In this document: in pieces, positions 1 to 34,155 of the stretch | Layout of the letters: the number at the start of each line of letters is the position of its first letter | Position numbering within the stretch: position 1 is the first letter of the stretch | DNA from: Alphaproteobacteria bacterium | GTDB taxonomy: Bacteria > Pseudomonadota > Alphaproteobacteria > ATCC43930 > CGMCC-115725 | DNA: 34,155 bases | NCBI GenBank assembly: GCA_030041385.1 | Contig: JASHNY010000261.1 | Location: forward strand, 1-34,155 | Direction: 5' to 3' | Made by a program: the position numbers and the translations under genes | Notes under the pieces: generated by a model | What the model saw: the letters and a program-made list of their open reading frames with translations, nothing else | What the model was told of the DNA's origin: nothing | Database searches by the model: none

Positions 1-213
1 GTCAAGATCTTCCACGCCGGCACACGGCGCGAACCGGCCCCGACCGAAGCCGGGGGCGGGCGGCTGATCGCGGATGGCGGGCGCGTGCTCGGAATTGGCG
101 CGACCGGCGCCGATCTTGCGGCGGCGCGCGCCCGCGCCTACGTGGCAATCGACCGGATCGACTGGCCGGACGGCTTCTGCCGTCGGGATATCGGGAAACG
201 CGGCATCGACTGA
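1..213 (+). CDS. purD: Phosphoribosylamine--glycine ligase (PurD), C-terminal fragment
   Basis: Seventy in-frame codons run from the window edge to a TGA, so this is the last part of a gene that begins outside. The fragment opens with HAGT and continues with a GGRVLGIGATG segment and a DRIDWPDGFCRRDIG tail. These are the usual features of the C-terminal domain of glycinamide ribonucleotide synthetase, the ATP-grasp ligase that joins glycine to phosphoribosylamine in purine synthesis. The catalytic ATP-grasp core is not in the window. The gene is followed by a hairpin-rich gap and then by genes on the other strand, so it probably ends its transcription unit. Confidence 0.85.
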   Translation, partial: VKIFHAGTRREPAPTEAGGGRLIADGGRVLGIGATGADLAAARARAYVAIDRIDWPDGFCRRDIGKRGID

Positions 214-289
214 ACCATCCTGGCGTTCTGTTGACGCGGGACTGCGCGACGAACCCCGCCGGTGACAGGATTGATGGCCGCCCCCGGAA

Positions 290-386
290 CGCCCGCAGGG
301 CGGTGGGCCGGGGTGACCCGGCCATGTGGGGAACCCCGTGAGGCGATGCGACACCTCTCGCAGATGTCCGGACCAGGTCCGGGCAT
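290..386. repeat. Cluster of palindromes (REP-like) downstream of purD
   Basis: The gap between purD and the next gene holds four hairpins in a row. They are CGCCC/GGGCG (290-302), GGCCGGG/CCCGGCC with a GTGA loop (306-323), GGGG/CCCC (328-337), and an 11-base near-perfect arm pair ATGTCCGGACC/GGTCCGGGCAT (364-386). The last one reads GTCATGCCCGGACC on the minus strand, the look of dispersed palindromic elements common between genes in alphaproteobacteria. It probably also helps end purD transcription. No poly-T tail was seen. A structured small RNA is possible but no known family was recognised. Confidence 0.5.
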
Positions 387-419
387 GACGAAGGGTAAAG
401 GTGCTGCAACAAGAACGGA

Positions 420-650
420 CTACGCACTAATGCCGGTGCCGTGCCGGGCTTCGCCGTGCCCCCGAGCGATGTGAACATGGGTACGGTCGCCGTCAGCCTC
501 GGCCACGGCAAACCGTACCGCATCTTTTTCGGTCAGAAAGGTGCCGCCGACCAGGCCGTCGCGGTCGGCGACAGTCCAATGACCGTGACTGTCGGGCTTG
601 ATGTCGAAGTCGCAGGACACACAGACGTGTCGTGGGACGAAATCGCTCAT
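420..650 (-). CDS. Small conserved-looking protein of unknown function
   Basis: A 76-residue protein with a CVSC motif near residues 10-13, followed by DFDIKPDSHGHWTVADRDG and GGTFLTEKDAVRFAVAEA. The shape (a G-x-W strand, then an E/K-D-A helix) recalls small DUF2188-like proteins, but this is a weak resemblance and the function is unknown. It reads as coding because charged and hydrophobic residues alternate sensibly and there is a clear beta-then-helix pattern, unlike the overlapping frames. No strong ribosome binding site precedes the ATG. It lies 100 bases downstream of the VOC gene on the same strand and may be co-transcribed with it. Confidence 0.55.
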   Translation of the reverse strand: MSDFVPRHVCVSCDFDIKPDSHGHWTVADRDGLVGGTFLTEKDAVRFAVAEADGDRTHVHIARGHGEARHGTGISA

Positions 651-697
651 TTGAGGTAACGGCGTCAGTTGCGGGACGCCCCATAATCAAATCCTCG

Positions 698-720
698 CGC
701 GATAAAAATTCGAGATCGCG
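698..720. promoter_or_regulatory. Inverted repeat CGCGAT-N11-ATCGCG
   Basis: A perfect 6-base inverted repeat with an 11-base A/T-rich centre sits 48 bases upstream of the small minus-strand gene and downstream of the VOC gene. It could be an operator or part of a weak terminator. Only the symmetry is seen; the role is inference. Confidence 0.25.
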
Positions 721-750
721 GCCGCCGCACGGACGTATAGGCGGAAGCAC

Positions 751-1284
751 CTATCCCCGCGGCCAGTTCATGCGGATCGGGTCGCGCCCGTCCCAATGGC
801 GCGCCGCCTCGCGGACCTGGTCGAAGATGCGCATCCGCGTCGGCGTCGCCTCGGCCATTTCGATTACCGTGCCGGGGTGTCCTTCCTCGAGAAAATAAAT
901 AAACGGGCCGCGCTCGCTTTCACCTTCCTGGCCGACATGCCAGCCGCTCTTCAATGCCTTGTCGCGGATCTCGTGATAATTGACCGGCCAGCTCGACCAG
1001 TGCTGGGCGCCCTCCTTGCCGGCATTGAGAAAATCCCAATAAAGGCTCGGGGTGTCGCAGCGCTGCTGGATCAGCTCGAGCTGGATGTCGCCCGAATTGG
1101 CCAGCGCGATCGACAGGTGCGGGATGTCGTATTCCCGCCCCTTGTAGCGATATGCGGTCAGCGGCAGGCGGTCGGCATAAAACCACGGCCCGATTCCGCA
1201 CACCTCGACCCAGTGCCGCATCGCCTTGTCGATGTCGCGCACGACGATGCCGATCTGGCGCATCTCGCCGAATATCCGGCTCAT
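751..1284 (-). CDS. VOC (glyoxalase/epimerase-fold) family protein
   Basis: A 177-residue protein of the vicinal oxygen chelate superfamily. IGIVVRDIDKAMRHW at the N-terminus and PGTVIEMAE near residue 138 mark the two halves of the fold, which resembles methylmalonyl-CoA epimerase and glyoxalase I. Of the four usual metal ligands, Glu70 (QLELIQ), a candidate His95 (GAQHWSSW) and Glu142 are present. The first histidine position appears as Gln10, so metal binding may be altered. The start at 1284 was chosen over longer frames because GGGAG lies just upstream. The substrate is unknown. The gene is divergent from the radical SAM gene, with 91 bases between the two starts. Confidence 0.85.
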   Translation of the reverse strand: MSRIFGEMRQIGIVVRDIDKAMRHWVEVCGIGPWFYADRLPLTAYRYKGREYDIPHLSIALANSGDIQLELIQQRCDTPSLYWDFLNAGKEGAQHWSSWPVNYHEIRDKALKSGWHVGQEGESERGPFIYFLEEGHPGTVIEMAEATPTRMRIFDQVREAARHWDGRDPIRMNWPRG

Positions 1285-1375
1285 GCTTTGCTCCCTTTGG
1301 CGTCCGCGGAACTGCACTATGCTGCCAGCGTAGAACCTCGTGGCGGCCAAGACCAGTTCGAGGGCAGTCCCGCGC

Positions 1376-2965
1376 ATGAAAAGCCCGGTGCGCGTCAGTT
1401 CGGTGCGGCGCATTCTGTGCATTTTTCCGCGCTACGCGCCGTCGTTCGGGACATTCGAGCACGCCTATCCGCTGATGGACGGGGTGCGCGCGTTCATGCC
1501 GCCGCAGGGCCTGCTGGTCGTCGCCGCCTACCTTCCCGGGCAGTGGCAAGTTCGCCTCGTCGATGAGAACATGCGCCCGGCGACCGAGGCCGAGCTTGCC
1601 TGGGCCGACGCCGTCTTCGTCAGCGGCATGCATGTGCAGCGCGAGGCGATCCGCGCCATCGGCCGACGCGCCCGGGCGGCGGGCAAGACCACCGCGCTCG
1701 GCGGCCCGTCGGTGTCGTCGTGCCCGGAACACTACCCGGAATTCGACTATCTCCATGTCGGTGAACTCGGCGACGCGACCGACGCGCTGATCGCTGCGCT
1801 CGACGCCGATACGCGTCCGCCGCCGATGCAGCGCATCCTGACCGCAGCAAATCGGCTGCCGCTCAGCGACTTCCCGCTGCCGAGCTACGCCTTGATCGAG
1901 GGACGACGCTATTTCCTCGGCAATGTGCAATTTTCAAGCGGCTGCCCCTATCGTTGCGAATTCTGCGACATCCCCGCGCTCTACGGCCGCCAGCCGCGCT
2001 ACAAGCGGCCCGGGCAGATCCTGGCCGAGCTCGACGCGATGCTCGCCGCCGGCATCACCGGCTCGGTCTATTTCGTCGACGACAATTTCATCGGCAACAA
2101 GAAGGCCGTGCGCGAATTGCTGCCGCATCTGGTCGCCTGGCAGAAGGCGCGCGGCTACCCGGTCCAGTTCTCCTGCGAGGCGACGCTGAACATTGCCGCC
2201 TGCCCCGACATCCTCGCCTTGATGCGCGAGGCGTTCTTCTATGCCGTGTTCTGCGGTATCGAAAGTCCGGAGCTGGGGGCGCTCGACGCGATCCAGAAAT
2301 CGCACAACCATCAGGCGCTGCCGATTCTCGATGCCATCGCGACGATCAACAGCTACGGCATAGAGGTCGTATCCGGCATCATTCTCGGCCTCGATACCGA
2401 CACCGCGGACACCGCTGCCAATTTGGTTGCCTTCATCGACCGGTCGAAAATCCCGCTATTGACGATCAACCTGCTGCAGGCCCTGCCGAACACCCCGCTG
2501 TGGGAGCGGCTTAGCGCGGCCGGGCGGATCGACCTCGACGGCAAGCGGGATTCGAACGTCGTCTTCGCGCGGCCCTGCGACGAGGTGCTGGCCGATTGGC
2601 GCTTTGCCGTCCACCATGCTTATGCGCCCGAGGCGATCTATGGCCGCTTCCGCTGGAACGCGCGCCACACCTATCCGAACCGGATACGCCCGCCGTTGAG
2701 CCGGGCGCGACTGAGCCCCGCCAACCTGCGGCGCGGGATCGTCACCTTGGCCAAGATCATCGCCAAGATCGGCATCGCCGGCGATTACCGGCGCACCTTC
2801 TGGCGCATGGCGCTTCCCGCCATCCGCAGGGGCCGCATCGACGAGTTGATCGCCTCGGCCCTGGTGGCGCATCACATGATCCGCTTTGCCCGCGACTGCA
2901 CCCGAGAGAGCGCTGCGTTTTACGCCGACACCCCGCGCGCCGCGGCGGTCCGGCGGGCCGCCTGA
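1376..2965 (+). CDS. B12-binding domain radical SAM protein, HpnP-like (hopanoid C-2 methylase family)
   Basis: A 529-residue protein. Residues 10-150 form a cobalamin-binding-like domain (FPRYAPSFGTF, AFMPPQGLL, GGPSVSSCPE, LHVGELGDATD). A radical SAM domain follows, with the 4Fe-4S motif Cys190-x3-Cys194-x2-Cys197 (SSGCPYRCEFCDIP). Later blocks VYFVDDNFIGN, CEATLNIA, VVSGIILGLDTDT and TINLLQALPNTPLW, and the length of about 530, match the family that contains HpnP, which methylates hopanoids at C-2. A sister group of unknown role shares these motifs, so the substrate is not certain. The ATG at 1376, with GAGGG upstream, is preferred over the GTG at 1340. The gene converges on the dehydroquinase-like gene with one base between the stop codons. 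Confidence 0.82.
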   Translation: MKSPVRVSSVRRILCIFPRYAPSFGTFEHAYPLMDGVRAFMPPQGLLVVAAYLPGQWQVRLVDENMRPATEAELAWADAVFVSGMHVQREAIRAIGRRARAAGKTTALGGPSVSSCPEHYPEFDYLHVGELGDATDALIAALDADTRPPPMQRILTAANRLPLSDFPLPSYALIEGRRYFLGNVQFSSGCPYRCEFCDIPALYGRQPRYKRPGQILAELDAMLAAGITGSVYFVDDNFIGNKKAVRELLPHLVAWQKARGYPVQFSCEATLNIAACPDILALMREAFFYAVFCGIESPELGALDAIQKSHNHQALPILDAIATINSYGIEVVSGIILGLDTDTADTAANLVAFIDRSKIPLLTINLLQALPNTPLWERLSAAGRIDLDGKRDSNVVFARPCDEVLADWRFAVHHAYAPEAIYGRFRWNARHTYPNRIRPPLSRARLSPANLRRGIVTLAKIIAKIGIAGDYRRTFWRMALPAIRRGRIDELIASALVAHHMIRFARDCTRESAAFYADTPRAAAVRRAA

Positions 2966-2966
2966 A

Positions 2967-3404
2967 CTACTTCTTGGCCGCCAGCTGGTCGCGAATGCCG
3001 CGCAACGCCAGGGCATAACCGGCGATGCCGAAGCCCGCGACGACGCTTTGGCTGACGGCGGCGGTCTGCGATGCCGGGCCGCGCCGGATCGGGTTGGAGA
3101 TGTGGACCTCGGTCGTGGGAAACCTGACCTGCGAGATCGCCGCCACCAGCGCGGGATAGCCGGTGCCGAACGCGGCGGGATTGAAGATCGCCGCATCGAA
3201 GCCCTGATCGTTGGCCTGGTACAGCCGGTTGACGATCTCGCCCTCGATGTTCGAGTGGAAGATTTCGACCTCGACCCCGAGCTCGGCGGCATAGCCGCGG
3301 ATGCGCTCGTCGTATTCCGGCAGGGTCATCGGCCCGAAAATATCGAGCTGGACCTTGCCGCGCATGTTCATTCCGGCACCGTGTATCACCAGGATCTTCG
3401 CCAT
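2967..3404 (-). CDS. Type II 3-dehydroquinate dehydratase-like protein with missing catalytic residues
   Basis: A 145-residue protein, the normal length and layout of AroQ: ILVIHGAGMNMRG, SNIEGEIV, FNPAAF, TEVHISN and GFGIAGYALALR appear in the right order. Against remembered AroQ sequences, the lid tyrosine that acts as base is Phe23 (DIFG instead of xxYG), the GPN asparagine is Gly11, the lid arginine position is Val18 or Lys17, and the THTS histidine is gone. Asn75 and His101 remain. It is therefore unlikely to be the shikimate-pathway enzyme and may act on another substrate or bind a ligand. GAGG lies upstream of the ATG at 3404; longer starts have poor coding character. Confidence 0.82.
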   Translation of the reverse strand: MAKILVIHGAGMNMRGKVQLDIFGPMTLPEYDERIRGYAAELGVEVEIFHSNIEGEIVNRLYQANDQGFDAAIFNPAAFGTGYPALVAAISQVRFPTTEVHISNPIRRGPASQTAAVSQSVVAGFGIAGYALALRGIRDQLAAKK

Positions 3405-3437
3405 GACACCGGCCTCGCACCAAAACAGAGTGGGGAC

Positions 3438-3465
3438 AGTAGAGGAAGGGTCGAAACGCTGACAA
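3438..3465 (-). promoter_or_regulatory. Possible sigma-70 type promoter of the dehydroquinase-like gene
   Basis: On the minus strand a TTGTCA box (3465-3460) and a TCTACT box (3443-3438) are separated by 16 bases and lie 34 bases or more before the start codon. The -35 match is good and the -10 match is poor, so this is only a candidate. Confidence 0.25.
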
Positions 3466-3603
3466 GGCGGATCGTGCTGCCGGTATCTGCCGCGGCGCCG
3501 CGACGCATGGCTGCCCACCGGTGGGCGAGCGGCCCGTTTGCATGACAGTTCAGCGACATCGGCGTATCTTCGCCGGCACTTCCGCAGGTGCAGGAGGCCG
3601 TCG

Positions 3604-4488
3604 ATGGCCGTTTCGATCCGCCAGGTCCACCCGGTTTTCGTCGGCGAGGTTTCGGGGATCGATGCGACCCGCCCGCTGGCGGCCGACGAGGTGGCGGCGA
3701 TCGAGGCGGGCATGGACCGCTATGCGGTGCTGGTGTTTCGCGACCAGCACATCACCGATGAGCAGCAGGTCGCGTTTACCCGCCACTTCGGGGAGATCGA
3801 GAATTCGACCGGCGGCCACGTCACCCGGCCGGAACAGAAGCGCCTCGACCCGCTGATGAACGACGTCTCGAACCTCGACCAGAACCATCGCCCGCTGGCC
3901 CGCGACGACCGCCGTCGGCTGTTCAACCTGGGCAATCAATTATGGCATTCGGACAGCTCTTTTCGTCCGGTGCCGGCCAAATATTCGATCCTGTCGGGTC
4001 GAATCATTGTCGACCACGGCGGCAATACCGAGTTTGCCGATATGCGCGCCGCCTATGACGCGCTCGACGACGACACCAAGGCAGAGGTCGAGCATCTCGT
4101 GTGCGAGCACTCGCTGATCTATTCGCGCGGCCTGCTGGGCTTCACCGAACTGTCGGAGGAGGAGCGCGCGATGTTCCGCCCGGTGCGCCAGCGCCTGGTG
4201 CGTACCCACCCGAAAAGCGGGCGCAAATCGCTGTACCTGTCCTCGCACGCGGGAACGATCGTCGGCTGGCCGATGCCCGAGGCGCGCGCCTTTCTGCGCG
4301 ACCTGAACGAGGCGGCAACCCAGCCCGAGCGCGTCTACGTGCATCGCTGGCGGCAGTACGACCTGGTCATATGGGACAACCGCCAGACGATGCACCGGGT
4401 GCGCCGCTTCGACGACAACCTGATTCGCGATATGCGACGCACCACGGTCGCCGGCGACGCGCCGACGGCCGCTCAGGCGGCGGCCTGA
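3604..4488 (+). CDS. TauD/TfdA family 2-oxoglutarate-dependent dioxygenase
   Basis: A 294-residue non-haem iron enzyme. The iron-binding facial triad is visible as His115-x-Asp117 (LWHSDSSF) and His264 (DNRQTMHRVRRFD), and Arg275 or Arg279 is placed to bind 2-oxoglutarate. WHSDSSFR, GGNTEFADMRAAYDAL, SGRKSLYLSSHA and DLVIWDNRQTMHR look closer to TfdA (2,4-dichlorophenoxyacetate oxygenase type) than to taurine dioxygenase. The substrate cannot be read from sequence; aryloxyalkanoates or other carboxylates are possible. The start at 3604 has AGGAGG just upstream; a longer frame from 3538 looks non-coding. Two efflux pumps follow after 53 bases and may be co-transcribed. Confidence 0.9.
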   Translation: MAVSIRQVHPVFVGEVSGIDATRPLAADEVAAIEAGMDRYAVLVFRDQHITDEQQVAFTRHFGEIENSTGGHVTRPEQKRLDPLMNDVSNLDQNHRPLARDDRRRLFNLGNQLWHSDSSFRPVPAKYSILSGRIIVDHGGNTEFADMRAAYDALDDDTKAEVEHLVCEHSLIYSRGLLGFTELSEEERAMFRPVRQRLVRTHPKSGRKSLYLSSHAGTIVGWPMPEARAFLRDLNEAATQPERVYVHRWRQYDLVIWDNRQTMHRVRRFDDNLIRDMRRTTVAGDAPTAAQAAA

Positions 4489-4541
4489 CCGGGGTTCGCG
4501 CCCGCACCGGTTGGTAACAGCGGGCCGACGAGGAAGCCGCA

Positions 4542-6086
4542 TTGAGGGGCGAAGCCGCGCCCGTGGCCAATCGCGGCATGATCACGGTGTCGATCATGCT
4601 GGCCAACATCATGCAGGGCGTCGACAACACGATTGCCAATGTCGCCTTGCCGCATATCCAGGGCAGCCTGTCGGCCTCGCAGGACGAAGTCGCGTGGGTA
4701 TTGACCTCGTATATCGTGTGCGCGGCGATCATGATGCCGCTGACCGGCTGGCTCGCCGGCCGGTTCGGCATCAAGCATATCTTCCTCGTCTCGGTCGCCG
4801 GCTTCACCGCGGCTTCCGCCTTGTGCGGCGCTTCGACCAGCCTCGAAATGCTGGTGCTCTGCCGCGGCTTGCAGGGCATATGCGGGGCGGGGCTCATCCC
4901 GCTGTCGCAGGCCACCCTGCTGCAGATCAACCCACCGGAGCGCCACGGCCAGGCGATGGCTGTGTTCGGGATCGGCACGATCATCGGGCCGATCAGCGGA
5001 CCGCTGCTCGGCGGCTGGCTGACCGACAATTACAGCTGGCGCTGGATTTTTTACGTGAACCTGCCGGTCGGCGTCCTGTGCGGGCTGGGCATCATCATTT
5101 TCATCCGCCAGTCGCGCATCGTCCACCGCGAGGCGTTCGACGCGTTCGGCTTCCTGACCTTGAGCCTTGCGGTGGGCGCCGCGCAGGTGATGCTGGACCG
5201 CGGCGAGTTGAAGGATTGGTTCCATTCCACCGAGATCTGGATCGAGGCGACGGTCGCGGCGCTGAGCTTCTATCTGCTGGTGGTGCATACGGCGACCACG
5301 AGCGGGCGCTCGTTCGTCAACCGCGACCTGCTCAAAAGCCCGAATTTCGTCGCCGGCACGATCATGATGTTTGCGGTCGGGCTGATCATGAGCGCGACCC
5401 TGGCGCTGCTGCCGACGATGATGGAACAGCTGATGGATTACCCGGTGTTCACGACCGGGCTTGTCACCGCGCCGCGCGCGGTCGGCACGATGATCGCGAT
5501 GTTCGTCGTCGCGCGCCTCGTCAACCGGATCGACAATCGGCTGCTGATCCTCATCGGCTTTCTGATCACCGCGTTCGCGATGTGGCAGATGACCGATTTC
5601 TCGCTGCTGATGGATCCCGAGCCGGTGGTCGTATCGGGGCTCATCCAGGGGTTCGGGCTCGGCTGCACCTTCGTGCCGCTCAATATCCTGGCGCTGTCGA
5701 TGCTGCCTCGGCATATCCTCACCCAGGGCACCGCGATCCGCAGTTTGATGCGCAACCTCGGCGGCAGCATCGGGATCAGCACCATGGTGGCAACGCTGGC
5801 CGAGAATACCCAGATCGTGCATTCGCGGCTGGTCGAGCGGCTGTATCCCGGCAATCCGCTGCTGCACACGCGGTCTTTCCCGGCCCCTTACAGCCTCACC
5901 GTGCCTCACGGCATTGCCGCCCTCAACGCCGAGGTGACCCGGCAGGCGGCGATGGTCGCCTATATCAACGACTTTAAAGTGATGATGCTGATTGCGTTGT
6001 TGGCGTTGCCGCTATTGCTGTTGTTGCGCGTGTCTCCGAGCAACGTGGGCGGCCTGGCGACCGAGCCGGCCGCTGCCGATGATTAG
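4542..6086 (+). CDS. DHA2 family drug efflux MFS transporter (EmrB-like), copy A
   Basis: A 514-residue inner-membrane protein with about 14 hydrophobic segments, typical of the DHA2/EmrB/QacA group of proton-coupled exporters. GVDNTIANVALPHIQGSLSAS (TM1, with the conserved acidic residue), MMPLTGWLAGRFG and WRWIFYVNLPVGVL are diagnostic. A TTG start at 4542 is supported by the next gene, whose ATG sits at the matching position after the same AGGAAG site and in front of the same RGE residues. A GTG at 4563 or ATG at 4578 remains possible. EmrB proteins normally pair with an EmrA (HlyD-type) adaptor, but none lies here. The substrate is unknown. Confidence 0.92.
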   Translation: MRGEAAPVANRGMITVSIMLANIMQGVDNTIANVALPHIQGSLSASQDEVAWVLTSYIVCAAIMMPLTGWLAGRFGIKHIFLVSVAGFTAASALCGASTSLEMLVLCRGLQGICGAGLIPLSQATLLQINPPERHGQAMAVFGIGTIIGPISGPLLGGWLTDNYSWRWIFYVNLPVGVLCGLGIIIFIRQSRIVHREAFDAFGFLTLSLAVGAAQVMLDRGELKDWFHSTEIWIEATVAALSFYLLVVHTATTSGRSFVNRDLLKSPNFVAGTIMMFAVGLIMSATLALLPTMMEQLMDYPVFTTGLVTAPRAVGTMIAMFVVARLVNRIDNRLLILIGFLITAFAMWQMTDFSLLMDPEPVVVSGLIQGFGLGCTFVPLNILALSMLPRHILTQGTAIRSLMRNLGGSIGISTMVATLAENTQIVHSRLVERLYPGNPLLHTRSFPAPYSLTVPHGIAALNAEVTRQAAMVAYINDFKVMMLIALLALPLLLLLRVSPSNVGGLATEPAAADD

Positions 6087-6095
6087 GAAGCGGCG

Positions 6096-7640
6096 ATGAG
6101 AGGCGAGGGACCGGCACCGGGCGCCGCCGTAAACCGGGGCATGATCACCGCGACCGTGATCGCCGCCTGCGTGATGCAGGGGGTCGACCAGACCATCGCC
6201 AATGTCGCACTGCCGCATATCCAGGGCAGCATGTCGGCGGCGCAGGACCAGATTGCCTGGGTCCTGACCTCGTATATCGTGGCTTCCGCGATCATGATGC
6301 CGTTGACCGGCTGGCTCGCGAGCCGGTTCGGCATCAAGTACATCTTTCTGGCCTCGGTTGTCGGCTTCACCATCGCCTCGGCGCTGTGCGGTGCCGCCGC
6401 CAGCCTGCCGCAGCTCGTGCTTTACCGCCTGTTGCAAGGGGCGTGCGGCGCCGGGCTGGTACCGCTCGGCCAGGCAACGCTGTTCACGATCTACCCACGC
6501 GAACGCCACGGGCACGCGATGGCGATCTTCAGCACCGGGGCAATGATGGGGCCGATTCTCGGCCCGACGATGGGCGGGTGGCTCACCGAAAATTTCGACT
6601 GGCGCTGGTGCTTCTACATCAACCTGCCGGTCGGCATCCTGTGCACGCTGGGCATCCTGAGTTTCATTCGCTACAGCCGCAATGCGCGCAGCGAAGCCTT
6701 CGACATGTTCGGCTTCATCACGCTCAGCGTCGCCGTCGGCGCGCTGCAGCTGATGCTCGACCGCGGCCAGCTCAAGGACTGGTTCCGTGCGACCGAGATC
6801 TGGGTCGAGATGGGCATCTCGGCGCTGTCGTTCTACCTGTTCCTGGTGCACACAGCGACCGCCGGCGAACGCTCGTTCTTCAACCGCGAGCTGTTGAAAA
6901 GCCCGAATTTCATGGCCGGCAGCGTCCTGATGTTCGGGGTCGGCGCAATTCTCAGCGGCTCGCTCGCGCTATTGCCGTCGATGATGCAGGACCTGATGAA
7001 CTACCCGGTCTTCACCTCCGGGTGGCTGATGGCGCCGCGCGGCATCGGCACGATGATCGCGATGTTTTTCGTCGCCCGGATCATCGACCGGGTCGACAAC
7101 CGGCTGCTGATCCTCGTCGGCTTCCTGATCGCCGCAGGCTCCCTGTGGCAGATGACGGGCTATTCGCTCGACATGGGCGAGTGGCCCATTCTGGCGGCCG
7201 GGTTCCTGCAAGGGTTCGGCCTCGGCTGCACCTTCGTCCCGCTCAACCTGCTCGCGCTGTCGACATTGCCGCGGCACATCCTCACCCAGGGCACCGCCAT
7301 CCGCGCGCTGATGCGCATGCTCGGCGGCAGCATCGGCATCTCAATTCTCGAATCGCAGCTGACGCAGAACACTCAGATCGTCCACTCGCGCCTGGTCGAG
7401 ACCTTGCGGCCCGACAATCCGCTGATCCATACGTTGACGGCGCCGTTCAGCCTCACCTCGCCGACCGGCATCGCCGCCCTTAATGCCGAAGTCACACGGC
7501 AGGCGGCGATGGTCGGCTACATCGACGACTTCATGCTGATGTTGTTCGTAATCCTGGCGTCGGTACCGTTGCTGTTGCTGGTCAAGACAGGCAGGCGTGC
7601 CGCCGGACCGGTCGCCGCGACCGTCGCTGCCGAAGAATAG
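6096..7640 (+). CDS. DHA2 family drug efflux MFS transporter (EmrB-like), copy B
   Basis: A 514-residue paralogue of the preceding transporter. It has the same length and roughly two-thirds identity by eye, including GVDQTIANVALPHIQG, WRWCFYINLPVGIL, GFGLGCTFVPLNLLALS and PRHILTQGTAIRALMR. It starts 9 bases after the previous stop, with AGGAAG as ribosome binding site, so the pair is almost certainly one operon made by tandem duplication. Differences are spread evenly, which points to an old duplication with both copies kept under selection. The two proteins may have different substrates or may work together. No adaptor or outer-membrane partner gene follows; a cell-wall gene starts 89 bases downstream. 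Confidence 0.92.
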   Translation: MRGEGPAPGAAVNRGMITATVIAACVMQGVDQTIANVALPHIQGSMSAAQDQIAWVLTSYIVASAIMMPLTGWLASRFGIKYIFLASVVGFTIASALCGAAASLPQLVLYRLLQGACGAGLVPLGQATLFTIYPRERHGHAMAIFSTGAMMGPILGPTMGGWLTENFDWRWCFYINLPVGILCTLGILSFIRYSRNARSEAFDMFGFITLSVAVGALQLMLDRGQLKDWFRATEIWVEMGISALSFYLFLVHTATAGERSFFNRELLKSPNFMAGSVLMFGVGAILSGSLALLPSMMQDLMNYPVFTSGWLMAPRGIGTMIAMFFVARIIDRVDNRLLILVGFLIAAGSLWQMTGYSLDMGEWPILAAGFLQGFGLGCTFVPLNLLALSTLPRHILTQGTAIRALMRMLGGSIGISILESQLTQNTQIVHSRLVETLRPDNPLIHTLTAPFSLTSPTGIAALNAEVTRQAAMVGYIDDFMLMLFVILASVPLLLLVKTGRRAAGPVAATVAAEE

Positions 7641-7729
7641 CGCCGGTCGTGGCGGGCAAAAACGCGCGGCCCTTTGGCTAGACATTGCGCCGGCGTCGAC
7701 GGCGTGGCACAAGAGTGCAGGGGATTATC

Positions 7730-8737
7730 ATGAGCGGGGGCTCGCCGATGATGCCTCTCCGCCTGAGCCGGCGGGCGCTGCTCGCGGCTCCGTTGCTGGC
7801 GGTCTCGTTGGGGGACGAGGCGGTCGCGGCGGCGGAAGGCGATTTTTACGACTTTCTGGCCGGGGTGCGGCGCGATGCAATCGCGCGCGGCATTCGGCCG
7901 GCGACGGTCGATATCGCCTTACGCTACGTCCAGTACCTGCCGCATGTGGTCGAGCTGGATCACCGCCAGCCTGAGCGGACGATGAGCTTTGCCGAGTTCA
8001 TCGACAAATTCCTCACGCCCGAACGCAGGGATCAGGGGCGGCGCGCATTGCGCGAAAATTGGCCGCTGCTCGAACGGGTCCAGCGCGCGTACAACGTACA
8101 GCCGCGCTTTATCGTGGCGCTGTGGGGCATGGAAAGCGCATTCGGCAGGATTACCGGCAATTACGTCGTGCCGGCGGCACTGGCGACGCTCGCCTATGAC
8201 GGCAGGCGCGGGCCGTTGTTTCGCAGCGAGTTGATCGCGGCGCTGCGCATCCTCGACGACGGCGACGTGCGGCCGGACGCGATGTTGGGCTCATGGGCCG
8301 GTGCGATGGGCCAGTGCCAGTTCATGCCGTCGACCTATCTGAACTACGCGGTCGATTTCGATGGAAAGGGGCGGCGCGATATCTGGAACGACCGGGCCGA
8401 TGTGCTGGGCTCGATCGCCAATTACATCGCCCGCCTCGGCTGGCGCGGGAACGAGGGCTGGGGCCAGACCGCCTGGGTGCCGCAGGATTTCGACACGCGG
8501 TATAGCGGGCTCGACATTCGCCGCCCGATCGACGAGTGGATCCGGCTCGGGGTGCGGCCGACCGAAGCGACGGCGCCGTTCGGGCGCGAAACCGAGGCCT
8601 CGCTCGTATTGCCCGATGGCGCCGGCGGGCGGGCCCTGCTGGTGTACGACAATTTCCGCACCATCCTGCGGTGGAACCGCTCGACCTATTTTGCGGCCGC
8701 GGTTGGTTATCTAGCCGACAGCCTGGATCGAGGGTAG
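7730..8737 (+). CDS. mltB: Lytic murein transglycosylase (MltB family)
   Basis: A 335-residue periplasmic enzyme that cleaves the glycan strand between MurNAc and GlcNAc, forming 1,6-anhydro-MurNAc. The catalytic glutamate is Glu135 in ALWGMESAFGRITGNY. GSWAGAMGQCQFMPSTYLNYAVDFDGKG and the repeated tryptophan and tyrosine pattern are typical of the MltB (SltB) fold. The N-terminus LSRRALLAAPLLAVSL is an export signal with a twin-arginine look; no lipobox was seen. The ATG at 7730 follows AGGGGA; upstream in-frame codons are arginine-rich and unlikely. It heads the cell-wall gene run, 19 bases before rlpA. Confidence 0.9.
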   Translation: MSGGSPMMPLRLSRRALLAAPLLAVSLGDEAVAAAEGDFYDFLAGVRRDAIARGIRPATVDIALRYVQYLPHVVELDHRQPERTMSFAEFIDKFLTPERRDQGRRALRENWPLLERVQRAYNVQPRFIVALWGMESAFGRITGNYVVPAALATLAYDGRRGPLFRSELIAALRILDDGDVRPDAMLGSWAGAMGQCQFMPSTYLNYAVDFDGKGRRDIWNDRADVLGSIANYIARLGWRGNEGWGQTAWVPQDFDTRYSGLDIRRPIDEWIRLGVRPTEATAPFGRETEASLVLPDGAGGRALLVYDNFRTILRWNRSTYFAAAVGYLADSLDRG

Positions 8738-8756
8738 GCGCGGCGGGTCCCGTAAA

Positions 8757-10130
8757 ATGCGCTTCGATTTGCGGGGCAGGGGGAAGCTGCGGCGTCTGCT
8801 GCCGTTGCTCGCGCCCGGTTTGCTGCTGGCGGCCTGTGCGGGACCGAATTACGGGCGAGGGGGTTCGGCGCACTACTCGTCCCCGCATCCGATCTACAAG
8901 GTCGGAGCGCCCTATCAGGTCGACGGCGTGTGGTACTACCCGCGCGTCGACTACAGCTACGACAAGACCGGCGTCGCCTCGTGGTACGGCGAACAGTTCG
9001 AGGGCCGCTATACCGCCAACGGCGAGGTTTTCGATCTCAACCGGCTGACCGCCGCGCACCGTACCTTGCCGATGCCGAGCGTGGTCGAGGTGACCAACCT
9101 GCAAAACGGCCGATCGCTGCGTCTGCGCGTCAACGACCGCGGCCCGTTTGCCGACGGGCGCATCATCGACGTGTCCCGGCGGGCGGCACAGCTGCTCGGC
9201 TTCGAGACGGCCGGCACCGCGGAGGTGCGGGTCCGCATCCTGCCCGTGCAGAGCATCGCTGCCGCCGAGGCGGTAATGCAGACTGCCGGGCAGGACCCGG
9301 AGATCCTGGCCGCGACGGCACCGCCCGAGCTGTTGCCGGTGATCCAGGAGGCGGCCGCACAGCTGCGGACGATAAACCGGCCGGCCGCCACGCCGCCGGT
9401 GCAGCAGGCAGCAGTGCAACCTGCGCTCGCACCGGCGCCGGCGGCGCCGCAGCAGGCCGTGCCGCAACCGACGGCACCCGCGCCGGTCCAGGAAGCGGCC
9501 ATGCCGCAGCCGATGTTCCAGCCCCGGCCGATGGCACCGGCGGCGCGGCCGGAAACGGTTCAGCAGCCGATGATGCAACGACAGGCGGCGCCGGCTCCGG
9601 TGATCCAGGAGGCCCAGGTTCAGCCGCCGATGGTCCGGCAGCAGATCATTCAGCAGCCGACGGTCCGACCGTCGATGGAACCGGCGCCGGTGATCCAGGA
9701 GGCCGCGGTGCGGCCGGTGACGCAGCAATCGGCGATGCAGCGATACCCCGAGCAGGCGTCGATGGCTGGGCGGCCGGTGATGCGAGAGCCGTCGCCGCGC
9801 CAGCTGGCGATGCAGGAGCCGGTCGCGCTGGGGCGGCGCGCGCGTGCCGAGGATGGGGCGGGTCCGGTGTTCGGCACGCTGCACCTGCCGGTACGGCGGG
9901 TGAGGCGGATTTTCATCCAGGCCGGCTCGTTCTCGCGGCCCGATTACGCCGTGCGTGTCAGCTCCGAGATCGCCTCCTTGGGCAAGGTCGTGATCGTCAC
10001 CACCTCTGACCGCGGGTATCCGGTCTACCGCGTCTGCATCGGCCCGGTTGCCAGCGACCGGGAGGCGGAGGATTTGCTGGTCCGTTTGGTCGGCAGCGGC
10101 TATTCACAGGCGCAGATCGTCGAGAACTGA
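8757..10130 (+). CDS. rlpA: Septal ring lytic transglycosylase RlpA with SPOR domain
   Basis: A 457-residue lipoprotein. A signal peptide ends in the lipobox LLAACAG (Cys27). The double-psi beta-barrel domain at about 70-160 carries GVASWYGEQFEGRYTANGE, His101 (AAHRTLP) and Asp127 (VNDRGPF), the residues linked to glycan cleavage in RlpA. A long Pro/Gln/Ala/Met-rich linker covers about 190-370 and contains repeated PVIQEA units. The C-terminal SPOR domain (about 383-457, IFIQAGSFSRPDYA) binds denuded septal peptidoglycan. The function is cell separation at the septum. The start codon has only a weak ribosome binding site. It is followed by the carboxypeptidase gene after 16 bases. Confidence 0.93.
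   Translation: MRFDLRGRGKLRRLLPLLAPGLLLAACAGPNYGRGGSAHYSSPHPIYKVGAPYQVDGVWYYPRVDYSYDKTGVASWYGEQFEGRYTANGEVFDLNRLTAAHRTLPMPSVVEVTNLQNGRSLRLRVNDRGPFADGRIIDVSRRAAQLLGFETAGTAEVRVRILPVQSIAAAEAVMQTAGQDPEILAATAPPELLPVIQEAAAQLRTINRPAATPPVQQAAVQPALAPAPAAPQQAVPQPTAPAPVQEAAMPQPMFQPRPMAPAARPETVQQPMMQRQAAPAPVIQEAQVQPPMVRQQIIQQPTVRPSMEPAPVIQEAAVRPVTQQSAMQRYPEQASMAGRPVMREPSPRQLAMQEPVALGRRARAEDGAGPVFGTLHLPVRRVRRIFIQAGSFSRPDYAVRVSSEIASLGKVVIVTTSDRGYPVYRVCIGPVASDREAEDLLVRLVGSGYSQAQIVEN
9336..9703 (+). repeat. Repeated PVIQEA units in the RlpA linker
   Basis: The 17-base string CCGGTGATCCAGGAGGC occurs exactly three times, at 9336, 9597 and 9687. A degenerate fourth copy (PVQEA) lies near 9483. All encode PVIQEA or PVQEA in the disordered linker, between stretches rich in QQP and QPM. 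The exact DNA identity suggests recent repeat expansion or gene conversion, so the linker length may vary between strains. Confidence 0.75.
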
Positions 10131-10146
10131 AGCGGACGGTCATCAC

Positions 10147-11394
10147 GTGGAACGAGCCCGGGCACGAGGCTGGCTTTATCTAGGCGCAACGGCGCTGACG
10201 GCGGCGTTGCTGGCGGTCGCCGCGAGACCGGCCGACACGGCGGCGGCAACGCCGAAGCGCGCTGCCATCCACGCCGCACCCAGTCCCACGGGGCCGCCCC
10301 CACCACCAACCGAGGAGGCCGGCCCGAGTTTCGATACTTCGGCCCAGCACGCGATGATCCTGGAGGCCGACACCGGCACGGTGCTTTACGAGAAGGCCGC
10401 CGACGAGCGCATGCCGCCCGCGTCGATGAGCAAGATGATGACGGCCTATGTCGTGTTCAGCCTGCTGAAGGAGGGACGCGCCAAGTTGACCGACACGTTG
10501 CCGGTCAGCACCGAGGCATGGCGGCTGGGCGGGTCGAAGATGTTCGTGCCGGTGAACGGGCACGTCTCGATCGACGACCTGCTCCAGGGAATGATCGTCG
10601 AATCGGGCAACGACGCCTGCGTCGTCCTGGCTCAGGGCCTCGCCGGCAGCCAGGCCGAGTTCGTCGACATGATGAACCGCAAGGCGCACGAAATCGGGCT
10701 CAAGGACAGCCATTTCGCCGATGTCGACGGGCTGCCCAACCCCGATCATTGGATGACCGCGCGAGACCTTGCGACGCTTGCCTTGCGCACGATCGACGAC
10801 TTTCCCCAGTACTATCACTATTACGCGGAAAAGAAGTTCGCTTTCAGCGGGATAACCCAGCCCAACCGCAATCCGCTATTGGATTCGACGCCCGGCGCCG
10901 ATGGGCTCAAGACCGGCCATACCGAGGAATCGGGTTACAGCCTGACCGGGTCGGTGGTGCGCGGCAACCGCCGGATCATTCTGGTTCTGGCCGGGATGCC
11001 GACCTGGCACGCGCGGGTGGAGGAGAGCCAGCGGGCCGTCGAATGGGCGTTTCGCACGTTTGATGATTACCGCCTGTTGTCGGCCAATGACGCGGTCGCC
11101 AATGCCGATGTCTGGCTCGGCGCCGAGCCCACGGTGCCGATGACGTTGGGGCGGAACCTGGTCGTGACCTTGACGCGACGGGCGCGCCGCGAGATGAAGG
11201 TGACGGTTTCCTACGACAGTCCGATCCCGGCACCGGTCAAGAAAGGCGAGGAGATCGGACAGCTGATCGTGACGGCGCCCGGCATGCAGACGGTCCAGTT
11301 GCCGCTCTATGCCGGGGCGAATGTGCCGGCGATGAGCGCGCTCGGCCGCATTGCCACGCGCGCGGCCTATCTGGTTTGGGGCGACCGGCACTGA
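10147..11394 (+). CDS. dacA: D-alanyl-D-alanine carboxypeptidase (PBP5/6 family)
   Basis: A 415-residue periplasmic penicillin-binding protein that trims the terminal D-Ala from peptidoglycan stem peptides. All three active-site motifs are present: Ser93-x-x-Lys96 (ASMSKMM), Ser153-Gly-Asn (VESGND) and Lys255-Thr-Gly (LKTGHTEESG). A C-terminal beta domain follows (TVPMTLGRNLVVTL, PVKKGEEIGQLIV), as in PBP5, although no clear amphipathic anchor helix is seen. The N-terminal hydrophobic segment YLGATALTAALLAVAA is the export signal, followed by a proline-rich spacer. A GTG start at 10147 was chosen because it directly precedes this signal; earlier codons read through the end of rlpA. Confidence 0.92.
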   Translation: MERARARGWLYLGATALTAALLAVAARPADTAAATPKRAAIHAAPSPTGPPPPPTEEAGPSFDTSAQHAMILEADTGTVLYEKAADERMPPASMSKMMTAYVVFSLLKEGRAKLTDTLPVSTEAWRLGGSKMFVPVNGHVSIDDLLQGMIVESGNDACVVLAQGLAGSQAEFVDMMNRKAHEIGLKDSHFADVDGLPNPDHWMTARDLATLALRTIDDFPQYYHYYAEKKFAFSGITQPNRNPLLDSTPGADGLKTGHTEESGYSLTGSVVRGNRRIILVLAGMPTWHARVEESQRAVEWAFRTFDDYRLLSANDAVANADVWLGAEPTVPMTLGRNLVVTLTRRARREMKVTVSYDSPIPAPVKKGEEIGQLIVTAPGMQTVQLPLYAGANVPAMSALGRIATRAAYLVWGDRH

Positions 11395-12053
11395 CCGCAT
11401 CGCCGCCCCCCGCCGCCCTGCGCGGCCGGCTCATCACCCTGGAAGGCGGGGAGGGAGCCGGTAAATCGACGCAGGTCGGCCTGCTCGTCGCTGCGCTCAG
11501 AGACGCCGGAATTGCCGTGCAGCGCACCCGGGAACCCGGCGGCTCCGCGGGGGCGGAGGCGATCCGCCGCCTGCTGCTCGAAGGCGACAGCGAGCGCTGG
11601 GATGCGGTCAGCGAGGCATTGCTGTTTTCTGCCGCCCGCCACGATCACGTGACCCGCCTGATCGAGCCGGCGCTGGCGGCGGGGGAGTGGATCGTGTGCG
11701 ACCGCTTTGCCGATTCGACCCTCGTCTACCAGGGCTGCGGCCGCGGTATGCCGCTTGCCGATCTGGCTGCGTTGCAGCGCATCGCCCTCGGGCCGCTGTC
11801 GCCTGATCTGACCCTGATCCTCGACATCGCGGTCGAAGACGGCCTGGCGCGGGTCGGGCGGCGCTCGATGATCACCGATCGCTTCGAGCAGCTTAATCTC
11901 GCGTTCCATCGGCGCCTGCGCCACGGGTTTCTGCGCATCGCCGCCGCAGACCCGGGACGCTGCGTGGTGATCGATGGCGCGCCGGAGCCGTTGGCGGTGC
12001 ATCGCGCCGTGCTCGCGGTGGTGCGCGAGCGGCTCGGGGTCGCCCTCGCATGA
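11376..12053 (+). CDS. tmk: Thymidylate kinase
   Basis: A 225-residue dTMP kinase that makes dTDP for DNA synthesis. The P-loop GGEGAGKS spans residues 24-31, TREPGG is at 51-56, and the DRF substrate motif is at 109-111. The only plausible start is a TTG that overlaps the end of dacA by 19 bases; it places 15 residues before the usual RGRLITLEGG beginning, slightly more than typical. The gene ends in an ATGA overlap with holB, so the two are translationally coupled. This dacA-tmk-holB order is common in alphaproteobacteria. Confidence 0.93.
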   Translation: MGRPALTASPPPAALRGRLITLEGGEGAGKSTQVGLLVAALRDAGIAVQRTREPGGSAGAEAIRRLLLEGDSERWDAVSEALLFSAARHDHVTRLIEPALAAGEWIVCDRFADSTLVYQGCGRGMPLADLAALQRIALGPLSPDLTLILDIAVEDGLARVGRRSMITDRFEQLNLAFHRRLRHGFLRIAAADPGRCVVIDGAPEPLAVHRAVLAVVRERLGVALA

Positions 12054-13168
12054 ATGGCGGGCCCGGTAATACCGCCGTTCCCGCGCCGCGCGCCAACCCC
12101 GACTTGATCGGCCATGAGGACGCGGAACGCGAATTGCGCCGCCTGTACGAGACGGGCAGGCTGCCGCACGCGCTGCTGTTGAATGGGCCGCGCGGCATCG
12201 GCAAGGCGACGCTGGCGTTCCGCCTCGCCCGTTTCATCCTGGCCCAGACTGGCGCCGGAACCGCCGATCTTCTCGGCGGCAGCGCCGCCGCTCGCAGCGG
12301 CGGGTTGTGGGTGGATCCCGACAGCGGCGTGTTTCACCGGGTGGCTTCGGGCGGGCACGCCGACTTGTTGACGGTTGAGCGTGCCTACGACCCGCGGCGG
12401 CGGCGCCTGCGCAACGAGATCGTCGTCGACGACAGCCGCGAGATCGGGGCGTTCCTGCGGCTGACCCCGGCCGAAGACGGCTGGCGCATCGTCATCGTCG
12501 ATGGCGCGGATGCGATGAATCGGAATGCCGCCAATGCCTTGTTGAAGGTTCTTGAAGAGCCGCCGCAACGGACATTGCTGCTGCTGGTGGCCCACAGCCT
12601 GGGCCGCCTGTTGCCGACGATCCGCTCGCGCTGCCGCCGCTTGCCGCTGGCGCCGCTGCCGCCCGACACGGTGCGCCTGCTGCTCTCGCGCTACCGCCCG
12701 AAACTCGGCGCCGCAGAGGCGGACGCCGCCGTCGCGCTATCCGGCGGCAGCATCGGTGCCGCGCTCGACCTTGCCGATGCCGGCGGCGGCGAACTCTACG
12801 GCGCGGCGTTGGCCCTGATCGCACCCGCTCGCAAACTCGACCTCGGCGCGCTGCATGGGTTCGCCGATCGGCTCGCCCGGCCGGATGCCGAGGAAGCCTA
12901 TCGCCTCGTCGAGGAATTGCTGGCCCATTTCCTTGCCCGGCTTGCCGTCGCCAGCGCCCGCAACGGATCGCCGAGCGCTGCCGGGATGCCGGACGACATT
13001 GCCGCGGCCGAGACCGCGGCGATGCGCCGGGTCAGCGGGCCGGCGGTACGCTGGGCGGCCTTGCGCGAGGAGATCGCCGAAAGCTTCGCCCGTACCGACG
13101 GGCTCAATCTCGACCGCAAGCAGGCGATCCTCGGCGCGTTTTTTGCGATCGGCCATGCGGCGGGGTAG
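12050..13168 (+). CDS. holB: DNA polymerase III subunit delta prime
   Basis: A 372-residue AAA+ clamp-loader subunit. The P-loop-like GPRGIGKAT lies at residues 46-54, followed by VIVDGADAMNRNAANALLKVLEEPP and an SRC motif (IRSRCRRLPL). The four-cysteine zinc module seen in the E. coli subunit is absent; an insert rich in Gly, Ala and Ser lies there instead. The start overlaps the tmk stop (ATGA). The protein is a stator of the clamp loader and works with DnaX and HolA, encoded elsewhere. Forty-four bases separate it from the TatD gene. Confidence 0.93.
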   Translation: MNGGPGNTAVPAPRANPDLIGHEDAERELRRLYETGRLPHALLLNGPRGIGKATLAFRLARFILAQTGAGTADLLGGSAAARSGGLWVDPDSGVFHRVASGGHADLLTVERAYDPRRRRLRNEIVVDDSREIGAFLRLTPAEDGWRIVIVDGADAMNRNAANALLKVLEEPPQRTLLLLVAHSLGRLLPTIRSRCRRLPLAPLPPDTVRLLLSRYRPKLGAAEADAAVALSGGSIGAALDLADAGGGELYGAALALIAPARKLDLGALHGFADRLARPDAEEAYRLVEELLAHFLARLAVASARNGSPSAAGMPDDIAAAETAAMRRVSGPAVRWAALREEIAESFARTDGLNLDRKQAILGAFFAIGHAAG

Positions 13169-13212
13169 GGCAACCGCGCGTCGCCCGGCTTGTTCGCCAT
13201 CACGAAAGGCGC

Positions 13213-13998
13213 ATGAATAAGGCCATGCTGGTCGACAGCCACTGTCATCTCGATTTTCCCGATTTCGCTGCCGAGCGCGAGGCCGTGATCGCCCGGGCCC
13301 GGGCGGCCGGGGTCGGCACGATGCTGACGATCGCGACGCGGCTCGACCAGTTCGACGGCGTTCGCGCGATTGCCGAGGCGGATCGCGATATCTGGTGCTC
13401 GGTCGGCGCCCATCCGCACGAAGCGGCCGATCACGCCACGCTGACGGCGGAGCGCCTGGCCGCGCTGGCCGGGCATCCGCGCGTCGTCGGCATCGGCGAG
13501 ACCGGCCTCGACTTCCATTACGATCTGAGCCCGCGCGACGTGCAGGAGCGCGTCTTTCGCGCCCATATCGCGGCGTCGCGGGCGACCGGGCTGCCGCTGA
13601 TCATTCACGCCCGCGAGGCCGACGATTCCGTCGCCGCCATTCTTGCCGAGGAGCGGCCGCCGGCCGGCGTTTTGCACTGCTTCACCGGCGGCAGGGCCTT
13701 GGCGGAAGCGGCGCTCGGTCTCGGCTTCTACATCTCGATCTCGGGGATCGTGACCTTTCGCAATGCCGAGGCGCTGTGCGACATCGTGCGCGACGTGCCG
13801 CTCGACCGCCTGTTGGTCGAAACCGACGCGCCCTATCTGGCGCCGGTGCCGCATCGCGGCCGCCGCAACGAGCCAGCCTTCGTCGTCGCCACGGCCGCCG
13901 CGGTTGCCGCGCTGAAAGACATCGACGCCGACACCCTTGCCACCGCGACCACGGCGAATTTCTTTCGCCTCTTTCGCAAGGCCGTTCCTCCAGCATGA
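13213..13998 (+). CDS. TatD family metal-dependent hydrolase (YcfH type)
   Basis: A 261-residue TIM-barrel hydrolase with the full metal-binding set: His10 and His12 (VDSHCHLDF), Glu96 (GIGETGLDFHY), His132 (IIHAREA), His155 (LHCFTGG) and Asp205 (VETDAPYLAP). TatD-type proteins act as 3'-5' exonucleases or D-aminoacyl-tRNA deacylase-like enzymes; which applies here is not shown. GAAAGG precedes the ATG. The end overlaps the next gene by ATGA. In many related genomes metG sits directly before this gene, but here holB is the neighbour. Confidence 0.92.
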   Translation: MNKAMLVDSHCHLDFPDFAAEREAVIARARAAGVGTMLTIATRLDQFDGVRAIAEADRDIWCSVGAHPHEAADHATLTAERLAALAGHPRVVGIGETGLDFHYDLSPRDVQERVFRAHIAASRATGLPLIIHAREADDSVAAILAEERPPAGVLHCFTGGRALAEAALGLGFYISISGIVTFRNAEALCDIVRDVPLDRLLVETDAPYLAPVPHRGRRNEPAFVVATAAAVAALKDIDADTLATATTANFFRLFRKAVPPA

Positions 13999-14768
13999 AG
14001 ATCACGGTGCTCGGCTGCGGCGTATCGACCGGCGTGCCGGGGATCGGCCCGAGTTGGGGCGATTGCGATCCCGGCGACCCGCGCAACCGCCGTCGGCGCG
14101 CCTCGGTCTTTGTCGAAAGCCGCGGCCGGTCGCTATTGATCGACATGTCGCCCGATTTGCGCGAGCAGTTTCTCGACGCCGGCATCAATCGCGTGGACGC
14201 GGTTCTGCTGACCCACGCCCATGCCGACCATCTTCACGGTATAGATGATCTTCGTGCGGTCAACAGATTGATGAGGCGGGCGATTCCGCTATATGCCGAT
14301 GCTCAGACACTGGCTGAGGTGCAGACCCGGTTCGGCTATGTGCTGGCGCCGGTATCGCCATCCGGCCCGTTCTACAAGCCGACATTGGAGCCGCACGAGA
14401 TCACCGGGCCGTTTGTCGCCGCGGGCTTCCCGATCGTGCCGTTTGTCCAGGACCACGGGTTCAGCACCACGCTGGGCTTTCGCATCGGCGCCTTCGGTTA
14501 TTCAACCGATGTCACAGAACTTGACGACAAAGCCTTTGCAATCCTTGGCGGTATAGAGTTCTGGGTTGTCGATTGCCTGCGCCGCGAGCCGCACCCGACT
14601 CACAGCCACCTGGCCAAAACCTTGGCCTGGATCGACCGGGTGAAGCCGTGTCGCGCGGCGCTGACCCATATGGACCACACGCTGGACTACGCCAAACTGG
14701 CCGCGGAGTTGCCGCCGGGTGTCGAGCCTGGCCGCGACGGTCTGGTCGTCGAGTTGCCGGACCCGTGA
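13995..14768 (+). CDS. MBL-fold metallohydrolase (PhnP/RNase Z-like)
   Basis: A 257-residue metallo-beta-lactamase-fold enzyme. The zinc motif THAHADHLHG spans residues 73-82 (His74, His76, Asp78, His79). VLGCGVSTGVPGIG and GDCDPGDPRNRRRRAS at the start, and FGYSTDVTELDD later, match the PhnP-like phosphodiesterase group that follows tatD in alphaproteobacteria. The substrate is not known; cyclic phosphate or nucleotide esters are likely for the family. The start codon overlaps the tatD stop and its stop overlaps the next GTG start, so three genes are coupled. Confidence 0.9.
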   Translation: MKITVLGCGVSTGVPGIGPSWGDCDPGDPRNRRRRASVFVESRGRSLLIDMSPDLREQFLDAGINRVDAVLLTHAHADHLHGIDDLRAVNRLMRRAIPLYADAQTLAEVQTRFGYVLAPVSPSGPFYKPTLEPHEITGPFVAAGFPIVPFVQDHGFSTTLGFRIGAFGYSTDVTELDDKAFAILGGIEFWVVDCLRREPHPTHSHLAKTLAWIDRVKPCRAALTHMDHTLDYAKLAAELPPGVEPGRDGLVVELPDP

Positions 14769-15256
14769 TCCGCCCGGCGAAACCCGAAGACCAGCCGGCG
14801 ATCGAGGCGATCGTTGCCGCCGCGTATGCGGTCTATATCCCGCGGATCGGCAAGCCGCCTGGGCCAATGCTCGACGACTATGCGGCCGTGATCGATGCCG
14901 GCGCGGTATCGGTGTTCGAGGACCCGGGCGGCGCGGTCGCAGGGCTGATCGTGCTGATCGCGAAGCCCGACCACCTGTTGCTCGACAACATCGCGGTGCG
15001 CCCCGACCGTCAGGGACGCGGGATTGGGCGCGCACTGATGACCTTTGCCGAACAGGAGGCCGCGCGCCGCCGCGTCGGCGAATTGCGGCTCTACACCCAC
15101 GAGGCGATGGTCGAAAATATCGCGCTGTACCGGCGGCTGGGGTTCGTCGAAACCGGCCGCGGCCGTGAGCGCGGATACGACCGGGTGTTCATGACCAAGA
15201 AACTGGCCGGCAGCACCGCGTCCAGCGCCCGGCAACGAGGCGGTGCCGACCGATAA
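14765..15256 (+). CDS. GNAT family N-acetyltransferase (tail of the tatD/MBL run)
   Basis: A 163-residue acetyltransferase. It starts at a GTG that overlaps the MBL stop (GTGA), giving VIRPAKPEDQPAIEAIV, the normal first strand and helix of the fold. The acetyl-CoA site is RPDRQGRGIGRAL near residues 79-91, and MVENIALYRRLGFVETGR forms the C-terminal motif. The substrate is unknown. Longer in-frame starts inside the MBL gene are unlikely. It appears to be the last gene of the run, because a 276-base gap follows. Confidence 0.88.
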   Translation: MIRPAKPEDQPAIEAIVAAAYAVYIPRIGKPPGPMLDDYAAVIDAGAVSVFEDPGGAVAGLIVLIAKPDHLLLDNIAVRPDRQGRGIGRALMTFAEQEAARRRVGELRLYTHEAMVENIALYRRLGFVETGRGRERGYDRVFMTKKLAGSTASSARQRGGADR

Positions 15257-15286
15257 CGACTGCGGGCTCTGGGTGGGTGATCCCGC

Positions 15287-15302
15287 CGCAGCTTGGGCTG
15301 CG
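15287..15302 (+). terminator. Candidate hairpin after the GNAT gene
   Basis: A perfect 6-base stem CGCAGC/GCTGCG with a TTGG loop lies 31 bases after the GNAT stop. No T-run follows, so intrinsic termination is uncertain. Confidence 0.3.
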
Positions 15303-15330
15303 TCACGTGTAACGTCGCCGGCTTATTTTC

Positions 15331-15346
15331 CATAATATATATTATG
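15331..15346. promoter_or_regulatory. Perfect 16-base A/T palindrome in an intergenic gap
   Basis: CATAATATATATTATG is fully self-complementary and sits in a short A/T-rich island (about 15322-15353) within GC-rich DNA. The gap 15257-15532 separates the previous GNAT gene from the next one. A second perfect repeat, GCACCA-GCC-TGGTGC, lies at 15373-15387. The palindrome could be an operator or promoter core for the downstream GNAT-GFA-mazG genes, but it is about 190 bases from the start codon. No known factor site was recognised. Confidence 0.35.
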
Positions 15347-15532
15347 CGATATTCGGGCTAATCCAACGCCAGGCACCAGCCTGGTGCGCGCAGCCAGCAG
15401 CGTTCGTCGGGCAGATTGTCGCCGCGGTAAAGTCTCATCTCCCGGTCGCGGCGCACCGTCTTGCCCCGCTGGCGGCGTCCCGGTCGGGCGGCTAGCATGA
15501 GCGGCAGTGTAACGCCTACAGCGAGGGATGTC

Positions 15533-15970
15533 GTGAACCTGCCACCAGGCTACCGGCTGACCAGCGAGAGGCACGCCGAAGAGAGTGAGCTCGACGTGCT
15601 CCATCTCGGCCTTGACGACTACAACCGCGGCTTTCTTGGCGACACCGGGTATTTCCCGATCACCCTGTTCGTGCGCAGCAAATCAGGCACGGTGCGGGCC
15701 GGGCTCGACGGCGCGATCTACGCCCGCTGGCTATTCGTCAGGCTGTTATGGGTGCATGCCGATTTGCGCGGGCGCGGCATCGGCCGCGAATTGCTCGGCC
15801 GCGCCGAACGGCAGGCCGCCGAGCGCGGCTGCCATTCTGCCTATCTTGAGACATTCTCGTTCCAGGCGCCGGAATTTTATAAAAAGCTGGGCTATGTTCC
15901 GTTCGGGTCGATCGAATATCCACCCGATCACCGGCGGATCTTTCTGCAGAAATCGTTGTCGCGAGGGTAA
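15533..15970 (+). CDS. GNAT family N-acetyltransferase (next to GFA gene)
   Basis: A 145-residue acetyltransferase with the acetyl-CoA motif VHADLRGRGIGRELL and the C-terminal AYLETFSFQAPEFYKKLGYVPFG, typical of small GNAT proteins annotated as histone acetyltransferase HPA2-like. The GTG at 15533 was preferred because GAGGG lies five bases upstream. An ATG at 15497 would add 12 residues but has no ribosome binding site. The GFA gene follows after 4 bases, so the two are co-transcribed. The substrate is unknown. Confidence 0.85.
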   Translation: MNLPPGYRLTSERHAEESELDVLHLGLDDYNRGFLGDTGYFPITLFVRSKSGTVRAGLDGAIYARWLFVRLLWVHADLRGRGIGRELLGRAERQAAERGCHSAYLETFSFQAPEFYKKLGYVPFGSIEYPPDHRRIFLQKSLSRG

Positions 15971-15974
15971 CGCC

Positions 15975-16454
15975 ATGCCGATGCGCCTAGAGGGGTCGTG
16001 CCGCTGCGGCGCGGTGCGGTTTTCGGTGGACAGCCACACCCCCTACCCGTACCAGCGCTGCTATTGCTCGATCTGCCGCAAAAGCGCGGGCAGCGGGGGC
16101 TATGCGATCAACATCATGGGCGATGCCGATACGCTGAAGGTCGAGGGCCGCCGCGCGGTCCGCGTGTGGCACGCGATGATCGACGGCCGCGAAGGCTCGG
16201 CCGAGCGCCATTTCTGCCGCCATTGCGGCTCGCCGCTGTGGGTCAGCGACAAATCCTGGCCCGAACTGGTGCACCCGTTCGCCCAGGTGATCGACACGAA
16301 GCTGCCGGTGCCGCCGGAAAACGTGCACCTGTTGTTGCGCGACAAGGCGGATTGGGTGGTGCCGCAAGTGGGGCCGAACGACAAATGCTTCGACGGCTAC
16401 CCCGAGCAGTCGATCGAGGACTGGCACAAGACCCGCGGGCTGTGGATCGATTGA
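15975..16454 (+). CDS. GFA family zinc protein (glutathione-dependent formaldehyde-activating fold)
   Basis: A 159-residue protein of the CENP-V/GFA fold. Zinc-ligand cysteines are visible as Cys9 and Cys11 (GSCRCGAV), Cys29, Cys31 and Cys34 (RCYCSICR), and Cys81 and Cys84 (FCRHCGSPLW). The family is named after glutathione-dependent formaldehyde-activating enzyme, but most members have no proven reaction. GAGGG lies 7 bases before the ATG at 15975, inside the end of the GNAT gene. mazG begins 4 bases after the stop. The very tight spacing suggests one mRNA for GNAT, GFA and mazG. Confidence 0.88.
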   Translation: MPMRLEGSCRCGAVRFSVDSHTPYPYQRCYCSICRKSAGSGGYAINIMGDADTLKVEGRRAVRVWHAMIDGREGSAERHFCRHCGSPLWVSDKSWPELVHPFAQVIDTKLPVPPENVHLLLRDKADWVVPQVGPNDKCFDGYPEQSIEDWHKTRGLWID

Positions 16455-16458
16455 GGCG

Positions 16459-17253
16459 ATGAGCGAAGAGCGCCCGATCGACCGCCTCCTCGCGATCATG
16501 GCCCGGCTGCGCGACCCGGAGCGCGGCTGCCCATGGGACCGGGAGCAGAATTTCGCGACGATCGCCCCCTATACGATCGAGGAAGCCTATGAGGTCGCCG
16601 ACGCGATCGAGCGGGGTGACCCGGCGGCGCTGAAGGACGAACTGGGCGACTTGCTGTTGCAGGTCGTGTTTCACGCGCGCATGGCCGAGGAGGCTGGAAA
16701 TTTCGCCTTCGCCGATGTCGCGGCGGCAATCGCCGACAAGATGGTGCGGCGCCATCCGCACGTGTTCGGCGACGCCGTGGTGGCCACGGTCGCGGCCCAG
16801 AACGAGGCCTGGGAGGCACACAAGGCGGCCGAGCGGCAGGCAAGCGGCGCCGCCGAGAGCGTGCTCGACGGGGTGGCCCTCGCCCTCCCCGCCCTGCTGC
16901 GCGCGGCCAAGCTCTCGCGCCGCGCCGCGCGGATCGGCTTCGACTGGCCGGATGCGCGCGCGGTGATCGCCAAGATCAACGAAGAGATCGCCGAAGTCGA
17001 AAGCGAATTGGCGAACGGCGCGGTGCCCGCGCGGGTCGAGGACGAGATCGGCGACCTGCTGTTCGCCGCCGCCAATCTGGCCCGCAAGCTCGACGTGGAG
17101 CCGGAGACCGCGTTGCGCCGGGCGACGGCAAAATTCGAGCGCCGTTTCCGCCGGGTCGAGGCGCTGGCCGCCGAGCGCGGCATCGGCCGCGACCTCGACG
17201 CGCTCGAAGCGCTGTGGCAGCAGGTCAAACGCGCTGAAAACGCGACAGAATAG
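16459..17253 (+). CDS. mazG: Nucleoside triphosphate pyrophosphohydrolase MazG
   Basis: A 264-residue enzyme that hydrolyses NTPs and dNTPs to monophosphate and pyrophosphate. The first MazG domain has DPERGCPWDREQ, Glu41-Glu42-x2-Glu45 (IEEAYEVADAI) and Glu61-x2-Asp64 (DELGDLLLQVVFHARMA), which bind magnesium. A second domain has INEEIAEVESEL and EDEIGDLLFAAANLARKL. The length matches full two-domain MazG. It probably removes non-canonical nucleotides and may affect (p)ppGpp levels. It converges on mfd, with a hairpin between them. Confidence 0.93.
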   Translation: MSEERPIDRLLAIMARLRDPERGCPWDREQNFATIAPYTIEEAYEVADAIERGDPAALKDELGDLLLQVVFHARMAEEAGNFAFADVAAAIADKMVRRHPHVFGDAVVATVAAQNEAWEAHKAAERQASGAAESVLDGVALALPALLRAAKLSRRAARIGFDWPDARAVIAKINEEIAEVESELANGAVPARVEDEIGDLLFAAANLARKLDVEPETALRRATAKFERRFRRVEALAAERGIGRDLDALEALWQQVKRAENATE

Positions 17254-17257
17254 GGTT

Positions 17258-17275
17258 TTCCGGCCAGCGCCGGAA
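17258..17275. terminator. Hairpin between mazG and mfd, REP-like
   Basis: TTCCGGC-CAGC-GCCGGAA is a perfect 7-base stem. It is preceded by GGGTTT and followed by TGACG, so it reads CGTCATTCCGGC on the minus strand. On that strand a T-rich stretch is not present after the stem, but on both strands it could slow polymerase. Its CGGAATGAC tail is shared with the palindrome at 25092-25120. Confidence 0.45.
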
Positions 17276-17295
17276 TGACGGCGCACGAGAACGCG

Positions 17296-20200
17296 TTACC
17301 CGCCGACACTGCGGGCGGTTTGGGCGGCGGCATCCTCCGGCGGTGCGGCGCGCGCGAGCTTGACCAGGTTCTGGACCAGCCGGGAGACGCCGGACAGGCG
17401 CTCCTTCTCATCGTCCCAGTTGCGCAGGTAGACGAGCTTGTGGTCCGGCCGCAATTTCAACGTGCCGGAATGTTTCTGGATCAGCTCGACGAGCCCGGCC
17501 GGGTTGGCGAAGCGGTTGTTGCGCAATCCGATCACCGCGCCCTTGGGGCCGGCCTCGACCCGCTCCACCCCGGCCTCGCGACACCAGCGCTTTATGGCGA
17601 TGATCTGCAACAGATTTTCCACTTCGTGCGGCAACGGGCCGAAACGGTCGATCAATTCGGCGGCGAAGGCATCGCGCTCACGCGCGCTGGAAAGCTGCGC
17701 GATGCGGCGATAGAGCCCGAGCCGAACCCCGAGATCGGCGACATAGGAATCCGGGATCAATACCGGCATGCCGACCGCGATCTGTGGGCTCCATTCGTCC
17801 GCGGCTGCGGCGCCGTCGTCGCTGCGCGCGGCGGCCACCGCCTCCTCGAGCATCGCCTGGTACAATTCGATGCCGACCTCGCGGATATGGCCCGACTGTT
17901 CGTCGCCGAGCAAATTGCCGGCGCCGCGGATGTCGAGGTCGTGGCTGGCGAGCTGGAACCCAGCACCGAGATTGTCGAGCGTCTGCATCACTTCGAGCCG
18001 GCGCAACGCGGCCGGCGACAATTGCTTGCGCTCCGGCAGGGTCAGGTAAGCGTAGGCGCGCACCTTGCTGCGCCCGATCCGCCCGCGCAGCTGGTAAAGC
18101 TGGGCCAGCCCGAACATGTCGGCGCGATGCACGATCAAGGTGTTGGCGGTAGGAATGTCGAGGCCGCTTTCGATGATGTTGGTCGACAGCAACAGATCGT
18201 AGGCGCGCTGGTCGAAAGCGTTCATCACGGTTTCGAGTTCGGCGGGCGCCATGCGGCCGTGGGCGACCGCCACGCGGATTTCGGGCACGATCTCGCGCAG
18301 GCGCTCGCGGACCTCGTCGAGATCGGCGATACGCGGCGCCACATAGAAGACCTGCCCGCCGCGGTCGCGCTCCCTGAAGATCGCCTCGCGCAGGACCACC
18401 GGGTCGAACGGCATCACGAAGGTGCGCACGGCGAGGCGATCGATCGGCGGCGTCGCGATGATGCTCATCTCGCGCACCCCCGACAATGCCATCTGCAACG
18501 TCCGCGGGATTGGCGTCGCGGTCAGGGTCAGAACGTGCACATCGGCCTTCAGCTGTTTCAGCCGCTCCTTCTGGGTGACGCCGAAATGCTGCTCCTCGTC
18601 GACGACGACAAGGCCGAGATGGGCGAAACGCACGTCCTTGGCCAGCAGCGCATGGGTGCCGACGACGATGTCGAGCCGGCCGGCCGCCAGTTCCTCCTTG
18701 ACCGCCTTCGCTTCCTTGGAAGCGACGAGGCGCGACAACTGGCCGATGCGCACCGGCAGTCCGGCAAAGCGCTCGGTGAAGCTGCGCAAGTGCTGGCGCG
18801 CGAGCAGCGTCGTCGGCACGATCACCGCGACCTGGGCGCCGGAAAACGCGGTGATGAAGGCGGCGCGCAACGCCACCTCGGTCTTGCCGAAACCGACATC
18901 GCCGCAGATCAGCCGATCCATCGGCTTGCCCGAACCCATGTCGGCAAACGCGTCGGCGATCGCGCGAAGCTGGTCCTCGGTCTCGGGATAGGGAAAACGG
19001 GCGGCAAACTCCTCGTAGATGCCTTCGGGCGGAAGGACCGGCTCGCCGGGCCGCAACTGGCGCTCGGCCGCGACCCGGATCAGTTCGCCGGCGATCTCGC
19101 GGATGCGCTGCTTGACCCGCGCCTTGCGGCCCTGCCAACCCACCCCGCCGAGGCGGTCGAGCGCGACTCCGGCATCCTCCGAGCCGTAGCGCGACAGCAC
19201 CTCGATATTCTCGACCGGCACGAACAGGCGGTCGTCGCCGGCATAGAGCACCTTGAGGCAATCATGCGGCGCGCCGGCGACATCGATCGTTTCCAGCGCC
19301 TCGTAGCGGCCGATGCCATGCTCGGCGTGGACGACGAGATCGCCGGGGGCGAGGCTGGCCGCCTCGGTGATGAACTGGTCGAGGCTGCGGCGGCGGCGCG
19401 GCACCCGCGCCAGCCGGTCGCCGAGAATGTCCTGCTCGCCGAGCAGCACCAGATCGTCGGTCGCAAACCCCTGCTCGATCGGCAGGATCGCGATCCCCGT
19501 GGCTGCCGCCGGCAGGTTCAGCAATGCATTGCCGTCGTCGACCGGGCGCAGATCGGCAAGGCCGCGCTCGCGCAATACCGTGGCGAGCCGATCGGCCGAG
19601 CCGGCGCTGTAAGCGGCAATCGCGGTGCGCCGGCCCGTTTCGCGCTCGCGGCCGAGGTAATCGCGCACCGCCTCGAACAGCGAAATCTTGGGGTCGGCGC
19701 GTTCGGCGGCAAAGTTCTTCGCCGGCCGCGCGCCGGCATCGAAGGCATCGGTCGTGTCTTCACCGGGAAATGGCGAAAGCTGCACGACAGCGCGGCCCGC
19801 GAGCGCCCTCTCCCATCCCGCCTCGTCGAGGTAAAGCTGCTCGGGTGGGACCGGGCGATAGATCGGGGCGGCCGAATGCGCGGTCCCGGCCAGGCTTTTG
19901 CGCGCGGCATAGAAATCCGCGATCGCCTCAAGGCGATGGCCGCGCACCTCCGCAGCCTGATGGTCGAACGACAGGGCGGCGCCGGGCAGGTAGTCGAACA
20001 GCGTCTCCAGCGTCTCGTAATAGAGCGGCAGCCAGTGCTCCATGCCGGGATGGCGGCGGCCGGCGGTCACCGATTCGTACAGCGGGTCGTCGTCGCCGGC
20101 GCCGAACAATTCGCGATAGCGCGAGCGAAAGCGGCGGATCGCGACGTCGTCGAGCAATACCTCGCTGACCGGCCGCAAGCTCACCTTGTTGAGCGCGCCG

Positions 20201-20826
20201 GTCGAGCGTTGGCTCAGCGGGTCGAAATGGCGCAGGCTCTCAATCGCATCGCCGAAAAAGTCGAGGCGCACGGGCTGCGCCGCGCCGGCCGGGTAGAGGT
20301 CGACGATCCCGCCGCGCACGGCGAACTCGCCCGGCTCGCGCACCGTGTCGGTGCGGAAATAGCCGTTGTTGCGCAGAAAGCCCTGCAGCCGGTCGAGGGG
20401 GATGCGCCCGCCTTTGCCGAGGGTCAGCACCCGCCCGTCGAACAATCGCCGCGGCGGCACAAGCTGCACCAGCGCGTTGACCGTGGTCAATACGACCAGC
20501 GGCCGTGCCTCCTCGCCGCTGGCCAGCCGCGTCAGCGCATCGATGCGGCGGCTGGTGATCTCGCCGTTCGGCGACACCCGGTCGTAGGGCAGGCAGTCCC
20601 ATGCCGGAAACGTCAGAACCGACAGACCCGGATGAAAAAAGCCGAGCGCAGCGGCAAACCGCGCCATCCTTCCGTCATCGCGGCAGACATGGAGCCAGGC
20701 GGGGATGCCGCCTTCGATGGCGAGCGCGCCGATCGTCGCAGCGTCGTGCCCTTCCGGCGCCCCGAACAGCGCAACCGCACGCGGCACCTCGGCCAGCGAG
20801 CGGGCAAACCTGGCGAGCGGCGTCAC
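17296..20826 (-). CDS. mfd: Transcription-repair coupling factor Mfd
   Basis: A 1176-residue DNA translocase that removes RNA polymerase stalled at lesions and recruits UvrA. The N-terminal third is UvrB-like (PAWDCLPYDRVSPNGE). An RNA polymerase interaction region follows (GDLVVHAEHGIGRYE). The RecG-like motor has the P-loop GDVGFGKTE near residue 640, DEEQHFG near 741, TATPIPRTL, and TNIIESGLDIPTANTLIVHRAD. The C-terminal TRCF domain closes the protein (GVRLGLYRRIA, FGPLPHEVENLL). The size is normal. The GTG start overlaps the sdhE stop (GTGA), so it is translationally coupled to sdhE. Confidence 0.97.
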   Translation of the reverse strand: MTPLARFARSLAEVPRAVALFGAPEGHDAATIGALAIEGGIPAWLHVCRDDGRMARFAAALGFFHPGLSVLTFPAWDCLPYDRVSPNGEITSRRIDALTRLASGEEARPLVVLTTVNALVQLVPPRRLFDGRVLTLGKGGRIPLDRLQGFLRNNGYFRTDTVREPGEFAVRGGIVDLYPAGAAQPVRLDFFGDAIESLRHFDPLSQRSTGALNKVSLRPVSEVLLDDVAIRRFRSRYRELFGAGDDDPLYESVTAGRRHPGMEHWLPLYYETLETLFDYLPGAALSFDHQAAEVRGHRLEAIADFYAARKSLAGTAHSAAPIYRPVPPEQLYLDEAGWERALAGRAVVQLSPFPGEDTTDAFDAGARPAKNFAAERADPKISLFEAVRDYLGRERETGRRTAIAAYSAGSADRLATVLRERGLADLRPVDDGNALLNLPAAATGIAILPIEQGFATDDLVLLGEQDILGDRLARVPRRRRSLDQFITEAASLAPGDLVVHAEHGIGRYEALETIDVAGAPHDCLKVLYAGDDRLFVPVENIEVLSRYGSEDAGVALDRLGGVGWQGRKARVKQRIREIAGELIRVAAERQLRPGEPVLPPEGIYEEFAARFPYPETEDQLRAIADAFADMGSGKPMDRLICGDVGFGKTEVALRAAFITAFSGAQVAVIVPTTLLARQHLRSFTERFAGLPVRIGQLSRLVASKEAKAVKEELAAGRLDIVVGTHALLAKDVRFAHLGLVVVDEEQHFGVTQKERLKQLKADVHVLTLTATPIPRTLQMALSGVREMSIIATPPIDRLAVRTFVMPFDPVVLREAIFRERDRGGQVFYVAPRIADLDEVRERLREIVPEIRVAVAHGRMAPAELETVMNAFDQRAYDLLLSTNIIESGLDIPTANTLIVHRADMFGLAQLYQLRGRIGRSKVRAYAYLTLPERKQLSPAALRRLEVMQTLDNLGAGFQLASHDLDIRGAGNLLGDEQSGHIREVGIELYQAMLEEAVAAARSDDGAAAADEWSPQIAVGMPVLIPDSYVADLGVRLGLYRRIAQLSSARERDAFAAELIDRFGPLPHEVENLLQIIAIKRWCREAGVERVEAGPKGAVIGLRNNRFANPAGLVELIQKHSGTLKLRPDHKLVYLRNWDDEKERLSGVSRLVQNLVKLARAAPPEDAAAQTARSVGG

Positions 20827-21095
20827 GTCGGGCGCGGCCGGTAGCGGAAGGCGAGCAGCAGCCGGGTCACGTCGTTGTCATGCTCGTGCGGCGGCGGCGC
20901 GCGCCCGGCGACCCAGTCGAACACATCGGCATCCGGGCACTCGAGCAGTGCCTCGTAACGGTCGAGCTGGGCCTCGTCCAGCCCGGCCAGGTGGGCGTCG
21001 GCAAACGAGCCGAGCAGCAGATCGGCCTCACGCGTGCCGCGGTGCCACGATCGGTAGTGGAGCCGCTTGCGGCGGTTGTCGGAGAGCGGAATCAT
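20823..21095 (-). CDS. sdhE: FAD assembly factor SdhE (succinate dehydrogenase assembly factor 2)
   Basis: A 90-residue helical protein with the conserved RGxxE motif (HRGTREADLLLG, residues 19-23) that supports covalent flavinylation of the succinate dehydrogenase flavoprotein. LDRYEALLECPDADVFDWVAG is the typical second half. Length and position just before mfd are normal for alphaproteobacteria. It is divergent from recG, with 87 bases between the starts. Confidence 0.93.
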   Translation of the reverse strand: MIPLSDNRRKRLHYRSWHRGTREADLLLGSFADAHLAGLDEAQLDRYEALLECPDADVFDWVAGRAPPPHEHDNDVTRLLLAFRYRPRPT

Positions 21096-21182
21096 CGGTC
21101 GGTTGGCGTCGCGCGTGCACCGATATAGACATTTCCCGGCGTCGCGTCAGCCGGCGCGCACGAATGGCGGATATCCCGGAAC

Positions 21183-23261
21183 TTGCGCCCTACCCTGCTC
21201 GACCGGCTTTTCGCTCCGGTCACCGCGCTCAGCGGGATCGGCCCGCAGCTTGGCCGGCTGATCGAACGCGCCGCCGGGCCGCTCGTCGTCGATCTGTTGT
21301 GGCATCTGCCGACGGGGCTGATCGACCGCCGCGCCGCACCCGCGATCGCGGCGCTGAAGCACGATCAGATCGTGACCATCAAGGTGGAGGTCGTGCGCCA
21401 CGATCCGGGGTTCGGCCGGCGCCCGTACCGGGTCACTTGCGGCGACGGCAGCGGCTACATGTCGCTGGTGTATTTCAACGTCAAAGGCGACCATCTCATG
21501 CGGCTGCTGCCGGTCGGCGCCGAGCGGGTGGTCAGCGGCCGGGTCGAGTTCTACGGCGGCGTGCCGCAAATCGCCCATCCCGATTACGTCGTCGCACCCG
21601 ACGAGGCGGCGCGGATCAAGCCGATCGAACCGGTCTATCCGCTGACCGCAGGCCTGACGCCGCGCGTCGTTCAGCGAGCGGTCGCCACGGCGCTGGAACG
21701 CGCGCCGGCAATGCCGGAATGGCTCGATCCGGCGCTGCGCGCGCGGCGCCAGTGGCCCGGCTGGAACGATGCGCTCGCCGCGGTGCATGCGCCCCGGAGC
21801 CAGGACGACCTGTCGCCGGCGACTCCGGCTCGTCAACGCCTCGCCTATGACGAGATCCTGGCGAGCCAGCTCGCCGTCGCCCTGGTGCGGGCGCGCCGCC
21901 GCCGGCGCCCGGGCCGTGCCCTGGCCGGCAGCGGCGTTCTTGCCGGCAAGGTCGAAGCCGGGCTCGGCTTTACGCTGACCAACAGCCAGCGCCTCGCCCT
22001 CGCCGAGATCGCCGGCGACATGAAAGAGCCGCAGCAGATGATGCGGCTATTGCAAGGCGATGTCGGCAGCGGCAAGACCGTCGTCGCGCTCCTGGCCATG
22101 CTGATCGCGGTCGAAAACGGGGCCCAGGCGGCCCTGATGGCGCCGACCGAGATCCTGGCGCGTCAGCACCACGCGACGTTGCAGCGCCTCGCGGCGCCCG
22201 CCGGGATCGCCGTCGGGTTGCTGACCGGGCGCGAAAAGGGCAAGGCGCGCGAGGCGATCCTCGCCGGCCTGGCCAGCGGCCAGATCGCCATCGTCGTCGG
22301 CACCCATGCGCTGATCCAGGGCGAGGTCGCATTCCGCGACCTGGCGCTCGCGGTCATCGACGAGCAGCACCGCTTCGGCGTCGACCAGCGCCTCGCGCTC
22401 GCCGACAAGGGGCGTGCCGTCGATACGCTGTTGATGAGTGCGACGCCGATCCCGCGCACCTTGATGATGACGGTTTACGGCGATCTCGATGTCTCGCGGC
22501 TGACCGAGAAACCACCCGGGCGCCAGAAGGTCGATACCCGCACGGTGCCGCTCGACCGGCTCGACGAGGTCGTCGGCGCCGTCTCCCGCGCGCTCGGCCG
22601 CGGCGCGAAGATCTACTGGGTCTGCCCGATGGTCGAGGAATCGGAAACTGCCGATCTGGCCGCGGCGCAGGAACGCTATCGCGCGCTCGCCCATTTGGCG
22701 CCCGGGCGGGTCGGGCTGGTGCACGGCAGCATGAAAAGTGCCGACAAGGAGCGGGTGATGGCCCAGTTTGCCGGCGACGGCATCGACCTGCTCGTCGCCA
22801 CCACCGTGATCGAAGTCGGGGTCGATGTGCCGCAGGCGACGATCATGGTCATCGAGCGCGCTGAGCGCTTCGGGTTGTCGCAACTGCACCAATTGCGCGG
22901 GCGGATCGGCCGCGGCGAAGGACGCTCGACCTGCCTTTTATTGTACCAGCCCCCGCTCGGCGAGATCGCGCGCCAGCGCCTGGCGATATTGCGCGAGAGC
23001 GAAGACGGGTTCCGCATCGCCGAGGAGGATTTGCGGCTGCGCGGCGCCGGCGAGGTGTTGGGCACCCGGCAGAGCGGCTTGCCGAGCCTGCGCCTCGCCG
23101 ACCTCGCGCAGCACGCGGAGCTGGTCGCGGTCGCGCATGACGATGCCCGCCTCGTGCTCGAACGCGACCCCGGGCTCGACAGCGCCCGCGGCGAGGCGCT
23201 GCGTACCTTGCTGTATCTGTTTCGGCGCGACGCGGCGATCCAGTATCTGAGGGCGGGATGA
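21183..23261 (+). CDS. recG: ATP-dependent DNA helicase RecG
   Basis: A 692-residue branched-DNA helicase that remodels stalled forks and Holliday junctions. The N-terminal wedge/OB domain has LSGIGPQLGRLIE, then YRVTCGDGSGYMSLVYFN. The motor has GDVGSGKT near residue 294, MAPTEILARQH, the DEQH box near 392 (VIDEQHRFGVDQR), MSATPIPRTL, and TTVIEVGVDVPQATIMVIE with QLHQLRGRIGR. The only well-placed start is a TTG at 21183; no good ATG or GTG is in frame. A possible promoter (TTGGCG at 21103, TATAGA at 21124, spacer 15) lies in the gap shared with sdhE. Confidence 0.96.
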   Translation: MRPTLLDRLFAPVTALSGIGPQLGRLIERAAGPLVVDLLWHLPTGLIDRRAAPAIAALKHDQIVTIKVEVVRHDPGFGRRPYRVTCGDGSGYMSLVYFNVKGDHLMRLLPVGAERVVSGRVEFYGGVPQIAHPDYVVAPDEAARIKPIEPVYPLTAGLTPRVVQRAVATALERAPAMPEWLDPALRARRQWPGWNDALAAVHAPRSQDDLSPATPARQRLAYDEILASQLAVALVRARRRRRPGRALAGSGVLAGKVEAGLGFTLTNSQRLALAEIAGDMKEPQQMMRLLQGDVGSGKTVVALLAMLIAVENGAQAALMAPTEILARQHHATLQRLAAPAGIAVGLLTGREKGKAREAILAGLASGQIAIVVGTHALIQGEVAFRDLALAVIDEQHRFGVDQRLALADKGRAVDTLLMSATPIPRTLMMTVYGDLDVSRLTEKPPGRQKVDTRTVPLDRLDEVVGAVSRALGRGAKIYWVCPMVEESETADLAAAQERYRALAHLAPGRVGLVHGSMKSADKERVMAQFAGDGIDLLVATTVIEVGVDVPQATIMVIERAERFGLSQLHQLRGRIGRGEGRSTCLLLYQPPLGEIARQRLAILRESEDGFRIAEEDLRLRGAGEVLGTRQSGLPSLRLADLAQHAELVAVAHDDARLVLERDPGLDSARGEALRTLLYLFRRDAAIQYLRAG

Positions 23262-23301
23262 AGATTTTCCCGCGCTCGGCGTTTCGGCAACCGTATTGAC
23301 A

Positions 23302-23313
23302 TTGTAGATACAA
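23302..23313. promoter_or_regulatory. Inverted repeat TTGTA-GA-TACAA upstream of the toxin-antitoxin pair
   Basis: Five-base arms separated by two bases lie 17 bases before the antitoxin ATG, inside an A/T-rich patch that also holds TTGACA (23296-23301). Antitoxins with a ribbon-helix-helix domain usually bind such short palindromes over their own promoter. The -10 box could not be fixed with confidence; TAGATA at 23305 is one option. Confidence 0.45.
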
Positions 23314-23330
23314 AGCAGCATGGTCGACCG

Positions 23331-23672
23331 ATGTCGAAGGAGCACCACTCATCCGCGGAAGGGCGTGATCCCGAAACCGTCGTGGTCGCGGAGCGGCGTT
23401 CGGCGATTGACACGAAGGGCAGCATCAACCTCCGGATAGAGGCGAATACCCGCCAACTCATCGACGACGCGGCAGCGATCCTCGGCAAGACCCGTACCGA
23501 ATTCATGGTTGAGAGTGCCCGACGGCAGGCGATTGACGTGCTGCTCGACCAGCGGCTCTTCGCCCTTGAGTCGGATCGCTTTGACGCTTTCGTGCACGCG
23601 CTCGACAACCCTCCTGCACCGGGACCGAAACTGAAATCGCTGCTGCGCCGAGTTCCGGCATGGCGGAAGTAG
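23331..23672 (+). CDS. DUF1778 (TacA-type) antitoxin
   Basis: A 113-residue protein with an N-terminal ribbon-helix-helix domain at about residues 26-72 (KGSINLRIEANTRQLIDDAAAILGKTRTEFMVESARRQA, broken here as strand, helix and helix). A C-terminal tail follows, likely wrapping the toxin. This is the DUF1778 family that neutralises GNAT toxins such as TacT and AtaT. The N-terminal 25 residues are longer than usual and polar. The gene overlaps the toxin by 13 bases. It probably represses its own promoter together with the toxin. Confidence 0.88.
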   Translation: MSKEHHSSAEGRDPETVVVAERRSAIDTKGSINLRIEANTRQLIDDAAAILGKTRTEFMVESARRQAIDVLLDQRLFALESDRFDAFVHALDNPPAPGPKLKSLLRRVPAWRK

Positions 23673-24178
23673 ACGAGGGACCGAAACGTCTTTCGGCACC
23701 CGTTCCTCTCACATCCGAGCACGACCTTTCGGACTTCGATTGCGGCGAGCCAGTGCTGAACGACTGGCTACGGCGACGCGCCTTGCCCAATGAGAGCCGC
23801 TTTTCACGAACCTATGTCGTGTGCGAGGACAACCGGGTGGTCGCCTATTTCTGCATTTCAGCGGGCGCCGTAGAGCGGGCGAAAGCACCTGGCAGAGTGC
23901 GACGCAACGCGCCCGACACAATCCCGGTCTCGGTAATCGGGCGGTTGGCGGTCAGCCGCACCCACGCGGGCAAAGGGCTCGGTGCCGATATTCTCTCCGA
24001 CGCGCTGCGACGCATCGCGGTCGCTTCCCAGAGCATCGGGATCGGGGCGGTGCTGGTCCATGCCAAAGACGCTGCTGCCATGCGCTTCTATATGAACTGC
24101 GCCGAGTTTATCGAATATCCGGAAGACAGCCGAACCCTGTTTCTCCCGATCGAAACTGTGATCGCGGCCTTCAGCTAA
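23660..24178 (+). CDS. GNAT toxin of the TacT/AtaT type
   Basis: A 172-residue acetyltransferase. It opens with the toxin-family signature APVPLTSEHDLSDFDCGEPVLNDWL. The acetyl-CoA loop is THAGKGLGADIL at residues 101-112, after RLAVSR. Tyr144 in FYMNCAEF is at the position of the catalytic tyrosine. Toxins of this family acetylate the amino group of aminoacyl-tRNA and stop translation. The overlap with the DUF1778 gene confirms a type II module. It sits between recG and tam and may be an insertion; codon use is a little more A/T-rich at third positions than in its neighbours. Confidence 0.9.
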   Translation: MAEVDEGPKRLSAPVPLTSEHDLSDFDCGEPVLNDWLRRRALPNESRFSRTYVVCEDNRVVAYFCISAGAVERAKAPGRVRRNAPDTIPVSVIGRLAVSRTHAGKGLGADILSDALRRIAVASQSIGIGAVLVHAKDAAAMRFYMNCAEFIEYPEDSRTLFLPIETVIAAFS

Positions 24179-24301
24179 ACTCGGAGAGCGATGCGATGGG
24201 GGAAGCCGCGCGAAGAAAGCAATGGTAGGCGAAAGCGGGTTGGCCACACGCCGACGATTCCCGGGGCGACATGTTGTGGCGGATCATGAGGAGGAGAGCT
24301 G

Positions 24302-25075
24302 ATGCATTCCTGGGATGCCGGCCGGTATTTGCGCTTTGCCGGCGAGCGGACGCAGCCGGCGATCGATCTCGTCGCGCGGATCGATCTCGAGGCGCCGCGG
24401 CGCGTCGTCGATCTCGGCTGCGGGCCGGGCAACAGCACGGCGATCCTCAAAGCGCGCTGGCCCGACTCGGAATTGACCGGGATCGACACCTCGGCCGACA
24501 TGCTGGCCGAGGCGCGGCGTACCCATGGCGGCATCACCTTCGAGCAGGGCGATATCGCCGCGTGGCGGCCGGCGGCGCGCTATGACCTCGTGTTTTCCAA
24601 CGCTGCGGTGCAATGGGTCGGCGACCACGAGCGCCTAGTGCCGCGCCTACTCGCTATGGTTGCCGCCGGCGGGCGGCTCGCGGTGCAGATGCCGCGGAAC
24701 CATGATTTCGCGACCCACGCGCTGATGCGGCGGGTTGCCGCGGAGGGACCGTGGCGCGACCGCCTCGAAGGCGCGCGCGATCCATCGCCGGTCAAGCCGC
24801 CCGAATTCTACTACGATCTGCTCGCGCCGCATTGCGAGCGCATGGTGCTGTGGGAAACCAACTACATCCAGGTCATGCCGGGGGTCGCGGCGATCATCGA
24901 TTGGCTGCGCGGCACCGGGCTCGGGCCGTTTCTCGCGCGGCTCAATCCCGCGGAACAGCCGGATTTCCTTGCCCGCTACGAAACATTGCTGGCAGGGGCG
25001 TTTCCGCCGCGCAGCGACGGCAAGGTGCTGCTCCCCTACCCGCGCCTGTTCTTCATCGCCACGCCGAAGGGGTGA
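24302..25075 (+). CDS. tam: Trans-aconitate 2-methyltransferase
   Basis: A 257-residue SAM-dependent methyltransferase. WDAGRYLRFAGERTQPA at the N-terminus and the SAM motif VVDLGCGPGNST (about residues 35-46) are typical of Tam, as are FSNAAVQWVGDH, AVQMPRNHDF, YYDLLAPHCERMVLWETNY and PYPRLFFIATP. The enzyme methylates trans-aconitate, which forms spontaneously from cis-aconitate and inhibits aconitase. AGGAGG lies just upstream of the ATG. A 123-base gap without visible features separates it from the toxin gene. Confidence 0.92.
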   Translation: MHSWDAGRYLRFAGERTQPAIDLVARIDLEAPRRVVDLGCGPGNSTAILKARWPDSELTGIDTSADMLAEARRTHGGITFEQGDIAAWRPAARYDLVFSNAAVQWVGDHERLVPRLLAMVAAGGRLAVQMPRNHDFATHALMRRVAAEGPWRDRLEGARDPSPVKPPEFYYDLLAPHCERMVLWETNYIQVMPGVAAIIDWLRGTGLGPFLARLNPAEQPDFLARYETLLAGAFPPRSDGKVLLPYPRLFFIATPKG

Positions 25076-25091
25076 CCTTCCCTATCTCCGG

Positions 25092-25124
25092 GTCATTCCG
25101 GGGCGCAGCAACGGAATGACTTTT
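25092..25124 (+). terminator. Palindrome GTCATTCCG/CGGAATGAC followed by TTTT
   Basis: A perfect 9-base stem with an 11-base loop ends directly in TTTTCTC, 16 bases after tam. It can act as an intrinsic terminator. The arm CGGAATGAC is also found at the mazG-mfd boundary (17271-17279), which marks it as one of a dispersed palindrome family used between genes. A further CAATGACG lies at 25132-25139. Confidence 0.6.
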
Positions 25125-25197
25125 CTCGGGCGCAATGACGATTTCCTTAGGCGGGATTAGGTTCTAAAACGCCGGCGCTGACTAGGGGAGTTGCGAC

Positions 25198-26388
25198 ATG
25201 CTGCAAATCGCCGATCGCATGAATACGCTCGGCACCGAGACCGCGTTCGAGGTATTGGCGCGGGCCAACGCGCTTGCGGCGCAAGGACGTTCGATCATCA
25301 ATCTCGGCATCGGCCAGCCCGATTTCCCGACGCCCGCGCATATCGTCGAGGCCGGGCGCAAGGCGCTGGCCGACGGCCACCACGGCTACACCCCGGCCAA
25401 CGGCATCCCGCAATTGCGCGAGGCGGTGGCCAAGGATCTCCACCGGCGCCACAAGGTTGAGGTATCGCCGGCGCAGATCCTGGTCGTACCGGGCGGCAAG
25501 GTGACGATGTTTTTCGCGATCCTGATGTTCGGCGAGCCCGGCGCCGAAATCATGTACCCAAACCCCGGCTTTCCGATCTACGAGAGCGTCATCCGCTTTT
25601 CCGGCGCCACGCCGGTGCCGATGCCGCTCTATGAAAGCAAGGGGTTCTCGTTCAGCGCCGACGAGGTGCTCGACAAGATCACCCCGAGGACACGCCTCAT
25701 CATCATCAACAGCCCGGCCAATCCCACGGGCGGCGTGGTGCCGAAGAGCGAGCTGGACCGCCTCGTCGCCGGGCTGGAAAAGCACCCGCACGTCGCGGTG
25801 ATGAGCGACGAGATCTACGGCGAAATCCTCTATGACGGCGCCGAGCATACCAGCCTGCTCACCTATCCCTCGATCGCCGACCGGGTGATCCTGCTCGACG
25901 GCTGGAGCAAGACCTACGCGATGACCGGCTGGCGCATGGGCTACGGGGTGTGGCCGAAGCAATTGTTCGAGGCTGCCGAGCGGCTGGCGATCAACTGTCA
26001 CTCCTGCGTCAACGCGGCGGCGCAGTTCGCCGGCATCGCCGCGCTCGAAGGGCCGCGCGAGCCGGTGCGCCGGATGGTCGAGGCCTTTGCCGAGCGGCGC
26101 AAGATGATCATCGCCGCGCTCAACGCACTGCCCGGCATCAGCTGCGTCAACCCGGGCGGGGCGTTCTATGCCTTTCCCAACATTTCCGGCACCGGGTTCG
26201 ACACCAGGGCGTTCCAGACCGAGTTGCTGGAAAAAGCCGGGGTGGCGACGATCGCCGGTACCAGCTTCGGCGCGCTCGGCGAGGGCTATGTGCGGTTTTC
26301 TTATGCCAACAGCCTCGATGCTATCGGGGAGGCGATCGACCGCATCCGCGCCTTTCTTGGCAACCGGGTGAAAAGCGACGCCGCTTGA
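25198..26388 (+). CDS. PLP-dependent aspartate-type aminotransferase (class I)
   Basis: A 396-residue fold-type I aminotransferase. INLGIGQPDFPTP and HGYTPANGIPQLREAVA form the N-terminal substrate region, and INSPANPTGGV and SDEIYGEILYDG hold pyridoxal phosphate. Lys238 in WSKTYAMTGWRMGYG is the Schiff-base lysine, and RFSYANS carries the carboxylate-binding arginine. Which amino donor is used (aspartate, alanine or aromatic) cannot be read from sequence. AGGGGA precedes the ATG at 25198. The nearby nitrogen genes start 160 bases downstream but have their own promoter. Confidence 0.9.
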   Translation: MLQIADRMNTLGTETAFEVLARANALAAQGRSIINLGIGQPDFPTPAHIVEAGRKALADGHHGYTPANGIPQLREAVAKDLHRRHKVEVSPAQILVVPGGKVTMFFAILMFGEPGAEIMYPNPGFPIYESVIRFSGATPVPMPLYESKGFSFSADEVLDKITPRTRLIIINSPANPTGGVVPKSELDRLVAGLEKHPHVAVMSDEIYGEILYDGAEHTSLLTYPSIADRVILLDGWSKTYAMTGWRMGYGVWPKQLFEAAERLAINCHSCVNAAAQFAGIAALEGPREPVRRMVEAFAERRKMIIAALNALPGISCVNPGGAFYAFPNISGTGFDTRAFQTELLEKAGVATIAGTSFGALGEGYVRFSYANSLDAIGEAIDRIRAFLGNRVKSDAA

Positions 26389-26396
26389 GAGAGAGA

Positions 26397-26459
26397 TGCC
26401 TAAGAAATAGGCAAAAGACGTCATCGATTGCATGAGGATGCGGCGCCGGCGCGCCGGCG
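26397..26459. repeat. Two inverted repeats in the aminotransferase-glnB gap
   Basis: TGCCTA-AGAAA-TAGGCA (26397-26413) starts 9 bases after the aminotransferase stop. CGCCGGCGCGCCGGCG (26444-26459) is a perfect 16-base GC palindrome. Together they probably end the upstream transcript before the sigma-54 promoter, although neither is followed by a T-run. No clear NtrC site (GCAC-N-GTGC type) was seen in this gap. Confidence 0.4.
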
Positions 26460-26484
26460 TTGATATGCCGTCGCCGCGTCGTGC

Positions 26485-26500
26485 TGGCATGGGTTATGCT
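26485..26500 (+). promoter_or_regulatory. Sigma-54 (RpoN) promoter of glnB
   Basis: TGGCATGGGTTATGCT matches the consensus TGGCACG-N4-TTGCW at all but two defined positions. GG and GC have the exact spacing needed, which places transcription start near 26511. The 5' leader would then begin with a hairpin GGCGG-CGCAAT-CCGCC (26516-26531) before the ribosome binding site AGAGAGG. RpoN control of glnB or glnBA is well known in alphaproteobacteria. Confidence 0.75.
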
Positions 26501-26515
26501 GTGCATCCGTGCTAG

Positions 26516-26887
<372 letters not shown>

Positions 26888-26997
26888 GGGCGCGGCCGAG
26901 ACAACGATGCCGCGCGCGAACCGAACAGGGCGGGCCGGTCGGCGATCGCCCCTCAACGCCTAGTTTTCAACCGTCTAACCAGCAAGGAACTGTTGCG

Positions 26998-28407
26998 ATG
27001 GCCGACACCAAAAAGGTCATGGAGATGATCAAGGAACACGACGTGAAATACGTCGATTTCCGCTTTACCGACCCGCGCGGGAAATGGCAGCACCTGGCCC
27101 ACCACGTGCGCACGATCACCGACGAATTCCTTAACGACGGAGTGCCGTTCGACGGTTCGTCGATCGCCGGCTGGAAGGCGATCAACGAAAGCGACATGCT
27201 GCTCGTGCCCGATTGCGAAACCGCGGTGCTCGACCCGTTTGCGGCGCAGACCTCGCTGATCCTGTTCTGCGACACGCACGAGCCGCTGACCGGCCAGCCC
27301 TATGGCCGCGACGCCCGCTCAATCGCCAAGAAGGCCGAGCAATACCTGGTTTCGACCGGCATCGCCGATAAGGCGTATTTCGGCCCCGAAGCCGAGTTTT
27401 TCGTGTTCGACGACGTGCGCTACGAAAGCACGATGCAGGCGGCCAGCTATACGATCGACAGCGAGGAAGGCCCCTACGTCAGCGCCAAGCAATACCCCGA
27501 CGGCAATTCCGGCCATCGCCCGCCGATCAAGGGCGGCTATTTTCCGGTGCCGCCGGTCGACAGCCAATCCGACCTCAGGGCCGAGATGCTGTCGGTCATG
27601 CACGACATGGGGCTCAAGGTCGAAAAGCACCACCACGAGGTGGCCCCGAGCCAGAACGAGCTTGGCTTCGAGTTCTCGACGCTGGTGAAGACCGCCGACA
27701 ACATGCAGATCTACAAGTACGTCGTGCACAACGTCGCCCACCAGTACGGCAAGACGGCGACCTTCATGCCCAAGCCGATCAAGGGCGACAACGGCTCGGG
27801 CATGCACACGCACCAGTCGATCTGGAAGGGCGAGCGGCCGAGCTTTGCCGGCAACCTTTATGCCGACCTCAGCGAAACCGCGCTCTATTACATCGGCGGC
27901 ATCATCCGGCACGCCAAGGCGATCAACGCCTTCACCAACCCGACGACCAACAGCTACAAGCGGCTCATTCCCGGGTTCGAGGCGCCGGTGTTGCTGGCCT
28001 ATTCGGCGCGCAACCGCTCTGCCTCATGCCGGATCCCGATCGTATCGAGCCCCAAGGGCAAGCGCGTCGAGGTGCGGTTCCCGGACCCGGCCTGCAACCC
28101 CTATCTCGGCTTCGCGGCAATGCTGATGGCCGGGCTCGACGGCATCCAGAACAAGATTCACCCCGGCGACCCGATCGACAAGAACCTTTACGATCTGCCG
28201 CCCGAGGAATTGCGGGACGTACCGACCGTATGCGGGTCGCTGCGCGAGGCACTCAACGAATTGCGGGCCGACCACTCGTTCCTGACCAAGGGCGACGTGT
28301 TCACCACCGACTTCATTGAGGCCTACACGGAGCTGCGGTGGGAGGAAGTGTACAATTTCGAGCATACCCCCCACCCGATCGAGTTCTCGATGTACTATTC
28401 GGTCTGA
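26998..28407 (+). CDS. glnA: Glutamine synthetase, type I
   Basis: A 469-residue GS-I that makes glutamine from glutamate, ammonia and ATP as a dodecamer. [24 protein letters not shown], the metal-binding [25 protein letters not shown] and NRSASCRIP are present. The adenylylation tyrosine is Tyr398 in NLYDLPPEE, so activity should be controlled by GlnE. The length equals the enterobacterial GS-I. It lies 110 bases after glnB and may be read from the sigma-54 promoter or from its own; no second clear promoter was seen in that gap. A strong terminator follows. Confidence 0.97.
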
Positions 28408-28435
28408 GCCCGGGCGGGCACTGCCGGAGACATGA

Positions 28436-28463
28436 CGGGGCCGGACGCGATCCGGCCCCGTTT
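28436..28463. terminator. Strong terminator between convergent glnA and the kinase/phosphatase gene
   Basis: CGGGGCCGGA and TCCGGCCCCG form a perfect 10-base stem with a CGCGA loop, followed by TTT on the plus strand. It lies 29 bases after glnA and just past the end of the minus-strand gene, so it can serve both, mainly glnA. Confidence 0.85.
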
Positions 28464-28474
28464 CGCATTCGCGG

Positions 28475-30181
28475 TCAGCGCAACACCAGCGACGCCAGCA
28501 GCGCCAATGCCAGCAGGGCGGCGATGCCCTGCCACACGCGCAGCGGCGCGCGCTGGTACAGCGTCAGCGGACGGGGAGCGGCGCTTCGGGCACGCGCCGG
28601 CCCCGCCTCCATTTCGAGCGCGAACTCGGTCATGTCGCGAAACCGCCGCGCCGGGTCGAGCGCGATCGCGTGCGCCAGCGCCGCCTCCAGCCAGGCGGGG
28701 AGATCCGGCCGCAGCGCGCACAGGCTCGACGGCCGGGTTCGCCGCGGCGGGCTCATCGCATCGGCATTGCCATAGGGAAATTCGCCGGCGAAGGCGCGAA
28801 AAATCGTGACCCCGAGCGCATAGATGTCGGTGGCCTCGTTGCCGGCCTCACCCGCCGCCATTTCCGGCGCCATGTAGGCCAGGGTGCCGGGGATCTCGGC
28901 GGCGGGAAAATTCTCCAGCCCGGGGACGCGAACCGCGCCAAGATCGATCAGTTTCAGCGATCCGCTGCGTTCGAGGATCACGTTGTCGGGCTTGATGTCG
29001 CGATGGATGATGCCGGCGCGGTGCAATGCCGCGACCGCGCGCGCGAGGTTGACGGCGATGTTGCGCCCCTCCTCCAGCCCCAGCGCCGGGCTGCGCGACA
29101 GCCGCGTTTCCAGCAACTCGCCCTGGTAGAACGGCATGACCGTGTAGAGCGCGGTCTGTCGGCCTGGCGGCAATTCGATGACGCGGCCGATCCCCGGGTT
29201 GCGGACGCGGGCGCCGACCCAGGCCTCGCGGGCAAAGGCCGCGCGATGGGCCTCGACGCCGGCGACCTGAGGCTTGGGAAATTTCAGCGCGACCGTGCCG
29301 CCTTCGACCTCGTCGTCGGCGCCGAACAGCCGGCTGTAGCGTCCTTCCGACAGCATTGCCTTCAGCACGAACCCGTCGATCGTCTCGCCGCCGACTAGCA
29401 GTGGGATCACCGGAAGGCGCAGGATGTCGGCGCCGATATCGGCCGACCGCTCGCTCGGCAATGCGACCACATCGAGAACCAACGCGGTGCAATTATCGGT
29501 GCTGCCGGCTTCGAGCGCGGCCGAGACCAGCGCCCCGGCGGTATCCTCGGGCGCTGAGCGCTGGCGCAGGATGCGGGCGATGCTCGGCTCCCCGAGAAAC
29601 CCGTGCACGCCGTCGCTGCACAGCAGAAACCGGTCATGCAGGGCAATCGGCTGCGCGGCGTAGTCGAGGCGCACTTCCGCCTCGACCCCGAGCGCGCGCG
29701 TCAGCGCGTGCGAACGGCCGGTGCCCTCCTGGCGCACATGATCGGCCGTCAGGCAGGTCATGCGCTCGCCGCTCAGCCGGTAGACCCGGGTGTCCCCGAC
29801 ATGCAGCAGGTGCGCGACCCGGCCCCGCAGCACCAGCGCGGTAAAGGTGCAGCCCAGCCCGGCAAGCTCCGGGTCCTGCCGGCCTATCGAGTTGATCCAG
29901 CCGTTGAGCGCGCTGACGATGCGCGCCCCGGCGCGCTGCACCTCCATCGTCTCGGGCAGGTCGCAGAACCCGTCGAGAAAACCGCGCACGGCCGTCTCGG
30001 CCGCAATGCGGCCGCCCTTGGCGCCGCCGATCCCGTCGGCGATCGCCGCAATCACCTCGCGGCGCGGCTCCGGCAGTTCCGCGCCCGAGAGAGCGCCGGC
30101 GAAATCCTCGTTTTCCTTGCGCGGCCCGGTTTTCGAGGCGAACCCGACGCTTGCCTGTACACCGGTCTCGATCGCGGTCAT
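28475..30181 (-). CDS. Bifunctional PP2C-type phosphatase and Ser/Thr protein kinase, membrane anchored
   Basis: A 568-residue fusion. Residues 1-240 are a PP2C phosphatase with metal ligands in KENEDF (Asp26), IADGIGGAKGG (Asp49), LLCSDGVHGFL and GSTDNCTALVL. Residues about 265-530 are a Hanks-type kinase with the ATP lysine in VALKFPK, the catalytic HRDIKPDN (Asp395), DLG in place of DFG, and YMAPEM. A hydrophobic C-terminal segment (GIAALLALALLASLVL) anchors it, with the enzyme domains in the cytoplasm. Related fusions occur beside nitrate and nitrite assimilation genes; here it lies in an ammonium island. The target proteins are unknown. GGAG precedes the ATG. Confidence 0.92.
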   Translation of the reverse strand: MTAIETGVQASVGFASKTGPRKENEDFAGALSGAELPEPRREVIAAIADGIGGAKGGRIAAETAVRGFLDGFCDLPETMEVQRAGARIVSALNGWINSIGRQDPELAGLGCTFTALVLRGRVAHLLHVGDTRVYRLSGERMTCLTADHVRQEGTGRSHALTRALGVEAEVRLDYAAQPIALHDRFLLCSDGVHGFLGEPSIARILRQRSAPEDTAGALVSAALEAGSTDNCTALVLDVVALPSERSADIGADILRLPVIPLLVGGETIDGFVLKAMLSEGRYSRLFGADDEVEGGTVALKFPKPQVAGVEAHRAAFAREAWVGARVRNPGIGRVIELPPGRQTALYTVMPFYQGELLETRLSRSPALGLEEGRNIAVNLARAVAALHRAGIIHRDIKPDNVILERSGSLKLIDLGAVRVPGLENFPAAEIPGTLAYMAPEMAAGEAGNEATDIYALGVTIFRAFAGEFPYGNADAMSPPRRTRPSSLCALRPDLPAWLEAALAHAIALDPARRFRDMTEFALEMEAGPARARSAAPRPLTLYQRAPLRVWQGIAALLALALLASLVLR

Positions 30182-30354
30182 GGCACCGATCTCCGCCGGA
30201 GTTTCGGGCTGCCGATTATGGCCGGATTAGCCAAATTCGGAAGTTTTCGATCGTGGTTATCAACGCGTCAGCTATTTGCCCAAAATTTGCGCAGCCATCG
30301 GCCAAGTAACAACACTTCGCCGCGCGGCCGTGCGGCATTCGGCATTTGCAGGCG

Positions 30355-30717
30355 TTATTCTGGCCGGCACCGGTAATGGAGGAAATAGCCGCCGGTGCTC
30401 GACGCGTTACGGAATTCGAGCCTGCCGCTCGCGCGGTCGAGCTCGAAATACCCCTGACTCGGGTCGTGCCAGCTGATCCGCGCGTCGGTGATCTCGGCCG
30501 GAATCGAGCCCACGAGGCGGCGCTCGAGATCGATAACGATCGCCCAAGTCGTGCCGCTCGCCGGATTGGTGCATTGCAGGTTCAGGATGGCAGCCTGTGC
30601 CGTGCACCCGCAGGCGAGCGATATGCCGATCCCCGCCGCGAGCACGGCGGAGCCCGCCCGCCAATCGGCCAAACCGCCGCGCGATCGCGCCCGCAAGAGG
30701 GAGAATAATCTCAGCAT
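30355..30717 (-). CDS. Small exported protein of unknown function
   Basis: A 120-residue protein with an N-terminal export signal (hydrophobic AGSAVLAAGIGISLACG, probable cleavage after AQA). The mature part is beta-rich: ILNLQCTNPASG, WAIVIDLERRLVGSIPAEIT, ISWHDPSQGYFELDRASGRLEF, ending in YRCRPE. Two cysteines (LQC and YRC) could form a disulphide. It resembles other short periplasmic proteins of alphaproteobacteria with a W-x-I-x-I-D strand, but no named family is recognised. The ATG at 30717 is preferred to the TTG at 30723. It is divergent from the first amtB. The 173-base gap to the kinase/phosphatase gene shows nothing clear. Confidence 0.65.
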   Translation of the reverse strand: MLRLFSLLRARSRGGLADWRAGSAVLAAGIGISLACGCTAQAAILNLQCTNPASGTTWAIVIDLERRLVGSIPAEITDARISWHDPSQGYFELDRASGRLEFRNASSTGGYFLHYRCRPE

Positions 30718-30758
30718 TATCAATAATATCCGGGCCGCGTTTAGGCCGGCGGCCGACT

Positions 30759-30774
30759 AGGCACGGTTCTTGCC
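30759..30774 (+). promoter_or_regulatory. Sigma-54 (RpoN) promoter of the first amtB
   Basis: AGGCACGGTTCTTGCC matches TGGCACG-N4-TTGCW except at the two outermost bases. The GG and GC elements are correctly spaced, predicting transcription from about 30785 and a leader of about 80 bases. This is the best RpoN site in the window. An NtrC binding site should lie within the preceding 150 bases, inside the divergent gene, but none was certain by eye. Confidence 0.8.
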
Positions 30775-30864
30775 TTCCTTCGCCTTTCAGAGGCGCGCTT
30801 CTCAAACCCGGCGGCAAGCGCGGGTCCGAAGCGACGGTTCGCCCGAAACCGAAAGAGGTGGAGC

Positions 30865-32202
30865 ATGCTGGTCCCTTCGCCCAAATGGCTCGATACCGGA
30901 TCCAACGCCTGGCAAATGACGGCGGCCACCTTTGTCGGGCTGCAAAGCGTTCCCGGGCTGGTGATCCTCTACGGAGGTATTGTCAAGAAGAAGTGGGCGC
31001 TCAACTCGGCCTTCATGGCGATGTACGCCTTTGCCGCCGTGATGATCGTCTGGGTGCTGTGGGCCTACAACATGGCCTTCGGGCAACAATGGCTCCCGTT
31101 CCTTGGCAAGCCGATGTCGGCATTATCCGCCGGCTTCCTGCAAGGCCAGGCGACGATACCGGCAGCCGCCTCGGGCATGCCGGCGCTCGCCTTCCCGATG
31201 TCGACGATGATGTTCTTCCAGTTCGTCTTTGCCGCGATCACCGTGATCATCCTGGCCGGCTCGCTGATCGGGCGGATGAACTTCAAGGCCTGGATCATCT
31301 TCGTGCCGTTGTGGATGACCTTTGTCTACACGGTCGGCGCGTTCAGCATCTGGGGCGGCGGCTGGCTCGCCTCCCTGGGCGCGCTCGACTTCTCCGGCGG
31401 CTATGTGATCCATCTTGCCGCCGGCACCTCGGGGTTTGTCGCGGCGGCGCTGATCGGGCCGCGGCTGCAGGAAGACCGCGACCATTTTCCGCCGAACAGC
31501 CTGCTGATGGCGCTGGCCGGCGCCGGCATCTTGTGGCTCGGCTGGAACGGGTTCAACGGCGGCGACCCCTACTTCGCCAATGCCGACGCCTCCGCCGCAA
31601 TCCTCAACACCAACCTGACGACCTGCGTGTCGCTGCTGGTGTGGACGATCATGGACTCGATGGCCTACGGCAAGCCGTCGGTCGTCGGCGCGATCAACGG
31701 CATGATCGCCGGTCTGGTCGGCATCACGCCGGCGGCCGGCTATGTCAACGGCTGGGGTGCGATCATCATCGGCGTCTGCACCGGCATCATTCCGTGGCTG
31801 GCGATGAACAAGCTCCAGACCTCCCGGTTGATGATGAAGGTCGATGATACGCTGAGCGTGTTGTCCACGCATGGCGTCGCCGGGCTCACCGGCGGCCTGT
31901 TGACCGGCATCCTCGCCTGCCCCGACATGATCGAATACATCGGCACCGCAAAGGATGCTCCGGGCGTCAGCGGAACCGGCTGGCTCTACGGCAATTTCCA
32001 CCAGTTCCTGCTGCAGGTCTATGCGGCCGCCTTCATCATCGCCTTCAACGTCGTCGCCACCTTCGTGATCCTGAAGGTGATCTCGGTCTTCGTGCCCTTG
32101 CGCATGGACGAGACGACGCTGCGGGTCGGCGACGACGCCGTACATGGCGAGACGGCGTACAATTTCGGCGACGGAGAGGAAGCGCCCATCGTCGCCGAAT
32201 AG
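30865..32202 (+). CDS. amtB: Ammonium transporter (AMT family), first copy
   Basis: A 445-residue channel-like transporter with 11 predicted membrane helices. The twin pore histidines are His183 (YVIHLAAGTSG) and His336 (LSTHGVAGLTGG), and LDFSGGYVIH carries the conserved aspartate. It lacks a cleavable signal peptide, unlike the second copy, and has AMT1-like signatures (GWNGFNGGDPYFANADASAAILNTN). Identity to the second copy is low, so they are distinct subfamilies and not a recent duplication. AGAGGTGGAG is the ribosome binding site. The cytoplasmic C-terminus (PLRMDETTLRVGDDAVHGETAYNF, split here as two blocks) is the usual contact for PII proteins. Confidence 0.94.
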   Translation: MLVPSPKWLDTGSNAWQMTAATFVGLQSVPGLVILYGGIVKKKWALNSAFMAMYAFAAVMIVWVLWAYNMAFGQQWLPFLGKPMSALSAGFLQGQATIPAAASGMPALAFPMSTMMFFQFVFAAITVIILAGSLIGRMNFKAWIIFVPLWMTFVYTVGAFSIWGGGWLASLGALDFSGGYVIHLAAGTSGFVAAALIGPRLQEDRDHFPPNSLLMALAGAGILWLGWNGFNGGDPYFANADASAAILNTNLTTCVSLLVWTIMDSMAYGKPSVVGAINGMIAGLVGITPAAGYVNGWGAIIIGVCTGIIPWLAMNKLQTSRLMMKVDDTLSVLSTHGVAGLTGGLLTGILACPDMIEYIGTAKDAPGVSGTGWLYGNFHQFLLQVYAAAFIIAFNVVATFVILKVISVFVPLRMDETTLRVGDDAVHGETAYNFGDGEEAPIVAE

Positions 32203-32353
32203 CGCCCGCGCCGTCAGGGACGGAAGCGGTTCGGGGGTATGACCGGGACACCGGAAACTGCCCCCGACCCTCTCCACAGCGCTGATCCGATGCGCGCCCC
32301 CGCGAACGGCCCGGCTCTTCGCCGGTGCCCATGGAAAGCGGCGCGCCGAAACT

Positions 32354-32369
32354 TGGCATGAATCTTGGT
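32354..32369 (+). promoter_or_regulatory. Weak sigma-54-like site before the second amtB
   Basis: TGGCATGAATCTTGGT has the right spacing and a good -24 box, but the -12 dinucleotide reads GG instead of GC. It lies in the 243-base gap between the two transporter genes, about 80 bases before the second start. It may be a weak or degenerate RpoN promoter. The rest of this gap shows only a CCGGGACACCGG repeat near 32241. Confidence 0.35.
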
Positions 32370-32445
32370 AACCGAAGACGGGGCCGGCCCGCCGGACCGC
32401 CTGTGCGCGGGCATCCACTGCCGGCATCGTAGGGAGAGGACACGC

Positions 32446-33777
32446 ATGCGTTTTGTATACCGAGCCGGGCAATGCCTTGCCGTCGCCGCGGCTTTCACCT
32501 CGTTCTGGGCAATGTCGGCCATGGCCCAGACCCCCGCCCCGGCGGCCGCGGCACCCAAGCTGGACAGCGGCGACACCGCCTGGATGCTCACCTCGGTCGC
32601 CCTTGTCCTGATGATGACAATCCCGGGGCTTGCGCTGTTCTACGGCGGCATGGTCCGCAAGATGAACGTTCTGGCGACGGTCATGCAAAGCTTCATGGTG
32701 ACCTGTCTCGTCACCGTGCTGTGGACCGTGCTGACCTACAGCCTCGCCTTCACCCCCGGCACCCCGTTCATCGGCGGCTTCAGCCGGGTTCTGCTGATGG
32801 GAATGACCCTCGATTCGGTCAACGACCTGGCCAAGACCATCCCCGAATCGGTCTACATGTGCTTTCAGATGACCTTCGCGATCATCACGCCGGCGCTGAT
32901 CTGCGGCTCGATCGCCGACCGCATGAAATTCTCCGCGCTGATCTGGTTTATCGGGCTGTGGGCGGTGCTGGTGTATGCGCCGATCGCGCACTGGGTGTGG
33001 AGCTCGGACGGGTTTCTGAACACCGCAGGCGTGCTTGATTTCGCCGGCGGCACCGTCGTGCACATCAATTCCGGGGTCGCCGGTCTGATGTGCGCGCTGA
33101 TGCTCGGCAAGCGGCGCGGCTACGGCACCGAGGCGATGGCGCCGCACAATCTGGTGCTGAGCGTCATCGGCGCTTCGCTGCTGTGGGTCGGCTGGTTCGG
33201 CTTCAACGCCGGTTCGGCGACCGCGGCCAACACCAGCGCCGGCATGGCGATGGCGGTGACGCAAATCGCCACCGCTACCGCAGCGCTGACCTGGATGTTC
33301 GTCGAGTGGACGTTGCGCGGCAAGCCCAGCGTGCTCGGCATCATTTCGGGCGCGGTCGCCGGCCTCGTCGCGATCACGCCGGCTTCCGGCTTCGTCGACC
33401 CGCGCGGCGCCCTGATCATCGGCATCGCCGCCGGGGTCGCCTGCTATTGGGGCGCGACCGGGCTCAAGCATGCGCTCGGTTACGACGATGCGCTCGACGC
33501 GTTCGGCGTGCATGCCGTGGGCGGCACCGTCGGTGCGATTCTGACAGGCGTCCTCGCCGTGGCGGCGGTCGGCGGCCAGGGCCACAGCGGGCTGATCGAC
33601 GGCAACCCGCACCAGGTCATCGTCCAGATCTACGGGGTCGCCTGCACGATCGTTTACGACGCCATCGTCAGCCTGATCCTGCTCAAGGCAATCGACCTGG
33701 CGATCGGCCTGCGTGTCGATCCCGACATGGAGCGCGAAGGTCTCGATTTGTCGCTTCACGGCGAGATCGTGCAATGA
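32446..33777 (+). CDS. amtB: Ammonium transporter (AmtB type), second copy
   Basis: A 443-residue transporter with a cleavable signal peptide (CLAVAAAFTSFWAMSAMAQ) and the classic AmtB core: DSGDTAWMLTSVALVLMMTIPGLALFYGGMVR, given here only as a family signature of the first helix. Pore histidines are His206 (VVHINSGVAGL) and His356 (FGVHAVGGTVG). The C-terminal RVDPDMEREGLDLSLHGE is the conserved regulatory tail that senses PII. The ATG at 32446 follows GGGAGAGGA; the upstream GTG at 32365 lies in a non-coding stretch. No glnK lies next to it, so GlnB from this island or a distant GlnK must serve it. Confidence 0.96.
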   Translation: MRFVYRAGQCLAVAAAFTSFWAMSAMAQTPAPAAAAPKLDSGDTAWMLTSVALVLMMTIPGLALFYGGMVRKMNVLATVMQSFMVTCLVTVLWTVLTYSLAFTPGTPFIGGFSRVLLMGMTLDSVNDLAKTIPESVYMCFQMTFAIITPALICGSIADRMKFSALIWFIGLWAVLVYAPIAHWVWSSDGFLNTAGVLDFAGGTVVHINSGVAGLMCALMLGKRRGYGTEAMAPHNLVLSVIGASLLWVGWFGFNAGSATAANTSAGMAMAVTQIATATAALTWMFVEWTLRGKPSVLGIISGAVAGLVAITPASGFVDPRGALIIGIAAGVACYWGATGLKHALGYDDALDAFGVHAVGGTVGAILTGVLAVAAVGGQGHSGLIDGNPHQVIVQIYGVACTIVYDAIVSLILLKAIDLAIGLRVDPDMEREGLDLSLHGEIVQ

Positions 33778-33799
33778 TCGCTTGACCGGGAGAGACGGT

Positions 33800-33831
33800 T
33801 GGCCGCCGGGCCGAATATCGTCCGGTGGCCA
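33800..33831 (+). terminator. Terminator-like hairpin after the second amtB
   Basis: TGGCCGCCGG and CCGGTGGCCA pair over 10 bases with one G-U and a 12-base loop, 22 bases after the stop. The following GCTTGTCTCTTTA is only partly T-rich. Confidence 0.55.
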
Positions 33832-34023
33832 GCTTGTCTCTTTATGAAATCTGCCTACTTTTTTATCATCTGACTATTTTATGATCTCCGTTTTTAATGT
33901 AATTGCTACTATTCCTACTTGATGTTTTCATGTAAATTAGAGTTTACGAGCACGTGCGAAAAGATCTTCTTTTGCGCACGAGTACTCGCCGCTCGGCCGA
34001 TCGACAAAGACGGGGATACGAAC
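33832..34023 (+). promoter_or_regulatory. AT-rich leader with a hairpin before the last gene
   Basis: Bases 33841-33950 are only 28% GC (31 of 110), against roughly two-thirds in the window. The stretch holds an inverted repeat ATCAT-N11-ATGAT (33865-33885) and three CTACT units (33855, 33906, 33915). It ends in a strong hairpin at 33953-33980: CGTGCG-AAAAGA paired with TCTTTT-G-CGCACG around a TCT loop, one base bulged. It is probably a complex promoter and leader region for the gene that starts at 34024. No clear sigma-54 or sigma-70 boxes could be fixed. Confidence 0.5.
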
Positions 34024-34155
34024 ATGAAGAAGTTGGCACTTCTGTGGGTGCTTGGCTGGGCCGGCACCGCGCTCGGCGCGGCCCCGGTGCTGGCCCAACA
34101 GGTGGGGCAGCCGGCCCCTGCGGCTCCGCCCGCGGCGACACCGCCGGGTGCGCCA
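34024..34155 (+). CDS. Exported protein, N-terminal fragment (possibly a third ammonium transporter)
   Basis: Forty-four codons run from an ATG to the window edge, with GGGGA as ribosome binding site. The protein begins with a signal peptide (MKKLALLWVLGWAGTALGA, cleavage probably after VLA) followed by a Gln/Pro/Ala-rich stretch (QQVGQPAPAAPPAATPPG). The second amtB also starts with a signal peptide and a short PA-rich linker before its first core helix, so a third AmtB is plausible. Many other exported proteins begin this way, so the identity is open. Confidence 0.6.
   Translation, partial: MKKLALLWVLGWAGTALGAAPVLAQQVGQPAPAAPPAATPPGAP

Follow-up and report, generated by a model that had tools for sequence, protein, structure and literature searches.

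What does an enzyme that carries both a Ser/Thr kinase and a phosphatase act on when its gene lies among genes for ammonium uptake and assimilation? The question is raised by a locus in a 34,155-nucleotide stretch of an alphaproteobacterial contig (the window), which encodes a fusion of the two activities, here called PPK. An earlier note on this DNA had placed the gene beside glnA and two ammonium transporters, and glnB, glnA, amt1 and amt2 are indeed all adjacent to it (Table 1).

Table 1. Features of the PPK locus, with positions in the window.
Feature	Position	Strand	Remarks
PPK	28475..30181	-	Bifunctional PP2C phosphatase, Hanks-type Ser/Thr kinase and tail anchor; 568 aa
PP2C domain of PPK	29474..30121	-	aa 21-236; metal ligands D26, D49/G50, D190, D229
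Hanks kinase domain of PPK	28607..29383	-	aa 267-525; VALK300, E319, HRD395, N400, D413LG, APE440
C-terminal tail-anchor helix of PPK	28481..28546	-	aa 546-567; no periplasmic domain
glnB (PII)	26549..26887	+	Has Ala49 and Tyr51; neighbour of PPK here, linkage not conserved
glnA	26998..28407	+	Neighbour of PPK here; linkage retained in one relative only
Small protein	30355..30723	-	N-terminal hydrophobic stretch, likely exported; upstream of PPK
sigma54-like -24/-12 promoter	30759..30773	+	AGGCACGGTTCTTGC; 106 bp ahead of amt1
amt1	30865..32202	+	Encodes a 445-aa ammonium transporter; divergent with respect to PPK and the small gene; retained as a partner of PPK
amt2	32365..33777	+	Encodes another ammonium transporter; in several relatives its orthologue flanks PPK on the opposite side

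Architecture of the fusion protein

The PPK reading frame translates through 568 codons with no internal stop. Pfam assigns PP2C_2 to residues 41-216 (1.2e-11) and Pkinase to residues 274-475 (2.1e-31), and NCBIfam places a Stp1-type PP2C at residues 21-236 and a PknB-type kinase at residues 273-535. Both NCBIfam matches fall under the equivalog cut-offs, with 131 bits against the Stp1/IreP phosphatases (NF033484; cut-off 230) and 139.6 bits against the PASTA kinases PknB/Stk1 (NF033483; cut-off 450). PPK has no extracytoplasmic PASTA repeats, and the chain stops 2 residues past its single strong hydrophobic segment (residues 549-566). A tail anchor is likewise found at the C-terminus of 105/111 PPK relatives, with a median of 2-3 residues beyond it. 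Two rows from plasmid records were left out of the input for structure prediction. An AlphaFold2 model of PPK (mean pLDDT 86, pTM 0.54) includes the C-terminal helix at 546-567. Its kinase half matches M. tuberculosis PknA/PknB (TM by target mostly 0.82-0.87), and its phosphatase half matches Stp1-type enzymes, tPphA and PstP (TM 0.79-0.88). Reading frame, Pfam, hydrophobic segment and model all agree with the earlier reading of PP2C, Hanks kinase and C-terminal anchor on one chain.

The catalytic residues of both domains, which had been described as intact-looking, bear out that description on comparison. We find K300, E319, D395, N400 and D413 in the kinase half and D26, D49-G50, D190-G191 and D229-N230 in the PP2C half. 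K300, E319, D395, N400, D413, D49, D190 and D229 are invariant in 112/112 aligned proteins of the Amt, NarK and FNT types, named for the transporter genes near which they occur. The DLG motif in place of DFG had also been singled out as an oddity. Leucine occupies position 414 in 16/16 Amt-type, 16/55 NarK-type and 5/41 FNT-type members (the remainder have F or Y, mostly F), and both HRD and DLG are fixed across the Amt-linked clade; we reject DLG as a special feature of PPK on the ground that it is frequent across the fusion family. Judged by its sequence, PPK is competent on paper for kinase and phosphatase reactions, fixed at the membrane and paired with a transporter.

The window's genome contains one PPK-type fusion in total, as far as we found. 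Its nirB-nirD-nitrate reductase cluster (L308, G000:C46:9064-15704), which includes a distant MFS transporter, is not flanked by a fusion gene. The genome also encodes a PP2C protein and a kinase in two genes about 3 kb from each other (G000:C167:36647-37351 and C167:40598-41389), possibly a further Ser/Thr phosphorylation system whose arrangement looks type VI secretion-like.

Linkage to Amt1 within the family

We compared 39 genomes of the window's family, and about half of them contain a PPK orthologue, at 75-82% identity. PPK is found with Amt1 in 18/18 family loci whose contig reaches far enough. The two genes are 684 bp apart in the window and at most 0.9 kb apart in 17/18 loci; the distance is 5.2 kb in L118, where there is an insertion. 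Every such locus has a small gene in the interval, on the same strand as PPK, and amt1 is divergent. Scoring co-occurrence in 37 family genomes, many of them fragmented assemblies, we find both Amt1 (at least 74% identity) and the Amt-type PPK in 18 and neither in 16, with 3 exceptions (Fisher p = 2e-7, ignoring shared ancestry). Two of the exceptions are at contig ends (G026 and G027), and the third, G019, has a PPK of 48% identity, also at a contig end. The patchy presence and absence of Amt1 and PPK inside several genera suggests that the two have repeatedly been lost together in the family. In G019, amt1 and the small gene occupy one contig end beside trpG/D/C-like genes (L315, G019:C235), and the PPK copy occupies another after a trpE-like gene (L125, G019:C306); these two ends may adjoin each other.

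Linkage with nitrogen genes, which the earlier note had proposed to check by comparing neighbourhoods, is conserved far beyond the window, with the transporter as the partner. The assimilation genes are not part of this conserved linkage: apart from the window, a single relative has glnA and glnB adjoining PPK (L113, on the same contig as L004), and we reject a direct link of PPK to glnA/glnB on account of this unconserved neighbourhood. In L112, a PII gene comes after amt1. Elsewhere in the window (23331-24178, + strand), between recG and a methyltransferase gene, a TacA-type antitoxin gene (PF08681, 1.3e-24) is followed by a gene for a GNAT acetyltransferase, and the two are likely a TacAT toxin-antitoxin pair.

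Amt1 represents a distinct lineage, its orthologues being at least 74% identical and other Amts only about 33-41%, and no close Amt1 was found among 385 class genomes outside the family. We class it by sequence as a divergent Amt subtype. It has FNGGD at the position of FNAGS in E. coli AmtB, both pore His positions are retained, and its N-terminus is not signal peptide-like. The small protein encoded between PPK and amt1 was encountered only together with Amt1. It is about 120 aa long, with a conserved domain, two invariant Cys residues and a predicted fold of seven beta strands (pLDDT mostly above 90). It matches no Pfam family, a PDB search by sequence or fold gave no significant match, and no homologue was found when the remaining genomes of a class sample of 289 were scanned. 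One guess is that it might act with Amt1 as a partner in the periplasm.

NarK and FNT neighbours across Pseudomonadota

The fusion is present in 125/399 Pseudomonadota genomes (E <= 1e-60) and in 19/385 genomes of a class sample (1e-45). We compared 97 genomic neighbourhoods outside the Amt clade, picked from match lists regardless of neighbours, and 8 annotated plasmid records. With neighbour genes called by tblastn with chosen queries, and in sampled genomes that are related to one another, the 97 genome loci have within 3.5 kb of the fusion a NarK/NasA gene in 50 cases, an FNT channel gene in 37 and neither in 10. NarK or FNT also lies by the fusion in 8/8 plasmid records. As a control, we took unrelated kinases returned by a single-protein scan of the genome contigs, and only 1/79 of these loci (1.14 Mb) had such a gene within 10 kb, a single Amt gene. 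Among the 10 loci lacking a transporter, three leave the contig (L160, L161 and L275), L291 has NarK at 3.54 kb, L263 and L305-L307 form a divergent clade with broken catalytic residues, and L199 and L293 are unexplained.

The divergent clade belongs to one family, f201 (L263:6109-7659, L305:6182-7732, L306:6268-7854 and L307:5982-7742). Both domains have lost catalytic residues: the Asp of HRD is replaced by Gln/Ala in the kinase, and D190 by Gln in the PP2C half. The genes lie near others resembling inorganic pyrophosphatase and pyrophosphate-dependent phosphofructokinase. It is possible that the f201 fusion is a double pseudoenzyme with a new partner.

The transporter gene is upstream of the fusion on the same strand in 84/95 loci, with a median gap of 80 bp for FNT and 135 bp for NarK. 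Genes for nirB, nirD and nitrate reductase are absent from 28 FNT-labelled loci with at least 5 kb of flank on each side; therefore, the element that the loci share is the transporter and not the reductase. Nine genomes have two fusion copies, one at NarK and one at FNT. Conversely, some genomes of the window's family have nitrate clusters with no adjacent PPK (L308 and L309), and such transporters therefore do not always need the enzyme. In L154, L157, L161, L201, L202, L215, L254, L260, L271, L272, L277, L280 and L283, FNT and the fusion have the cyanase gene cynS next to them or close by. Given the occurrence of cynS there in many lineages, this FNT subfamily may carry cyanate besides nitrite.

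A tree of 122 fusions, built by a quick method with SH-aLRT support only, follows transporter type. The FNT-linked fusions (40 rows) fall in one clade (SH-aLRT 100), the Amt-linked clade holds 16 rows (15 full-length plus L114, at a contig end; SH-aLRT 100), and NarK-linked fusions are most of the remaining tree. The transporter labels require 11 changes, against 55.7 for shuffled labels (0/200 as low). The sole FNT label outside the FNT clade is L210, which NarK adjoins too. Since alphaproteobacterial NarK-linked fusions, among them L124 and L126 from the window's own family, are the sister group of the Amt clade (fork support 84, moderate), a partner change from NarK to Amt is likely in the history of the fusion.

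We also looked at promoters. A sigma54-like element lies 80-133 bp before amt1 in 19/19 family loci and has at most 1 mismatch in 18/19, a match reached by about 1-2% of shuffles; the site in the window is the only one in its 34 kb. Sites with at most 1 mismatch precede 33/55 NarK and 18/41 FNT genes beside fusions, where shuffles predict 0.4 and 0.55, respectively, and random stretches of the same loci give 1-2. No sigma54-like site was found facing the small gene and PPK. Control by sigma54/NtrC is well established, and the putative sites fit expression of amt1, and of the NarK and FNT genes that have them, under nitrogen limitation.

Proposed role and relation to known systems

On balance, we favor the view that PPK is a membrane-tethered Ser/Thr switch dedicated to an inorganic-nitrogen transporter, here Amt1. 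More tentatively, and with rather less than even confidence, we propose that the kinase/phosphatase family directly sets the activity of NarK, FNT and Amt, which are three unrelated folds, through reversible Ser/Thr phosphorylation, and that each transporter has its own paralogue. The tail anchor would hold PPK close to its transporter on the membrane's inner face; the kinase half would add a phosphate to a cytoplasmic Ser/Thr, either in the transporter itself or in a bound subunit, and the PP2C half would remove it. Transport could thereby be quickly adjusted as nitrogen supply shifts. More generally, our findings suggest that bacteria switch nitrogen uptake on and off via Ser/Thr phosphorylation. 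Gene linkage proves functional association, not enzyme-substrate contact. Counting against the switch, PPK is divergent from amt1 in the Amt arrangement, and the two are on separate transcripts. A search for an invariant cytosolic Ser/Thr clearly setting Amt1 apart from other Amts gave no clear candidate.

Our confidence in the transporter as substrate is moderate because a transporter acting as sensor is equally compatible with the genomics, explaining linkage and tree just as well. Amt1, NarK or FNT would then report substrate flux to PPK through the membrane, and PPK, which has no sensor domain of its own, would phosphorylate soluble targets, much as in Amt-histidine kinase fusions but with the Ser/Thr enzyme as a separate protein. 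There is precedent in Kuenenia Amt5, where a histidine kinase responds to ammonium (PMC10433425). However, in comparing the three transporter types we found no conserved downstream target gene that goes with the pair, and we regard a sensing transporter as unlikely.

PII, glutamine synthetase and AmtB had been named at the outset as candidate targets. The data favor the AmtB-type Amt1, and the case for PII is weakened. It is improbable, in our view, that PPK targets PII or glutamine synthetase and affects the transporters indirectly. The PP2C half does resemble tPphA, a cyanobacterial PphA-type enzyme, and PphA dephosphorylates PII. In addition, glnB and glnA adjoin PPK in the window and L113, and PII controls Amt and nitrate transport (PMC10710835). 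However, that linkage is not conserved, and a single common PII target leaves unexplained why each transporter type has its own kinase clade and each transporter its own copy. Furthermore, position 49, the site of the phosphoserine in cyanobacterial PII, is Ala in both PII proteins of the genome, with the uridylylation residue Tyr51 kept, and on this basis we reject PII phosphorylation of the cyanobacterial type.

A passenger role, in which PPK is co-expressed with nitrogen-regulated clusters under sigma54/NtrC and acts on unrelated proteins, is quite improbable. The sigma54-like sites ahead of the transporters agree with it, and co-regulation alone can keep genes together, but the phylogeny of a passenger should not track transporter type, nor should its gene adjoin the transporter rather than the reductase. 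Finally, it is very improbable that the PP2C half only resets kinase autophosphorylation while the kinase acts on the transporter: two domains on one chain favor action in cis, but apart from the P+1 Thr, 14/16 activation loops of the Amt type are free of Ser/Thr, which makes classical loop phosphorylation an unlikely PP2C target and a substrate shared with the kinase the more likely one. Most NarK- and FNT-type members have Ser/Thr in the loop, and for this reason resetting may hold in those types. If the transporter switch that we prefer is real, it would supply nitrogen control with a layer missing so far, encoded beside nitrate, nitrite and ammonium transporters in about a third of the sampled Pseudomonadota genomes, and the pairing of paralogues with different transporters is a ready test of specificity.

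The fusion already has a name in RefSeq, where a "bifunctional protein-serine/threonine kinase/phosphatase" of Pseudomonadota shares with PPK the order PP2C, kinase, tail anchor. PPK has its PP2C domain N-terminal to the Hanks kinase on one chain, two intact catalytic centres and an adjacent inorganic-nitrogen transporter gene (amt1), and it is similar along its full length to the RefSeq-named fusion of Azospirillum thermophilum (53.9% over 96%). The named fusions, for example from Azospirillum, Methylocystis, Methylobacterium and Acinetobacter plasmids, are 27-54% identical to PPK and have NarK or FNT adjoining in the records compared. In contrast, the window's clade adjoins Amt and a small, likely exported protein, and its activation loop is mostly devoid of Ser/Thr. 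Pseudomonas aeruginosa PA1782 presumably sits in the nitrate assimilation cluster of that species. It is listed merely as a third Ser/Thr kinase (PMC8560001), and a 2025 survey reports PP2C proteins with kinase domains, mostly from Pseudomonadota, giving no function (PMC12088040). The transporter pairing and the Amt version are apparently unreported: in the open-access literature we found no report of either, and no functional study or in vitro assay of the fusion. A 2023 review of bacterial transporter control has LacS as the sole example of direct transporter phosphorylation (PMC10710835), and a term search of a 2023 review of prokaryotic Amt proteins gave no Ser/Thr kinase that acts on Amt (PMC10433425).

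Several known systems share elements with PPK. GlnK is likewise a cytosolic regulator encoded beside amt (PMC10710835); unlike GlnK, a PII protein that plugs AmtB, PPK is an enzyme. In Amt-histidine kinase sensors such as Kuenenia Amt5, a kinase is also tied to an Amt (PMC10433425), whereas PPK is a Ser/Thr kinase plus phosphatase on a separate polypeptide and its relatives pair with NarK and FNT. Each half of PPK belongs, by sequence and predicted fold, to the same domain family as PknB/StkP-type kinases and Stp1/PstP-type PP2C phosphatases, which are separate proteins; PPK is fused and lacks PASTA or any other extracytoplasmic sensor. In plants, CIPK23 with a PP2C acts on AMT1 and NRT1.1, and in yeast Npr1 acts on Mep2. 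These eukaryotic systems consist of separate proteins with Ca2+/CBL or TOR input, and they resemble PPK by analogy only, in applying the same Ser/Thr kinase-PP2C logic to ammonium and nitrate transporters. If our reading is true, PPK and its relatives would be a bacterial counterpart of plant CIPK/PP2C control over nitrate and ammonium uptake.
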